Part shown: piece by piece, positions 1-64,000 of the stretch
Layout of the letters: each line of letters starts with the position of its first letter
Numbering within the stretch: the stretch's first letter is position 1
Source of the DNA: Litorivivens lipolytica
Lineage (GTDB): Bacteria > Pseudomonadota > Gammaproteobacteria > Pseudomonadales > Spongiibacteraceae
Direction: 5' to 3'
Length of the DNA stretch: 64,000 nucleotides
Assembly: GCF_014191715.1 (NCBI RefSeq)
Contig: NZ_JACHWY010000002.1
Span: 310,001-374,000, forward strand
Position numbers and translations under genes: made by a program
The notes under the pieces: generated by a model
Told to the model about the DNA's origin: nothing
Databases searched by the model: none
The model's input: only the letters and a program-made list of their open reading frames with translations

Positions 1-1041
1 TACTACCGGCACTGCGGTATCGCGCAGGGTAAAGCCCATCATCGGGCCGCCCATCACGAGGCGAATGCATTGGTCCTGCTGAAAACCGCCGAGTTTCAAA
101 AGATAGTCGACGGGGGTGCCGAGCAGCACTTCAAAGTTACCGGGCGCACTGCAGGCTTCACCGGTCACCGTGGTAATGCGGGAAATCAGCGGCTCACCAT
201 ACTGGACCGCACGGTGAATCGCGACAGTAGTCCCAATGTTCTGGCAAACCACGCCGATATCGGCGGGCAGACCACCGGAGGGCACTTCGCGGCCGGTTAG
301 AATCTGAATCAGTTGCTTCTCGCCACCGGACGGGTACTTGGTGGGAAAAACCACCACTTCGATATTGCTGCCTTCTGCAGCGGCGCGCAGTGCGGCGATG
401 CCTTCAGGCTTGTTGTCTTCCACCCCAATCAGGGTTTGTTTCGTGGGCTGAATCAGGTGCTGGAGAATCTTGACCCCGGCGATAATCTGATCGGCGCGCT
501 CGCGCATCAGGATATCGTCGGCGGTAATGTAAGGCTCACACTCGGTGCCGTTGATAATCAGGGTATCGATCACCACGTCATCGCGGGTGCTGAGTTTGAC
601 CGCCGAAGGAAAGCCCGCGCCGCCCATGCCGGCAATGCCCGCATCGCGAATACGGTGCAGCAGGTCGGCTTTTTCCAGTGCGGTGTAATCCTCAACCGGA
701 TCGAGCTCGATCCACTCGTCCTTGCCATCGGTGTCGATCACGATGCAGCGTGCAAGCAGGCCCGAGGGGTGGGGAATCTCCCGGTGCTCAATGGTGCTCA
801 CGGTGCCGGAGCTTGAGGCGTGTACTGGCGCGCTGACAAAACCCTTGGCGTCGGCAATCATCTGACCTTTCAGTACTCGCTGGCCCACCTCAACAATGGG
901 TGTGGCCGGGGCGCCGATATGCTGCGACAGGGGGTGAACCAGCACGGGCGGAATCCCCGCACTTTCAATGCCACGGCTAAGTGACTGAACCTTGTTCTCG
1001 GGGGGGTGAACGCCGCCGTGAATATCAAAAATCTTCCTCAT
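1..1041 (-). CDS. rnfC: RnfC/RsxC, electron transport complex subunit C (partial, N-terminal 347 residues)
   Basis: Soluble NADH/FMN and iron-sulfur subunit of the membrane-bound Rnf (Rsx) complex, which couples electron flow between NADH and ferredoxin to ion movement and in enterics keeps SoxR reduced. The reading frame starts [17 protein letters not shown] and stays open to the window edge, so the C-terminal part, including the ferredoxin-type cluster motifs, is outside. Visible marks are a glycine-rich segment GMGGAGFPS and the following NGTECEPY stretch typical of RnfC/NuoF-like flavin domains. Its ATG overlaps the TGA of rnfB (ATGA), so the two are translationally coupled in an rnfA-rnfB-rnfC operon. 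Identification is firm; the downstream subunits lie beyond the window. Confidence 0.93.
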
Positions 1042-1649
1042 GCGGCTTCATCCCGGTTACTGCTATTGCTATCCCGATCGGTCGCAATCAAATCTTCGGC
1101 GGGTTTGGGCAATTCCCAACTCCAGTTTTGCACGGTGGTGGGCAGCGGAATCATATCGATGCAATCCACCGGGCAGGGTTCGACACACAGATCGCAGCCG
1201 GTGCACTCACTGGCGACCACGGTGTGCATATGCTTGGCGGCACCGACAATGGCGTCCACCGGGCAGGCCTGAATACACTTGGTACAGCCGATGCACTCGT
1301 CTTCGCGAATAAAAGCTACCGAGGGTACGCTCTCTTCTTCCGCGTCCAGCGGCAGGGCTTCTACGTCCAGCAGGTCGGCCAGTGCATTGATGGTGGCTTC
1401 GCCGCCGGGCGGGCATTTGTTGATAGCGTCGCCTTCGGCAATGGCCTCGGCGTAGGGGCGGCAACCGGGATAGCCACACTGACCGCATTGGGTCTGGGGC
1501 AGCAGGGCTTCCACCTGATCGGCAATGGGGTCGCCTTCGGTCTTGAATTTAACCGCAGCAAAACCGAGCAGGGAGCCAAAGGCCAGACCAAGAATGGCCA
1601 GCGAGGCCAGCGCAGCGATAAAGGGGTGTTGGGTCAGGAGTTCAATCAT
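1038..1649 (-). CDS. rnfB: RnfB/RsxB, electron transport complex subunit B
   Basis: Iron-sulfur subunit of the Rnf complex, bound to the inner membrane by one N-terminal helix (about residues 2-28, starting [19 protein letters not shown]). A cysteine cluster CGQCGYPGC with a downstream CPPGG forms the characteristic RnfB 4Fe-4S domain. Two bacterial ferredoxin motifs follow: [12 protein letters not shown] and [12 protein letters not shown]. The start at 1649 is chosen over an in-frame ATG nine codons upstream because an AGGAG Shine-Dalgarno sits about 7 bases before it and the protein then begins at the membrane helix. At 203 residues it has normal family length. It lies between rnfA and rnfC and overlaps rnfC by 4 bases. 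Confidence 0.95.
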
Positions 1650-1659
1650 CGTTTTCTCC

Positions 1660-2238
1660 TTACACCAGGCCCGCAAAGCCCATAAAGGCCAGCGACATCA
1701 GACCCGCAGTCACCATGCCGATTGCGGGGCCTTTAAAGGGTTGCGGCACATCGGCCACGGCCAGACGCTCGCGCATGGCGGCAAATAGCACCAGCACTAG
1801 CGAGAAACCGGCTGCGGCACCGAACCCATAGAGGGCGGATTCCACAAAGCTGTGTTCTTTGTTGATGTTGAGCAGGGCCACGCCCAGCACCGCGCAGTTG
1901 GTGGTGATCAGCGGCAGAAACACGCCGAGCACTTTATAAAGCAGGGGGCTGGTTTTGCGCACCACCATTTCGGTGAACTGCACAACCACCGCGATCACCA
2001 GAATAAAGGAGATGGTGCGCAGGTATTCCAGGCCCAGCGGCACCAGCAGCCATTCGTAGGTGAGCCAGCTACAGATGGAGGCGAGGGTGAGCACAAAGGT
2101 GGTCGCGCTGGACATGCCGATGGCGGTTTCCAGTTTGTTGGAAACACCCATGAAAGGGCACAGTCCGAGGAACTGTACCAGTACAAAGTTGTTGACCAGA
2201 ATGGCGCTGATCAACAGAACAGAATAGTCCGCCAACAT
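1660..2238 (-). CDS. rnfA: RnfA/RsxA, electron transport complex membrane subunit A
   Basis: Integral membrane subunit of the Rnf complex, about six helices, 192 residues, the usual family length. Family signatures are the first helix [19 protein letters not shown] and a second conserved cysteine segment [11 protein letters not shown]; in this family the paired NN/Cys segments in inverted topology hold a membrane Fe-S centre. First gene of the rnf operon, 10 bases before the rnfB start. A GAGG ribosome site lies about 6 bases upstream of the ATG. Confidence 0.95.
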
Positions 2239-2323
2239 CGTGGGCCTCGACGATGAGAGTTAGTTTGTGCGCGCGGCGGGCAAATGCCCTAAAAAGGTGA
2301 GCAAAGCTCAAAAAACAGGCGGT

Positions 2324-2352
2324 AGTCTATTTTATTTCGAACAAGCGTTCAA
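2324..2352 (-). promoter_or_regulatory. Candidate sigma-70 promoter for rnfABC
   Basis: Read on the minus strand: -35 TTGAAC, a 17-base spacer and -10 TAGACT, roughly 80 bases upstream of the rnfA ATG. Found by eye; no other similarly spaced pair was seen between metG and rnfA. Confidence 0.45.
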
Positions 2353-2418
2353 TTTAAAAGCCCTTGAAAGGACTGGCAAAATCGGCCGTTTTGGTGACGC
2401 TTTCAGTACCAATACAGC

Positions 2419-2503
2419 CGTCATTGCGAGGAGTGAAGCGACGAAGCAATCTCCAGCCGGCTGTGCCATGGTCAGGAGATTGCTTCCGATGCTCGCAATG
2501 ACG
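2419..2503. repeat. Palindromic intergenic repeat (REP/MITE-like hairpin)
   Basis: An imperfect inverted repeat sits 12 bases after the metG stop codon. The left arm runs 2419-2454 and the right arm 2475-2503. Both arms share CGTCATTGCGAG at the outer end and GAAGCAATCTCC at the inner end; the left arm has 7 extra bases between these blocks. The loop is about 20 bases. It encodes nothing. Sequences of this CATTGCGAGG...GCAATCTC type are known as dispersed repeats in many bacterial genomes. Here it could also act as the metG transcript terminator or 3'-end stabiliser. Confidence 0.8.
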
Positions 2504-2514
2504 GGGATCAGTGG

Positions 2515-4551
2515 CTACTTAACCTGCATCCCCGGCTTCGCCCCCTCATGGGGTTCCAACAAATAAATATCCTTTCCACCGGGCCCGGCGGCCAGCACCA
2601 TGCCCTCTGATACGCCAAAGCGCATTTTACGGGGCTTCAGGTTGGCGACCAAGATGGTCAGTTTGCCGATCAGCTGCTCGGGCTCATAGGCGTCGCGAAT
2701 GCCGGAAAACACCTGTCGGGTCTCGTCGCCCACGTTCAGGGTGAGTTTCAGCAGTTTGTCGGCGCCTTCTACGTACTCCGCATTGGCAATTTCGGCAATG
2801 CGCAGGTCGACCTTGGCAAAGTCGTCAAATTCGATTTCAGCGGGTGGTTCGTTTTTAGCGGCTTTCTTGTCCGCTTTTTTCTTGGCCTTCGCCGGCGCCT
2901 GAGCGGCCGCTGCTTCTTCCTTACTCTCGGCCAGCATCTTGTCGACGGTGTCGTTGTCGACCCGAGTCATCATCGCTTTGAACTTCTCGATCTTGTGATC
3001 CAGCAGGGGCGCGAATTCTCCGTCCCAATGCAGCTCGGTGTTAAGGAAAGTCTCGGCTTGCTCGGCCAGCGCGGGTACCACTGGTTTCAGGTAGGTCATC
3101 AGGACATTGAACAGGTTGATGCACTGGGAGCTGACAGCTACGGCCAGATGCTCGGTGTCTTCGTTTTTGGCGGTTTTCCACGGCTCTTCGGCGTCGAAGT
3201 ATTCGTTTACCGCATCCGCCAGCGCCATGATTTCGCGCACGGCGCGGCTGTATTCGCGCTGTTCGAAGAAGCCGGCGATTTCATCGGATTTGCCAATCAC
3301 ACGCTGCCACAACTCGGGGTTGTGCAGCTCGCTGCTCAGCTTGCCGTCATTGCCTTTGTGAATGAACTTGGCGCTGCGGCTGGCGATATTGACCAGCTTG
3401 CCTACCAGATCCGCGTTTACTCGCTGGATAAAGTCGTCGAGGCTCAGATCGATATCGTCCACTCCGCCGGAGAGCTTGGCGGCAAAGTAGTAACGCAGGT
3501 ATTCCGGCTGGAAGTGCTTGAGGTAGGTGCTGGCCTTGATAAACGTGCCCCGGCTCTTGGACATCTTTTTGCCGTTGACGGTGAGAAAGCCGTGCACGTA
3601 CACCGAGCTGGGTGTGCGGAAGCCGGCGGATTCGAGCATGGCGGGCCAGAACAGGCCGTGGAAGTTGATGATGTCTTTGCCGATAAAGTGGTAGAGCTCG
3701 GCTTTGGAATCCTTGGCCCAGAATTCGTTAAAGTCGCGGCCATTTTTCTCACACCAGTTGGCGCAGCTGGCCATGTAGCCAATGGGGGCGTCCAGCCACA
3801 CGTAGAAGTATTTGCCGGGGGCGCCGGGAATCTCAAAGCCGAAGTAGGGCGCGTCGCGGGAGATGTCCCAAGATTGCAGGCCGGCTTCCAGCCATTCGCC
3901 CAGTTTGTTTGCGATCTGGGGCTGGAGGCTGTCGGAGCGGGTCCACTCCTTCAGAAAGTCGGTGAACTCACCCAGTTTGAAAAAATAGTGGGTGGAAGCT
4001 TTTTCAATGGGCGTGGCGCCGGAGATGACCGAGCGCGGGTTAATCAGGTCGGCGGGGGTGTAGGTGGCGCCGCAGGCCTCACAGTTGTCACCGTACTGAT
4101 CGTCGGTTTTGCACTTGGGGCAGATGCCCTTGATGTAGCGATCGGCGAGAAACAGGTTCTTTTCCGGGTCGAACAGCTGGGTGATCTCGCGCTTTTCGAT
4201 ATGGCCATTGGCGTCCAGGCGCTGGTAGATCTCGGCCGCGTAATGCTCACACTCGGGCGAATGGGTGGAGTAGTAGTTGTCGAAGCCGATCAGAAAACCG
4301 TCGAAATCCTTCTGGTGATCCGCCTGAACCCGCTTGATCTGCTCCTCGGGGGTAATGCCGAGCTTTTCAGCCGTCAGCATAATGGCGGTGCCGTGGGCGT
4401 CATCCGCGCACAGGTAGGTGCAGTCGTGGCCGCGCAGTTTCTGGAAGCGCACCCAGATATCGGTCTGGATGGTTTCCAGCAAATGGCCGAGGTGGAGCGG
4501 GCCATTGGCATAGGGCAGGGCGCTGGTAACCAGTATCTGACGTTTCGACAT
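2515..4551 (-). CDS. metG: Methionyl-tRNA synthetase
   Basis: Charges tRNA-Met with methionine in the cytoplasm. It is 678 residues, the long proteobacterial form. N-terminal Rossmann fold with the class I signature (PLHLGHL, the HIGH motif). A zinc knuckle follows in the connective peptide ([17 protein letters not shown]), then the KMSKS loop ([10 protein letters not shown]) and an anticodon-binding helical domain. A lysine/alanine-rich linker leads to a C-terminal EMAP-II-like tRNA-binding domain (from FAKVDLRI to the end), which mediates dimerisation in E. coli. Divergently transcribed from mrp. The palindromic repeat follows directly after its stop. Confidence 0.97.
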
Positions 4552-4631
4552 GTCTACCTTACAGTCACATTTCGGGGTTTTCGGGGCGGCGTACTATAGC
4601 CTTTTTGGGGCTTCGCTGCATCTGCCCTTCA

Positions 4632-4660
4632 TTGAGGGCCTGGGCGTGAGGGCGTATACT
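4632..4660 (+). promoter_or_regulatory. Probable sigma-70 promoter for mrp-dcd
   Basis: TTGAGG at 4632-4637, a 17-base spacer and TATACT at 4655-4660. This is 34 bases before the mrp start codon and inside the metG/mrp divergent region. Confidence 0.65.
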
Positions 4661-4693
4661 CGCCCTCCGTTTTTTCTGTCTAGTCTATTGATC

Positions 4694-5791
4694 ATGCCTG
4701 ATGTTGAACAAAGTTTGCGCGAGCAGCTACTTGCCTGTCATTTGCCGGGTCTCGATCTGCCACTGAGCCTGGTTGGCGCTGTGGAAAAGGTCTCAGTGTC
4801 GGCCAGCAGTGCCGATGCGGAAGTGGCCCTGCACTTTGCCGCCCGTTCTCGCCTCGGGAACTTTGAGGAGACGTTGCTAGGACTGATGCGCTCGGCCACC
4901 GGTCTAGACAAGTGCAAACTGACGCTGAAAACTGACATCCACGCCACTGCCGCTGTGGGTGAAACCCAGAATCTGGAGCGGGTAAAAAATGTGATTGCCG
5001 TGGCCTCCGGCAAGGGTGGCGTGGGTAAATCGACCACCTCGGTCAATCTGGCGCTTGCGCTGGCGGCCGAAGGTGCCAAAGTGGGCATTCTGGATGCAGA
5101 TATCTACGGCCCCAGTCAGCAATTGATGCTGGGTGTAAAAGAAGGCCAGCGACCAGAGCAGTACGGCACCCACTATTTAAAGCCGATTGTGGCTCACGGC
5201 CTGCAATCCATGTCGATGGGTTATCTGGTCACCGAAAAAACGCCGATGGTCTGGCGTGGGCCGATGGCCAGCGGTGCCCTGCAGCAGCTTTTGTATCAGA
5301 CCTATTGGGATGATCTGGATTATCTGGTGATCGATATGCCACCGGGTACCGGTGATATCCAGCTGACCCTGTCGCAGAAGGTGCCGGTGACCGGCTCGGT
5401 GATTGTGACCACGCCGCAGGATATTGCCCTGCTGGATGCCAAGAAGGGTATCGAGATGTTCCAGAAGGTCGATGTGCCGGTGCTGGGCATTGTCGAGAAT
5501 ATGTCGGTACATGTGTGCACAAACTGCGGCCACGCCGAGCATTTGTTTGGTGAAAACGGCGGCGAGAAAATTGCTGCTGACTACAAGGTGCCGATGCTGG
5601 GCGCCCTGCCGCTGACTCTGAAAATCCGCGAGCAGGCCGATAAGGGCTTGCCGGTAGTGGCCGAAGCGCCGGAATCGGAAACCGCGATGATTTACCGCGA
5701 GGTCGCCGTGCGCCTCGGTGCCGAGCTGGCGCGGCGTCAGGCCAGCGGTGCTAATAAGGCCTTCCCTAATATTGTGATTAAAAACGACTAA
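4694..5791 (+). CDS. apbC: Mrp/ApbC family iron-sulfur cluster carrier ATPase
   Basis: P-loop ATPase that binds and transfers Fe-S clusters in the cytoplasm. The chosen start gives 365 residues, the normal length; an upstream in-frame ATG at 4550 would add 48 unrelated residues and would overlap the promoter. Residues 1-80 form a MIP18/DUF59-like domain. The deviant Walker [10 protein letters not shown] is at about 106-114, followed by [14 protein letters not shown] motif near residue 275 is the CxxC that bridges the cluster at the dimer interface in this family. The metG-mrp-dcd order is common in gammaproteobacteria. Confidence 0.95.
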
Positions 5792-5817
5792 ACGCAGCGA
5801 TAAGGATACGAACAGCG

Positions 5818-6384
5818 ATGAGCATCAAGGCAGACAAATGGATTCGCCGCATGGCGGAAAACGAGGGCATGATAGAGCCCTTTGAAGCCGGGCAGGTGCG
5901 TGAAAACGAGGGCGGAAAAATCATTTCCTACGGCACCTCAAGCTACGGCTACGATGTGCGCTGCTCCGATGAATTCAAGGTTTTTACCAATATCCACTCT
6001 GCGACCGTCGACCCGAAAAACTTCGATGAAAAAAGCTTTGTCGATATTCGCGGCGAGTACTGCATTATCCCGCCTAACTCCTTCGCTCTGGCGCGAACCG
6101 TGGAGTATTTTCGCATTCCGCGCAATGTACTTACCGTGTGTCTGGGTAAGTCCACTTACGCGCGTTGTGGCATTATTGTGAACGTAACCCCGCTGGAGCC
6201 GGAGTGGGAAGGGCATGTGACCCTGGAATTTTCCAACACCACCAACCTGCCCGCCAAAATCTACGCCAACGAGGGTGTGGCGCAGATGCTGTTCTTTGAA
6301 TCCGATGAGATTTGCGACGTGAGTTACAAGGATCGCGGTGGGAAGTATCAGGGGCAGCGCGGCGTGACCTTGCCCAAAACCTGA
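5818..6384 (+). CDS. dcd: dCTP deaminase
   Basis: Deaminates dCTP to dUTP, the main bacterial source of dUMP for thymidylate synthesis. 188 residues, full length, starting [14 protein letters not shown]. Conserved family segments are visible: SSYGYDVRC near the N-terminus, [10 protein letters not shown], and the substrate-contact region [14 protein letters not shown] that contains the catalytic glutamate. It follows mrp by 26 bases with an AAGGA upstream and probably shares its transcript. Confidence 0.97.
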
Positions 6385-6426
6385 GGTTTTTCTATCGAGG
6401 CTTTTCTATCGTGATTTCGGGCTCGC

Positions 6427-7161
6427 TCAGCTCTTAAACTTGAGGGACTCGGGCTTGAGCTGCATGCGGATGCGACCATCGTCGTCATCCCGCTCCATTT
6501 TGATAATCAGATAGTCGAGGTCGGGCGCGACCCAGATAAAGGTTTCCCGATCTTTGCCAATCCGGGTCTGCCGCAGCTTGAGCGTTTGTATCTGCCGATT
6601 ATCCAGCGTCAGCATTTCTTCTCCGACTTTTTCAATACGGTACTGCTTGTGCCTGCCGCGATCCACTAGATCGTAAGTGCGTGGTTGTTGCAGGCGGCCA
6701 GCTAGCAGATCGAGCCGCAGTTGAATCTGGTAGCTCAGTCGATCGAAGGTCTCTTTTTTTAGTTTGGCAGTGCGTTCGCCATCATCCAGGTCAAAGGTCG
6801 CCTGCTGTTTTTTCCAGTCGTAGCGAATGGTCTGGTCCTTGCTGTTGCCCGGACTTTGGCGGTGGCGATATTTAACCGGTTTGATGTTTTCGCCGTCGAA
6901 ATCGACGATGGCGGTTTCCTGCATACTGAAAAACAGCACCCGGGCGGAATCGTGCAGCTGCCAGCGGCCCTCGCCGCTGCGTTCCAGTTTGCGCGTAACC
7001 TCTGCAGCCATTCCGTCTCGAGTGAGGTGGTAGGTGGCGCTATAAGGGGTGAGTAGCGGCTTGCTTTCGCCGAGCAGGGCGTGCGCGGGAAGGATGCCGA
7101 AAACGGCGCTAAACAGTAGCGCCGTTAAAAGAATAGCCTGAAGCTGGAAGTGCTTTGCCAT
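6427..7161 (-). CDS. DUF3108 domain-containing secreted protein
   Basis: Predicted periplasmic protein of 244 residues with an N-terminal signal peptide (hydrophobic stretch AILLTALLFSAVF ending at a PAHA cleavage region, about residue 27). The rest is a beta-rich domain matching the DUF3108 pattern: a LTPYSATYHLTRDGM opening, SRVLFFSM-like core and a C-terminal WVAPDLDYLIIKME. Function is unknown; in Pseudomonas-type genomes it stands next to purN as here. The start at 7161 is chosen for the signal peptide and still overlaps the end of purN by 53 bases in the same direction. The longer frame back to 7281 would add 40 residues without signal character. Confidence 0.85.
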   Translation of the reverse strand: MAKHFQLQAILLTALLFSAVFGILPAHALLGESKPLLTPYSATYHLTRDGMAAEVTRKLERSGEGRWQLHDSARVLFFSMQETAIVDFDGENIKPVKYRHRQSPGNSKDQTIRYDWKKQQATFDLDDGERTAKLKKETFDRLSYQIQLRLDLLAGRLQQPRTYDLVDRGRHKQYRIEKVGEEMLTLDNRQIQTLKLRQTRIGKDRETFIWVAPDLDYLIIKMERDDDDGRIRMQLKPESLKFKS

Positions 7162-7762
7162 CAAATTCTGCCCGATTGCCGTTAAGGACGAGTCGACCCT
7201 GCGCAAACCACTGGGCTGCCAGTGGATAGATGCGGTGTTCCTGTTCGAGTACGCGGGAGGCAAGAAGTTCCGCCGTATCACCCGGCTCGACTGGCACGCG
7301 AGCGTGAATCACCGGTGGTCCGCCGTCAAGCTCCTCGGTCACAAAGTGCACGGTGGCGCCGGCTTCCGCGTCGCCTGCGTCGATGGCGCGCTGATGGGTG
7401 TTCAGGCCTGGGTACTTGGGCAAAAGAGAGGGGTGGATATTGAGCATGCGGCCGCGAAAGTGGCGCACAAAGTCGGCACCGAGAATCCGCATAAAACCCG
7501 CCAGAATCACCAGATCGGGCTGGTAGCCGTCAATCAACTCTAGCAGAGCGGCGTCAAAGGCGTCGCGGCTTTCGAAGGTGGTGTGGTCCAGTGCGGCAGT
7601 GGCAATGCCGGCCTCGCGGGCGCGATCGAGCCCTTTGGCCAATGGCCGGTTGCTGATCACGGCGGCTATACTGGCAGGCAGTTCACCCTTCGCAGCCGCA
7701 TCGATAAAGGCCTGCAGGTTGGAACCGCTGCCGGAAATCAGAATGACGATCTTGCAGGGCAT
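7109..7762 (-). CDS. purN: Phosphoribosylglycinamide formyltransferase (GART 1)
   Basis: Third step of de novo purine synthesis: transfers formyl from 10-formyl-THF to GAR. 217 residues. The N-terminal ISGSGSNLQAFID loop binds phosphate. The catalytic region contains LNIHPSLLPKYPG and the GATVHFVTEELDGGP block with the conserved His and Asp. It begins directly after the purM stop (no gap) and is translationally coupled to it; the next gene overlaps its 3' end. Confidence 0.97.
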   Translation of the reverse strand: MPCKIVILISGSGSNLQAFIDAAAKGELPASIAAVISNRPLAKGLDRAREAGIATAALDHTTFESRDAFDAALLELIDGYQPDLVILAGFMRILGADFVRHFRGRMLNIHPSLLPKYPGLNTHQRAIDAGDAEAGATVHFVTEELDGGPPVIHARVPVEPGDTAELLASRVLEQEHRIYPLAAQWFAQGRLVLNGNRAEFDGKALPASGYSFNGATV

Positions 7763-8809
7763 TTACAGCCCCTGCAGTACGACGCGCTCGCCGTCCTCGG
7801 GGCAGGACTGGATTTCACCGATCAGTGACGCAGATTCGCCTTGTTGCTTGAGCATGTCCATGACGGATTCGGTCTGAGACGCGTCTACGCAGAGCACCAT
7901 GCCAATGCCGCAGTTGAAGGTGCGGAACATTTCGCGACTCTCGACATTGCCCTGTTTCTGGAGCCAGTCAAAAATCTCCGGGCGCACCCAGCTGTTCACG
8001 TCAATGGTAGCGCGGGTGCCTTTGGGCAGTACCCGGGGCACGTTTTCCAGCAGGCCGCCGCCGGTGATGTGGGCCATTGCCTTGATCGGGTATTCCTTGA
8101 TCAGGCGCAGTACCTGTTTGGCGTAAATGCGGGTTGGGGTCAGCAGTGTTTCGCCCAGCGTGCTGTCGCCAAAGGGTTGTGACAGATCGGCGTCGGTCAC
8201 TTCGATGATCTTGCGAATCAGCGAGTAGCCGTTGGAGTGGGGGCCGGAAGAGCGGATGCCGATCAGCTGGTCACCGACTTTGACGGTCAGGCCATCGATG
8301 ATTTTGGATTTTTCGACCACGCCGACACAGAAGCCGGCCAGATCGTAGTCTTCGCCTTCGTACATGCCCGGCATTTCGGCGGTTTCACCGCCCACCAGCG
8401 CGCAACCGGAGAGCTCGCAACCCGCACCAATGCCTTCGACAACACTGGCGGCGACGTCTACGTTCAGGGCGCCGGTGGCGTAGTAGTCCAGGAAAAACAG
8501 CGGTTCCGCTCCGGTAACCAGCAGGTCATTGACGCACATGGCGACCAGATCGATGCCGATGGTGTTGTGAATGCCGAGATCCATTGCCAGGCGCAGCTTG
8601 GTGCCCACACCGTCAGTGCCGGAGACCAGAACCGGTTCCCGGTAGCCGCTGGGTATCTGACACAGGGCGCCGAAACCACCCAGGCCGGACATGACTTCCG
8701 AGCGGCGGGTTTTCTTGGCGACGTGTTTGATTCGCTCAACCAGCGCATCGCCTGCATCGATGTCGACGCCGGCGTCTTTGTAGCTGAGGGGGCGGGAGGA
8801 TTCGGTCAT
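7763..8809 (-). CDS. purM: Phosphoribosylformylglycinamidine cyclo-ligase (AIR synthetase)
   Basis: Fifth step of de novo purine synthesis: ATP-dependent ring closure of FGAM to AIR. From the chosen start ([17 protein letters not shown]) it has 348 residues, the family length; the longer open frame to 8860 adds 17 unsupported residues. Signatures are [11 protein letters not shown] at the N-terminus, the [11 protein letters not shown] phosphate-binding loop, [11 protein letters not shown] and [11 protein letters not shown]. Head of a purM-purN-DUF3108 unit, divergent from the DUF2066 operon. Confidence 0.97.
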
Positions 8810-8909
8810 GTTGGGGCACCTTATTTCGAGGGCGGCTATTCTAGCCTGAATAAGTGTCAAATTCAGCAGGAAATTCGGTCTGTCTGCGGCTGCTTCGCTG
8901 GGCTGGCCT

Positions 8910-8918
8910 TGCTACAAT
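8910..8918 (+). promoter_or_regulatory. Probable extended -10 promoter for the DUF2066-perM-hda operon
   Basis: TGC directly followed by TACAAT (8913-8918) forms an extended -10 element. No good -35 is present, which is usual for this promoter type. The predicted transcript starts near 8925, about 25 bases before the first start codon. Confidence 0.5.
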
Positions 8919-8949
8919 GCCCGCCTGCTATCTGGCGGTCTGCGGGAAG

Positions 8950-10026
8950 ATGATGAAAAGAATACTAGTACTTCTGGTGCTGGGCCTGATGAGCTCGGCC
9001 CTGCGCGCGGAAGTGATGACATCGCTCTATGAAGTGAAGGTGCCGGTTGCCCAGCGTGGTGAGGCTGAACTGACCGGAGCGGTGGTCGAAGGCCTGAACA
9101 CGGTGCTGGTGCGAGTCAGTGGTCGCACCGACATCGGCCAGTTTGATCCCATCCGACAGGCGATGCGGCAGGCCCGTGCCATGCTGCTCCAGTATCGTTA
9201 TGACCGTGAATATGAGGATGGCGAAGAGCAATTGCTACTGGCGCTGAGCTTCAGCGAGCAGGAAGTTAATCGCCTTCTGCTGCAGTCTGGCTTGCCGGTC
9301 TGGGATAAAAATCGCCCCCAGACCCTGGTCTGGCTGGTGGTGGATGATGTTAGTGGCCGCCAGTTTGTCAGCGAAGAAACCCATCCCGAGATCGTTTCGG
9401 CGCTGCGTGAAGCGGCGGCGCTGCGCGGTCTGCCGTTGGTCTTTCCGGTCTTGGATATCGACGATCGCCTGCAGCTCACGATTGATCAGATCTGGACCAT
9501 GGATGTGGAAGCGGTGCGCCGCGCTGCCGAGCGCTATCGCACCTCGCATATTTTGAGTGGCCGCGTCACTCGTCTGTCCCGCAGTTGGCTGGGCAATTTC
9601 GTGTACGTCAGCGCCGACGATGAATCCTTTGTTGATCGGCAGGCCGAAGACCTGGCCGATATTATCGCGCCGACATTGCATAGCGTGGCCGATGAGCTGG
9701 GCAATCGTTACGCGGTGATGCGTACTGCCGGTGGCGTGGCTGATGCGAATATTGTGGTGAGTGGGGTACGGGATTTTCGCGACTACGCCCGTTTGTTGAC
9801 GTATCTGGAAGGCGTTGCTGTGATCGAGCATGCCAATCCGGTGTGGATCGATGGCGCCCAGCTTATCGTGCGACTGCACCTGCAGGGCTCGATGGAAAAG
9901 GCGCAGCAGTTCTTCCAGCTCGACAAAAAGCTGATGGAAGACGAAAACCCCGGCATGGCTTTTTCTGACGCGCAGTTATCGATGGATCAGATTCACAGCT
10001 TTTATCGGTGGCAGAACCGGCCATGA
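8950..10026 (+). CDS. DUF2066 domain-containing protein
   Basis: About 358 residues with a signal peptide (MMKRILVLLVLGLMSSALRAE), so probably exported to the periplasm. The mature N-terminus has the DUF2066 opening, LYEVKVPVAQRGEAE, followed by ALxxVLVRVSGR-like segments. No catalytic motif is apparent and no function is assigned to the family. A second ATG follows at 8953, so either may be used. It stands first in a coupled run with perM and hda (its TGA overlaps the perM ATG), an arrangement kept in Pseudomonas-type genomes. Confidence 0.87.
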   Translation: MMKRILVLLVLGLMSSALRAEVMTSLYEVKVPVAQRGEAELTGAVVEGLNTVLVRVSGRTDIGQFDPIRQAMRQARAMLLQYRYDREYEDGEEQLLLALSFSEQEVNRLLLQSGLPVWDKNRPQTLVWLVVDDVSGRQFVSEETHPEIVSALREAAALRGLPLVFPVLDIDDRLQLTIDQIWTMDVEAVRRAAERYRTSHILSGRVTRLSRSWLGNFVYVSADDESFVDRQAEDLADIIAPTLHSVADELGNRYAVMRTAGGVADANIVVSGVRDFRDYARLLTYLEGVAVIEHANPVWIDGAQLIVRLHLQGSMEKAQQFFQLDKKLMEDENPGMAFSDAQLSMDQIHSFYRWQNRP

Positions 10027-11138
10027 ATGCGATGAGCGATCAGCCAAGCGCGCGGCTTTTGCTCATTGCAGGCGCGGTCGTCGGCGGTGTAGTGCTGATT
10101 CATCTGCTGCAGCCCATTCTTGCGCCTTTTCTGGTGGGGGCATTGCTGGCCTATCTGGGCGATCCACTGGTCGACCGCCTGGAAGACCGGGGGTTGGGTC
10201 GCACCACCTCGGTGTGTCTGGTCTTTCTGGGTTTGACGCTGCTCGCGGTGATCGCTTTGTTGATCGCATTGCCGCTGCTAATTGATCAGTTTCAGTTGTT
10301 GAGTGTCCGTTTGCAGTCGCTGGTGCAGTGGTTGCAGGGGAATGTTCTGCCCGAGCTGAAGGCGCGCCTCGGCGACAGCGCCTCTTTGTCCCAGGCGGGG
10401 CAAGCCTTAGGGAAAAACATTGGCACGGCCGGCGATGTGATCATGCGCCTGTGGTCACGAATCACGGGTTCCAGTCTGGCCATTCTGGGCTGGATCAGTA
10501 CCTTGGTGTTGATTCCGGTTGTGACCTTCTACCTGCTGCGTGACTGGGACATTTTGGTCGCTAAAATCCGCGATTTGCTGCCGCGCAGGATTGAGGGGCG
10601 GGCCAGCCTTATCGCTAAGGAGTGTGATGAAATTCTTGGCGCCTTTATCCGTGGCCAGCTGCTGGTGATGACGGCCTTGGCCGTTATTTACACCTTGGGG
10701 CTGTGGGCAGTTGGTCTGGAGCTGGCACTGGTGCTGGGTCTAGTTGCCGGATTGGCGAGCATCGTTCCCTACATGGGTTTTGTGGTGGGCATTGTTGCTG
10801 CCGTGATCGCTGCCTGGTTTCAGTTTCAGGACATTTGGGTGCTGGTACAGGTTGGTGTGGTTTTTGGTGTTGGTCAGATGCTGGAAGGCATGGTGTTGAC
10901 GCCGCTATTGGTTGGCGATCGCATTGGTCTGCATCCGGTGGCTGTGATTTTTGCCTTGCTTGCCGGCGGGCAGCTGTTCGGTTTTGTCGGTGTGTTGCTG
11001 GGACTTCCGGCGGCTGCCGTCATCATGGTCATGCTGCGCCACGTCCATAGCAGTTATCTGGGCAGTGATTTTTACGGCGCAGTCGTAGAGTCTGGCCAGG
11101 AATCCGATGCCCCCTCCACAGAAGATCGCACCTCATGA
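10023..11138 (+). CDS. perM: AI-2E family transporter (PerM-like permease)
   Basis: Inner-membrane protein of 371 residues with about eight helices, matching the UPF0118/AI-2E exporter family. Typical pattern: paired N-terminal helices around IHLLQPILAPFLVGALLAYL, a cytoplasmic-type LxDRLEDRGL segment, then the GQLLVM and GxVPYMGFxVG helices and the terminal GVLLGLPAAAVIMV helix. The family covers autoinducer-2 exporters and Na+/H+ antiporters, so the substrate is not inferred. The start at 10023 forms an ATGA overlap with the preceding gene; its own stop overlaps the hda start the same way. Confidence 0.88.
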   Translation: MNAMSDQPSARLLLIAGAVVGGVVLIHLLQPILAPFLVGALLAYLGDPLVDRLEDRGLGRTTSVCLVFLGLTLLAVIALLIALPLLIDQFQLLSVRLQSLVQWLQGNVLPELKARLGDSASLSQAGQALGKNIGTAGDVIMRLWSRITGSSLAILGWISTLVLIPVVTFYLLRDWDILVAKIRDLLPRRIEGRASLIAKECDEILGAFIRGQLLVMTALAVIYTLGLWAVGLELALVLGLVAGLASIVPYMGFVVGIVAAVIAAWFQFQDIWVLVQVGVVFGVGQMLEGMVLTPLLVGDRIGLHPVAVIFALLAGGQLFGFVGVLLGLPAAAVIMVMLRHVHSSYLGSDFYGAVVESGQESDAPSTEDRTS

Positions 11139-11833
11139 GTGAACAATTGGCTCTGGGCATCGGGCCTGATCGTTTTCTGACCTTCGATAACTTTTACGTG
11201 GTGTCTGCCAATCGCTTGTTGGTTAACCAACTCGGCTTGCAGGCTCGTGGCGAAGGTGAGCAATGGGTGATGGTTCACGGCGCTGCCGAAAGTGGCCGCA
11301 GCCACCTGTTGCAGGCTGCCTGTCAGGCGGCGTCGGCTGATGGAAAGATTGCCTCGTATCTGCCATTAAAAGATATGGTTGGCTACAGCCCCGATGAGAT
11401 TCTCGCCGGTGCGGAAACGCTGGATCTTCTCTGTCTCGATGATGTAGACGCTGTTCTGGGCAAGGACAACTGGGAAGAGGCTCTGTTTCACCTCTATAAC
11501 CGCGCCAGCCTAAGCGGTACCTCGCTGCTGCTGTCATCGGCTCGCCCGGCGGGCAGTCTCGACTGCAACCTGCCGGATCTACGCTCCCGCCTGACCAGTT
11601 TCAGCGTCTATCAGGCGCACTCGCTCGATGAAGAGCAACGCCTGCAGGCGCTGGTGTTTCGCGCGGAAGGACTGGGTATGGAGCTCAGCCCTGACGTGGC
11701 GGAATATTTGTATCACCGAGCCGCCCGGAACCTCTCCACCCTGTTCGACATTCTGGATCAGCTGGACCGTGAATCCCTGCGCCATCAGCGCGCCCTGACC
11801 AAACCGTTTGTAAAGTCCGTGATGGGCTGGTAG
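11135..11833 (+). CDS. hda: DnaA regulatory inactivator Hda
   Basis: AAA+ protein that, with the DNA-loaded beta clamp, stimulates DnaA-ATP hydrolysis to prevent re-initiation. 232 residues. The N-terminal QLALGI (from residue 4) is the expected clamp-binding motif. The core resembles DnaA domain III, with FDNFYVVSANRLLVNQL, a degenerate P-loop AAESGRSHLL, the Walker B segment LLCLDDVDAV and sensor II region RAARNLSTLFDILD. The coupled DUF2066-perM-hda order supports the call. It is relevant to the other replication-initiation genes in the window. Confidence 0.93.
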   Translation: MSEQLALGIGPDRFLTFDNFYVVSANRLLVNQLGLQARGEGEQWVMVHGAAESGRSHLLQAACQAASADGKIASYLPLKDMVGYSPDEILAGAETLDLLCLDDVDAVLGKDNWEEALFHLYNRASLSGTSLLLSSARPAGSLDCNLPDLRSRLTSFSVYQAHSLDEEQRLQALVFRAEGLGMELSPDVAEYLYHRAARNLSTLFDILDQLDRESLRHQRALTKPFVKSVMGW

Positions 11834-12043
11834 CTCATACAGGGAATTTGTCAATTTGTGCTGATAAGCCCTTCTTTAAAGTGGAATTAATGAGTTTTTT
11901 GCGCTATATGTAACGCGAGTTAGTAAAAATAACGATTGAAGTACGGGATGTTACCGGTACGAAGCCGAGCAGAGCGTATCTCCGTTATCCAAAGTCCAGT
12001 TCTTGGATCTAGTGAAAGGCATTCATGCAAGGGGAGTTTTAGG

Positions 12044-13156
12044 ATGAAAAAAACATTTGCCGTATCGATTCTGGCTGCTGCGGCAGCAGGTTTGTCGGCC
12101 AACGTCGCTGCAGAAGGTCCCTGGCGGGCCAGCTTGGGAGTGGGTCTGCAAACTTTTGATGGGGAGTGGGACCTGGATGACGTTGCTACTGGCGTTATCG
12201 GTATCGAGCGACAGCTGTCTGAAGACTGGGGCGTGGAATTCCGCTACATGAATTCTTCTCCTGACCACAAATACAACGACAACATCGATGCTGACCTGAA
12301 TCAAGGGTCACTTGATCTGCTGCGTTACTACGGTGGCGAACGCTGGAAGCCCTATGCTGCAATCGGTCTGGGTCATGCTGAATTCGATTTTGACGGCGCT
12401 GGTGACAACGCGGTGACTCAAGCTAACATCGGTGGTGGTGTTCGCTACCTTTTCGACGACAGTTGGTCAGCCCGTTTTGATATTCGTGCGATAAATAGTC
12501 TGGATGTTGAGCAAACGGACGGTCTGGTTACATTGGGCGTTGCCTACGCCTTTGGTGATTCACAAGCCAAACCGAAGCCCAAACCCGCGCCGATGAAGCC
12601 TATGGAAAAAGATACCGATGGCGATGGTGTGGGTGACACGACTGACCGTTGCGCCAACACCCCGATTGGTGTGGTAGTCAACGCTTCTGGTTGTCCGCTG
12701 GATACCGACGGTGACGGCGTAGCAGACTACAAAGACAAGTGTCCGCAGACTCCAGCCGGCCGCCAGGTTGACGAAACCGGCTGTAAGTTCGTACTGACGC
12801 GCACTGAGCAGATCCGCATGGAAGTGAACTTTGCTTCGAACTCTGCGGAAATTCCTGCCCAGTACCAGGCAGAGGTTGCCAAGGTTGCTGACTTCCTGAA
12901 GAAATTCGGTGGTGTTAGCGCGGTTATCGAGGGTCACTCTGACAGCTCGGGTGCCGATGCTTACAACAAGACCTTGTCTCAGCGTCGCGCCGATGCGGTT
13001 AAAGCTGCTCTGGTAACCCGTTACGGCATTGACGCCTCGCGTCTGACCGCCATTGGTTACGGTGAAGAGCGTCCTATCGCCTCGAACGAGACTCGCGAAG
13101 GCCGCAAGCAAAACCGCCGCGTGGTTGCCGTACTGAAGGCTGAAGTGTCTGAGTAA
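12044..13156 (+). CDS. OmpA/OprF-like outer membrane porin with TSP3 repeats
   Basis: Outer-membrane protein of 370 residues that links the outer membrane to peptidoglycan. Signal peptide MKKTFAVSILAAAAAGLSANVAA, cleaved near residue 23. Residues 24-175 form an eight-stranded barrel ending in an aromatic GVAYAFG strand. A proline/lysine linker (KPKPKPAPMKP) follows, then two calcium-binding thrombospondin type 3 repeats (DTDGDGVGD, DTDGDGVAD) with spaced cysteines. The C-terminal OmpA domain (about 262-367) holds the peptidoglycan-binding motif with conserved SxRRADAVKAAL and GxGEERPIASN. The start has a GGGGAG ribosome site 7 bases upstream. Single-gene unit with its own terminator; no confident promoter was seen in the 210-base gap before it. 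Confidence 0.93.
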   Translation: MKKTFAVSILAAAAAGLSANVAAEGPWRASLGVGLQTFDGEWDLDDVATGVIGIERQLSEDWGVEFRYMNSSPDHKYNDNIDADLNQGSLDLLRYYGGERWKPYAAIGLGHAEFDFDGAGDNAVTQANIGGGVRYLFDDSWSARFDIRAINSLDVEQTDGLVTLGVAYAFGDSQAKPKPKPAPMKPMEKDTDGDGVGDTTDRCANTPIGVVVNASGCPLDTDGDGVADYKDKCPQTPAGRQVDETGCKFVLTRTEQIRMEVNFASNSAEIPAQYQAEVAKVADFLKKFGGVSAVIEGHSDSSGADAYNKTLSQRRADAVKAALVTRYGIDASRLTAIGYGEERPIASNETREGRKQNRRVVAVLKAEVSE

Positions 13157-13174
13157 ACTCACTTCGCAGTGACC

Positions 13175-13206
13175 AAAGGCCTCCTTCATGGAGGCCTTTT
13201 TTATTT
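13175..13206 (+). terminator. Rho-independent terminator of the OmpA-like gene
   Basis: A perfect stem AAAGGCCTCC / GGAGGCCTTT with a five-base loop, followed by a T-run. It lies 18 bases past the stop codon. Confidence 0.93.
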
Positions 13207-13463
13207 CCCTTCCGTTATTTTGTTGTGTGGCTCCCGGCCTGCGTCAGAACGATGCGCTGTTTTAGTGCCTATCCTTCAAGCCTTTGAATTTTAGGGCGTT
13301 TTTTGTGTTTCTCGGTTGCCCGTAACCGTTGGCATAGTTCTTGAAACAACTCTCCCAGTAACCGGATTTTCCCCAGTGCGACCCTGTTTTGGTGCATATC
13401 GTTGGGGGAAGGCCGTTTTGCCTCGCACCATATTAGTGCCGGCGCATTATTGGGAGACATTAC
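13207..13463. other. Upstream region of the molybdoenzyme operon, no gene
   Basis: Non-coding stretch between the porin terminator and the nitrate-reductase-like gene. It holds a short inverted repeat CGGTT/AACCG at 13313-13328 and an imperfect sigma-54-like sequence at 13329-13345 (TTGGCA with TTGAA; see rejected items). No convincing sigma-70 promoter was found. GGGAG at 13451-13455 is the ribosome site of the following gene. Confidence 0.5.
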
Positions 13464-15647
13464 ATGCTGTTTGGGCGGAAAGACCGCAAGCCTATTAAAA
13501 TTGCCGACAAGAAAGTGGTCGACTGGAAGTATGCCGTATGCGGCTACTGTTCCACGGGCTGTTCGATCGAGGTGGGCCTGAGCGCCGAGGGCAAACCCGT
13601 TACCAGTCGCGGCAAGGGTAGTGCTCCAGTTAACCAGGGAAAACTGTGCATCAAGGGGATTTTTGAGCACGAGCTGGTGACTACGGCGGGTCGCGGTACT
13701 GAGCCGCTGATGCGCGACAAGATTTATCAGCCCTACCAGCCAACCAGCTGGGATGCGGCATTGGACCGCACAGCTGACGAATTCAAGCGCATCCAAGAAA
13801 AATACGGTCGCGACAGTGTGGCGGTCGTGTCCACCGGCCAGCTGCTGACCGAAGAGTTTTATACCCTGGGCAAACTGGTGCGCGGCGTAATCGGCACCAA
13901 CAACTACGACGGTAACACCACCCTGTGCATGGCGTCGGCGGTTTCCGGTTACAAGCGTTCCTTTGGTTCCGATGGACCGCCGGGCTGCTACGAGGATTTT
14001 GAGCATACTCACTGCTTGTTGGCCTTCGGCTCCAACCTGCCGGAACAGCACCCGATTATTTACTGGCGTCTTAAAGAAGCGCTGGAAAAACGCAAATTCC
14101 CCCTGATTGTGGTCGATCCGCGCGTCACCATGATGGCCCAGTTCGCCGATATTCACCTGCCTATCACTCCCGGTACGGATCTGGTGCTGCTCAATGCCAT
14201 GGCCCATGTGATCATCAAAGAGGGTCTGCAGAAGCAGGATTATATCGACGCCCACTGCAGTGGTTATGACGAGCTGGCGGCCCTGATCGAGAAATACGAT
14301 CCGGAATCTGCCTCGCGTATCTGCGGCATCGATGCCGATACTATCCGCCACGTTGCCAGACTGTATGCGAAGGCGCCCTCGGCCATGAGTATCTGGACCA
14401 TGGGCATCAACCAGAGCACTCACGGCTCCGATGGCGTCTGCGGTATCAACAACCTCAACCTGATTACCGGCAATATCGGCATCCCCGGCGGCACTTCCCT
14501 GTCCATCACCGGTCAGTGCAACGCCATGGGTACCCGTGAGTGGTCGTCCTGTTCCGGTCTGCCGGGTTATCGCATGCTGGAAAAAGAAGAGCATCGCGAG
14601 GAAGTCGGCAAGTTCTGGGGCGTCGATCCCGAGTTCTTCCCCAAAAAGCGCGGCCTGCAGCAAACCGATATTTTTCCAGCCATCGAATCCGGCGAAATCA
14701 AGGCGCTGTGGATTGTCGCTACCAACCCGCTGACGTCGATGCCCAACCAGCCGCGGATCAAAAAGGCGATGGAGAAGCTGAAGTTTATGGTGGTGCAGGA
14801 TGGCTACGCCGATTGTGAAACCGCCAAGTACGCCCACGTTTATCTGCCCGGTGCGGTTTGGGGTGAAAAAGAAGGTGTACAGACCAATACCGAGCGCCGG
14901 GTCAATTTAGTCCGCAAATTCGTTGAGCCACCGGGTCAGGCGAAGCCGGATTACTGGGTGTTCAACGAGCTGGCCAAGCGCTTTGAGCAGGGCCGCAAGA
15001 TCAAATTTCCGGAAACGACCTCGGAAATTTTCGACGAGATGAAGCATCTCTCCAAGGGCGATGGTCGCACCCTAGATATTTCCGGCATGAGCCACGACAT
15101 GATTGAAGAGCAGCGCGGTATTCAATGGCCGATGCGAGAGGGGGAGGCTACGGGTAACCCTCGCCTCTACAGCGACGGCAAGTTCCAGACCTCGAGCGGC
15201 AAGGCCAATCTGTTGGCGATGGACTACATCGAAAACAACGAAGTGCCGGACAATCAATACCCCTTCTGGCTCAACAGCGGTCGGGTGGTTGAGCATTTCC
15301 ACACCCGTACCAAGACCGGCAAGATCGGCAACCTGAACAAATTCAGCCCGACCCCGTATATGGAAATGAACCCGGACGCCGCTCGCGCCCTGGGTGTGCA
15401 GCATATGAGCTACGTTAGGCTGGTTTCCCGCCGCGGCGATGCAGTAGTCATGGTGCAGCTGACCCAGCGCGTGCCGCGCAATATGGTGTTTATCCCGATG
15501 CACTACCACGATTGTGTAAACCGTCTGTCGCTGGGCCTGCTCGACCCTTACTCACGGCAACCGGCCTTCAAGCAGTGTGCGGTGCGTATTGAACATGTGG
15601 ATCAGAAGGAAGCGGCGCGTTTGAACGTTGAGCGCCGGGCGTTTTAA
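13464..15647 (+). CDS. NasA/NarB-type molybdopterin oxidoreductase (probable nitrate reductase catalytic subunit)
   Basis: Mo-bis-MGD enzyme of the DMSO reductase superfamily, 727 residues. The N-terminal 4Fe-4S site is Cys26-x2-Cys29-x3-Cys33 with Cys62 in LCIKG. The probable molybdenum ligand is Cys155 in NTTLCMASAVSGYKRSFGSD, followed by GPPGCYED; this block is the one seen in assimilatory NasA/NarB nitrate reductases. Further NasA-like segments are GINQSTHGSD, ITGQCNAMGTRE, ATNPLTSMPN and GAVWGEKEGVQTNTERRVN. There is no Tat signal (MLFGRKDRKPIKIADKK), so it should stay in the cytoplasm. Its only neighbour in the operon, 14 bases downstream, is a DmsB-DmsC fusion; no nitrite reductase, transporter or cofactor genes are adjacent. 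The substrate is inferred from the active-site block, so another oxyanion cannot be excluded. Confidence 0.82.
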   Translation: MLFGRKDRKPIKIADKKVVDWKYAVCGYCSTGCSIEVGLSAEGKPVTSRGKGSAPVNQGKLCIKGIFEHELVTTAGRGTEPLMRDKIYQPYQPTSWDAALDRTADEFKRIQEKYGRDSVAVVSTGQLLTEEFYTLGKLVRGVIGTNNYDGNTTLCMASAVSGYKRSFGSDGPPGCYEDFEHTHCLLAFGSNLPEQHPIIYWRLKEALEKRKFPLIVVDPRVTMMAQFADIHLPITPGTDLVLLNAMAHVIIKEGLQKQDYIDAHCSGYDELAALIEKYDPESASRICGIDADTIRHVARLYAKAPSAMSIWTMGINQSTHGSDGVCGINNLNLITGNIGIPGGTSLSITGQCNAMGTREWSSCSGLPGYRMLEKEEHREEVGKFWGVDPEFFPKKRGLQQTDIFPAIESGEIKALWIVATNPLTSMPNQPRIKKAMEKLKFMVVQDGYADCETAKYAHVYLPGAVWGEKEGVQTNTERRVNLVRKFVEPPGQAKPDYWVFNELAKRFEQGRKIKFPETTSEIFDEMKHLSKGDGRTLDISGMSHDMIEEQRGIQWPMREGEATGNPRLYSDGKFQTSSGKANLLAMDYIENNEVPDNQYPFWLNSGRVVEHFHTRTKTGKIGNLNKFSPTPYMEMNPDAARALGVQHMSYVRLVSRRGDAVVMVQLTQRVPRNMVFIPMHYHDCVNRLSLGLLDPYSRQPAFKQCAVRIEHVDQKEAARLNVERRAF

Positions 15648-15661
15648 GAGGTTTATTTACG

Positions 15662-17524
15662 ATGTGGCAAGTACGAGACGACGAACCCCAATACGCTTTT
15701 CTGAAAGAGCCGAAAGCGCCCGAGGTGAATTTTTATGAAGCGCCGATCGATCTGATTGCGCGCTCTGGCGGTGTGGCTGAGCCCGGTCGGGAAATGTTTA
15801 TCAATGACGAGCCCGGTGTGGGTACCAACCCCAATCGCAACAAGCAGCACGCCTTTCACTTTACGGCGGATAACTGCATTGGTTGTCATGCCTGTGAGGC
15901 CGCCTGCTCGGAAAAGAACGACAATCCGGCCCATATCAGCTTTCGCAGCGTGGGTTATGTTGAAGGCGGCACCTATCCGGATTTCCGTCGGATGAATATT
16001 TCAATGGCCTGTAACCATTGCGATAACCCGGTGTGTTTGAAGGGCTGCCCAACGCGCGCCTACACCAAACACGCAGAGTATGGCGCGGTGCTGCAGGACC
16101 CGGAAACCTGTTTCGGTTGCGGCTACTGCACCTGGGTTTGCCCCTACAACGCTCCTCAGCTTGATCCGATCAAGGGTCAGGTGTCGAAGTGCAATATGTG
16201 TGTCGATCGCCTCGAGGTGAATCTCAAACCCGCTTGTGTGTCGGCGTGTTTGGGTAATGCGCTAAATTTTGGGGTGGTGGAAGATCTGCCTGAGAATCGC
16301 GAACAGGGCAAAGTCTCCATTCCCGGTTTCCCTGATCCGGAAATCACTCATCCCAATATCCGCTTCCAGCAGGTTAAGCATATGCCGGACGAGGTCACTC
16401 GTCCCGATGGCATGCCGGTGAAATACCACAAGCATGACGATGGGCAGTACCGCCCGGTGGTGGATCAGAAGAAAGGTGTCGACCGTCACTGGAATCTCAA
16501 ACGCTTGAGTTCGCGTGAAAACCCGCTGGTGATCTTTACCCTCTCCAGTCAGGCAGCACTTGGCCTGTTCTTTAGTCTGTTTCTGGGTGCCCAGCTCGGC
16601 GTGGAACCGCTGCAGGCGCTGCGCAGTTCCGTGATGTACGTGCCGATGGTCGCGTTGGCCGTGGCCTTTGCGGGTTTGGGCATGCTGATGTCAGCGACGC
16701 ATTTGGGTAAGCCCCTGCGTTTCTACCGCGGGTTTAACAATCTGCGTCACTCACCGGTCTGTCGCGAAGGGCTTGGCATCCTCTTGTTTATGGTCTTCGG
16801 GGGGCTGCATCTGTTAGCTGCGCTGCCAGACAACGCCGTATTCCAATCGCTTTTGGGCGATTGGGGCAGTTATCCGATGCTGGCCTCGGTATTTGGATGG
16901 TTGGCCATTCCAGCCGGTGCGACCGGTCTTTACTACATGATTAAGTGCTACCGCATCCCGGCGCGTCCGTTCTGGAACCACTGGCAGACGGGCAGCAGCT
17001 TTGTCGGCACCAGTCTGGTGTTCGGTGGCCTTCTGTTGGGGCTGATCGGTGGATTCACGCTGGTATGGCTGGAACAAAGCACAGCGTCGCTGGTTGCTGT
17101 CTGCGTGATGCTGGTGTTGGCGGGCACGGCGCTGGAAGCCGTGGGTCTGTGGCGCCATGCAGTAGATATGAATCTGGCCAATAACGAGGGCAGTGCATCG
17201 CACTATGTGCAGAGCACCGTTTTTGGCAAGAGCTATACGCTGCGCAATGTGCTGCTGGGGGTGAATCTGGTTCTGGCACTTGCGCTTCTTGGTGGGGTTT
17301 TCAGTGGGGGGCTTAGCAGCTGGGCGATATTGCCGCTAGCGCTGGCGCTTTCCTTGGCGGCGCTGACCGTCGCGCTGATTGGTCGGGCCCTGTTCTACGT
17401 GCTGGTTATTCCGACCACCATGCCTGGTGCCTTCTTCTGGAAGAACAAGGATTTCGAAGAGCACGCCAGAGAGATCGGTCTGGCGCATATGCCGCAGGTG
17501 GGCGTGGTCTACCACAGCCACTGA
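15662..17524 (+). CDS. DmsB-DmsC fusion: four-cluster ferredoxin subunit joined to a quinol-oxidising membrane anchor
   Basis: 620 residues in two parts. Residues 65-200 carry 16 cysteines in DmsB order: 72/75/78/82, 117/120/125/129, 150/153/156/160 and 177/180/192/196, enough for four 4Fe-4S clusters. Residues about 290-600 contain roughly eight hydrophobic helices matching the DmsC/NrfD-like anchor that takes electrons from menaquinol or ubiquinol (GMLMSATHLGKPLRFYR is typical). In E. coli DMSO reductase these are separate proteins; here they are one chain. It is co-transcribed with the NasA-type catalytic gene and presumably passes quinol electrons to it. With no Tat signal on either protein, the complex probably faces the cytoplasm. 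Confidence 0.85.
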   Translation: MWQVRDDEPQYAFLKEPKAPEVNFYEAPIDLIARSGGVAEPGREMFINDEPGVGTNPNRNKQHAFHFTADNCIGCHACEAACSEKNDNPAHISFRSVGYVEGGTYPDFRRMNISMACNHCDNPVCLKGCPTRAYTKHAEYGAVLQDPETCFGCGYCTWVCPYNAPQLDPIKGQVSKCNMCVDRLEVNLKPACVSACLGNALNFGVVEDLPENREQGKVSIPGFPDPEITHPNIRFQQVKHMPDEVTRPDGMPVKYHKHDDGQYRPVVDQKKGVDRHWNLKRLSSRENPLVIFTLSSQAALGLFFSLFLGAQLGVEPLQALRSSVMYVPMVALAVAFAGLGMLMSATHLGKPLRFYRGFNNLRHSPVCREGLGILLFMVFGGLHLLAALPDNAVFQSLLGDWGSYPMLASVFGWLAIPAGATGLYYMIKCYRIPARPFWNHWQTGSSFVGTSLVFGGLLLGLIGGFTLVWLEQSTASLVAVCVMLVLAGTALEAVGLWRHAVDMNLANNEGSASHYVQSTVFGKSYTLRNVLLGVNLVLALALLGGVFSGGLSSWAILPLALALSLAALTVALIGRALFYVLVIPTTMPGAFFWKNKDFEEHAREIGLAHMPQVGVVYHSH

Positions 17525-17529
17525 GGCTT

Positions 17530-17790
17530 TCAGGCGTACTCCCGCAGCCTTTTTGCAGTCGCTGCGGGATGCTTGCGCTTGTACTCGTCTTCGTAACGCC
17601 TGGCAACCTTCTCAGCCCGCATTCGCTCAATGATGCTGTTCATCACCTGCTGCTTGCAGGTAAGAAGCGTCTGATCTTCATTGTCTGAAGGAGCGGACGG
17701 TATCTCTTCACCTCTGGCTATGAAATCTCCCTTCAATACACGATGGGAGCTGCGAGACGTCCGGTTTGGATTGTTTGACGATGGTGCCAT
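17530..17790 (-). CDS. Small hypothetical protein (86 residues)
   Basis: Hydrophilic, charged protein that I do not recognise. The N-terminal half is Ser/Asn/Arg-rich and probably disordered. The C-terminal half (from KQQVMNSIIERMRAEK) looks helical and strongly basic, ending KRLREYA. No cysteine pair, signal peptide or membrane segment. It lies convergent to the DmsB-DmsC fusion (5 bases apart) and downstream of the PuuD-like gene, separated from it by a terminator, so it needs its own promoter. The ribosome site is weak. A real gene is more likely than not because the frame spans the whole gap and reads like protein, but this is uncertain. Confidence 0.5.
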   Translation of the reverse strand: MAPSSNNPNRTSRSSHRVLKGDFIARGEEIPSAPSDNEDQTLLTCKQQVMNSIIERMRAEKVARRYEDEYKRKHPAATAKRLREYA

Positions 17791-17882
17791 GCCTGATTTT
17801 TATTGGATTTTTGTGGGCTGACCTAAAACTTTGGCAGCATGGTAACAGAGTGATCGCGAACCTCAACCTTATATTTTGGTCA

Positions 17883-17912
17883 TAAAAAACCCGGGCAAGC
17901 CCGGGTCTTTAT
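17883..17912 (-). terminator. Rho-independent terminator of the PuuD-like gene
   Basis: On the minus strand, GACCCGGGC TTG CCCGGGT is followed by six T. It lies 14 bases past the stop of the 17926-18567 gene, and the stem is nearly all G:C. Confidence 0.92.
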
Positions 17913-17925
17913 TAGGCTCTGACGC

Positions 17926-18567
17926 TTATACGAACTGAAGCAGCGCCAGGATCACAACACTCAGACCGATGCTGCAATGGATAACACCTTTTACCGTGGT
18001 CATCGGGCCGGTTTTGCCGAAGATGGCGTTAAGTTCGAGGGCAGCGATCAGCGCCAGCGCGATCCACAGACCTAGCGGCAGGCTGTTCATGCCATAGCTG
18101 GCAGCGCCGGTGCCGTGGAATGAACCCATCATGCCGATCAGCATGGGGCCAGAGAACAGGGTGTTGGTGCGTGAAGCCAGGCCCGCTTTGGGAGCGGCAG
18201 CCGCTGCGTCACCGGGAGTGATGCCGCAAACGATTTTCTGGTTCGGCCAGATGATCAGCCATACGTTCAGGAACATCAGCGTACCCAGAACAGCACCCAC
18301 GATGATGTAGGAATCCCAGCCGTGAGCCTGACGGATCACTTCCAGCAGGACCACACCGGTCAGGAAGGTGAACATGGCGCCCCAGCGGAACCACCACAGC
18401 GCGCGCGGAGCGAGCTTTTTAACCGCGTCGGCCTTGGCGCCGGCTTCGGCTTCTTTGAAGTATTCGGTTTGAACAAAGTTGAAGTAGTAGAGCAGGCCGA
18501 TCCAGGTAATGCCGAACAGCACGTGCAGCCAGCGGAACAGTAGATCGATAGTAATAAAGTTTTCCAT
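17926..18567 (-). CDS. PuuD-family (urate hydroxylase-like) membrane protein, short form
   Basis: Integral membrane protein of 213 residues with about five or six helices. It carries the family's typical segments: WLHVLFGITWIGLLYYFNF, KLAPRALWWFRWGA, NVWLIIWPNQK and the final FGKTGPMTTVKGVIHCSIG. In characterised members the membrane part is followed by a cytochrome-c domain and the protein oxidises urate; here there is no CxxCH motif and no haem domain. No purine catabolism genes are nearby, so urate hydroxylase activity is not safe to assume. The start at 18567 is preferred over the ATG five codons earlier because it begins at the conserved N-terminus. Monocistronic, with a clear terminator. 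Confidence 0.75.
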   Translation of the reverse strand: MENFITIDLLFRWLHVLFGITWIGLLYYFNFVQTEYFKEAEAGAKADAVKKLAPRALWWFRWGAMFTFLTGVVLLEVIRQAHGWDSYIIVGAVLGTLMFLNVWLIIWPNQKIVCGITPGDAAAAAPKAGLASRTNTLFSGPMLIGMMGSFHGTGAASYGMNSLPLGLWIALALIAALELNAIFGKTGPMTTVKGVIHCSIGLSVVILALLQFV

Positions 18568-18651
18568 AGCGGTCCCTATCAATTGTGGCAGATTGAACTT
18601 TTATTACTCCTCGCCCTCTGAGGGTCTGCGAGGAAAGCTTGTTGTCGCGGC

Positions 18652-18660
18652 AGTATAGCA
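18652..18660 (-). promoter_or_regulatory. Probable extended -10 promoter for the PuuD-like gene
   Basis: On the minus strand TGC directly precedes TATACT (18657-18652), forming an extended -10 element about 85 bases before the ATG. The transcript would have an untranslated leader of roughly 80 bases. Confidence 0.5.
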
Positions 18661-18795
18661 AAAAGATTGAAAAGCTAGAAATATCGGCGGTTTGCGACGG
18701 CAATCAAGTGTTCGATGTAAACGCCGAACAGTGCTCTTTTGTCGGTGACAGGCAGCTGTCATAATGCACGCCGCGCACTGCATTCAGGAGTAGCC

Positions 18796-19554
18796 ATGAC
18801 CCATCCCAGCAGACCCGGTGGCATCAAGCCCGATGCCGATGATATTCAGGCCTATCAGCGTGAGCGCCGCACACGCATGGTGGATCGGATTGGGGACGTG
18901 CCGGAGGTTAAGGGTGGCGGTGCGGGGCTATCCGCTGACGGTGGTGGCTGGCTGCAGTGGCTGATCATCCTGCTCCTGTTGGGTGGCGCTTACTACCTCT
19001 ATCAGCAGCTCGATCTGGCGCGTGCCCAGCTGACCTTGGATGAGCAGCGCATCCTGCGTTTGGAAAAACAGCTCAATATCACCGATGAAAGTGTGTCTGA
19101 AACCAGCGATCAGTTCGAAAAGCAGATGCAGTTCCTCGATACTGAAATTCGCAAGCTTTGGGACAATGTCTGGAAGCGCAGTAAGGAGCAGCTGGCTGAG
19201 CACGAGACCAAAATTACCAAGATGGAAAAGAGTCTCGAGTCTATTAACAAGCAGTTTGAAACACTGAATAGCAAGGTTGCCGCGGTTGAAAAAGCCAACG
19301 CCGCAGACAAAAAAGAGCTGGCTAACCTGAAAGTTCAGCTGCAAAAAACGCGGGATATGACGGAAACCAACTGGAGCGAGATTGCCGAGCTCAAGCAAGG
19401 CGGCAACATCGCGGACAAAGTCGCCAAGCTGGAATCTCGTGTTAAGGCCAACGAAGAATGGCTGGAATCCGTCAACGCCTTCCGCAAACAGGTAAACCGC
19501 GACATTACCGATTTGCGCACCACCATCCAGAGCAATCACGGCGGAACGCCCTGA
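18796..19554 (+). CDS. Single-pass membrane protein with long coiled coil, unknown function
   Basis: 252 residues. A short polar N-terminus is followed by one membrane helix at about residues 52-71 (LQWLIILLLLGGAYYLYQQL). Nearly the whole remainder is alpha-helical heptad-rich sequence with many Glu/Lys/Gln (for example LRLEKQLNITDESV and KVAKLESRVKANEEWLESV). No enzyme motif. The topology suggests a short cytoplasmic tail and a periplasmic coiled coil, as in cell-envelope scaffold proteins; this is inference. The start is fixed by CAGGAG 5 bases upstream. It lies 102 bases before fumarase in the same direction, with a separate candidate promoter between them. Confidence 0.75.
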   Translation: MTHPSRPGGIKPDADDIQAYQRERRTRMVDRIGDVPEVKGGGAGLSADGGGWLQWLIILLLLGGAYYLYQQLDLARAQLTLDEQRILRLEKQLNITDESVSETSDQFEKQMQFLDTEIRKLWDNVWKRSKEQLAEHETKITKMEKSLESINKQFETLNSKVAAVEKANAADKKELANLKVQLQKTRDMTETNWSEIAELKQGGNIADKVAKLESRVKANEEWLESVNAFRKQVNRDITDLRTTIQSNHGGTP

Positions 19555-19557
19555 ACG

Positions 19558-19586
19558 GTGAAAGGCCTCCCACTCTGAGGTATACT
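19558..19586 (+). promoter_or_regulatory. Candidate promoter for class I fumarase
   Basis: GTGAAA at 19558-19563, a 17-base spacer and TATACT at 19581-19586. This is about 70 bases before the fumarase ATG. The -10 is good, the -35 weak. Confidence 0.5.
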
Positions 19587-19656
19587 GCCGCCCCCGATTC
19601 GCGCGGGTGGGGCGGCTGGTAACGGTTGCCCGGCTCGCAGACCAGTGAGGCAGCCG

Positions 19657-21174
19657 ATGACCGTAATCCGCAAAGACGACCTGATCAGCACCGTTGCTGA
19701 TGCCCTGCAATATATCTCCTACTACCATCCGGTAGATTTCATTCAAGGCGTATACCAGGCCTATCAGCGTGAGCAGAACCCGGGCGCGAAAGACGCTATG
19801 GCGCAGATTCTGATCAACTCCCGCATGTGTGCCGAGGGTCATCGCCCGATCTGTCAGGACACGGGCATCGTGACGGTATTCCTGAAAGTGGGCATGAACG
19901 TGCAGTGGGAAAGCGATATGTCGGTCACCGACATGGTCAACGAAGGTGTGCGTCGCGCCTACAACCACCCCGACAACGTGCTGCGCGCCTCGATTCTGTC
20001 GGATCCCGACGGCGCCCGTCAGAACACCAAAGACAACACCCCGGCGGTTATCCACTACGAAATTGTCGAAGGCGACAAGGTTGAAGTGTGTGTAGCAGCG
20101 AAGGGCGGCGGCAGCGAGGCGAAATCCAAGTTCGCTATGCTCAACCCCTCTGACTCGGTTGTGGATTGGGTGTTGGAGCAGGTGCCCAAGATGGGTGCTG
20201 GCTGGTGCCCGCCCGGTATGCTGGGTATCGGTATCGGCGGTACTGCCGAGAAAGCCATGCTGGTCGCCAAAGAAGCCCTGCTTGATCCTATCGATATTCA
20301 CGAGTTGCGCGAGCGCGGCCCGTCCAACCGCTCCGAAGAGCTGCGTCTGGAGCTGATGGAGAAAGTCAATAAACTGGGTATTGGTGCTCAGGGTCTTGGT
20401 GGTTTGACCACCGTGCTGGATGTGAAGGTAAAAGACTACCCGACCCACGCCGCCAACAAGGCTGTTGCCATCATCCCCAACTGCGCCGCTACCCGTCACG
20501 CTCACGTGACCCTGGATGGTTCTGGCCCGGCGACGCTGACTCCGCCGTCGCTGGACGACTGGCCGGAAATTACCTGGGAAGTGGGCGAGGGTGTGCGTCG
20601 CGTCAACCTCGACACGGTAACCGCTGAAGAAGTGAAAGAGTGGAAGCCCGGTGAAACCCTGCTGCTGAACGGCAAGATGCTGACCGGCCGCGATGCGGCG
20701 CACAAGAAAATGGTCGACATGCTGGCCAAGGGCGAAAAACTGCCGGTGGATATGACCGGCCGCTTCATCTATTACGTGGGTCCGGTTGATCCGGTGCGAG
20801 ACGAAGTGGTTGGCCCGGCTGGCCCGACCACCGCGACCCGCATGGATAAGTTCACCCGCACCATGCTGGAAGAAACCGGCCTCTTGGGCATGATCGGTAA
20901 GGCCGAGCGCGGCGATACTGCTATTGATGCGATTCGCGATAGTGAAGCGGTCTACCTGATGGCCGTAGGCGGCGCGGCTTATCTGGTAGCGCAGGCCATC
21001 AAGCACGCCGAAGTCGTGGCCTTCCCCGAGTTGGGCATGGAAGCGATCTACGAGTTTGATGTGGTGGATATGCCCGTGACTGTGGCGGTGGATACCCACG
21101 GGGATTCCGTGCACAAATCCGGTCCGGCCAAGTGGTCGAAGCTGATTGAAGAGCAGGCGATCGAGGTCGTCTGA
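19657..21174 (+). CDS. fumA: Class I fumarate hydratase
   Basis: Oxygen-sensitive 4Fe-4S fumarase of the TCA cycle: fumarate + water to malate. 505 residues in the single-chain form, with the alpha domain (about 1-280) fused to the beta domain (about 300-505). Cluster ligands are expected among the conserved cysteines in MCAEGHRPICQDTG and IPNCAATRH. The beta domain has GKMLTGRDAAHKKMV, YYVGPVDPV and the DKFTRTMLEETGLLGMIGK block. The ATG at 19657 is preferred to the GTG at 19645 because GTGAGG serves as ribosome site 6 bases before it. It could equally be called fumB; the paralog cannot be told from sequence alone. Confidence 0.95.
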   Translation: MTVIRKDDLISTVADALQYISYYHPVDFIQGVYQAYQREQNPGAKDAMAQILINSRMCAEGHRPICQDTGIVTVFLKVGMNVQWESDMSVTDMVNEGVRRAYNHPDNVLRASILSDPDGARQNTKDNTPAVIHYEIVEGDKVEVCVAAKGGGSEAKSKFAMLNPSDSVVDWVLEQVPKMGAGWCPPGMLGIGIGGTAEKAMLVAKEALLDPIDIHELRERGPSNRSEELRLELMEKVNKLGIGAQGLGGLTTVLDVKVKDYPTHAANKAVAIIPNCAATRHAHVTLDGSGPATLTPPSLDDWPEITWEVGEGVRRVNLDTVTAEEVKEWKPGETLLLNGKMLTGRDAAHKKMVDMLAKGEKLPVDMTGRFIYYVGPVDPVRDEVVGPAGPTTATRMDKFTRTMLEETGLLGMIGKAERGDTAIDAIRDSEAVYLMAVGGAAYLVAQAIKHAEVVAFPELGMEAIYEFDVVDMPVTVAVDTHGDSVHKSGPAKWSKLIEEQAIEVV

Positions 21175-21182
21175 TCTTCTGG

Positions 21183-21222
21183 GCCCCTGTTCTTCCGGTA
21201 GCGCGAAGAGCAGGGGCGTTTG
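21183..21222 (+). terminator. Likely terminator after fumarase
   Basis: A 13-base stem, GCCCCTGTTCTTC paired with GAAGAGCAGGGGC (one G:T pair), begins 9 bases after the stop. The T-run is short (GTTTG), so it could be a weak terminator or a 3'-end stabiliser. Confidence 0.55.
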
Positions 21223-21275
21223 CAATCTCCCCCCACCCCATGTGAAATACCGCAAACTTCAGCGGAACCCGCATT

Positions 21276-22694
21276 TTGCCCAATCACACCTTCTACTGGC
21301 ACGACTACGAAACCTGGGGCGCTGACCCTTCGGTAGACCGGGCCTCACAGTTTGCCGGCGTGCGCACCGATGCGGATCTGAACGTGATCGGCGAGCCGCT
21401 GATGATCTACAACCGGCCGACGCCGGATTGCGTGCCCCACCCGGAAGCCTGTCTGGTAACCGGCATCACCCCGCAGGAAGCCCTGGAAAAAGGCGTCAGC
21501 GAACGTGAGTTTATTGCCGCCATTCATCGCGAACTGGCCCAGCCGGGTACGGTCGGTGTGGGTTACAACAGCATTCGCTTCGACGATGAAGTCACCCGCT
21601 ACACCCTTTACCGAAATTTTTACGATCCCTATGCCCGCGAATGGCAGAACGGCAATGCACGCTGGGACCTGATTGATGTGGTGCGCTTGTGTTGCGCGCT
21701 GCGGCCGGAAGAAATTGAATGGCCTATCGGCGATAACGGCGCGGTCAGCTTTAAACTGGAATTACTGACCGCAGCCAATGGTCTGTCTCATGAATCTGCC
21801 CACGATGCTCTGTCCGATGTCTACGCTACCATTGAGCTGGCCCGCATTCTCAAGACCCGCAAACCCAAGCTGTTCGACTATGCGCTGGAGCTGCGCAAAA
21901 AACAAAACGTTGCTCGTCTGTTGGACCTGAATAAACAAAAGCCCTTGCTACATATCTCCAGTCGCTATCCGGCCAGCCGGTTTTGCTCGGCGCTGGTGAT
22001 GCCGCTGGCCATGCATCCGGTAAATAAAAACAGCGTGATTGCGGTAGATTTGATGGCCGATCCCGAGCCCTTGCTGGAATTGCCCGCGGCCAAAGTGGCC
22101 GAGCGGGTGTTCTCTCGTGCCGAGGATCTGGAAGAGGGTGTTGAGCGCATTCCGTTAAAAGAAATTCACCTGAATCGTTCTCCCATGCTGGCTACCCTGA
22201 ACCTATTGGATGCGGCAGCCCAGGAGCGCTTGCAGATTGATATGGCTCGCTGCGAAGCCCACTGGCAGCAAATCAGCAAGGTTGATCTGCGCAGTAAATT
22301 GAACGATATCTACAGTCAGCGCGAATTTGCCGAGCCGTCCGACCCGGAACGCATGCTCTACAGCGGCGGCTTTTTCAGTCGGGAAGATCGCAGTCTGATG
22401 GACGATGTACTCAAATCCAGTGGCAGCGAACTGGCGCAGACGACCTTCCCTTTTAGTGACAAGCGGCTGCCGGAGCTTCTGTTCCGCTACCGGGCACGCA
22501 ACTTTCCGGACACGCTAAGCGAAGAAGAGCAGGCCCACTGGCGCGAGTTCTGTCACCAGCGGGTGCATGAAGCGGGTGACGGTATTACCGCCAGCGAGTG
22601 CCTGCAGCGCATTGACGCGTTGTTGCCCGAGCAGTCACCGGAAAAACAACAGGTCTTGGCGGCGCTGGCGGACTACGTGAAAGCCCTGCCGTGA
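21276..22694 (+). CDS. sbcB: Exodeoxyribonuclease I
   Basis: 3'-5' single-strand DNA exonuclease acting in recombination and mismatch repair. 472 residues. The DEDDh catalytic motifs begin with HDYETWG at residues 9-15; YNSIRFDDE holds the second acidic cluster and HDALSDVYAT the final His/Asp. The C-terminal SH3-like and helical domains are present. The start is TTG at 21276: no in-frame ATG or GTG lies between the upstream stop at 21243 and the first catalytic motif. AGCGGA sits about 9 bases upstream. First gene of a six-gene coupled run. Confidence 0.95.
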   Translation: MPNHTFYWHDYETWGADPSVDRASQFAGVRTDADLNVIGEPLMIYNRPTPDCVPHPEACLVTGITPQEALEKGVSEREFIAAIHRELAQPGTVGVGYNSIRFDDEVTRYTLYRNFYDPYAREWQNGNARWDLIDVVRLCCALRPEEIEWPIGDNGAVSFKLELLTAANGLSHESAHDALSDVYATIELARILKTRKPKLFDYALELRKKQNVARLLDLNKQKPLLHISSRYPASRFCSALVMPLAMHPVNKNSVIAVDLMADPEPLLELPAAKVAERVFSRAEDLEEGVERIPLKEIHLNRSPMLATLNLLDAAAQERLQIDMARCEAHWQQISKVDLRSKLNDIYSQREFAEPSDPERMLYSGGFFSREDRSLMDDVLKSSGSELAQTTFPFSDKRLPELLFRYRARNFPDTLSEEEQAHWREFCHQRVHEAGDGITASECLQRIDALLPEQSPEKQQVLAALADYVKALP

Positions 22695-22966
22695 GTGACT
22701 GGTTTGTTTATATGATCCGCAGCGCCAGTGGCAAACTCTACACCGGTATCAGTACCGATGTAGAGCGCCGTTTTCAGGAGCACGCCGGAGAGCGACCCAA
22801 TGGCGCGCGCTTTTTTCGCGGCGACCCACCGCAGGAAATTGTCTATCGCGAAGCCGTCGCGAATCGCGCTGAAGCCTCAAGACGCGAGGCGGAAATCAAA
22901 AAATTCAATCGATCAGCCAAGCTGAAGCTGATCGAACACTACCAACAGGACAATTCCCTTGGCTGA
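22691..22966 (+). CDS. GIY-YIG nuclease family protein (YhbQ-like)
   Basis: 91 residues forming a single GIY-YIG fold: VYMIRSASGKLYTGIS holds the paired Tyr/Gly strands, DVERRFQEH the conserved Arg, and EASRREAEIKKFNR the Glu-containing helix. Small stand-alone members such as YhbQ act on nucleic acids, but their physiological role is unclear. The GTG start overlaps the sbcB TGA (GTGA), indicating translational coupling with a DNA exonuclease gene. Its end overlaps the start of the ABC exporter gene by 8 bases. Confidence 0.9.
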   Translation: MSDWFVYMIRSASGKLYTGISTDVERRFQEHAGERPNGARFFRGDPPQEIVYREAVANRAEASRREAEIKKFNRSAKLKLIEHYQQDNSLG

Positions 22967-24761
22967 TGTAAATGAAAACCGCGACCCCAGTAAAAACATT
23001 GGGGTCTTAAAGGCCATGCTGCAGTTTCTGCGCCCCTACAAGGCGCAGGTTGTGGGCGCCAGTATTGCGCTGGTCTTTACCGCAACGATTACGCTGTCTA
23101 TCGGGCAGGGCATTCGCCTGTTGGTGGATGAGGGTTTTGCCAGCGGTACTCCAGCCATGCTCAATCACGCCTTGCTGGTCTTTATGGGGCTGGTGTTTTT
23201 GCTGGCGGTGGGCACCTTCACTCGCTTTTATCTGGTGTCCTGGATTGGTGAGCGGGTCAGCGCGGACATTCGCAAGGCCGTGTTCGACCATGTGATTACG
23301 CTTCATCCCGGTTTTTTCGAAACCAATCTCTCCGGCGAAATTCAGTCGCGCATCACCACCGATACCACCCTGCTGCAGACGGTGATCGGTTCGTCAGTCT
23401 CCATTGCCCTGCGCAATGCACTGATGTTTGTTGGCGGCATCGTCTGGCTGATTATCACCAACCCGAAATTGACCGGCATGGTCTTGCTGAGTGTGCCGCT
23501 GATTGTGGTGCCGATTCTGGTTTTTGGCCGACGAGTTCGCGCCCTGTCGCGCAGTTCCCAGGACAGCATTGCCAGTGTCGGCAGTTTTGTGGGTGAGGCC
23601 ATTAAAAATATCAAAGTGCTGCAGGCCTTTAATTATCAGGAGCGTGATAAAGCCCTGTTTGGGCGGCATGTGGAAGAGGCCTTCCAGATTGCCATTCGCC
23701 GCATTAATCAACGGGCCTGGCTGTCGACGGCGGTAATTCTCTTGGTGCTGGGCGCCATAGCCGCGATGTTGTGGGTGGGTGGTCACGATGTGTTGGCCGG
23801 GCGCATCAGCGCCGGTGAACTGGCGGCCTTTGTATTTTATGCCTTGATGGTGGCGGCTTCGGTGGGCGCGATCTCGGAAGTCTACGGCGATTTGCAGCGC
23901 GCCGCCGGGGCGACAGAGCGCCTGCTGGAACTTTTGGCCGCGCGCAGTTTGATTGTGCCGCCCGAACAGCCTTTGCCCTTACCGGCAATGGTACAGGGCG
24001 AGCTGCAAATGAAAGCCGTGTGTTTTGCCTATCCCTCGCGCCCGGATTATCTCGCCATTAATAATCTGACCCTCGATGTGCCCGCAGGCTCCAGTATGGC
24101 GCTGGTGGGTAGCTCCGGCGCGGGCAAATCGACGCTGGTCGATCTCTTGTTGCGTTTTTACGATGTGCAGGGCGGCAGCATTACCTTTGATGGAGTCGAA
24201 TTGCGCGATCTCTCCCCCGAAACGCTGCGTGCCCAGATCGCTCTGGTGCCTCAGCAGCCGGTGCTGTTTACCGGTACCGTGGCGGACAATATTCGCTACG
24301 GTAATCCGGATGCCAGCGAAGCACAGATGATCGAGGCGGCCAAGGCCGCCTACGCCCATGAATTTATTGAGCGCCTGCCAGAAGGCTATGAAAGCTTTGT
24401 GGGTGAGGGCGGGGTGCGTCTGTCCGGTGGTCAGCGTCAGCGTATTGCGATTGCCCGGGCCATTCTAAAAGATCCCAAACTGCTCTTGTTGGATGAAGCC
24501 ACCAGCGCGCTGGATGCAGAAAGTGAATTCCAGGTTCAGCAGGCCCTGCAGCGTTTAATGAAGGACCGGACCACGATTGTGATCGCCCATCGCTTGGCCA
24601 CGGTAGTGAAGGTGGATAAGATAGCGGTGCTTGATCACGGCCAGCTGGCGGCGCTGGGCAGCCACGGCGAATTGATTAAAAACTCGCCGCTTTACGCCCG
24701 CTGGGCCAGTCTTCAGTTTGATCACGCCGACGACACCCCAACCTCCGAGGAAAGCCAGTGA
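22959..24761 (+). CDS. ABC exporter (MsbA/ABCB-type half transporter)
   Basis: 600 residues. An N-terminal six-helix ABC transmembrane domain (about 20-320, including FFETNLSGEIQSRITTDTTLLQ) is fused to a nucleotide-binding domain with Walker A GSSGAGKST, Q-loop VPQQPVLFTGT, signature LSGGQRQRIAIA, Walker B LLLLDEATSALD and H-loop IAHRLATV. It should work as a homodimer. A lipid-A flippase role would need comparison with the genome's true msbA; the substrate is unknown. The start is TTG at 22959 with AGGA 8 bases upstream; no ATG is available before the first helix. Its TGA overlaps the pyrB GTG. Confidence 0.9.
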   Translation: MADVNENRDPSKNIGVLKAMLQFLRPYKAQVVGASIALVFTATITLSIGQGIRLLVDEGFASGTPAMLNHALLVFMGLVFLLAVGTFTRFYLVSWIGERVSADIRKAVFDHVITLHPGFFETNLSGEIQSRITTDTTLLQTVIGSSVSIALRNALMFVGGIVWLIITNPKLTGMVLLSVPLIVVPILVFGRRVRALSRSSQDSIASVGSFVGEAIKNIKVLQAFNYQERDKALFGRHVEEAFQIAIRRINQRAWLSTAVILLVLGAIAAMLWVGGHDVLAGRISAGELAAFVFYALMVAASVGAISEVYGDLQRAAGATERLLELLAARSLIVPPEQPLPLPAMVQGELQMKAVCFAYPSRPDYLAINNLTLDVPAGSSMALVGSSGAGKSTLVDLLLRFYDVQGGSITFDGVELRDLSPETLRAQIALVPQQPVLFTGTVADNIRYGNPDASEAQMIEAAKAAYAHEFIERLPEGYESFVGEGGVRLSGGQRQRIAIARAILKDPKLLLLDEATSALDAESEFQVQQALQRLMKDRTTIVIAHRLATVVKVDKIAVLDHGQLAALGSHGELIKNSPLYARWASLQFDHADDTPTSEESQ

Positions 24762-25774
24762 AGTTTACCGGTAGCCATATTCTGTCCATCACCCAGTTTG
24801 AACGGGAGCAGATTGAGCAGCTCTTTGCGGTGGCGGACCGGATGGAACCCTACGCCCACCGCGAGCGGGTCACCCGGGTGCTGGACGGCGCGATTCTTGG
24901 CAATATGTTCTTTGAGCCCTCTACCCGAACCCGGGTGAGTTTTGGTTGTGCCTTTAACCTGCTCGGCGGCGAGGTGCGTGAAACCACCGGCTTTGAAAGT
25001 TCAGCGTTGGCGAAAGGGGAATCCCTTTACGATACCGCCCGCGTACTCAGCGGTTACAGTGATGTGATTGTAATGCGTCACCCGACCTCCGGGTCTGTGG
25101 CCGAATTCGCGCGCGCCAGCCGAGTGCCGGTGATAAACGGTGGCGATGGTTCCAATGAGCACCCCAGTCAGGCCCTGCTCGACTTGTACACGATTCAAAA
25201 AGAACTGCGCCACAAGGGTCGCGAGGGTATCGACGGGCTGCGTATTGCTCTGATCGGTGACCTGAAATACGGCCGCACCGTGCACTCTCTGTGCAAGCTC
25301 TTGTGCCTGTTCAACAATATTTCGGTCACGTTGATTGCACCGGATGAACTGCGTATGCCGGGCGATATCGTGGAAAGTCTACGCGCGGCGGGTAATACGG
25401 TGGTGGAAAGTGATGCCATGGAAGCGAGCATCAGCAATGTGGATATCGCCTACTCGACCCGCATTCAGGAAGAGCGCTTTGCCAGTAAGGAAGAGGCCAA
25501 TCTGTACCGTGGCCGCTACCGCCTGAATCAGACCATCTATACCCGCTACTGCGAGCCCAATACCGTCATCATGCACCCCTTGCCGCGGGACTCACGCGCC
25601 GAAGCCAATGAGCTGGATAACGACCTGAACGAAAACCCTAACTTGGCCATCTTCCGGCAGGCGGACAACGGCGTGCTCGTGCGCATGGCCCTGTTTGCCC
25701 TGATCCTGGATGTCGCAGATCAGGTAGATCGTCACGCCCGCGACGTGAACTGGTATACCGAGCGCCGTTTCTGA
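24758..25774 (+). CDS. pyrB: Aspartate carbamoyltransferase catalytic chain
   Basis: Second step of pyrimidine synthesis: carbamoyl phosphate + aspartate to carbamoylaspartate. 338 residues. Carbamoyl-phosphate site FEPSTRTRVSF, then GSLYD-like KGESLYDTARVLSGYSD and MRHPTSGS, NGGDGSNEHPSQALLDLYTI, and the C-terminal MHPLPRDSRAEANELD. No pyrI regulatory chain and no pyrC or inactive pyrC' lies next to it, unlike the E. coli and Pseudomonas arrangements. GTG start overlapping the ABC gene stop (GTGA). Confidence 0.95.
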   Translation: MKFTGSHILSITQFEREQIEQLFAVADRMEPYAHRERVTRVLDGAILGNMFFEPSTRTRVSFGCAFNLLGGEVRETTGFESSALAKGESLYDTARVLSGYSDVIVMRHPTSGSVAEFARASRVPVINGGDGSNEHPSQALLDLYTIQKELRHKGREGIDGLRIALIGDLKYGRTVHSLCKLLCLFNNISVTLIAPDELRMPGDIVESLRAAGNTVVESDAMEASISNVDIAYSTRIQEERFASKEEANLYRGRYRLNQTIYTRYCEPNTVIMHPLPRDSRAEANELDNDLNENPNLAIFRQADNGVLVRMALFALILDVADQVDRHARDVNWYTERRF

Positions 25775-26379
25775 TGAGTTTTTCCCGGGACGATTTCACC
25801 GTCGAGTCTGAAAAACGCCTGTGGAAAGGCTTTTTCGAGGTGGTGGATGTCAGCCTGCGGCATCGGCTTTTTAATGGCGGCTGGACCGGTGAAGTGCGTC
25901 GGGTCGTCGCGCGTCGCCGGGAAGCGGTCGGGGTTCTGATTTACGACCCTGCGCTGGATGCGCTGGCGGTGGCTGAGCAATTTCGGATCGGCGCGCTTAA
26001 TCGTCAGCCCTCTCCCTGGTTGATGGAGTTGATCGCCGGGTTGATGGAGCCCGGTGAATCGCCGGAAGACGTCGCCTATCGCGAAAGCATCGAAGAAGCC
26101 GGAGCCAAACTCACCGCATTGGAAAAGGTTGCCTCTTATTATTCCTCCCCCGGCGGCAGTGATGAGTATTTTCATCTCTACTGCGGCTGCGCGGATTTAT
26201 CACAATCTGCGGGCGTGCATGGTTTGGCCGAAGAGAATGAAGATATCCGCCTGCACGTGCTGCCGGTCAATGAGGTGCTGGCGATGATGGATGACGGTCG
26301 CATCGACAATGCTCACTCGCTGGTGGCGCTGAACTGGTTTGCCCGCCACCACGCTCGCCTGCGCGATCTCTGGAGCTGA
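25774..26379 (+). CDS. nudF: ADP-ribose pyrophosphatase (Nudix)
   Basis: Hydrolyses ADP-ribose to AMP and ribose 5-phosphate. 201 residues. The Nudix box follows the pattern G-x5-E-x7-REuxEE: GLMEPGESPEDVAYRESIEEAG, preceded by the AVAEQFRIGALNRQPSPWLMELIAG lead-in typical of NudF/YqiE proteins. ATG at 25774 overlaps the last base of the pyrB stop (TGATG). It is followed 3 bases later by murJ. Confidence 0.92.
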   Translation: MSFSRDDFTVESEKRLWKGFFEVVDVSLRHRLFNGGWTGEVRRVVARRREAVGVLIYDPALDALAVAEQFRIGALNRQPSPWLMELIAGLMEPGESPEDVAYRESIEEAGAKLTALEKVASYYSSPGGSDEYFHLYCGCADLSQSAGVHGLAEENEDIRLHVLPVNEVLAMMDDGRIDNAHSLVALNWFARHHARLRDLWS

Positions 26380-26382
26380 GGT

Positions 26383-27975
26383 TTGAGCGACACTCAGGCT
26401 GCGCCACCTAAAGCCCCGGGATTGCTGCGATCAAGTGCCGTGGTTGCCGTGATGACTCTTTTGTCGCGGGTGCTCGGTTTGGCGCGGGACATCGTAATTG
26501 CGGCGATGGTGGGTGCTACCGCCAATGCCGACGCCTTTTTCGTCGCCTTTAAAATCCCTAACTTTTTGCGTCGCCTGTTTGCCGAAGGGGCGTTTTCGCA
26601 GGCCTTTGTGCCGGTTTTGGCCGAGTATCGCGAGAAAGGGCCCTTTGCCGCCGTTCAGCAGCTGATTGATCGGGTGGCGGGTGTGCTCGGTGGCATTTTG
26701 CTGCTGGTCACAGCGCTCGCGGTGATCGGTGCACCGCTGGTGGCGACGATTTTTGCCCCCGGTTTTTACAATGACGCGGCCAAGTTTGCGCTTACCGCAG
26801 ACATGATCCGCATCACCTTCCCCTATCTGTTTCTGATTTCAATGACCGGTTTTGCCGGGGCGATCTTGAATAGCTATGGTCGCTTCGCGGTGCCGGCTTT
26901 TACCCCGGTGCTGCTCAATATCAGTTTGATCTGTGCTGCCCTGTTTATTTCACCGCGCATGACTGAGCCGGCGATGGGGTTGGCCTGGGGCGTGATGATT
27001 GCCGGTATCTGCCAGCTCACCTTCCAGTTGCCTTTCCTTAAGCGTATTCAGCTACTGCCCCGGCCGCGTTGGGCCTGGCGGGATGAGGGGGTGCAGAAGA
27101 TCATCACCCTGATGATTCCAGCCCTGTTTGGGGTGTCGGTCAGCCAGATCAACCTGCTGCTGGATACGGTGATCGCCTCATTCCTGCCAACGGGCAGCGT
27201 ATCCTGGCTCTATTACTCGGACCGTCTGGTCGAGCTGCCGTTGGGTGTCTTTGCCATCGCCATCGGCACGGTGATTCTGCCAAGCCTGTCGCGCCACAAT
27301 ATCGGCGCGGATAAAACTTCCTTCTCCGGCACGCTGGATTGGGCCATTCGGGCGGTGCTTTTATTGGGCGTTCCCGCTGCGGTGGCGCTCTTTATACTGG
27401 CCGAACCGGTGCTGATTACCCTGTTTAAATACGGCGAGCTGGCCATGCGCGACGTGGAAATGGCCGCCTGGAGCCTGCGCGCTTACACCTTTGGCCTGCT
27501 GGCGTTTATGCTGATCAAGGTGCTGGCGCCGGGTTATTTCGCCCGGCAGGACACCAAAACCCCGGTGAAAATAGGGGTCATCGCCATGGTCGCCAATATG
27601 GTGTTTAACCTGATCTTCGCGATTCCCCTGCATCACTACTATCAGCTGGGTCATGTGGGGCTGGCGGCGGCGACTGCCTGTTCGGCGTGGTTGAATGCGG
27701 CCTTGCTATTCCGAGGTCTCCATCGCAGTGGTGCCTACCAGGCGCGTAGCGGCTGGCTGCTCTACAGTCTGCGTTTATTGAGCGCGACCGGTGCTATGGC
27801 AGGCCTGTTGTGGTTGCTGCTGGCGCGGGTTGAGGCCTGGGATGCGCTGGGCGCCGGTGCCCGGGCGCTGGAGATGGTCCTGCTCTGCGGTGGCGGTGCG
27901 CTTGTCTACGCAGCGGTTCTTGCTTTGCTGGGAGTCCGCCTCAGACATTTCAGAGGCCAGACGACTAAGTTATAA
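26383..27975 (+). CDS. murJ: Lipid II flippase MurJ
   Basis: Flips lipid-linked peptidoglycan precursor across the inner membrane. 530 residues, about 14 helices, MOP-family fold. Signatures include SRVLGLARDIVIAAMVG, ANADAFFVAFKIPNFLRRLFAEGAFSQAFVPVL (with the essential arginines) and the FARQDTKTPVKIG loop. The start is TTG at 26383, 3 bases after nudF, with GGAG 7 bases upstream. In Pseudomonas-type genomes murJ precedes ribF, as here, but rpsT, usually adjacent, is absent. Confidence 0.95.
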   Translation: MSDTQAAPPKAPGLLRSSAVVAVMTLLSRVLGLARDIVIAAMVGATANADAFFVAFKIPNFLRRLFAEGAFSQAFVPVLAEYREKGPFAAVQQLIDRVAGVLGGILLLVTALAVIGAPLVATIFAPGFYNDAAKFALTADMIRITFPYLFLISMTGFAGAILNSYGRFAVPAFTPVLLNISLICAALFISPRMTEPAMGLAWGVMIAGICQLTFQLPFLKRIQLLPRPRWAWRDEGVQKIITLMIPALFGVSVSQINLLLDTVIASFLPTGSVSWLYYSDRLVELPLGVFAIAIGTVILPSLSRHNIGADKTSFSGTLDWAIRAVLLLGVPAAVALFILAEPVLITLFKYGELAMRDVEMAAWSLRAYTFGLLAFMLIKVLAPGYFARQDTKTPVKIGVIAMVANMVFNLIFAIPLHHYYQLGHVGLAAATACSAWLNAALLFRGLHRSGAYQARSGWLLYSLRLLSATGAMAGLLWLLLARVEAWDALGAGARALEMVLLCGGGALVYAAVLALLGVRLRHFRGQTTKL

Positions 27976-27976
27976 T
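27971..27976 (+). promoter_or_regulatory. Probable -10 element for the ribF-ispH operon
   Basis: A perfect TATAAT overlaps the murJ stop codon, 30 bases before the ribF ATG. The matching -35 position (TTTCAG, 17 bases away) is poor, so activity is uncertain. Confidence 0.4.
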
Positions 27977-28005
27977 CACGCGCTTCTTTATGCAGCGAGC
28001 CCCTC

Positions 28006-28947
28006 ATGGAGCTGATCCGAGGCTTTCACAATATCCGCGACCGGCACAAGGGTTGCGTGGCCACCATTGGCGCGTTTGACGGGGTTCACCTCGGTCACAA
28101 GGCGGTGCTGGAAAAGCTGATGGCCAAAGGTCGCGAGCTGGGGCTGCCCACGGTGGTGGTGGTGTTTGAGCCACTGCCCCGCGAGTTTTTTTCGCCCCAC
28201 GAGGCTCCGCCGCGTTTGATGAGCTTTCGCGAGCGCTTTGTGGCGCTGGACGAGCTGGGTATCGACCGCATTATGCGAATTCGCTTTACCCCGAAATTCC
28301 GTGAACTGGGTGCGATGGAGTTTATCCGCAAATTGTTTGTGGATGGCCTCGAAGCGAAATTCATTGTGGTAGGCGATGACCTGCGTTTTGGCCGGGACCG
28401 CAGCGGTGGCTTCGGCATGCTGAAAAAGGCAGGTGAAAGCTACGGCTTTGAAGTGCAGGACACGGCGACCCTGACTCAGGGCGATGAACGGGTCAGCAGT
28501 ACCCGGATTCGGGAAGTGCTGGATGAGGCAGATTTCAAAGAGGCTGAACGATTGCTGGGGCGGCCTTACAGCATTGCCGGGCGCGTGATTGTCGGTCAGC
28601 AGTTGGGCCGAACCTTGGGCGTGCCCACCGCCAATATGGAATTGCACCGTCTGCGCTCACCCTTGCGAGGTGTGTTCGCGGTAGATGTGGAATGCCCGGA
28701 CGGCGTAATTCGGCACGGGGTGGCCAACGTGGGGACTCGGCCCACGGTAGACAATCTGCCCAAGGCCATACTGGAGGTGCATGTACTGGATTTCAGCGGC
28801 AACCTCTACCGGCGCAATATCAAAGTATTTTTCCGGAAAAAGATCCGCAATGAAATTCGCTTTGACGGCCTCGAAGCCCTGAAAGCACAGATTCACAACG
28901 ATATTGAAACAGCGCGCAACTACTTCGCTGAGCGCGGCGATGCTTGA
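28006..28947 (+). CDS. ribF: Bifunctional riboflavin kinase / FAD synthetase
   Basis: Makes FMN from riboflavin and then FAD. 313 residues. The N-terminal FAD synthetase domain has the nucleotidyltransferase motif GAFDGVHLGH and the STRIR segment near residue 165. The C-terminal riboflavin kinase domain (about 185-310) has GRTLGVPTANM, the phosphate/Mg loop. It heads the conserved ribF-ileS-lspA-fkpB-ispH cluster. Confidence 0.96.
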   Translation: MELIRGFHNIRDRHKGCVATIGAFDGVHLGHKAVLEKLMAKGRELGLPTVVVVFEPLPREFFSPHEAPPRLMSFRERFVALDELGIDRIMRIRFTPKFRELGAMEFIRKLFVDGLEAKFIVVGDDLRFGRDRSGGFGMLKKAGESYGFEVQDTATLTQGDERVSSTRIREVLDEADFKEAERLLGRPYSIAGRVIVGQQLGRTLGVPTANMELHRLRSPLRGVFAVDVECPDGVIRHGVANVGTRPTVDNLPKAILEVHVLDFSGNLYRRNIKVFFRKKIRNEIRFDGLEALKAQIHNDIETARNYFAERGDA

Positions 28948-28959
28948 TTTTTGGATGCT

Positions 28960-31755
28960 ATGAGCGATTACAAACACACTCTGAACCTGCCGCAGACGGC
29001 GTTTCCCATGAAGGCCAACCTGGCTCAGCGCGAGCCGGGTATGCTGAAAAAATGGCAGGACGGCAAACTTTACGAGGCCATTCGCAAGGCCCGTGCCGGT
29101 CGCGAAAAATTCGTTCTGCACGACGGCCCGCCCTACGCCAATGGCGATATTCATCTGGGGCATGCGGTTAACAAGATTCTGAAAGACATCATTGTCAAGT
29201 CCAAAACCCTGGAAGGTTTTGACGCGCCCTACGTGCCGGGTTGGGACTGTCACGGCCTGCCCATTGAACTGAACGTCGAGAAGAAAGTCGGCAAACCCGG
29301 GCACAAGGTCGACGCACGCACCTTTCGTCAGAAGTGTCGCGATTACGCCAGCAAACAGGTTAAAGGTCAGCGCACCAGCTTTGAGCGCCTCGGTGTGCTG
29401 GGTGACTGGGACGAGCCCTACCTGACCATGAACTACGCCTTTGAGGCGAACATCATTCGCGCGCTGGGCAAGATCGTCGACAACGGCCACGTGCACAAGG
29501 GCTTCAAGCCTGTGCACTGGTGTACCGATTGCGGCTCGGCACTGGCCGAAGCTGAAGTGGAATACAAGGACAAAACCTCGCCGGCCATTGATGTGGCCTT
29601 TGCGGCGGTGGATGCTGCGGATTTCAGCCAGCGCACTGGCGTGACAGTTGATGCGGTTGATCTGGTGATCTGGACCACCACACCCTGGACCCTGCCGGCC
29701 AACCAGGCAGTTGCTCTGCATCCCGAGCTGGATTATCTGGTTGTTTCGTTTAACGGCCGCACGGCAGTGTTGGCGGAAGAACTGCACGAGAAAGCACTGG
29801 CAAGATTCGGTGCGGAAAGTTTTGAAGTTCTGGGGCAATTCAAAGGCGCGGCACTGGAAGGCCTGAAGCTTCAGCATCCTTTTTACGATCGTCAGGTGCC
29901 GGTGATTCTCGGAGACCACGTCACGGTCGATGCGGGTACCGGTGCGGTTCATACCGCGCCCGGTCACGGTGCTGACGACTTTGTAGTGGGGCAGAAATAC
30001 GGTCTGGACGTATTGAACCCGGTCGGCGGCAATGGCGTCTTCCTCGAAGACACGGAATTGTTTGCGGGCCAGTTCGTACACAAGGCCAACCAGCCGATTA
30101 TTGAACTGTTGGAAGAGCGCGGCCGTCTGCTGCACAACGAAAGTTACGAGCACAGCTACCCGCACTGCTGGCGCCATAAGTCGCCGATCATTTTCCGAGC
30201 CACACCCCAGTGGTTTGTGAGCATGAACCAGAATGGTCTGCTGAATACCGCAATGAAAGCAGCCGATGATGTGCAGTGGCTGCCCGAGTGGGGCAAGGCG
30301 CGCATTGAGTCGATGATGCAGGAGCGCCCGGACTGGTGTATCTCACGCCAGCGTACCTGGGGTGTGCCGATTGCGCTGTTTGTACACAAGCAGACCGCCG
30401 AATTGCACCCGGACACGCCGGCGTTGATTGAGAAAGTTGCGCAGCGCGTAGAAAAAGAAGGGATTGACGGCTGGTTTGAGCTCGATGCTGCCGAACTGCT
30501 GGGCGACGACGCGGAGCAGTACGAAAAAGTCACCGACACACTGGATGTGTGGTTTGACTCCGGCGTTACTCACCACGCGGTGCTGAATCAGCGCGAACAG
30601 CTGAAGTATCCCGCCGATCTGTATCTTGAAGGTTCGGATCAGCACCGTGGCTGGTTTCAGTCTTCACTGCTGTCCGCGATTGCGGTGAATGGCAACGCGC
30701 CCTACAAAACCGTTCTGACCCACGGTTTCACCGTAGACACTAACGGTCACAAAATGTCGAAGTCGCTCGGCAATGTGATCGCGCCTCAGGAAGTGATGAA
30801 CGATCTGGGTGCGGATGTGCTGCGCCTTTGGGTGGCGGCCACTGATTATCGCGGCGAGATGACCGTCTCCAAGGAAATCTTCAAGCGCACGGCGGATTCC
30901 TATCGCCGTATTCGTAATACCTCGCGCTTTCTGCTGGCCAATATGGCAGGTTTTGATCCCGCCAATGATCTTGTCGCCAGTGAGAATATGCTTAGCCTGG
31001 ATCGCTGGATCGTGCACCATGCTGCGCAGCTGCAGGAAGAAATTCGGGGTGCTTACAACCGCTACCAGTTCCACCAAGTCTATCAAAAACTGCACAACTT
31101 CTGCGTTGTTGAGCTCGGCGGTTTCTACCTCGATGTGATCAAAGATCGTCAGTACACCACGGGCGCCAACAGTCTGGCCCGCCGCTCGGCGCAGACTGCG
31201 CTTTACCATATTGCGCAAGCCATGACGCGCTGGATGGCGCCTATTCTGAGTTTCACCGCCGACGAGCTGTGGGACAATCTGCCCGGCGAGCAGAGCGGCA
31301 GCGTATTTGCCGCCGAGTGGTATACCGAGCTGGCGCGTTTCGACGATCCCGAGCGCGGTGATGCCTTCTGGACACTGATTCAAGAGGTAAAAGCTGCCGT
31401 CAACAAGGCCATGGAAGAGGCCCGCAACAACAAGGTGATTGGTGGCAGTTTGCAGGCGGAAGTCACCCTCTACTGCGACAAGACCTTGCAGGATGAACTG
31501 GCCAAACTCGGCGACGAGCTGCGTTTTGTGCTGATTACTTCCAAAGCCAATGTCGCAGATCTGTCACAGAGCACAGACGCGGTCTCTACCGAGCTGGATA
31601 ATCTGGAAGTGGCGATTCGCGCCAGTGAAGGCAGCAAGTGTGTGCGCTGCTGGCACCACCGCGAGGATGTGGGCACCGTTGAAGCCCATCCCGAGCTGTG
31701 TGTGCGTTGCGTAGATAATATAGAAGGTGATGGTGAACAGCGCAGTTATGCATAG
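28960..31755 (+). CDS. ileS: Isoleucyl-tRNA synthetase
   Basis: Class I synthetase charging tRNA-Ile, 931 residues. HIGH motif in GDIHLGH, the CP1 editing domain around [14 protein letters not shown] and [16 protein letters not shown] in [13 protein letters not shown], and a C-terminal zinc site CVRCW...CVRC. The start at 28960 ([13 protein letters not shown]) is preferred over the TTG three codons earlier. It begins 12 bases after ribF and its end overlaps the lspA start by 8 bases. Confidence 0.97.
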
Positions 31756-32254
31756 CCGCCGGATTTTCCGGAACTTAGTCGATACCGGCGTAATACGCTG
31801 GTATCTGCTTGCCCTTGCCATGGTTTTGCTGGATCAGTGGACCAAGCATCTGGCGAATACGACCCTGTCATACGGTCAGCCGGTGTATGTCCTACCGGTT
31901 TTCAATTTGACCCTGCATTACAACACCGGTGCCGCTTTCAGCTTTCTGAGTGATGCCGGTGGCTGGCAGCGTTGGTTCTTTATTGTGGTGTCGCTCGGCG
32001 TCAGTATTTCACTGATGATCTGGATGGCCCTGATCAAGAATCAGCAGAAATTGCTGACCTTTTCCCTGTGTATGATTCTGGCCGGTGCGGTGGGTAATCT
32101 GGTGGATCGCGTGCTACTGGGCTATGTGGTCGATTTTATTTCCCTGCACTGGAACAACCATTATTTCCCGGCCTTTAACTGGGCTGATACCTGCATTACC
32201 GTCGGCGCTGCCAGCATGTTGCTGGACATGGTGCTGCACCCGGATCACCGTTGA
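31748..32254 (+). CDS. lspA: Lipoprotein signal peptidase (signal peptidase II)
   Basis: Membrane aspartyl protease that cleaves prolipoprotein signal peptides. Four helices, 168 residues from the chosen start. Catalytic aspartates are expected in [15 protein letters not shown] and [11 protein letters not shown]; the conserved NTGAAFSFL loop is also present. In-frame starts exist at 31727 and 31730; 31748 is chosen because it gives the family length. It overlaps ileS by 8 bases and the fkpB start by 1 base. It serves lipoproteins such as PilP in this window. Confidence 0.93.
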
Positions 32255-32691
32255 TGACTATCGATACCCAATCCCGCATTACCCTTCACTTTGAACTGGC
32301 GATGGAGGATGGCGCGATTGTCGATTCCACCTTTGATCGCAGTCCGGCCACCTTTAACTACGGTGATGGCAGCCTCTTGCCCGGCGTTGAGAAAAAACTG
32401 CTGGGCATGCAGGAAGGCGAGAAGAAAGACTTTGAGCTAAAGCCGGAAGACGCCTTTGGTCAGCCCAACCCCGCCAATATCCAGCACTTCAAGCGCGAAC
32501 AGTTTGGCGCCGATATGGAGTTGAAGGAAGGCATGGTGATTTCCTTTGCCGACGCCCAGAAATCCGAGCTGCCAGGCGTGGTGCAATCGGTCAGCGACTC
32601 CGAGGTAGTGGTGAACTTTAATCACCCGCTGGCGGGGCGTACACTGCGCTTTACTGCAGAAATTCTCAAAGTTGAAATGGCCGACGTATGA
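32254..32691 (+). CDS. fkpB: FKBP-type peptidyl-prolyl isomerase (SlpA/FkpB)
   Basis: 145 residues, SlyD-like fold without the metal-binding tail. FKBP core with [30 protein letters not shown] and an inserted IF chaperone domain ([15 protein letters not shown] to [10 protein letters not shown]). It assists protein folding, mainly as a chaperone in known members. Coupled by TGATG to lspA and by a 4-base ATGA overlap to ispH. Confidence 0.93.
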
Positions 32692-33650
32692 GCGCTATCG
32701 AAATCAAAATGGCCAACCCCCGTGGTTTCTGTGCGGGTGTAGACCGGGCCATTGAAATCGTGAATCGTGCCCTCGATGTGTTTGGCGCGCCGATCTATGT
32801 GCGTCACGAAGTTGTGCACAACAAATTTGTGGTGGACAACCTGCGTGATCGCGGCGCCGTGTTTGTGGATGAGCTGCACGAAGTTCCCGATGACGTGATA
32901 GTGATTTTCTCGGCGCATGGTGTATCCCGCGCGGTGCGCGAAGAGGCCGAGCAGCGTGGCCTGAAAGTCTTTGATGCCACCTGTCCGCTGGTTACGAAAG
33001 TCCATATGGAAGTGGTGAAATACAGCCGCGAAGGACGCGAATGTATTCTGATCGGGCACAAGGGCCACCCGGAGGTGGAAGGCACCATGGGGCAGTACGA
33101 TGCCAGTCAGGGTGGCGATATCTATCTGGTGGAAGACGTTGAACAGGTGGATGCGCTGGAAGTGCGTGACCCCGAGCATCTGTCCTTTGTCACCCAGACC
33201 ACGCTTTCGATGGATGACACCGCGGCCGTAATTGATGCCCTGAGAGCGAAGTTCCCAGCCATAGAGGGCCCGCGCAAGGACGATATTTGCTACGCCACCC
33301 AGAACCGGCAGGATGCGGTCAAAACCTTGGCTGACCAGACGGATCTGGTGTTGGTGGTCGGCTCACCCAACTCTTCCAATTCCAATCGCCTGCGTGAGCT
33401 GGCGGAGCGCAAGGGCTGTCAGGCTCACCTGATTGATTCGGCGCAGGACATTCAGCCAACTTGGCTGGACGGTGTCAAAGCCATTGGCATTACCGCAGGC
33501 GCGTCAGCGCCGGAAGTGCTGGTGCAGGATGTGATTGATCGCCTGTGCGAGCTGGGTGCTGCCGTGCCCGTTGAGCTGGAAGGTCGCCCGGAAAACGTCA
33601 CGTTCTCTCTGCCGCGCGAACTGCGCTGGGTCGACGCCGCTAATCAGTAG
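32688..33650 (+). CDS. ispH: 4-hydroxy-3-methylbut-2-enyl diphosphate reductase
   Basis: Last step of the MEP isoprenoid pathway, producing IPP and DMAPP. 320 residues. The three cluster cysteines are in [20 protein letters not shown] and [11 protein letters not shown]; conserved histidines are in YVRHEVVHN and [10 protein letters not shown]. Final gene of the ribF operon. Minor pilin genes, which often follow ispH in pseudomonads, are not present. Confidence 0.97.
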
Positions 33651-33664
33651 CGGCGTTCTTTTCT
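33634..33664 (+). terminator. Rho-independent terminator at the end of ispH
   Basis: The stem ACGCCGCTA / TAGCGGCGT with a short loop overlaps the last codons of ispH, followed by TCTTTTCT. It separates ispH from the convergent rhlE. Confidence 0.85.
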
Positions 33665-33693
33665 CTTCACTGAAACGCAGTCTTAGCGGGAAC

Positions 33694-35085
33694 TCAGTCC
33701 GCTCGTCGCGCACGCGGTGGTCTAGGCTTGCGTTTCGCAGGTGCCTGGCCCGACGAATTGCCTCGTTGATTGCCTTTTGCGTTGTTGCCGCCAGCGTTCG
33801 GCTTGCCGGAGGCATTCCCACCTGAGCGGTTACCACCCGCTCGATTGCCGTTTGCACTATTACCGCCAGATCGACGCTGGGAGGGCTTTTTCGGCCCGGT
33901 TTTCGCTTTCGGTTTGTGCGGCTGGCGAATGCGCTGGGAGGCGGGGACTTCGTGATTCGGCTCAAAGCCATCCACATATTCTCGCGGCAGACTCTTCCCG
34001 ATCAATTGCTCGATCTGCTGCAGCTGTTTGATTTCGTCGGCGCTGACCAGAGAGACCGCTTCACCCTCGGCGCCGGCGCGGCCAGTGCGGCCAATGCGGT
34101 GCACATAGTCTTCGGCCACATTCGGCAAATCAAAATTGACCACATGGGGCAGCTGGCTTATATCCAGACCACGCGCGGCTATATCAGTTGCGACCAGCAC
34201 CTGCACGTTGCCGCGCTTGAACTCATCCAGCGCACGCAGGCGTGCAGCCTGACTTTTGTTGCCGTGAATGGCGGCGGAGCGAATGCCCGCGCTATCGAGT
34301 TTTTTCGCCAGACGATTGGCGCCGTGCTTGGTGCGGCTAAATACCAGTACCTGATGCCAGTCGCCAGTTTTGATCAGTTCGATCAGCACCTCAGGCTTTT
34401 GTGCCTTGTCGACCGGGTGCATCACCTGCTTGACGGTGGTGGCCGTAGTGTTGCGCGGGGATACTGAAATCTCTTCCGGATCGTTCATCAGGCCCTTCGC
34501 AAGATTGCGAATGTCGCCGGAGAACGTTGCCGAGAACAGCAGGTTCTGCCGCTTTTTCGGCAGCACGTTCAGAATCTTTTTAATGTCGTGGATAAAGCCC
34601 ATATCCAGCATGCGGTCGGCTTCGTCCAGCACCAGAATTTCCAGATCGTCAAAGCGGACGGCATTTTGCTGATACAGATCGAGCAGTCGGCCGGGGGTGG
34701 CCACCAGAATATCGGCGCCCTTGCGCAGCGCCATCATCTGCGGGTTGATCTTCACCCCGCCAAACACTACGGTGCTGCGCAGTTTCATATGGTGGCCGTA
34801 GTCCACTACGCTTTGGCCGACCTGAGCGGCCAGCTCGCGGGTCGGCGTCAGTATCAGCGCCCGTGCCCGGTTGGGTTTCGCGCTCTGGCCGCGGCTCAGC
34901 AATTCGAGAATAGGCAGAGTAAAGCCGGCAGTTTTGCCGGTGCCGGTCTGGGCGGCGGCCATCAAATCCTTGCCCTGGAGGACAACAGGGATAGCCTGTT
35001 CTTGAATTGGGGAAGGTATACTGTAGCCCTTGGTTTCAACCGCCTGAACCAGTGCGTCTGAAAGACCGAGTGTGGCAAATGTCAT
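33694..35085 (-). CDS. rhlE: DEAD-box RNA helicase RhlE
   Basis: ATP-dependent RNA helicase of 463 residues. Q motif region around [13 protein letters not shown], Walker A GTGKT at about 48-52, DEAD box at about 154-157, SATF motif, and the C-terminal motifs [14 protein letters not shown] and [10 protein letters not shown]. The last 75 residues form a disordered tail rich in Gly, Asn, Lys and Arg with GGN repeats, likely RNA-binding. The start at 35085 is chosen because the longer frame runs through the tRNA-Leu gene and is an artefact. Convergent with ispH, downstream of the tRNA. Confidence 0.95.
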
Positions 35086-35184
35086 AATAAAATCCGAGAA
35101 TGGTTTGTGCCTGCCCTGATACTGTCTATTCGGCAAGTGTCTGAAAATCTGGCGAGGGCTATAGAACTTGGCTTCTGCGAGAAG

Positions 35185-35271
35185 TGGTGCCCAGGAGAGG
35201 ACTTGAACCTCCACCCCCTTGCGAGGACCAGCACCTGAAGCTGGCGTGTCTACCAATTTCACCACCTGGGC
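35185..35271 (-). tRNA. tRNA-Leu (anticodon CAG)
   Basis: 87 bases including an encoded CCA end. The acceptor stem GCCCAGG pairs with CCTGGGC. The anticodon stem CCAGC/GCTGG holds the loop TTCAGGT with anticodon CAG (35235-35237 on the plus strand). A long variable arm of the class II type and the T-arm GGTTCAAGTCC are visible. It reads CUG codons, which are very frequent in this GC-rich coding sequence. Confidence 0.97.
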
Positions 35272-35308
35272 ATAGATGGGAATGTGGGCGTTGTTACCCG
35301 AGGCGCGC

Positions 35309-35337
35309 AATTTACTGATACAGGGATGCTTTGTCAA
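35309..35337 (-). promoter_or_regulatory. Promoter of tRNA-Leu
   Basis: On the minus strand: a perfect -35 TTGACA, a 17-base spacer, -10 TAAATT, then a GCGCGCC discriminator. The GC-rich discriminator is the known mark of stringently controlled stable-RNA promoters. Transcription would start about 30 bases before the tRNA. Confidence 0.85.
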
Positions 35338-35402
35338 TGCCGTTGCGTATAATGGATTCGATTTTTTCAATTTCTAGAGAAAGCTGAGGTAAGCACCTTT
35401 AT

Positions 35403-37802
35403 ATGGCAAAACGCCGTCCACCGGCCGATCCCCATGCCGAGCGGGAAGCCTCCCGCTACGATAATCCCATTCCCAGCCGTGAGGTGATCCTCAGTGTGCT
35501 GGATGAAAAATCCCTCACTGAAAAGCAACTGGCGAAGAAACTGAATCTGCACGATGCTGAAGCGGAAGAAGCACTGCGTCGGCGGGTGCGTGCGATGTTG
35601 CGCGACAAACAGTTGACGGCAAGCAAATCCGGGCGGCTGGAGCCGGCGGCGCTGGAAACCCTTGAGGGGCTGGTACAGGCCAACAAGGATGGTTTTGGTT
35701 TTGTGCTGCAGGAAGGGCAGGACATTTTTCTCACGGCCTGGCAAATGCAGCGTGTATTTGATGGCGACCGGGTTCGAGTGGCGATCGAAGGTTATGATCG
35801 TCGCGGCCGTGCCATGGGCAATATTGTGCAGGTGCTCGAGCGTAATACTCGACAAGTTGTCGGGCGCTTTGATGTGCAGGGCGGTGAGCCCTGCGTGGTC
35901 TGTGAAGGCAAGGTGTCCCACGTGGTGGGGCTCGAAGATCTGGGCGGCGCCACGCCGGAAATCGGCGACTACCTGACCGTGGCCATTACTCGCCAGCCGG
36001 AAATCAAAAAACCGCCACTCGGTACCGTGGTGGAAGTGCTGGGTGATATCAATCACCCTGGCGTGGCGACCGATGTAGCGGTGCGACAGCACGATATTCC
36101 TCACGAATGGCCTGAGGCGGTTGAGCGCGAGGCGCGCCGGTTTGCGGCTGAGCCTTCTGACGAAGATAAAAAGGCGCGGGTGGATCTACGCAAATTGCCG
36201 CTCGTGACCATCGACGGCGAAGATGCGCGAGACTTCGATGACGCGGTCTACTGCGAGCCGAAAAAAAGCGGCGGTTGGCGCTTATGGGTGGCCATCGCGG
36301 ATGTCTCCCACTATGTGAAAATCGGCTCTGCGCTAGATGATGAAGCGCAGAAGCGCGCTACCTCGGTGTACTTTCCTGATCGTGTTGTTCCCATGCTGCC
36401 CGAAGCTCTGTCGAACGGGCTGTGCTCGCTAAAGCCTGAAGTTGAGCGCCTGTGCATGGTCTGCGAAATGACCATTAGTGAGCAGGGGCGAATCAGTGGC
36501 TACAGCTTTTATGAAGCGGTGATGCGTTCCCACGCGCGCTTTACCTATAACGAAGTCTGGGCGCTGCTGGATGGCAAGGCTGAGCCTGAGCTTTTGGAGC
36601 GGCGGAAGGGCTTTCTCCCGCAGCTTCGTCATATGCACGACCTTTACAAGGCATTGCGTTATGCCCGTGATCAGCGCGGTGCGATTGATTTCGAAACCGT
36701 CGAGACCAAGGTGGTTTACGACAAGCAGCATCGCATAGCTGAAATCGTTCCGATACAGCGCAACGACGCGCACAAAATCATCGAAGAGTGCATGCTGGCG
36801 GCTAACGTGGCGACGGCGCGGCTGTTGGAAAAGAGCGAGATGCCGGCTCTGTTCCGGGTCCACCAGAGTCCCGGTGGCGACAAACTGGGTAATCTGAGGA
36901 CCTTTCTTGGCGAGCTCGGCTTGAACCTGTCCGGTGGCGAACAGCCGACTCCGGTCGATTATCAGGCTCTGCTCCAGTCGGTCGCCGATCGACCTGACGC
37001 CAGTGTGATTCAGGTGATGATGCTGCGCTCGCTGAAACAGGCCATGTACCAGCCAGACAACGGTGGCCACTTCGGCCTGCATTATCAGGCTTATGCCCAC
37101 TTTACCTCGCCCATTCGCCGCTATCCCGATCTATTGGTACACCGCTGTATTCGTTACCTGCTACGCAGTAATGCGGAGATCAGTCAGCTGGCGCCGCAGA
37201 AGGGCGCGAAAAAACTCAAGCAGTCTGAAATCTACCCCTACGACATGGGAGCGATGGTCAGCCTTGGTGAGCACTGCTCGATGGCAGAGCGTCGGGCCGA
37301 TGATGCCAGCCGCGATGTGATGGCCTGGCTCAAATGTGAGTATCTACAGGAGCGAGTAGGGGAAACCTTTGAGGCCATAATTACGGCCGTCACCGGTTTT
37401 GGCTTCTTTGCGGAAATGAAGCCTCTTTATATGGAGGGGCTTGTTCATATCGGCGCCCTCGGTAAAGACTTCTATCAGTTTGATGCCGCGCGACAGCGTT
37501 TGGTCGGCGAGCGCAACCGCGAAGTCTTTGCGCTGGGCGATTCGGTCACGGTGCAGATCCTGCGTGTGGACGTCGAAGACCGCAAGGTCGATCTGGGCTT
37601 GGTTGCTGCCGGGACCAGTGCTTCCGGCAAGCAGCGCAAGCTCAGTCGTCGCGAGCAAATCGCCAAGGGTATTTTCGACGAGGGTGATGGCAAAAAGCCG
37701 CCATCCAAGGGGCGTAAGGGTAAGTTCGATAAGAGCCGGCCTGAGAAGAAAGATAGTACGCAAAAGCGCAGCGGACCCCGCAAGCGCCGCAAGAAACGCT
37801 GA
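35403..37802 (+). CDS. rnr: Ribonuclease R
   Basis: Processive 3'-5' exoribonuclease that degrades structured RNA and takes part in mRNA and rRNA quality control. 799 residues. N-terminal winged-helix region (about 25-85), cold-shock domains, the RNB catalytic domain with [13 protein letters not shown] (the acidic metal site) and [17 protein letters not shown], a C-terminal S1 domain ([20 protein letters not shown]), and a strongly basic Lys/Arg tail. Divergent from tRNA-Leu; a TATAAT at 35348-35353 is a possible -10. Followed by rlmB 8 bases later, the conserved rnr-rlmB pair. Confidence 0.97.
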
Positions 37803-37810
37803 GGGTTGTT

Positions 37811-38551
37811 GTGAAAGAAGTGATTTTTGGGCTGCACGCGGTCACCACTGCACTGGAAAAGCGGCCGGACGAGATTTCCCAATTGTTGGTGCAAAAAGGG
37901 CGGCAGGATAAGCGGCTGCAGGCCCTGCTGGATCTGGCGGCCTCGCAAGGCGTTGCGGTGACAGCGCTGCCGCGTGATGTGCTCGATGAAAAGGCTTCGG
38001 GGCGTCATCAGGGCGTCATTGCCGAAGTTCAGGTCGACGATACCCCTCGTTACAGCGAGAAGCAGATTCCGGAGATTTTGGCCGGAATGCCTTCGCCAGC
38101 ATTGATTCTGATTCTGGATGGGGTGACTGATCCCCACAATCTCGGCGCCTGCCTGCGCAGTGCCGATGCTGCAGGTGTTGGCTTGGTCATCGCTCCGAAG
38201 GACAAGGCAGTGGGGTTGACTTCGGTGGCACGCAAGGTGGCGTGCGGGGCGGCGGAAACTGTCCCCTTTGTGCAGGTCACCAATCTGGCACGCACCCTCA
38301 AACAGCTACAGGACGTTGGTATCTGGCTGGTTGGCCTGGCCGGTGAGGCCGAGCAGATGCTCTATAGCATCGATCTGACTGGCCCGGTGGGCATTGTGAT
38401 GGGGGCCGAGGGCAGCGGTCTGCGCCGTCTAACCCGGGAAAACTGCGACTTTCTGGCGAAATTGCCGATGGCTGGCGCGGTCAGCAGCCTCAATGTCTCG
38501 GTCGCGACCGGCATCAGTTTGTTTGAGGCGGTGCGCCAGCGAGGCGCCTGA
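37811..38551 (+). CDS. rlmB: 23S rRNA (guanosine-2251-2'-O)-methyltransferase
   Basis: SpoU-family SPOUT methyltransferase that modifies G2251 in the P loop of 23S rRNA. 246 residues. The N-terminal substrate-binding domain (about 1-75) is followed by the SPOUT fold with [33 protein letters not shown] and the knot motif [21 protein letters not shown] start, coupled to rnr. Confidence 0.95.
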
Positions 38552-38596
38552 CGCGTCGTTTGAGCGCCGTATCGGCCAAAATTCAGCCGATTTCGC

Positions 38597-38625
38597 TTGC
38601 AACCGCGGCGCCACTTGCCTAAAAT
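38597..38625 (+). promoter_or_regulatory. Promoter of the rpsF-rpsR-rplI operon
   Basis: TTGCAA at 38597-38602, a 17-base spacer and TAAAAT at 38620-38625, followed by a GC-rich CCCGCG discriminator as expected for ribosomal protein operons. Start predicted near 38632. Confidence 0.75.
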
Positions 38626-38631
38626 CCCGCG

Positions 38632-38739
38632 TCTTTATTTTCTGCCGCCGCCCGCAAAGGCGTCGGCCTCCTTGTCACACCGTGGCTTGCCAGCAGTTGG
38701 TTGGCGAAAACGGGTGGCTTAACCCATAAGGAGATGCAT
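38632..38739 (+). promoter_or_regulatory. rpsF mRNA leader, possible S6:S18 autoregulatory element
   Basis: About 108 bases of untranslated leader lie between the predicted start and the rpsF ATG. It contains nested inverted repeats: GCCA/TGGC around 38688-38705 and GGTT/AACC ending next to the AAGGAG ribosome site. Many bacteria control this operon by binding S6:S18 to the rpsF leader. Whether the published motif is present needs a covariance-model check. Confidence 0.4.
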
Positions 38740-39180
38740 ATGCGTCACTATGAAGTTGTGTTCATGGTCCATCCGGACCAGAGCGAGCAGGTTCCGGGTA
38801 TGATCGAGCGTTATACCCAGACTATCGAGAAGGACGGCGGCAAGGTTCACCGTCTGGAAGATTGGGGCCGTCGTCAGCTTGCGTACCCCATCGAGAAAAT
38901 CCACAAAGCCCACTACGTTCTGATGAACGTGGAAGCTTCCGCTGAAGCTATGGAAGAACTGCGTACCAACTTCCGCTTCAACGACGCGGTTCTGCGCGAC
39001 ATGATTATCCGTTGCGATGACGCCGTGACCGAAGAGTCGCCCATCATGAAGGCCGAGAAAGAAAGCCGTGACCGTCGTGGTCGTGGTGGTGATCGCCCGC
39101 GTCGTGATGACAGCGACAACAACTCTGATGACATCAATGAGTCTTCAGACGAGAAATCGACAGCAGAAGCTGACGAGTAA
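38740..39180 (+). CDS. rpsF: 30S ribosomal protein S6
   Basis: 146 residues. The conserved alpha/beta S6 core runs from [18 protein letters not shown] to about residue 100 ([16 protein letters not shown]). The tail is longer than usual: an Arg/Gly patch ([13 protein letters not shown]), then an acidic Asp/Ser/Asn/Glu stretch. It binds S18 in the small-subunit platform. The start is set by AAGGAG at 38728-38733; an ATG at 38734 is in frame but has no spacing. First gene of the operon. Confidence 0.96.
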
Positions 39181-39206
39181 TAGCGGACAGTTTGGGAGAG
39201 TAAGAC

Positions 39207-39434
39207 ATGGCACGTTTTTTCCGTCGTCGCAAATTTTGCCGCTTCACAGCGGAAGGTGTTGATCAGATCGACTACAAAGATCTGGACACCCTGAAAGCCT
39301 ACATTTCTGAGACTGGTAAGATTGTTCCCAGTCGCATTACTGGTACTAAAGCCAAGTATCAGCGTCAGCTGGCCACTGCGGTCAAGCGCGCACGTTACCT
39401 GGCGCTGCTTCCTTACACTGACGGCCACAAGTAA
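39207..39434 (+). CDS. rpsR: 30S ribosomal protein S18
   Basis: 75 residues, full length, [17 protein letters not shown] to the basic [13 protein letters not shown] end. It pairs with S6 in the 30S platform. GGGAG upstream provides the ribosome site. Between rpsF and the DUF2232 gene. Confidence 0.97.
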
Positions 39435-39466
39435 GCGGTCTTCCGTTAAGGACTAACCCTAACTCC

Positions 39467-40315
39467 ATGCGCGCTCTGGCCGAATTCATCATGAGAGGGC
39501 GCACACAGGCGGTAGCTGTGTCTGTGTTGGCGGTAGGGACTGTGTTTTTTGCCTGGATAGGCGCCGCCGCAGTGGCTTTGGTAACACTGCGCAAAGGCAG
39601 TACGCAAGGCGCTTATCTACTGGCCTGGACCTTATTGCCCGCCGGGGTGATTGCCCTTCAGGGTAGTGATCTCGGCCCACTCACCACCTTGGTGGGAGTG
39701 TACGTCGCAGCCTGCGCCTTGCGCGTAGGCCACTGGCCACTGGCTCTGCTGGTGATCAGTGCCGCGGGGTTGGTACTGGCGCTGCTGATGAATACCGTCG
39801 CAGTGGAGCAGTCCCAGCAGATTGCCGACATGCTGGCCCAATTGGCCGAGCAAGTCAGAGCAAGCAACCCGCAGGTGGAGATGCCGGTGCTCAATGCCAC
39901 CGACATCGCTGGCATGGTCGGCATGATCAATGCCTGGACGGTGGTACTGAGTCTGGTGCTGGGTCGCTGGTGGCAGGCGATGCTTTACAATCCGGGCGGC
40001 TTTCGCAGTGAGTTTCACAGTCTGCGCTTGCCGCAGGCAGCCGTTATCGGTCTGTTTGTTGGGATAGTGCTGCTGGTCAGCAGTGGCGAATGGGCAAACT
40101 GGGCGATGGTGCTGCAAGTACCGCTGACCGTCGCGGGTTTTGGTCTGGTACATGCTCTGGCGGCCCGATTCGGCCTGGGTGTTGGAGCGTTGACCGTATT
40201 TTATGTGTTGTGGGCGATGTTGCTGCCCCTGCGCTGGCTGGTACAGCTGCTGGCCGTGACAGACAGTTTTATTGATGTGAGAAAGCGTTTGCCGGTCCGC
40301 AGCAGCGGCGGGTAA
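39467..40315 (+). CDS. DUF2232 (YybS-like) membrane protein
   Basis: Integral membrane protein of 282 residues with about seven or eight helices. There is a soluble stretch near residues 110-145 (VEQSQQIADMLAQLAEQVRAS). Insertion of a DUF2232 gene between rpsR and rplI is a recurrent gammaproteobacterial arrangement, which supports the family call. No motif gives a function; family members have been linked to membrane transport only by annotation. Confidence 0.8.
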   Translation: MRALAEFIMRGRTQAVAVSVLAVGTVFFAWIGAAAVALVTLRKGSTQGAYLLAWTLLPAGVIALQGSDLGPLTTLVGVYVAACALRVGHWPLALLVISAAGLVLALLMNTVAVEQSQQIADMLAQLAEQVRASNPQVEMPVLNATDIAGMVGMINAWTVVLSLVLGRWWQAMLYNPGGFRSEFHSLRLPQAAVIGLFVGIVLLVSSGEWANWAMVLQVPLTVAGFGLVHALAARFGLGVGALTVFYVLWAMLLPLRWLVQLLAVTDSFIDVRKRLPVRSSGG

Positions 40316-40336
40316 GCGCGAACAGAGGACGAAATC

Positions 40337-40786
40337 ATGCAAGTCATTTTGCTGGAAAACGTAGGCAAGCTGGGCGAACTGGGCGACCAGGTCAATGTGA
40401 AGTCCGGCTATGGCCGCAACTTCCTGATTCCCTTCGGTAAAGCGGTTCCCGCCACCGAAGAGAACATCAAGGAGTTCGAAACTCGCCGCGCCGAGCTGGA
40501 AGCCGCTGCTGCTGCCAAGCAGGCCGCTGCCGAGAAACGCGCAGAGTCTCTGAGCGAGCTGGTTGTTACTATCGAAGCCAACGCTGGTGACGAAGGCAAA
40601 CTGTTCGGTTCTATCGGTACGCGTGATATCGCCGAAGCGGTCAGCAAGGCCAGCAACAGCGAAGTCGTGAAGGCTGAAGTTCTGCTGCCGGAAGGTGTGA
40701 TTCGCGAAGTTGGCGAATACGACATCGACCTCAAGCTGCACCCTGAAGTGACTACCAGCATCAAGCTGATCGTAGTTGCAGAGTAA
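40337..40786 (+). CDS. rplI: 50S ribosomal protein L9
   Basis: 149 residues in the classical two-domain form. The N-terminal rRNA-binding domain is [38 protein letters not shown] long connecting helix rich in Ala/Lys/Glu follows, then the C-terminal domain with [14 protein letters not shown]. Last gene of the rpsF operon, followed by two terminators. AGAGGA lies upstream of the ATG. Confidence 0.97.
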
Positions 40787-40845
40787 GCATTGCTGATTCA
40801 GGCTGCTTCCGAGTAGCTTGAAACAACGCTGCAATATGAGATAAG

Positions 40846-40868
40846 CCGACGCTGGTGCGTCGGTTTTT
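40846..40868 (+). terminator. First of two tandem terminators after rplI
   Basis: Stem CCGACGC / GCGTCGG with a four-base TGGT loop and five T. Confidence 0.88.
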
Positions 40869-40871
40869 CGG

Positions 40872-40901
40872 AAAGCATCCGTGCGCGGGTGCTTTTTTTT
40901 T
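40872..40901 (+). terminator. Second tandem terminator, just before dnaB
   Basis: Stem AAAGCATCC / GGGTGCTTT (one T:G pair) continuing into an uninterrupted T-run. It ends only 47 bases before the dnaB ATG. Confidence 0.88.
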
Positions 40902-40948
40902 GCCGTGAATTCCCCCAAAATGTCCGGCCAATTCCAATAAACAGCCCC

Positions 40949-42352
40949 ATGCAGAGCGAATCCTACGACGACGCCCCGCCACCCTTCGAAGAGTTCGATG
41001 TGGCCAACCTGAAACTGCCTCCGCATTCTCTGGAGGCAGAGCAGTCAGTGCTGGGCGGCCTGCTGATTCGCGGTGAAGCCTGGGACACGGTAGCCGATCT
41101 GGTTACCGAGACGGATTTCTTCCAGCCTCGCCACCGTCATATCTACGCCAAAATGGCCGCGTTGATCGAGGCCGAGCAGCCCATCGATGTGGTGACGCTG
41201 GCAGAAGCACTTGATAAGAGCGACCAGCTCGAAGACTGCGGTGGTATTGCCTATCTGGCTGAACTGGCGGGGAATACCCCGGCGGTTGCGAATATCCGCG
41301 CCTACGCCGAAGTGGTGCGCGAACGCGCCACTCTGCGCTCGCTGATCGAGGCTGCCCAGCGCATCGCCGACAGCGGTTTTCATCCGGACGGCCGTAACAG
41401 TGCCGACCTGCTGGACGCCGCCGAGCGCGAGATCATGCAGATCAGCGAGGATCGCCCGAAAGAGGGTGGTCCGCAGGCGGTCAATCCGCTGCTGAGCAAG
41501 GCCGTTGACCGGATCGATGAACTGTTTCGCAGTGACGAGGCGTTAACGGGGCTGAGCACCGGCTTTAACGAGCTGGACGATATGACCTCCGGTTTGCAGA
41601 AGTCGGATCTGGTCATTGTTGCGGCGCGACCCTCGATGGGTAAAACCACCTTCGCCATGAATCTGGTAGAGCATGCGGTGTTGAATGACGACCGGCCCAC
41701 GGTCGTATTCAGTATGGAGATGCCCGCCGAGCAGCTGATGATGCGGATGCTGTCCTCCATCGGTCGTATCGATCAGACCAAGGTGCGCACCGGTAAGCTG
41801 GATCAGGAAGACTGGCCCAAGCTCAGTGCAGCCGTAAACAAGCTTAAAGACCGGCCGCTGTTTATCGACGATACCCCGGCGCTGACGCCGACGGAAGTGC
41901 GCTCGCGCACCCGCAAAATCGCCCGTGAGCACGGCGATATTGGCATGATCATGCTCGATTACCTGCAGCTGATGCAGGTGGCCGGGCGCAGTGGCGAGGG
42001 GCGAACCGCGGAGATTTCAGAAATCTCGCGCTCTTTGAAAGGTATCGCCAAGGAATTCAATTGCCCGGTGGTGGCTCTGTCACAGCTGAACCGGGCGCTG
42101 GAACAACGGCCGAATAAACGGCCGGTGAACTCGGATCTGCGGGAATCAGGCGCCATCGAGCAGGATGCCGACGTGATCATGTTTATTTACCGCGACGAGG
42201 TCTACAACGAAGAGACCGATCAGAAAGGGGTGGCGGAGATCATTATCGGCAAGCAGCGGAACGGCCCCATCGGTACCGCGCGCCTGGCCTTTATCGGCAA
42301 ATACACCCGCTTCGACAATCTCGCCTTTACCGGCTACGAAGACGATTACTAA
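40949..42352 (+). CDS. dnaB: Replicative DNA helicase DnaB
   Basis: Hexameric 5'-3' helicase of the replication fork, 467 residues. N-terminal collar domain from LPPHSLEAEQSVLGGLL to about 165. A linker helix, then a RecA-like domain with Walker A ARPSMGKTTFAM, Walker B MIMLDYLQLM and the DLRESGAIEQDADVIMF block, ending in GPIGTARLAFI. No intein. The ATG at 40949 is chosen by family N-terminus; the open frame extends 20 codons upstream into the terminator hairpin and is not used. Convergent with tatC, overlapping by 4 bases. Its loader is probably encoded by the pair at 47676-49395. Confidence 0.97.
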   Translation: MQSESYDDAPPPFEEFDVANLKLPPHSLEAEQSVLGGLLIRGEAWDTVADLVTETDFFQPRHRHIYAKMAALIEAEQPIDVVTLAEALDKSDQLEDCGGIAYLAELAGNTPAVANIRAYAEVVRERATLRSLIEAAQRIADSGFHPDGRNSADLLDAAEREIMQISEDRPKEGGPQAVNPLLSKAVDRIDELFRSDEALTGLSTGFNELDDMTSGLQKSDLVIVAARPSMGKTTFAMNLVEHAVLNDDRPTVVFSMEMPAEQLMMRMLSSIGRIDQTKVRTGKLDQEDWPKLSAAVNKLKDRPLFIDDTPALTPTEVRSRTRKIAREHGDIGMIMLDYLQLMQVAGRSGEGRTAEISEISRSLKGIAKEFNCPVVALSQLNRALEQRPNKRPVNSDLRESGAIEQDADVIMFIYRDEVYNEETDQKGVAEIIIGKQRNGPIGTARLAFIGKYTRFDNLAFTGYEDDY

Positions 42353-43101
42353 TTGTCTTCTGTGGTTTCCTCGCGCTTGCCAAGAAACTGGCTGAAGAAA
42401 ATCCCGGCCTCAAACAATAGCCACATGGGCACCGCCAGCAGACATTGGGAAAAAATGTCGGGCGGTGTCAGCAGCATGGCAATAACAAAGCAGCCGACAA
42501 TCACGTAAGGGCGTTTCTGTTTGAGAGATTCCCGCTCTACAGCGCCGCTCCAGATCAGTAGTACTGTCGCAATCGGGATTTCAAAGGCGATCCCGAAGGC
42601 CATAAAGAGCTTCAGTGCGGTATCCAGAAAGCGGCTGATGTCCGGGGTGTAGGCGACGCCTTCAGGCACTACGCTGCTGAAAAACCCAAAGACCAGCGGA
42701 AATACCGCGTAATAGGCGAAGGCCAGCCCGGCGTAGAACAGAATAATGCTGGATACTAACAAGGGCAGGGCAATGCGCTTTTCGTGTTTGTACATGCCGG
42801 GCGCCACAAAGCCCCAGATCTGTTGCAGGATCACCGGCATGGCGAGGCAGACGCTCACTACCATGACCAGTTTGAATGGTGTCAGGAAGGTGGAGGCTAC
42901 CTCGGTGGCGATCATGCTGCTGCCTTCCGGCAGGTAGCGGGTCAGCGGTTGCGCCACAAAGGCGTAGATATCGTTGGCAAAGGCCATCAGCGCAACCGCA
43001 AAAACCAGTATGACCAGGATGCTACGCAGCAAACGATCGCGTAGTTCAGTCAGGTGTTGTACCAGCGGTTGGCCGGTATCGTCTTCAGCGCTGGTGGTCA
43101 T
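42349..43101 (-). CDS. tatC: Twin-arginine translocase subunit TatC
   Basis: Polytopic receptor of the Tat pathway, which recognises RR signal peptides on folded proteins. 250 residues, six helices. Typical N-terminus [14 protein letters not shown] with the functionally important Glu/Arg segment, followed by FxKPFKxxx-like [31 protein letters not shown] and [18 protein letters not shown]. The start overlaps the tatB stop by 4 bases. Note that the catalytic molybdoenzyme in this window lacks a Tat signal. Confidence 0.97.
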
Positions 43102-43511
43102 GAGGATTTGCGATCTTGTTCCGGGAGGTCGGGGTTTTGTTGCTTGTCCGCCGAAGGTTTCTCGGTCTGTTTGGTTGGCTGGGGTTTCACGACATCACTG
43201 ATATCGTATTCCAGTGACTGCAGATCTTTTTGCGCCGTGCGAAATTCTTCCTCGGCGGAACTGAAGCTCTCTTTTAGAGAGTTTTCGGTTTCCTTGAGGT
43301 TCGCCATAATCGACTCGTTATGCAACTGGCGCTTGATCTCGTCGGCACCGACTTCGCGCTCGATCTCATTTTTCAAGGCGGTAAAGCTGCGTCGCAAACG
43401 GCCCAGCCACAAAGAGACCGTGCGCACGGCGCCGGGCAAGCGCTCCGGGCCGAGCACCAGCAGGCCAACCACAAAGATCAGTACCAATTCTGCAAAGCCG
43501 ATGTCGAACAT
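43098..43511 (-). CDS. tatB: Sec-independent translocase subunit TatB
   Basis: 137 residues. Short N-terminal helix [26 protein letters not shown] with the conserved glutamate and the LGPERLP hinge, an amphipathic helix, then a charged disordered tail. It forms the receptor with TatC. Lies between tatA and tatC in the same operon. Confidence 0.96.
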
Positions 43512-43534
43512 GCTGAAGCCTTAACAGAATAGCG

Positions 43535-43762
43535 TTAAACAGACTTATCTTTCTGCTCGTTGACTACGGTGGTTTGTTCAGCGGCAGGCTTTTCTTCGAC
43601 TTGCTCTACCGAATCGTCTTTTTTGTCGTCATCGGCCATGCTTTTCTTGAAGCCTTTGATGGCGCCGCCCAGATCTGTGCCGATGCCCTTGAGCTTTTTG
43701 GTGCCAAACAGCAGTAGTACGATAATCAGGATGACGATCAGTTCTTTAATGCCAAATCCCAT
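43535..43762 (-). CDS. tatA: Sec-independent translocase subunit TatA
   Basis: 75 residues. Membrane helix ([20 protein letters not shown]), the [10 protein letters not shown] hinge and an amphipathic helix [11 protein letters not shown], then an acidic tail. It polymerises to form the translocation pore. Between hisE and tatB. Confidence 0.96.
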
Positions 43763-43783
43763 AGTCCATTCCTCACTGCGGAT

Positions 43784-44116
43784 TTATTGCCGGGACGCTT
43801 TTTCGTCGTGCCCGGAGAGATCAAAGCGACGTTCCAGTTCCTGCAGAACCTCGCGGTAACTTAAATTCAAATGTGACAGCATCACCAGACTGTGGAACCA
43901 CAAATCAGCCGTTTCACCGATCAGCTCGGCGCGCGATGTTTCATCAGATGCATCTTTTGCCGCCAGAATGGTTTCGGTGGCTTCTTCGCCGACTTTTTCC
44001 AGAATCTTGTTCAGACCCTTGGCGTGCAGGCTGGCCACATAAGAGGCTTCTGGATCGGCCGCCGTTTTGCGAGCCGCCAATACGCGATCGAGCTGTTCCA
44101 GTACGCTGTCATTCAT
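43784..44116 (-). CDS. hisE: Phosphoribosyl-ATP pyrophosphatase
   Basis: Second step of histidine synthesis: PR-ATP to PR-AMP. 110 residues, all-alpha MazG-like fold with the metal-binding EExxE region [15 protein letters not shown] and [13 protein letters not shown]. It is a separate gene from hisI, unlike the E. coli hisIE fusion. It starts 6 bases after hisI. Confidence 0.95.
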
Positions 44117-44122
44117 AGTCGT

Positions 44123-44524
44123 TTATTTCTGATAAATATGTTTCGGGTCTTTGAGCACGTCTTCTGTGGTGTCCCATTGCCCGTCATTGAGGGTCAGGAA
44201 GAAACAGCTTTCCCGGCCAGTGTGGCAGGCGATGCCGCCTTTCTGGGTCACATGCAGCACGAGGGTGTCGCCGTCGCAGTCGAGCTGAATTTTCTCAACC
44301 AGCTGCTCGTGTCCGGAGGATTCGCCCTTGCGCCAGAGCTGGCTGCGAGAGCGCGACCAGTACACGGCCTTGCCGCTTTCTGCGGTCAGCGCCAGTGATT
44401 CCCGGTTCATCCAGGCCATCATGAGTACGCGGCCAGTGGCAGCGTCCTGTGCGATTGCCGGAACCAGTCCATCGCTATTGAACGCGACCTGATCCAGCCA
44501 ATTGTCTGTGTCTGTGCTGTCCAT
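44123..44524 (-). CDS. hisI: Phosphoribosyl-AMP cyclohydrolase
   Basis: Third step of histidine synthesis, a zinc-dependent ring opening of PR-AMP. 133 residues. Conserved [41 protein letters not shown] and the C-terminal [10 protein letters not shown] with the zinc cysteine and histidine ligands. Monofunctional, followed by hisE, the standard order downstream of ubiB. Confidence 0.96.
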
Positions 44525-44588
44525 ATCTCACCTTGCTAATCCGCGCATTATGACACGGCTGCGCCGCTGGCGACCACGCTGTTTATCG

Positions 44589-46196
44589 CTAAGAAAGGCA
44601 GAGAATAGCGATTCCGGCTGCCGCCAGTGCCAGCGACAAGGGAGGGAGTGAGGCGAGCGCAGGCTGTGCAATCGCGGCGCCAATGAGGATCACCCCGGCC
44701 AGTTGCCAGCGATGCTGACGCTTACTTTCGTCCAGCCGCTTTTCCAGTCGTTCGACATCGGTGTTGTTGTTGCGAAATTCAATCGGGTGGCGTGGGCCTT
44801 CCAGTAGATGTTCTGGCAGGTTAGGCAATTGCTCCAGCCAGCCGGGCAGTCTGTGGCTGACCCGCTTTAGCATGCTCTGAGGCGAATAGCGGTCGCGCAA
44901 CCAATGCTCGAGAAAGGGCTTGGCGGTATCCCACAGGTTCAGGTCGGGGTAGAGCTGACGGCCGAGGCCCTCAATATTCAGCAGGGTCTTTTGCAGCAGG
45001 ACCAGCGAGGGCTGTACTTCCATTTCAAAGCGGCGGGCAGTAGAAAACAGATACACCAGCAACTGGCCAAAAGAAATTTCCGCCAGCGGTTTTTCAAACA
45101 CCGGTTCACATACGCTGCGAATCGCCGATTCAAATTCGTGGACGCGGGTATTGGGTGGCACCCAGCCGCATTCGATATGCAGCTCGGCCACCTCACGGTA
45201 ATTGCGTTGAAAGATGGCCAGCAGATTGCGCGCCAGATAGTACTGATCGGAATCGCTGAGGCTGCCAATAATCGCGCAGTCGATAGCGATGTACTGGGGC
45301 GATTCCGGATGCTTGCGCGATACGAAAATATTGCCGGGGTGCATGTCCGCATGAAAAAAGCTGTCGCGGAATACCTGAGTAAAAAAGATTTCCACGCCGC
45401 GCTCAGCGAGCTTTTTCATATCCGTGTTCTGGGCGGCGAGTTCGGCGACATCGGTGACCGGGATGCCTTCAATGCGTTCCATGACCAGCACGGTGCGGCG
45501 GGTGTAGTCCCAGAAAACTTCGGGTACGTAGAGCAGTTCCGAGTCCGCAAAATTACGCCGCAGTTGTGAGGTGTTGGCGCCTTCCCGTTGCAGATCCAAC
45601 TCGTCGAGGATGGTCAGTTCGTAGTCTTCGACCACTTCCAGCGGGCGCAGGCGGCGGCCATCTGGCACGTAGCGGTGCACCAGTCGAGCGATGGTGTAGA
45701 GCAGCTGGATGTCTTTCTCGATGGTGCGCTGAATGCCCGGGCGAATGACTTTAACCACCACCTCGCGGCCGTCTTTCAATTGCGCAGCGTGTACCTGTGC
45801 AACGGAGGCGGATGCCAGGGGCGCTTGATCAAAGCGGGCGAACAGTTCGCCGACCGGTTTGCCGAGTGCGACTTCAATGATCTGTCGTGCCTGCTCGTTG
45901 CCAAAGGGAGGCACCTGATCCTGCAGCTTGGCGAGCTCTTCGGCGATATCGTCGGGGAGCAGATCGCGCCGGGTGGAGAGCTGCTGACCAAATTTGATAA
46001 ATACCGGGCCTAGCGATTCGAGCGCCAAACGCAGGCGTTCGCCGCGGCTGGCTTTCGGTGCCGGAAATAAACGCCAGGGTCCAAAGCGCAACAGCAGACA
46101 CAACCACGTGGGCAGGCGAGTAATATCGATCAACTGGTCCAGGCGAAAGCGCGCGGCAATCGACAGGATGGTGAGCAGGCGGCGGAATCCAAACAA
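44589..46196 (-). CDS. ubiB: UbiB, atypical kinase-like ubiquinone biosynthesis protein
   Basis: ABC1/ADCK-family membrane-associated ATPase needed for ubiquinone synthesis. 535 residues. The family KxGQ motif is in [19 protein letters not shown]; the alanine-rich loop is [15 protein letters not shown]; metal and catalytic residues are in [11 protein letters not shown] and [10 protein letters not shown]. Two C-terminal membrane helices ([14 protein letters not shown] and [13 protein letters not shown]). Position 7 of that metal segment reads DCA where DFG/DxG is usual, also common in UbiB. Preceded by ubiJ and ubiE. Confidence 0.95.
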
Positions 46197-46202
46197 GGGG
46201 CG

Positions 46203-46826
46203 TTACTCGGCGGGGTCGGGTTGCAGGCGCTGACGCAGTTGGCGCAGCTTGGCTTCGAGGCGCTCGGTGCGTTGGCTCAGGTCTTCCAGATCGCGATAAA
46301 AGTCTTCGACCTGAATCGGGTGAGGCACCCACTGACTTTCCTCGCGCACAAATTCACTGGCCTGGCGTCGGAAGGCGCCAAAGGCTTGCGCCGCCCAGCG
46401 GCTGCCTTGGCGCAGGGTGCGCCCAATCTGGTGAGCCGCCACATCGCCGATCAGGCGGGCCAAGGGGGCCTCCCAATCGACATCGAGCTGGCTTAGTATT
46501 TCGCGCAGTTCAACCACCCGGGCGGTATCGCCATCGACACGCACATTGCCATTGATCAGGGCCGCGGCGGGGTCGTCGGCCAGAGCGATCTTACTGAATT
46601 CATCCCAACTGCCAGTCAGCGTGGTTGTCGCCGCGGTGCTGCTTTCTTCTACCAGCAGTACCTGCTCGCCGATACAGAGCGTCAGCGAGAATGCCGGGCT
46701 GGTGCAGTTCAGGGTAAAACTTTTGCCATGCAGGGGTTTCAAGCGCTCGCGGGTTGCCTCGTCGAGATCGAGAGCCCGGTTGATCAGACTTTCCAGCGCG
46801 GCCAGCGCCGGGGCGGGCAGTCTCAT
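46203..46826 (-). CDS. ubiJ: UbiJ, ubiquinone biosynthesis accessory factor (SCP2 domain)
   Basis: 207 residues. The N-terminal SCP2 lipid-binding domain (about 10-110, including [17 protein letters not shown] and [12 protein letters not shown]) is followed by a C-terminal coiled coil ([22 protein letters not shown]). In E. coli UbiJ scaffolds the soluble Ubi complex. Its ATG overlaps the ubiE TGA by 4 bases, and it is followed by ubiB, the standard ubiE-ubiJ-ubiB order. Confidence 0.92.
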
Positions 46827-47572
46827 GCCTTGATGCCCCGGTGCAGGGCGACGATACCGCCGGTCATGTTGTAGTAGCTGGTGTTCACAAAACCGGCCTC
46901 ATCCATCATGCCCTTGAGGGTTTCCTGATCCGGGTGCATGCGAATACTTTCGGCGAGGTAGCGGTAGCTTTCGCTGTCCCCGGCGACCAACTGCCCCATG
47001 CGCGGCAGGACTGAAAAGGAATATTGATCGTAGAGTTTGCTGACCACGTCACTGGTGGGTTTGGAAAATTCCAGTACCAGACAGCGACCGCCGGGTTTAA
47101 GCACCCGGTGCATGGAGCGCAGGGCCGCGTCCTTGTCGGTGACGTTGCGCAGGCCAAAGGCAATGGTCAGGCAGTCAAAATGGTTGTCGGGAAAGGGCAA
47201 ACATTCGGCGTTGGCCTGTACGTAGCGCATATTGCCGACAATGCCTTTGTCGGTCAGCTTTTCGCGGCCAACCTCGAGCATGGAACTGTTGATGTCGGCC
47301 AGCACTACTTCGCCGGTTTCGCCAACAATGCGGCTGAATTTGGCGGCTAGATCGCCGGTACCGCCGGCGATGTCGAGTACTCTGTGGCCGCGGCGCACGC
47401 CGGACAGCTCAATGGTAAAGCGCTTCCAGACCCTGTGAATGCCGCCGGACATCAGGTCGTTCATCAGATCGTAGCGGGAGGCGACGGAGTGAAACACGCC
47501 CGCGACCAGGCCGGCTTTCTCCGAGGAGTCTACCGAGCGAAATCCGAAATGGGTCTTGTTGTCCTCTGCCAT
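46823..47572 (-). CDS. ubiE: Ubiquinone/menaquinone C-methyltransferase UbiE
   Basis: SAM-dependent C-methyltransferase acting on demethylmenaquinol and the ubiquinone precursor. 249 residues. Motif [13 protein letters not shown], the family signature [18 protein letters not shown], and [24 protein letters not shown] are all present. First gene of the ubiE-ubiJ-ubiB-hisI-hisE-tatABC run. Confidence 0.97.
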
Positions 47573-47612
47573 GGGCCATCCAGCGATTCAGTTGATTGAT
47601 TTGCGGGGCGTT

Positions 47613-47641
47613 ATTGTAGCCTCGCCGGGTGGCTATGTATA
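47613..47641 (-). promoter_or_regulatory. Probable promoter of the ubiE operon
   Basis: On the minus strand: TATACA, a 17-base spacer, TACAAT. Located 41 bases or more upstream of the ubiE ATG and downstream of the lambda-P-like gene. Confidence 0.55.
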
Positions 47642-47675
47642 ACTTTCGCTGATGTGGCTAAAGGCTTTTCGGTGG

Positions 47676-48356
47676 CTAGAGATCGAGTTCCCGGCGCAGT
47701 TCCGCCAGTTTCTGCCGGCGCTCGTCCAGTGACAGCGGGGTGGTGCTTTCCTGCGGCAGGGCCGGCGTGTCGGGCTGGGTCAGTTCCTCGCCCTCAATCA
47801 CGCGCTCGCAGAATCGCTCATAATGCTCGCGAAAAACCGGAAAGGCAGCGCGCTCCGGGTTGTTGGCGAGGAAAAACCAATCGGCTGCACGGCCTGCGTG
47901 GTAGACCGCGGGATGACTCCAGTTGTAAGCCGCCTTCGGCGACGGTGCGCGGCAGGCTTCCAGATAGGCACTGTGGGTATCTGGCAGACCAAAATCCCTG
48001 AGGCTCGGGCGGCTCAGTTCGCGAATAGTGTGCAGCGTCGGCAGGTAGGCGCTCTCTTTGATGCTGCGACGACCGCCGCGCAGGATTTCTTCCGGGCTCA
48101 AGTCCAGCAAGCTGTGCAGCCACAGTTGCTTGGCCACATTGGCCTTGTCGCCGGGAAAGGCCTTGTGAAACTGGTTGTGATAAGCAAGCTCCAACTCGGT
48201 GAACAGCTGGTTAATGGCGTCGATATGGCCGTCGGTTATCGGCTGCTCGGCGTCACTTGCTGCGGAGCCCGCTCGCCCAGCTGCGGTCGGTGAGTTTGTG
48301 GAAGAGCTTTTCAGCTTCCGACTGAGGTTTTCCGTCAGCGTTTTGCTGTCCTGCAT
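47676..48356 (-). CDS. Lambda P-like replication protein (putative helicase loader, DopE-like)
   Basis: 226 residues. The core (about 40-120) follows bacteriophage lambda P: INQLFTELELAYHNQF resembles its INGVFSQLLATFP region, QLWLHSLLDLSPEEILRGGRRSIKESAYLPT its QWVLAF...MRVARRQNRPFLPS region. The C-terminal LDERRQKLAELRREL resembles the end of P. Lambda P binds DnaB and delivers it to the origin. There are no phage genes around, so this looks domesticated. The ATG has GGAGA 8 bases upstream and lies inside the end of the DnaT-like gene, a 104-base overlap. The family call rests on alignment by eye. Confidence 0.75.
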   Translation of the reverse strand: MQDSKTLTENLSRKLKSSSTNSPTAAGRAGSAASDAEQPITDGHIDAINQLFTELELAYHNQFHKAFPGDKANVAKQLWLHSLLDLSPEEILRGGRRSIKESAYLPTLHTIRELSRPSLRDFGLPDTHSAYLEACRAPSPKAAYNWSHPAVYHAGRAADWFFLANNPERAAFPVFREHYERFCERVIEGEELTQPDTPALPQESTTPLSLDERRQKLAELRRELDL

Positions 48357-49395
48357 TGTAGTCTCCCATGCGGTGGCGCTGCGCCCACTGATACTTTACG
48401 TGCTGTAGAAATTTACTGTTCCAGGAGCGCTGCAACTGTCGACTATCTTGCCAGTAGAGTCGAAACTCGGGCAACAGTTGGCGGGCGAACTCCTGATCGA
48501 TATTGGCCATGCGCAGAATGTCGAACACGGCCTCGCCCGGTTGCCAGTTGGCGGGAATCTGGCGGGGTTCGGTGTCGAATTCGATGGCGTTGGTGTAGTG
48601 GGCCCACTGCCGGCGCACATGCTCGATAAAACGGGTATTCCAGCGCCGATCGCGGTGGCCGCTCTCGCGCCAGTAAAGCACAAACTCGGGGACCGCATCC
48701 TCGATAAAGCTGCGGTCGATGTCGGCGCGCTCCAGAATTTCCAGTGCGTCCTGGCTGGGCTGCCAGTCCGGGCTGATGGGCATGGTTTGGGCCAACTCCT
48801 GCTGGTCGTACTGATGCTTCTTCCAGCGTTTGGCCACATGTTGGGTGAAGGTGCTATTCCAGGATGCCCGGGCGTTGCCTTTCTCGCGCCAGTGGCTGAT
48901 AAATTCCGGTACCAGCCCTTCGATAAAGGCAGGGTCAACGCCATGAAACTGGGTCAGGTAATTAATACTTTCCTTGTCCGGCTGCCAGTCGCTGTCGATA
49001 GGGCGGGCACTGCCGTCGCGGCCATTGGATGGAGGCGACGTCTGTGTTCGCGCAGGTTCTGTTCGGCGTGTGTTTCTGGGGGGCGGAGAGTTTGCGCTTT
49101 GCCGGGCGTTTAGGGTAAAGCGGATATTGCGCGCATTGCTGTTCAGGGCGCTGCCCAGCGAGACCACGCCCTGTGACTGAAGTTGCAGCAGAATTTTTTC
49201 GATTTCCTGCTGATTCCAGAACGGCAATAATTGTTGCAGCTGGGCTTTGTCGATAAGCTGCCAGCTTTCCTCGCCACCGTGCAACTGCGCCCACTCGGTC
49301 AGCAGCTGCAGCACAATAGCCTCGTGCAGACCAATGGTCGCAGCAAGTGTGGGCGAAACGATAAGCGGGCGTTCAATCACGATGGGCGCTGACAT
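48253..49395 (-). CDS. Lambda O/DnaT-like protein with three DnaT C-terminal repeats (DopC-like)
   Basis: 380 residues. Residues 1-95 look like a winged helix related to DnaT/lambda O (IVIERPLIVSPTLAATIGLHEAIVLQLL...). A Pro/Ser/Arg linker (about 97-133) follows. Then come three tandem copies of the DnaT C-terminal single-strand DNA-binding domain at about 135-191, 209-264 and 282-337. Each copy has the pattern WQP...PEF..YWR......WN..F..HV...W. E. coli DnaT has one copy. The role is probably to bind DNA and help its partner, the lambda-P-like protein encoded next, to load DnaB. The start at 49395 matches the conserved N-terminus but has no strong ribosome site; a start at 49443 is possible. 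Divergent from radA. Confidence 0.8.
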   Translation of the reverse strand: MSAPIVIERPLIVSPTLAATIGLHEAIVLQLLTEWAQLHGGEESWQLIDKAQLQQLLPFWNQQEIEKILLQLQSQGVVSLGSALNSNARNIRFTLNARQSANSPPPRNTRRTEPARTQTSPPSNGRDGSARPIDSDWQPDKESINYLTQFHGVDPAFIEGLVPEFISHWREKGNARASWNSTFTQHVAKRWKKHQYDQQELAQTMPISPDWQPSQDALEILERADIDRSFIEDAVPEFVLYWRESGHRDRRWNTRFIEHVRRQWAHYTNAIEFDTEPRQIPANWQPGEAVFDILRMANIDQEFARQLLPEFRLYWQDSRQLQRSWNSKFLQHVKYQWAQRHRMGDYNAGQQNADGKPQSEAEKLFHKLTDRSWASGLRSK

Positions 49396-49511
49396 TATGA
49401 AAGTAAGCCGGACATTGTACGGTCCGGCGCCGGTCTGGGCCAAGCCGGATTTGCGCCCGGTTCCGGGTCGTTGAAATAACCGGTTCAGAATAAAAGGATG
49501 TAATCCCCAGC

Positions 49512-50876
49512 ATGGCTAAACAGAAATCCGCCTTTGTCTGCAATGAATGCGGCAATGAATACAGTAAGTGGCAGGGGCAATGCCACGACTGCGGTGAATG
49601 GAATACGCTGACGGAGATCAAGCTGGGCCCGGCGGCAGGTAAGTCGGCGCCGCGCGCCGTGGGTTATGCCGGAGCCGCCGCCAGTGAAGTACAGACGCTG
49701 GACTCCATCAACCTCGAGGATCTGCCGCGTATCCACAGCGGCTCCTCGGAATTTGACCGGGTGTTGGGCGGCGGGCTGGTGCCGGGCTCGGCGGTATTGA
49801 TTGGCGGTCATCCCGGCGCCGGCAAAAGCACCCTGTTGCTACAGACTTTGTGTCGGCTGGCCCAGTCAGTGCCGGCCCTGTATGTAACTGGTGAGGAGTC
49901 CCTGCAGCAGGTGGCCATGCGCGCCAAGCGACTGGAGCTGAAGGCCGACAAGCTGCAGCTGCTTTCAGAAACCCAGCTGGAAGCCATCCTCTCTCACGCC
50001 GCCCGCCAGCGCCCGCAGGTGATGGTGGTGGATTCGGTGCAGGTTCTGCACAGCGACGGCGTGACTTCTGCGCCCGGCAGTGTTTCTCAGGTGCGTGAGT
50101 GTGCGGCGGCGTTGACGCGCTTTGCCAAACAGAGCAACACCATCGTACTGCTGGTGGGTCATGTGACGAAGGAAGGCTCGCTGGCGGGGCCGAAGGTGCT
50201 GGAGCATATGATCGATTGTTCCATCATGCTGGAGGGTAGCAGCGATACCCGTTTTCGCACCCTGCGTGGTCAGAAAAACCGCTTTGGCGCGGTGAATGAA
50301 CTGGGTGTATTTGCCATGACCGAGCTGGGTTTGAAAGAAGTCAAAAACCCTTCGGCGATTTTCCTTAACCGCCAGAGTGAGCCGGCCTCGGGCAGTGTGG
50401 TCATGGTGGTCTGGGAGGGAACCCGGCCCCTGCTGGTCGAGATTCAGGCGCTGGTCGATAGCAGCTCGGTGGGGCATCCGCGCCGGGTTGCGGTTGGTTT
50501 GGAGCAGAACCGCTTGGCCATGTTGCTGGCGGTCTTGCATCGCCACGGCGGTTTGCAGGTGGGTGATCAGGATGTCTTTGTAAATGTAGTCGGCGGCGTG
50601 AAAGTGCTGGAGACCAGCGCGGATCTGGCCTTGCTGTTGGCGATTGTGTCCAGCTTCCGGGATCGGCCTTTGCCTGAAGATCTGGTGGTGTTTGGGGAGG
50701 TGGGGCTTTCCGGGGAAATTCGTCCGGTGCCCAGTGGGCAGGAGCGTTTGCAGGAAGCGGCGAAGCATGGGTTTAAGCGCGCGATTGTGCCGAGCGGTAA
50801 TCGGCCGCGTAAGGCGCTTGAGGGGATGACGGTGGTTGCCGTGGATACTTTGGCTCAGGCTTTGGATGCTATTTAG
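49512..50876 (+). CDS. radA: DNA repair protein RadA
   Basis: RecA-like ATPase that promotes branch migration in recombination. 454 residues. N-terminal zinc finger CNECG...CHDCGEW, Walker A GGHPGAGKSTLL, the RadA-specific KNRFG motif (RGQKNRFGAVNELGVF), and a C-terminal Lon-like domain from about 290 (LVDSSSVGHPRRVAVGLEQNRLAMLLAVL). Monocistronic, divergent from the helicase-loader pair. Confidence 0.97.
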   Translation: MAKQKSAFVCNECGNEYSKWQGQCHDCGEWNTLTEIKLGPAAGKSAPRAVGYAGAAASEVQTLDSINLEDLPRIHSGSSEFDRVLGGGLVPGSAVLIGGHPGAGKSTLLLQTLCRLAQSVPALYVTGEESLQQVAMRAKRLELKADKLQLLSETQLEAILSHAARQRPQVMVVDSVQVLHSDGVTSAPGSVSQVRECAAALTRFAKQSNTIVLLVGHVTKEGSLAGPKVLEHMIDCSIMLEGSSDTRFRTLRGQKNRFGAVNELGVFAMTELGLKEVKNPSAIFLNRQSEPASGSVVMVVWEGTRPLLVEIQALVDSSSVGHPRRVAVGLEQNRLAMLLAVLHRHGGLQVGDQDVFVNVVGGVKVLETSADLALLLAIVSSFRDRPLPEDLVVFGEVGLSGEIRPVPSGQERLQEAAKHGFKRAIVPSGNRPRKALEGMTVVAVDTLAQALDAI

Positions 50877-50986
50877 GCTGAGTTTTTGGAGTACTAAATA
50901 CGGCTCGGCGATGTCCGATTCGATACCCCCAACCTGCTGCTGGCCGGATTCGGAGCCCCAATCTATGAACACTCCGAAATCCAGTA

Positions 50987-53458
50987 TTAAAAAATTTCCT
51001 CTAGCGAAGTATCAGCAGGCCCATTCCCCGGGCTATAACTAGGCCCTTCAACGGTCTCGGAATCCGGCACATTCTCTGCCCGGAAGATTTCAAAAATGGC
51101 ATTGCTTTGGCCGGGTGCGGCCAGCTTGCCGCTATCCGGATCAATCCGAACGGTGGCGATGCCGGCGGGCTGCTTCATGTGCTGCTCTGGTTTACCCTTG
51201 AGGGCGTCTTCCATGTATTCCATCCAGATAGGCAGAGCGACGGAGCCGCCGTACTCGCGTTTACCTAGATTCTGGTTGTCATCGAAGCCAACCCACGCGG
51301 TGGTGGCTATGCCTGAGCCATAGCCGGAAAACCAGGCATCGGTGGGGCCGTTGGTGGTGCCGGTTTTGCCGGCCAGATCACTGCGACCCAGTTTGCGTGC
51401 GCGGCGTCCGGTACCGTAGCGGATAACGTCCTTGAGGATGCTGTCCATGATATAGGCGACGCGTTCTTCAACGATGCGTTCGGCATTGGGATGCTGTGGG
51501 CCTTCCGCTTCCTTGAGAATGGCTTCAAGGTTGGTGGCCTCTTCAAAGAAGGGTTCGTCGCCCACGTGAATCTGATCTGGCCCGAACGTCACTTCCTCTT
51601 CGCAGGGTCGACACACAACAGGGTGTTCCGCCTGATAAAGAATGTTGCCGTCGCGGTCTTCGATTCGCTCCAGCACAAAGGGTTTGACCCGGTAGCCACC
51701 GTTGGCGAAGACCGTATAGCCTGTTACCACATCCAGCGGGGTGGCTGACAGGCTGCCCAAGGCTAGCGACAGATCGCGAGGCAGTTGTGATTCGCGGAAG
51801 CCGAAACGGGTCACATAGTCAATCGTTTTGCCAATGCCGGTAGAGCGCAGCAGGCGAATCGACACCAGGTTGCGGGAGTTATAAAGCGCTTTGCGCAGCC
51901 GGGTCGGGCCGTAGAATTTGCCGCTGTCGTTGGTTGGGCGCCAAGTGCTTTCCAGTTGCTGGTCGTCAAACACAATGGGCGCGTCGTTAATCACCGTAGC
52001 GGCGGTGGCACCGTTTTCCAGCGCGGCCGCGTAGACAAAGGGCTTGAAGTTCGAGCCGGGCTGCCGGTTAGCCTGAGTGACCCGGTTAAAGCTGCTGTGC
52101 TGATAGTCGTAGCCGCCCACCAGGCTGACAATGGCCCCGGTTTCTGCATCCATCGATACCAGAGAAGCCTGAACCGCGGGCAATTGCGACAGTTGCCAGC
52201 GCTTGCCGGGTTCGGCGGCAACGCGGATGACGTCGCCACGGGTGAGAATGTCGGCAGCCGTTTCCGGTGCCTGGCCGCGGCTGTCTTCATTAATGTAGGG
52301 GCGGGCGTCTGACAGGCCATCTTCCCACTGAAGTTCGATTTCGGTGCCGTCGCGCATCAGGCAGGTCACGCTTTTGTCTTCTACTGTCAGCACCAGTGCC
52401 GGTTCCCACCGGCCGACGCTGCCGACGCGGCGTAGCTCTCTCTGCCAGTGCTCGCGATCCAGCGGGGTTGTGAGCGCCCACTTCTGTTCTGGGCCTCGGT
52501 AGCCATGGCGCTTGTCGTATTCGCTGACCCCGTTGATGACGGCTTCGTTGGCGCTGTTCTGAAGCTCGCTGTCGATGGTGGTGTAGGCGCGATAGCCCTC
52601 GGTGTAGGCATCCGGGCCGAAGCGGCGGATCATGTCGCGGCGAATCATCTCCGAGACATAGGCGGCGTCGGCTTGCAGCTTGCTGCCGTAGTAGCTGGCT
52701 GAGATTTCGCTTAGTCTGGCTTCTTTATAGGCGTTTTCGTCGATATAACCGAGGCTTAGCATGCGCCCCAGAATCCAGTCACGGCGGGACTTTGCCCGGG
52801 TCGCGTTAACCAGCGGGTTGTAGGCCGAGGGAGCTTTGGGCAGGCCCGCAATCATTGCCATCTGGGCCAGTGTCAGCTCCCCTACATGCTTGTCGTAGTA
52901 GACCCCGGCCGCGGCCTCAACACCGTAGGCGTGGTTGCCGAGGAAGATCTTGTTGAGGTAAAGCTCGAGGATTTCCTCTTTAGTCAGGGCCCGTTCAATC
53001 TTGATGGCGAGGAATATCTCATTGAATTTTCTGGAAAAAGTTCTTTCCTGGGTCAGGAAGTAGTTCTTTGCCACCTGCATGGTAATGGTGCTGCCACCGG
53101 TCTGAATTTCGCCGCTGACAATCAATTGTGACGCCGCTCGCAGCAAGCCACCGATATCTACGCCATGATGTTCGTAAAAGCGGTCATCCTCCGCAGCGAG
53201 GAAGGCCTGTATAAAAAGCGGTGGGATGTCCTCGAAATCCAGCGGTGTTCTCTTCTTTTCACCAAATTCGCCGATCAGCTTCTGATCCCGACTGTAGATT
53301 CGCAGCGGGGTTTGCAGGCGAATATCGCGCAGGGTATCGACATCCGGCAGTTTCGGGGTGAGATAAATGAAAATGGCGGCAAAACCGGCAACTGCGCCGG
53401 CTGCGAGTACTAGAATAGAGTGTGTAAGTACTCGCCGTAGCAGGATAAATTTAGACAT
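50987..53458 (-). CDS. mrcA: Penicillin-binding protein 1A
   Basis: Bifunctional class A PBP that polymerises and cross-links peptidoglycan. 823 residues. N-terminal signal anchor (HSILVLAAGAVAGFAAIFIYL). The glycosyltransferase (GT51) domain has EDDRFYEHHGVD and GGSTITMQVAKNYFL. An OB-like insertion follows, then the transpeptidase with QPGSNFKPFVYA (active-site Ser), YNSRN (SxN) and GKTGTTNGPTDAWF. Divergent from pilM, a conserved gammaproteobacterial arrangement. Confidence 0.97.
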   Translation of the reverse strand: MSKFILLRRVLTHSILVLAAGAVAGFAAIFIYLTPKLPDVDTLRDIRLQTPLRIYSRDQKLIGEFGEKKRTPLDFEDIPPLFIQAFLAAEDDRFYEHHGVDIGGLLRAASQLIVSGEIQTGGSTITMQVAKNYFLTQERTFSRKFNEIFLAIKIERALTKEEILELYLNKIFLGNHAYGVEAAAGVYYDKHVGELTLAQMAMIAGLPKAPSAYNPLVNATRAKSRRDWILGRMLSLGYIDENAYKEARLSEISASYYGSKLQADAAYVSEMIRRDMIRRFGPDAYTEGYRAYTTIDSELQNSANEAVINGVSEYDKRHGYRGPEQKWALTTPLDREHWQRELRRVGSVGRWEPALVLTVEDKSVTCLMRDGTEIELQWEDGLSDARPYINEDSRGQAPETAADILTRGDVIRVAAEPGKRWQLSQLPAVQASLVSMDAETGAIVSLVGGYDYQHSSFNRVTQANRQPGSNFKPFVYAAALENGATAATVINDAPIVFDDQQLESTWRPTNDSGKFYGPTRLRKALYNSRNLVSIRLLRSTGIGKTIDYVTRFGFRESQLPRDLSLALGSLSATPLDVVTGYTVFANGGYRVKPFVLERIEDRDGNILYQAEHPVVCRPCEEEVTFGPDQIHVGDEPFFEEATNLEAILKEAEGPQHPNAERIVEERVAYIMDSILKDVIRYGTGRRARKLGRSDLAGKTGTTNGPTDAWFSGYGSGIATTAWVGFDDNQNLGKREYGGSVALPIWMEYMEDALKGKPEQHMKQPAGIATVRIDPDSGKLAAPGQSNAIFEIFRAENVPDSETVEGPSYSPGNGPADTSLEEIF

Positions 53459-53551
53459 TCTGACCCTGTGGTTATAGTGAGGCTCGGTTCGCGAATCGGC
53501 GCCTATGTTAGCGAAATGAGACGCGGTCTACCCAATAATCATTATAACTAT

Positions 53552-53580
53552 TTGCGAAATCGGGTACTCTGGTATTTAAT
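53552..53580 (+). promoter_or_regulatory. Candidate promoter for pilMNOPQ
   Basis: TTGCGA at 53552-53557, a 17-base spacer and TTTAAT at 53575-53580, 52 bases before the pilM start and in the mrcA/pilM divergent region. Confidence 0.5.
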
Positions 53581-53631
53581 CTAATTATAAAAAGTGTGTT
53601 CTAAGTCTCGGATGCAGATAGGAAAACTCTG

Positions 53632-54699
53632 GTGTTAAAAGAACTTTTCGGCGGCTGGCGACCCAGCCCGGTTGTTGGAGTGGACATCAGTTCCAGTGCT
53701 GTGAAGGTGCTGGAGCTGAGCTGCAATAACGGCCGTTACCGGGTGGAGAGTTTCGCTGTCGCGCCACTGCCCCAGAATGCGGTGATTGAAAAAAATATCG
53801 CCGACACTGAAGTCGTGGCTGAAAGTCTGCGTCTTGCGCATACGCGATCTCGCTCAAAACAGAAAAATGCCGCGGTAGCGGTTTCCGGTGCGGCGGTGAT
53901 CACCAAGGTGATAGAGATGGCCGCCGATATGAGTGAAGAAGTGATGGAGTCACAGATCACTCTGGAAGCCGACCAATACATTCCCTACCCCTTGGAAGAA
54001 GTCGCGCTGGATTTCGAAGTGCTGGGTCCCTCCGATCGAAATGAGGGGATGGTTGAAGTTCTGCTGGCCGCTTCCCGTCAGGAAAATATCGAGACGCGAG
54101 TAGAAGCCCTGGAGCTGGCAGATCTCGAAGCGAAGGTGGTCGACATTGAAGCCTTTGCCCTGGAACGTACCTTTGCGCTGATTGCCGAGCAGTTCGAGCT
54201 CAATGAAAACTCGGTGGTGGCGATTGTTGATGTCGGCGCTACCGTCACGACGCTGAGTGTTATTGTCGACGACGAAACCATCTACACTCGTGAGCAACTG
54301 TTTGGCGGCCGACAGCTGACGGAAGAAATTCAGCGCCGTTACGGTGTCACTTACGAAGAAGCCGGCATGGCCAAGAAGGATGGTGGCATTGCGGACGATT
54401 ACGAGGAAGAGGTGCTAGAGCCGTTCCGCGACGCTGTGGTTCAGCAGATCAATCGCGCGCTTCAGTTTTTCTTTTCGGCCAGTCAGTACAACATGGTCGA
54501 TCTCGTTGTCCTGGCCGGCGGGGTCGCCTCGACCACCGGGCTGGCGGATCGGGTTGCCGAGGAAACTGGGACATCAACCGTCGTTGCCAATCCCTTTGCG
54601 AATATGGAGGTTGCTCCCGGCGTGGATGTGCTGGCGCTTAACGCTGATGCACCGTCGATGATGATTGCCTGCGGACTAGCCCTGAGGAGTTTTGACTGA
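53632..54699 (+). CDS. pilM: Type IV pilus assembly protein PilM
   Basis: Cytoplasmic actin-like ATPase of the type IV pilus alignment complex. 355 residues. Phosphate-1 motif VVGVDISSSAVKVLEL, VAIVDVGATVTTLSVI (phosphate-2) and VVLAGGVASTTGLADRV (adenosine). It binds the N-terminus of PilN. GTG start with AGGA 8 bases upstream. First gene of pilMNOPQ; its stop overlaps the pilN start by one base. Confidence 0.96.
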   Translation: MLKELFGGWRPSPVVGVDISSSAVKVLELSCNNGRYRVESFAVAPLPQNAVIEKNIADTEVVAESLRLAHTRSRSKQKNAAVAVSGAAVITKVIEMAADMSEEVMESQITLEADQYIPYPLEEVALDFEVLGPSDRNEGMVEVLLAASRQENIETRVEALELADLEAKVVDIEAFALERTFALIAEQFELNENSVVAIVDVGATVTTLSVIVDDETIYTREQLFGGRQLTEEIQRRYGVTYEEAGMAKKDGGIADDYEEEVLEPFRDAVVQQINRALQFFFSASQYNMVDLVVLAGGVASTTGLADRVAEETGTSTVVANPFANMEVAPGVDVLALNADAPSMMIACGLALRSFD

Positions 54700-55268
54700 T
54701 GGCAAAGATCAACCTCCTTCCTTGGCGTGAAGAGCGCCGCGCCGCACTCCAGAAACAGTTTCTGGTCATTCTGGTTGGCATGGCTGTCTTCGGTGGGCTG
54801 ATTGTGTTTCTCGGCGACCGTTATTTCAACGCACTCATCGACCACCAAAATGCACGGAATAACTATCTGCAGCAACATATTGCCGAGTTGAATCGGCAGG
54901 TCGCGGAAATTCGCGAGTTGGAAAAACGTCGTGCCGAGTTGCTGGAGCGGATGGAAATCATTCAAGGGCTGCAGGGCAAGCGTCCTGTGATCGTGCGGAT
55001 TTTTGATGAAACGGTTCGCACCATGCCCGACGGTGCCTTCTTTTTGGATATGACGCGCACAGGCGATGCGATCAAGGTTTCAGGCAAGGCCGAGTCGAAT
55101 AACCGCGTCTCCAGCCTGATGCGAAAACTGGATAATTCCGAGTGGTTTAAAGAGCCCAATCTGACGTCGGTCAAGGCTGCGCCTGATTTTGGCGAGCAGG
55201 GTAGCCAGTTTGAGCTTTCGTTCAAGATCACGTCTCCGGACGCTGAAGCAGAAGCGAAGGAGAAATAG
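54699..55268 (+). CDS. pilN: Type IV pilus assembly protein PilN
   Basis: Bitopic inner-membrane protein, 189 residues. The N-terminal MAKINLLPWREERR (INLLPWR motif) contacts PilM. Membrane helix about 24-44, a coiled coil (LNRQVAEIRELEKRRAELLERME), then a periplasmic ferredoxin-like domain. It forms a heterodimer with PilO. Confidence 0.96.
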   Translation: MAKINLLPWREERRAALQKQFLVILVGMAVFGGLIVFLGDRYFNALIDHQNARNNYLQQHIAELNRQVAEIRELEKRRAELLERMEIIQGLQGKRPVIVRIFDETVRTMPDGAFFLDMTRTGDAIKVSGKAESNNRVSSLMRKLDNSEWFKEPNLTSVKAAPDFGEQGSQFELSFKITSPDAEAEAKEK

Positions 55269-55270
55269 GC

Positions 55271-55888
55271 ATGGCATTTCAGGACGCACTGAAAGAGCTC
55301 AAAGAGTTTGATGTCAACAACATCGACTTTAATACGGTTGGAACGTGGCCGATTCTGGTCAAGAGCATTGTTTGGGCTGTTGTCTTTGTCGGCGTTGTGG
55401 TTGGCGGTTATTTCCAGTTGATTGAGCCGCTGCGGCTTGAGTTGGAAAAAGTCACAGCGAAAGAACAGGACCTTCGTCAGGAGTTTAAGACCAAGGCTTT
55501 CAAAGCGGCTAACCTTGCGGCCTATCGCAAGCAGATGATCGAAATGGAAGAAACCTTCGGTGCGCTGTTAAGCCAGTTGCCAACCGATACCGAGGTTCCG
55601 GGACTGCTTGAGGATATCACTGAAGAAGGCGTCTCCAATGGCCTGGAAATCACCTCGATTCAGTTGCAGCCGGAAGTTCGCAAAGAGTTTTATGTTGAGC
55701 TGCCGATCAGTATTCAGGTCAAAGGGCCGTACCATGATCTGGCGGCGTTTGTGAGCGGTATCGCCGGTCTGCCACGGATCGTCACTCTGCATGATTTCAA
55801 GATTGGCGGCGCCAAAGGCGGGATTGATCTGAATATGTCAATTACGGCCAAGACCTACCGTTATCGTGATCCGGAGGTCGACGGATGA
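55271..55888 (+). CDS. pilO: Type IV pilus assembly protein PilO
   Basis: Inner-membrane partner of PilN, 205 residues. Cytoplasmic N-terminus, membrane helix around WPILVKSIVWAVVFVGVVVGGYF, coiled coil, then a periplasmic domain with LLSQLPTDTEVPGLLEDI, typical for PilO. Overlaps the pilP start (4 bases). Confidence 0.96.
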   Translation: MAFQDALKELKEFDVNNIDFNTVGTWPILVKSIVWAVVFVGVVVGGYFQLIEPLRLELEKVTAKEQDLRQEFKTKAFKAANLAAYRKQMIEMEETFGALLSQLPTDTEVPGLLEDITEEGVSNGLEITSIQLQPEVRKEFYVELPISIQVKGPYHDLAAFVSGIAGLPRIVTLHDFKIGGAKGGIDLNMSITAKTYRYRDPEVDG

Positions 55889-56418
55889 ATATCAGGACAC
55901 TGATTCCTTTCTGTTTGGCGGGTCTGGTGTTGACCGGTTGTGGCGGTAGCTCCAGCTATGAAGATATCGACGCCTACATGGCGGAGATCAAGTCGCGTCC
56001 GGTCGGGCAAATCCCGCCGATTCCGCCCTTCAAGGCCTACAAGGCGTTTAATTACAGTGCCTCCGGTTTGCGCAGTCCGTTTATCAAACCAGTTGAGGCC
56101 AAGCAAATAGCCCGCTTGTCCGGTAACGCAGCTGTGAAACCGGATTTCAATCGCAAGCAGGAGTTTCTGGAGCAGTTCAGTCTGGATTCCCTGCGGATGG
56201 TGGGCTCTTTGGAGTTGGATGGTGTGCGTTGGGCGCTCGTCAAAGACAGCGAAAACAGTGTGCATCGTGTGCGGAGTGGTCATTACCTCGGTCGCAATCA
56301 TGGACGGGTCATTGAAACGACAGAAACCAGTCTGTTGATTATCGAAATCGTCTCGGATGGCGGCGATGGCTGGATTGAAAGACCGCGAACCCTCGAAATA
56401 AAAACGAGTGACGGCTAA
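55885..56418 (+). CDS. pilP: Type IV pilus lipoprotein PilP
   Basis: 177 residues. Lipoprotein signal with lipobox LTGC (Cys19), cleaved by LspA. A flexible linker leads to the beta-sandwich domain (LRSPF, SLRMVGSLELDGVRWALVKD, GHYLGRNHGRV). It links the PilN/PilO inner-membrane complex to the PilQ secretin. Confidence 0.96.
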   Translation: MNIRTLIPFCLAGLVLTGCGGSSSYEDIDAYMAEIKSRPVGQIPPIPPFKAYKAFNYSASGLRSPFIKPVEAKQIARLSGNAAVKPDFNRKQEFLEQFSLDSLRMVGSLELDGVRWALVKDSENSVHRVRSGHYLGRNHGRVIETTETSLLIIEIVSDGGDGWIERPRTLEIKTSDG

Positions 56419-56433
56419 GTGAGTGGAGAAGTC

Positions 56434-58581
56434 ATGAAAACCTTAAAGCCAAAAACAATTCAGCGGTATCTGCTCTGGGCGGCTTGCGCAATCTTCACTC
56501 ACCCCCTGTTTGCCGGCGAGCTCAAGGATATCCAGTTCTCTTCGCTACAGGGTGGTCGTTTCGAGGCGCGCATGACCTTTGACTCCGCACCGCCGGAGCC
56601 CAAGGGTTACACCATTGAAAAGCCTGCTCGTATTGCGCTGGACTTGCCCGGCGTAAGCAGCGGTCTGCCGCAGAAGAAATACCCTCTGTCCTATGGCAAC
56701 GCCAGTAGCGCGATTGTGCTGGAGGGCAACGGTCGCACCCGGGTGGTATTAAACCTGCTTGAGCTGGTGCCCTACGCCACGCGCATAGAGGGCAACGATC
56801 TGGTTGTTGAAGTCGGTTCTGTCGCGACGGAGTATCTTAAAGAATCCGGTGGTGCGTTGGAGCAGGTGGCTAGCTCAACACCGTCAGTGGAAACGGCCAG
56901 CGGTAACCAGATTACGGATATGGATTTCAAGCGTGGCGCCGATGGCGAAGGCATGCTGATTCTGAGTCTTAAAGATCCCAAAGCCGATATCAATGTGTAT
57001 GAACAAGGCACGAAGATCTTTGTCGAGTTCAGCGAAATGTCGCTGCCGGAAAATCTTCGTCGTCGCTACGATGTCGGTGACTTTGCTACTCCGGTGCAGG
57101 TCATTGATGCCAAAAGCACCAGCCGCGGTGCGCGCTTTGAACTGAAATCCAGCGGTGATTACGACTACCTCGCGTATCAGGCAGATAACGAGTATGTGCT
57201 CAGCGTGAAGCCGCTTACGCAGGAAGAAGTGGAAGAACGGCGCAAGGAATTCGCCTTTGTCGGTGAAAAGCTGTCGCTCAACTTCCAGGATATTGAAGTG
57301 CGCGCGGTACTGCAGCTGATTGCAGACTTTACCGAACTTAATCTGGTGGCCAGTGATACGGTTTCCGGCAACATTACCCTGCGGTTGAAAAACGTGCCTT
57401 GGGATCAAGCGCTGGAACTGGTGCTGAAAACCAAGGGGCTCGACAAGCGTTTGGTCGGGAACGTACTGATGGTTGCGCCTGCGGCGGAGATTGCCGAACG
57501 TGAGCGCCAGGAAATTGAAGCCCAGAAACAGGTGCGTGAACTGGCGCCCCTGCGCAGTGAGTTTATCCGCATTCGTTACGCCGATGCGGCGGACCTGATG
57601 ACCTTGTTTGAGCGTACCAGCACAGGCGGAGGAGGTAATTCTGATGAAGGTGAAGATATTTTGTCAGAGCGTGGTCGGGTGGTGCTGGAATCGCGCACCA
57701 ATTCTCTGCTGATCACTGAGACTGCCGATAAGCTCGACGAAATTCGACGTCTGATCAAGCAGATTGATGTCCCGATTCGTCAGGTACAGATCGAGGCCCG
57801 CATTGTTCGAGCCAGCACTGACTTTGATAAGTCGCTGGGTGTTCGCTGGGGTGGTGCTTTTTACGATGTAAACGATGCCGGGAATATCCTCTCAGCAAAC
57901 GGCACCATTGAGGAAAACAATGAGACCACCAGTAACCTGATTTCTGCGGCAGCGGCGGGTAATAATTCCTTTGAGGTGGTCCCCGGCATGATTGCTGACC
58001 TCGGTGTCGCAGGTGCTGCAGGCTCTTTCGCGCTGGGCTTTATTGAGGATGATCACTTCCTCAACCTTGAGCTGTCCGCGCTGGAATCCAAAGGTCGAGG
58101 CGAGATCGTTTCCCAGCCGAAGGTAATTACCGGGGACAAAGAGCCCGCGATTATCAAAGCTGGTACCGAGATTCCTTATCCGCAGTCCTCGGCCAACGGC
58201 GAAACCACCATTGCCTTTAAAGAAGCGGTGCTGAGCCTGGATGTTACGCCGATCATCACCCCGGATGACCGCATTCTGCTCGACCTCCTGATTAATCAGG
58301 ATACGGTTGGCCAGTTGGTTATCTCTACGGGGCTGGGTGGTCAGGTGCCCACTATTGATACCACCGAGCTGAAAACCAAGGTCTTGGTGGGCAATGGTGA
58401 AACTGTCGTGCTGGGCGGTGTGTACGAGACGACCGATATCGAGTCGGTGACCAAGGTTCCCTTCTTTGGTGATCTGCCGTACATTGGGCGCCTGTTCCGT
58501 CGCACCTCTGTTGATCAGGATAAGTCGGAGCTGCTGATTTTTATTACGCCCCGCATTCTGGCAGATACGCTGGTTGAGTGA
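56434..58581 (+). CDS. pilQ: Type IV pilus secretin PilQ
   Basis: Outer-membrane channel through which the pilus emerges, 715 residues from the chosen ATG. Signal peptide MKTLKPKTIQRYLLWAACAI...FAG. An AMIN domain (about 30-135, peptidoglycan-binding) and a second such region follow, then the N0/N1 domains (LSLNFQDIEVRAVLQLIADF, SGNITLRLKNVPWDQALE) and the secretin core ending in VLGGVYETTDIESVTKVPFFGDLP and LLIFITPRIL. The GTG at 56419 would add five residues; the ATG with GGAGAA upstream is preferred. Confidence 0.96.
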   Translation: MKTLKPKTIQRYLLWAACAIFTHPLFAGELKDIQFSSLQGGRFEARMTFDSAPPEPKGYTIEKPARIALDLPGVSSGLPQKKYPLSYGNASSAIVLEGNGRTRVVLNLLELVPYATRIEGNDLVVEVGSVATEYLKESGGALEQVASSTPSVETASGNQITDMDFKRGADGEGMLILSLKDPKADINVYEQGTKIFVEFSEMSLPENLRRRYDVGDFATPVQVIDAKSTSRGARFELKSSGDYDYLAYQADNEYVLSVKPLTQEEVEERRKEFAFVGEKLSLNFQDIEVRAVLQLIADFTELNLVASDTVSGNITLRLKNVPWDQALELVLKTKGLDKRLVGNVLMVAPAAEIAERERQEIEAQKQVRELAPLRSEFIRIRYADAADLMTLFERTSTGGGGNSDEGEDILSERGRVVLESRTNSLLITETADKLDEIRRLIKQIDVPIRQVQIEARIVRASTDFDKSLGVRWGGAFYDVNDAGNILSANGTIEENNETTSNLISAAAAGNNSFEVVPGMIADLGVAGAAGSFALGFIEDDHFLNLELSALESKGRGEIVSQPKVITGDKEPAIIKAGTEIPYPQSSANGETTIAFKEAVLSLDVTPIITPDDRILLDLLINQDTVGQLVISTGLGGQVPTIDTTELKTKVLVGNGETVVLGGVYETTDIESVTKVPFFGDLPYIGRLFRRTSVDQDKSELLIFITPRILADTLVE

Positions 58582-58616
58582 GGCTTAGCACGTAACTGCC
58601 ACGGTAAGCCCTTTCT

Positions 58617-59123
58617 ATGAAGTATCCCCGTGTGTTTCTTGTCGGCCCAATGGGGGCCGGCAAGAGCACTATCGGTCGCCTGTTGGCCGATGACCTCCAT
58701 CTGGAATTCCGTGACGCTGACCGCGAGATTGAAGAGCGCAGCGGCGTTGATATCCCGTGGATCTTTGACAAGGAAGGTGAAGCCGGTTTTCGCGATCGCG
58801 AAACGGCCATGATCGAAGAACTGTCTCAACTTGAGGGCGTTCTGGTGTCCACCGGTGGTGGCGTGGTGGGGCGCCCGGAAAATCGTGAACTGATGAAGCG
58901 GGGCGCCGTTGTGTATCTGCATGCCTCGGTTGATGAACAGGTTCGCCGTACTGCCAAGGATAAAAAACGACCCCTGCTACAGAACGCCAATCCGCGCAAG
59001 GTGCTCGAAGAGCTGATGGCGGTGCGCGACCCGCTGTATCGCGAAGTGGCAACGATTATTGTGCATACTGATGGTCGTGGCCCGCGCGCTGTCGCCAATG
59101 AGATTCGTCGCCTGCTGGCCTGA
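58617..59123 (+). CDS. aroK: Shikimate kinase
   Basis: Phosphorylates shikimate in the aromatic amino acid pathway. 168 residues. P-loop [15 protein letters not shown], the shikimate-binding [18 protein letters not shown] and FRDRE segments, and [14 protein letters not shown]. Downstream of pilQ and upstream of aroB, the conserved order. Confidence 0.97.
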
Positions 59124-59132
59124 GTTCTCCCG

Positions 59133-59154
59133 AAAACGCTACAATAGCGTTTTT
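59133..59154 (+). terminator. Small hairpin between aroK and aroB
   Basis: AAAACGCT ACAAT AGCGTTTT plus one more T: a short eight-pair stem, three pairs of which are G:C. It could be a partial terminator within the operon. Confidence 0.5.
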
Positions 59155-59174
59155 CCTGCATCAGACTGATTTCC

Positions 59175-60248
59175 ATGCGTGAGTTGACTCTCGATCTGGG
59201 TGAGCGGAGCTACCCGATTCGTATTGCCCCGAATTTGCTGTCCGATAACGACTGGCCATCCTTTATCAAAGGCAAGCAGGCCTGCGTGGTCACTAACGAA
59301 ACCATAGCGCCGCTCTATCTTGAGGCCGTGTTGGCTCGACTTCAGGGCTGGCAGGTGTCGGTCGTGGTGCTGCCCGACGGTGAGTCGCACAAGAACCTGG
59401 AAACCCTGAATACGATCTTTGATCAACTGCTGGAAGACAACCACACGCGCAAAACTACGCTGATTGCGCTCGGTGGCGGCGTGGTCGGGGATATGACCGG
59501 CTTTGCGGCGGCCTGCTATCAGCGCGGTGTGCCGTTTATTCAGCTGCCGACGACCCTGTTGTCGATGGTGGATTCCTCCGTCGGTGGCAAGACGGGGGTC
59601 AATCACGCGCTGGGCAAGAACATGATTGGTGCGTTTTACCAGCCTGAGTGCGTCATTATCGATACCGAAACGTTGACAACCTTGCCGCCGCGGGAGTTTT
59701 CGGCGGGGCTGGCCGAGGTGCTCAAGTACGGTCTGATTGCCGATGTGCCGTTCTACGATTGGCTTGAAGCTAACTGGGATGGTCTGCTGGCTCGTGACCC
59801 CGAACTGCTCGCCGAAGCGATTCTGTGCTCCTGCGAGAACAAGGCCCGCGTGGTGGCTGAAGATGAACGTGAAGGCGGTCGCCGTGCCATTCTCAATCTG
59901 GGGCACACCTTTGGTCACGCTATCGAGACCGCTACCGGCTACGGTAGCTGGCTCCACGGCGAGGCGGTGGCAACTGGCATGCTGATTGCTGCAAAGCTGT
60001 CGTCGGATTTGGGCTGGATTGCCGATGCTGAGGTGGAGCGATTGGCGAGCCTGCTGCAACGGGCGGATCTGCCACTGAACCCTCCGGCAGAGATGGCCGC
60101 CGAACAGTTCCTGAGCCTGATGGCGCGGGACAAGAAAGTGCTCGATGGTCGCTTGCGGCTGGTCTTGTTGAAAGCGCTGGGTGAGGCCGTGGTGACCGAC
60201 GAAGTGGAGCAGGCAAAGGTGATTGCAGCTATCGAGGCGGTGCGCTAG
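59175..60248 (+). CDS. aroB: 3-dehydroquinate synthase
   Basis: Second step of the shikimate pathway, an NAD- and zinc-dependent cyclisation of DAHP. 357 residues. NAD site [53 protein letters not shown], the zinc-binding Glu in [10 protein letters not shown] and the histidines in [11 protein letters not shown] and [10 protein letters not shown]. Downstream there is normally a SPOR-domain gene (damX); here the next gene is gltB. Confidence 0.97.
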
Positions 60249-60333
60249 CGCCGTCCGGCCTTGGCAAGGATTTACTAAGTCTTTGTTAAAAGGGCAAAAA
60301 ATACGGCTTATTCTGTGTATTTTGCGGGCAAAT

Positions 60334-60362
60334 TTGTCGCTTATGCGCCAGCCGTGTAGAAT
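60334..60362 (+). promoter_or_regulatory. Promoter of gltB
   Basis: TTGTCG at 60334-60339, a 17-base spacer and TAGAAT at 60357-60362. The predicted start near 60369 gives an 85-base leader before the ATG. Confidence 0.7.
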
Positions 60363-60453
60363 GTCCCTCCTTTTTTCCGGCGACTGCTGTCCCCGGAGCG
60401 CAGAAATGCTAGCTATCTTTCTGATTTTCTGAGTTTTTTACGAGAGTCGATTT

Positions 60454-63400
60454 ATGAGTACAGGCCTGTACAGACCTGAGGACGTGCGTGATAACTGTGG
60501 TTTCGGCCTTATTGCCCACATGCAGGGCGAGCCGAGCCACAAGTTGTTGCAAACGGCCATAGAATCCCTGACGTGCATGACGCACCGTGGGGGCATTGCC
60601 GCTGACGGTAAAACCGGTGACGGCTGTGGTCTGTTGCTGAAAAAACCCGACAGCTTCCTGCGGACTCTCGCCAAAGAAGCCTTCTCGGCCGAACTCAGCA
60701 GCATCTACGGCATCGGTCAGATCTTCCTGAGCAAAGACGCTGCCAAAGCAGACGCTGCACGTAAAGCCATGGCGGATGCCATGGCCGAGCAGGGTCTGGA
60801 GTGCGTCGGCTGGCGCGAAGTGCCGCACGATCCGTCTGTGTGTGGTGAGATCGCGGTCGCCAGCCTGCCGCGCATTGAGCAGGTGTTTATTAACAGTGAT
60901 GCGTCCAGTGACAAAGAACTGGCCACCAAGCTGTATGTGGTGCGTCGCCGCACTGAAAACGCGCTGGCCAATGACTCCGATTTCTATATCTGTAGCCTGT
61001 CATCTTCGGTCCTTTCCTATAAAGGTCTGATGATGCCCGTGGATTTGCCCAAGTTCTTCCCGGATCTGGGTGACGAGCGTCTGGAAACCGCGATCTGCGT
61101 TTTCCACCAACGCTTTTCGACCAACACTCTGCCGCGCTGGCCGCTGGCTCAGCCCTTCCGCATGCTGGCCCACAACGGTGAGATCAACACCATTGAGGGC
61201 AACCGCAACTGGGCGGAGGCGCGCTCGACCAAGTTCTCCAGCCCCTTGCTGCCTGATCTGGACAGCATTGCGCCGCTGGTTAACCGCACCGGTTCCGACT
61301 CCTCCAGCCTCGACAACATGCTCGAGCTGCTGGTTGCTGGCGGCATGCCCCTGTTCCGCGCTGTGCGCATGCTGGTGCCGCCGGCCTGGCAGAACATGGA
61401 GCACATGGATGCCGACCTGAAGGCCTTCTACGAATACAACTCCATGCACATGGAGCCCTGGGATGGCCCGGCCGGTATCGTATTGACCGACGGGCGCTAC
61501 GCCGTGTGTATGCTGGACCGCAACGGCCTGCGTCCGGCTCGCTGGGTAACGACAACCGACGGCTTTATTACTCTGGCCTCGGAAATTGGCACCTACGACT
61601 ACAAACCGGAAGATGTTATCGCCAAGGGCCGCGTTGGCCCCGGCCAGATTCTGGTGGTCGATACCGAGACCGGCGAAGTCATGCACACCGCCGATGTAGA
61701 CGCTCAGCTGAAAACTCAGCAGCCCTACAAGCAATGGCTAAAAGAGCATGCGACCCGTCTGGAATCCTCGCTGTCTACGCCGCTGGTTCCGGACTTGGTG
61801 GGCAAGGAGCAACTCAAGGCGTTCCAGAAATACTTCCAGGTCAGCTTTGAAGAGCGCGAGCAGGTGCTGCGCCCGCTGGCAGAGTCTGGCAACGAAGCCG
61901 TGGGCTCCATGGGCGACGACACGCCGATGGCGGTGCTTTCCAAACAGGAGCGCCCGCTCTACGACTACTTCCGCCAGAAGTTTGCACAGGTAACCAATCC
62001 GCCGATCGATCCGCTGCGCGAAGCGATCGTCATGAGCTTGGAAACCTGTCTGGGCCGTGAGAAAAACGTTTTCGAAGAAACGGCCGATCACGCCGAGCGC
62101 CTGATTCTGTCTAGCCCCGTGCTGTCGCCGGATAAATTCCAGCGTTTGCTGGAACTGAACAATCCGAATTTCGACGTTGCGCGCCTGGATTTGACTTACG
62201 ATCCGGCCACGACTGACCTGCGCAGTGCGATCAATAAACTGTGTGATGACGCGGTTGCTGCGGTTAACAGCGGCAAAACCATTATGCTGCTGAGTGATCG
62301 CGGTCTTGAGCCCGGTCTGCTGGCTATTCACTCGCTGATGGCCACCGGTGCCGTGCACCACCACCTGATCAAGCAGGGTCTGCGTTGCGACGCCAACATC
62401 GTGGTGGAGTCCGGCAGTGCCCGCGATTCTCACCAACTCGCCTGTCTGTTTGGTTATGGCGCGACCGCGGTATACCCCTACATGGCCTACAGCGTGATCA
62501 ACGACATGCTGCGCAGCGGCGAGCTGGTGGGTGATACCAACGAATGTCACACCGCTTACCGCAAGGGTATCAACAAAGGGCTGATGAAAATCCTCTCGAA
62601 AATGGGGATTTCCACCATCGCCTCTTACCGCGGCGCCCAACTGTTTGAAATTATCGGTCTCGATGACGATGTTGTGGATCTGTGTTTCCGCGGCACCGCC
62701 AGCCGCATCAAGGGCCCGACCTTTGCCGAACTGCAGAAAGATCAGGAAGCGCTGGCAACCATCGCCTGGATTCCGCGCAAACCGATTAATCCCGGCGGTC
62801 AGCTCAAGTTTGTTCACGGCCAGGAATTCCACAGCTTTAACCCGGACGTGGTTAAAGGCTTGCAAGACGCCGTGCAAACTGGCGATTACACACGTTGGAA
62901 AGCCTACAGCAAACTGGTCAATGAGCGCCCGGTAGCCACCCTGCGCGACCTGCTGAAACTGAAAGACGCCAAGCCGATTCCGCTGGAAGAGGTTGAGCCC
63001 ATTGAAAACATCCTGCCGCGCTTTGACTCGGCCGGTATGTCGCTGGGTGCCTTGAGCCCGGAGGCGCACGAAGCTCTGGCAACTGCCATGAACCGTTTGG
63101 GCGGTCGCTCCAACTCCGGTGAGGGTGGCGAAGATCCAGCCCGCTACGGCACCGAGCGCAACTCCAAGATCAAACAGGTGGCTTCCGGCCGCTTTGGCGT
63201 GACCCCGCATTATCTGGTCAATGCCGAAGTGTTGCAGATCAAAGTCGCTCAGGGCGCCAAGCCCGGTGAAGGTGGTCAGCTGCCCGGTGGCAAGGTCAAC
63301 GAACTGATCGCTCGCCTGCGTTACTCCGTGCCCGGCGTGACCCTGATTTCACCGCCGCCGCACCACGACATTTACTCGATCGAAGACCTGGCTCAGCTGA

Positions 63401-64000
63401 TCTTTGACCTCAAGCAGGTCAACCCGGAAGCGCTGGTGTCGGTCAAGCTGGTATCTGAGCCCGGTGTCGGCACGATTGCTGCCGGTGTCGCCAAGGCCTA
63501 CGCGGATCTGATCACTATCTCCGGTTACGACGGTGGTACCGCAGCCAGCCCGATTACCTCTATTCGCTACGCTGGTTCGCCGTGGGAACTGGGTCTGTCA
63601 GAAGCCCAGCAAACCCTGCGCGGCAATGGCTTGCGTGGCATGGTGCGTGTGCAAACAGACGGTGGCTTGAAAACCGGTCTGGATGTGGTCAAGGCAGCAA
63701 TCCTCGGCGCGGAAAGCTTCGGTTTCGGTACCACGCCGATGGTGGCGCTGGGTTGTAAATACCTGCGTATCTGTCACCTGAACAACTGCGCGACGGGTGT
63801 TGCCACCCAGGATGGGCGTCTGCGCGACGAGCACTTTATTGGCACCGTCGACATGGTAGTGAACTTCTTCAAGTTTATGGCCATGGAAACCCGCGAGCTG
63901 ATGGCAAGCCTCGGCATTCGCACCATGGATGAACTGATTGGTCGCACCGATCTGCTGGAGCAGCACGCCGGCGCGACGGAAAAACACGGCAAGCTCGACC
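60454..64000 (+). CDS. gltB: Glutamate synthase (NADPH) large chain, 5' part
   Basis: Converts glutamine and 2-oxoglutarate to two glutamates, the assimilation arm of nitrogen metabolism. 1182 codons are present and the frame is open at the window end (family about 1480-1500). A 14-residue propeptide precedes Cys15 in [14 protein letters not shown], the N-terminal nucleophile of the class II amidotransferase domain after processing. A central domain and the FMN/synthase domain follow, with [34 protein letters not shown] and the 3Fe-4S cysteines in [12 protein letters not shown] near the end of the visible part. Not co-directionally coupled to aroB: 205 bases apart and with its own promoter. 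Confidence 0.97.

Follow-up and report, generated by a model that had tools for sequence, protein, structure and literature searches.

A NasA-like molybdoenzyme and its DmsB–DmsC fusion partner as a probable quinol-linked, cytoplasm-facing nitrate reductase

What does a NasA-like molybdoenzyme reduce, and from where does it draw its electrons, when the gene downstream encodes a membrane-anchored four-cluster ferredoxin chain? The question is raised by two genes in a 64,000-nucleotide stretch of the Litorivivens lipolytica genome (the window), which encode a catalytic subunit (CAT) and a DmsB–DmsC fusion chain (FUS), as listed in Table 1. Both ORFs begin with ATG, are separated by 14 bp, and have Shine-Dalgarno-like sequences on their 5′ sides (GGGAGA for CAT and AAGAGG for FUS). 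The original prediction described a NasA/NarB-like molybdoenzyme without a Tat signal, followed by a single chain carrying 16 cluster cysteines and a DmsC-like anchor, and the ORFs, domains and conservation agree with that description. The two chains probably constitute a quinol:nitrate oxidoreductase that is bound to the membrane, faces the cytoplasm and produces nitrite for assimilation.

Table 1. Features of the CAT–FUS unit (positions in the window)
Feature	Position	Strand	Evidence
5′ border: terminator-like hairpin behind the preceding ompA-type gene	13175..13199	+	consensus match only
CAT, 727-aa NasA-like cytoplasmic molybdoenzyme	13464..15647	+	ORF, domains, motifs, tree
CAT N-terminal [4Fe-4S] motif (C26, C29, C33, C62)	13539..13649	+	motif
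CAT Cys155 (Mo ligand) and adjacent Met156, as in NasA/NapA	13926..13931	+	alignment
FUS, 620-aa DmsB–DmsC fusion	15662..17524	+	ORF, domains, conservation
FUS four-cluster ferredoxin domain, residues 66-210, 16 invariant Cys	15857..16291	+	profiles, alignment
FUS eight-helix DmsC/NrfD-like membrane domain, residues 287-586	16520..17419	+	profile, Foldseek
FUS His347, invariant, putative quinol-site residue aligned with DmsC His65 of E. coli	16700..16702	+	alignment
FUS Glu369, invariant, putative quinol-site residue aligned with DmsC Glu87 of E. coli	16766..16768	+	alignment
Terminator-like hairpin, 3′ border, before the convergent gene at 17926	17889..17906	+	consensus match only

CAT consists of Molybdop_Fe4S4, Molybdopterin and Molydop_binding domains, and its N-terminus (MLFGRKDRKPIKIADKKVVDWKYAVCGYC; N-termini were read by eye) carries no Tat or signal peptide. 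In the alignment, the active site (Cys155-Met156, WTMGINQS, and NAMG-TR) is as in NasA, and the Thr of the 'ITGQ' motif stands at the position of an Arg in formate dehydrogenases. Met156 and this Thr occupy the positions of His141 and Arg333 of FdhH, and the Cys-Met of CAT corresponds to Sec/Cys-His or Cys-Gln in the aligned formate dehydrogenases. The top NCBIfam match of CAT was the formate dehydrogenase model TIGR01591, but this identity was rejected, as the score lies below the threshold (596.8 < 666.25 bits) and the active-site His and Arg are missing. CAT also falls under the curated cut-offs of all NCBIfam nitrate-reductase models, including those for NasC (512.6, cut-off 1100) and halo NasA (483.8, cut-off 1000), as does a nirB-linked Klebsiella NasA for the same two models (358 and 355, respectively).

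In the tree, which contained 23 formate dehydrogenases but no Bacillus NasC or true NarB, CAT formed a separate clade with 100% support outside the NasA clade, whose sister group received 36% support only. Gloeothece (H50) and Georgenia (H40) were dropped as NarB/NasA references, as they lack the NasA motifs. The phylogenetic check proposed along with the original prediction thus set CAT apart from formate dehydrogenases and sulfur-compound reductases, and a grouping with either was rejected. The separate clade likewise rules out a truncated NasA, and a NapA identity was discarded given the missing Tat signal and the position outside the NapA clade.

CAT resembles proteobacterial NasA (Klebsiella/Pseudomonas) in its cytoplasmic Mo-bisPGD type, N-terminal [4Fe-4S] cluster, Cys-Met site, linkage to nirBD and nitrate transport, and 34–42% identity over the catalytic domains. 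In contrast to NasA (about 870–950 aa), it is shorter, comes without its own flavoprotein donor, forms a clade apart, and lacks the BFD [2Fe-2S] domain (Fer2_BFD) present at the C-terminus of long NasAs. Cyanobacterial NarB and Bacillus NasC, at about 710–730 aa, are near CAT in length (PMC7331816). These enzymes, however, are ferredoxin- or NADH-linked, and a DmsB–DmsC partner has not been reported for them.

For FUS, profile matches identify a DmsB-like Fe-S domain (TIGR02951, E 3e-46) and, C-terminal to it, a DmsC domain (PF04976, E 8e-16). All 16 cluster cysteines (72, 75, 78, 82; 117, 120, 125, 129; 150, 153, 156, 160; and 177, 180, 192, 196) are invariant among 48 homologues. The anchor matches PsrC with menaquinone (2vpw_C; Foldseek probability 1.0, TMt 0.61). 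Confidence in the AlphaFold model is very low for the Fe-S domain, which was counted against the main reading. Across 48 FUS sequences, the Lys and Arg count of the loops on the N-terminal side is 17.2, versus 0.8 on the opposite side; the same count gave 3 versus 5 for E. coli DmsC and 9 versus 1 for SoeC, which served as controls. Because of these loop charges, the positive-inside rule supports a cytoplasmic location of the FUS Fe-S domain, in line with the cytoplasm-facing orientation originally predicted.

Like E. coli DmsABC, FUS combines a four-cluster DmsB part with an eight-helix DmsC part and retains the His65 and Glu87 positions. In E. coli, however, DmsB and DmsC are separate chains, DmsC is oriented opposite to the topology predicted for FUS, and DmsA is exported by the Tat pathway and has Ser as its Mo ligand, whereas CAT has a Cys ligand and no Tat signal. 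The SoeABC sulfite dehydrogenase has a four-cluster subunit facing the cytoplasm, as predicted for FUS, and an anchor of the DmsC family whose loop charges are inverted in the same way, but SoeA is PhsA-like and about 970 aa long, SoeB and SoeC are separate, and the reaction runs from sulfite to quinone; the match between CAT and SoeA extends over only 240 aa (26%). The quinol-linked nitrate reduction proposed for CAT–FUS is like that of NarGHI and NapABC/GH, of which NarGHI is likewise cytoplasmic, whereas NapA, unlike CAT, is Tat-exported and periplasmic. NarG has an Asp ligand, and the NarGHI anchor contains b heme.

FUS lies directly downstream of CAT in 100 of 101 related CAT loci, the single exception lying at a contig end. 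This conservation in about 100 loci excludes chance ORF neighbours or a misjoined fusion. Among 369 gammaproteobacterial genomes, 62 carry CAT, 59 of these 62 encode full-length FUS, and CAT is present in 59 of the 60 FUS genomes. In a phylum-wide draw, CAT and FUS occurred in the identical 6 of 398 genomes. The pair is also found in Betaproteobacteria, and FUS was not found in the plasmid collection. Many marine and freshwater bacteria are among the carriers.

In many families the order kinase< narK< >nirB >nirD >CAT >FUS recurs, and in 55 of 63 CAT genomes nirB is no more than 10 kb away from CAT. NirB is encoded by 62 of 63 CAT genomes and by 10 of 59 Gammaproteobacteria without CAT (P about 1e-22 by Fisher's test, a statistic that ignores phylogeny). 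This conserved linkage to nirBD and narK supports the candidate role in nitrate assimilation that had been suggested for the locus. In the genus and family of the window, CAT–FUS is not beside nirBD. The earlier statement that neither a nitrite reductase nor a transporter adjoins the pair holds within the window, but a search elsewhere in the same genome found nirB, nirD and narK (G000:C2:513.0-517.8 kb), in a nirBD-narK-kinase cluster about 185 kb from CAT–FUS with no nasA beside it. NapA is absent from this genome, its four other PF00384 proteins are remote from CAT, and no NasA–NasB pair that accounts for nitrate use was found there, leaving CAT as its only recognisable nitrate reductase.

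In the proposed mechanism, quinol would be oxidised within the FUS anchor, in its first helix bundle and close to the cytoplasmic face. Electrons would travel along the four [4Fe-4S] clusters of the DmsB-like domain to the [4Fe-4S] cluster of CAT and on to its Mo centre. Nitrate imported by NarK would be reduced there to nitrite, which NirBD would convert to ammonium with NADH. FUS would thereby replace both the C-terminal [2Fe-2S] domain of an ordinary NasA and its NADH- or ferredoxin-linked donor.

Long NasA is missing in 43 of the 62 CAT genomes, which leaves CAT as their only NasA-type candidate. The other 19 also encode long NasA, 8 of them in the same cluster as CAT, and another or extra role of CAT–FUS is therefore possible in these genomes. 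The mutual exclusion of CAT and long NasA hinted at by a small draw was abandoned, as a larger draw gave similar frequencies of long NasA in genomes with CAT (31%) and without it (about 30%). A nitrate reductase of this kind could instead act as a redox valve or in low-level respiration, draining excess quinol to nitrate at the cytoplasmic face of the membrane, with assimilation supplied by long NasA or other sources. Such a role would fit the resemblance to a respiratory complex, and the NADH-type NasA beside CAT–FUS in the 8 genomes would be redundant if both merely assimilated. It is nevertheless unlikely, given that nirBD, often with narK, adjoins CAT in the 43 genomes without long NasA, and that the window's genome offers no second candidate.

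Partners of the DmsB/DmsC and Soe types usually serve enzymes of sulfur compounds, and CAT stands in its own clade rather than within NasA. The pair might accordingly reduce an oxyanion or N-oxide other than nitrate, or pass electrons to quinone as an oxidase or dehydrogenase, the nirBD linkage being regulatory; the NasA/NapA-type active site without the formate-dehydrogenase His and Arg, the very strong linkage to nitrite reductase, and the presence of narK in these clusters make this very improbable. It is scarcely to be expected, either, that FUS is a membrane tether devoid of quinol function, with electrons from ferredoxin or an NADH dehydrogenase entering through the DmsB-like clusters. 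Known assimilatory nitrate reductases do have ferredoxin, flavodoxin or NADH as donors, and no sign of a b heme was seen in the FUS anchor, but FUS has invariant residues at the positions of the DmsC quinol site, and NrfD-like subunits contact quinones without redox cofactors (PMC8076601).

Neither a description of a Nas–DmsBC enzyme nor a biochemical or genetic study of any family member was found in the open-access literature. A 2020 phylogeny stated that the clade of NasA, NapA, AioA and soluble formate dehydrogenases is never tied to canonical four-cluster or anchor subunits (PMC7331816); CAT–FUS is a case of this association. No nitrate reductase is mentioned in a review from 2021 that covers NrfD-like subunits, DmsC and SoeC among them (PMC8076601). 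Alteromonas macleodii has nasA without nasC, and its nasA mutant is unable to grow on nitrate (PMC12021255, PMC4899447); this gene and the nr of Methylophaga JAM1 (PMC5710167) were kept out of the evidence for CAT–FUS.

Many marine and sulfur-oxidising bacteria have a NasA-type enzyme with no recognisable donor, and CAT–FUS, as a quinol:nitrate oxidoreductase, would give them a defined electron source. The energy cost of nitrate use would shift, with quinol replacing NADH, and the reaction would be electroneutral if the cytoplasm receives the quinol protons. Nitrate assimilation through the respiratory chain might even conserve energy, either by ion translocation through the inverted NrfD-like anchor or by prior passage of electrons through an energy-conserving dehydrogenase, although this is rather doubtful; if true, sulfur- or methyl-oxidising carriers would be spared NADH made by reverse electron flow at the nitrate assimilation step. 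Operons that contain both an NADH-type NasA and CAT–FUS would provide a built-in comparison of the two wirings.

The two open reading frames of the original prediction, a NasA-like molybdoenzyme (CAT) and a DmsB-DmsC fusion (FUS), are both present exactly where it had placed them, separated by 14 bp. Named close relatives, from Spongiibacter and Zhongshania, are 86–95% identical in CAT, and the gene order flanking CAT-FUS is shared with the loci of these two genera. FUS lies immediately 3' of CAT in 100 of the 101 CAT loci, the sole exception being at a contig edge, and its 16 cluster cysteines are all invariant among 48 aligned homologues. Among 369 gammaproteobacterial genomes, CAT was found in 62, full-length FUS in 60, and both in 59. 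In the phylum-wide draw, the two occurred in the same 6 of 398 genomes, and below CAT the identity of the next NasA-like matches falls from 63% to 42%. CAT-FUS is thus a conserved unit. Its named carriers include Teredinibacter, Shewanella, Colwellia, Methylophaga, Rhodoferax, Janthinobacterium, and Ectothiorhodospiraceae records; several of these carriers are bins from metagenomes and may be misnamed. The convergent PuuD-like neighbour in the window has no obvious link to the pair.

Locations of CAT-FUS and associated features. C2 is the L. lipolytica contig that carries the window; L and G numbers denote loci and genomes.
Feature	Location	Description
CAT	window 13464-15647 (+)	727 aa; three DMSO-reductase-family domains, no others
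FUS	window 15662-17524 (+)	620 aa; DmsB-like ferredoxin domain joined to PF04976 DmsC domain
PuuD-like protein	window 17926-18582 (-)	218 aa; matches urate oxidase N-terminal membrane domain (PF06181)
nirD, nirB, narK, kinase	C2:513039-519636 (L147 8040-14637)	~185 kb from CAT-FUS
~135-aa protein	L084:12381-12785, L096:12402-12821, L127:12408-12797, ~18 further loci	
nirB-nirD-CAT-FUS-NasB-like-NasA	L071	NasB-like = flavoprotein
nirB-nirD-NasA-CAT-FUS	L048	
Long NasA beside CAT-FUS	L071, L127, L048; G009, G071, G080, G090, G184, G205, G237, G304	

The top curated model for CAT is formate dehydrogenase alpha, below its cut-off (596.8 vs 666.25), and genuine NasAs score in the same way. As judged from the alignment, the active-site residues classify CAT better than these scores. 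The molybdenum ligand Cys155 is followed by Met156, as in NasA and NapA, whereas the aligned formate dehydrogenases have His or Gln; the conserved formate dehydrogenase Arg (VRGQ, MRGH) is replaced by Thr (ITGQ), again as in NasA/NapA, and CAT shares the WTMGINQS and NAMG-TR motifs with NasA. In a tree with 16 NasA, 13 NapA, and 23 formate dehydrogenase (FDH) references, grouping of CAT with the formate dehydrogenases was not seen: NasA, NapA, FDH, and CAT each formed a clade with 100% or 99% support. The branching order among the four clades had only 36% support, an earlier tree was concordant, and published phylogenies have the same uncertainty over the order of NasA, NapA, and AioA (PMC10100899). 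Because CAT carries NasA/NapA-type residues and forms a separate clade of such uncertain position, it is best described as a separate NasA-like lineage. In contrast to long proteobacterial NasA (~870–950 aa), CAT has no C-terminal BFD [2Fe-2S] domain, and it lacks both this domain and the fused flavoprotein of the Hymenobacter long NasA.

For the membrane anchor, AlphaFold2 predicted eight confident helices in FUS residues 287–586, with almost zero confidence for the Fe-S domain, and Foldseek matched the anchor to proteins of the NrfD/PsrC fold, among them a PsrC structure that contains menaquinone. His347 and Glu369 of FUS are invariant and align with DmsC His65 and Glu87, two residues reported by the Weiner laboratory to matter for menaquinol in E. 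coli. When the helices were placed on the 48 aligned FUS sequences, Lys+Arg averaged 17.2 (minimum 14) in the loops on the N-terminal side and 0.8 (maximum 4) in those on the opposite side; the controls gave 3 versus 5 for E. coli DmsC (periplasmic side) and 9 versus 1 for SoeC, both as known. The FUS loop charges, SoeC-like and opposite to those of E. coli DmsC, thus predict the cytoplasm-facing orientation originally proposed. A review expects the orientation of SoeC to be opposite to that of the other NrfD-like subunits and its quinone site to lie close to the cytoplasmic side of the membrane (PMC8076601).

NirB (TIGR02374) was found in 62 of 63 CAT genomes, above the cut-off in 59, the one genome without it being 55% complete, compared with only 10 of 59 other Gammaproteobacteria; this comparison ignores kinship, although the draw is distributed across families. 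In 55 of the 63, NirB and CAT are no more than 10 kb apart. In a frequent locus order, a PP2C/Ser-Thr kinase and narK occupy one strand, and nirB, nirD, CAT, and FUS the other.

In the L. lipolytica genome itself, a search for nirBD and a standard NasA located nirBD in a distant cluster with narK and a kinase; no nasA was found beside this cluster, and NapA was absent from the genome. Five PF00384 proteins are encoded, CAT included, and the other four score 190–240 bits to the formate dehydrogenase model and lower to the nitrate reductase models. As far as sequence can tell, CAT is the only recognisable nitrite source for this NirBD. Four further molybdoenzymes of the genome (L148, L149, L150, and L151) are FdhF-like, ~706–763 aa, and far under every curated NCBIfam cut-off. 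The NirB is just 39% identical to a NirB adjoining CAT-FUS elsewhere. This low identity and the separation of nirBD from CAT-FUS would fit either a split of the cluster or a replacement of nirBD.

Other neighbours recur 3' of FUS. A conserved ~135-aa protein (motif L.KTCLIGL.YF...LKQ...WWEW.PR), found in ~21 loci and not beside CAT-FUS in the window, matched no Pfam or NCBIfam family; it is possibly an assembly factor of CAT-FUS. A DsrC/TusE-family gene (cluster c18) occurs in 10–11 loci (L037, L039, L051, L131, and others), mostly directly 3' of CAT-FUS, an unexplained candidate link of nitrate reduction to a sulfur carrier protein. A RavA/ViaA-like pair of a MoxR AAA ATPase and a VWA protein was seen in 6 loci, including L037, L041, L042, L048, and L110.

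Long NasA is also present in 19 of 62 CAT genomes, in 8 of them in the same cluster as CAT. The mixed clusters hold, side by side, two nitrate reductases that differ in their electron input. The genomes with both enzymes would have either two wirings for one pathway or a separate role for CAT-FUS.

A family survey reported that canonical four-cluster or anchor subunits accompany no member of the NasA/NapA/AioA/soluble-FDH clade (PMC7331816), the words "nitrate reductase" are absent from a review on NrfD-like subunits and their complexes (PMC8076601), and curation of Alteromonas macleodii described nasA without nasC and proposed ferredoxin as the donor (PMC12021255). No description of a quinol-linked Nas was found in the open-access literature. 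Judged on that text, the components of CAT-FUS are known and the combination is new.

We infer, as the most likely mechanism, a quinol-to-nitrate route. The anchor of FUS would oxidise quinol in its cytoplasmic half, five [4Fe-4S] clusters would carry the electrons to the molybdenum, nitrate would be reduced in the cytoplasm, and the nitrite would pass to NirBD. Ubiquinone lies near +100 mV. Since nitrate/nitrite lies at about +433 mV (PMC10100899), the step from quinol to nitrate would be downhill, and it would be electroneutral if proton release and uptake share one side. Electrons from NADH would pass complex I before reaching CAT-FUS, and sulfur or methyl oxidisers could feed quinol to it directly.
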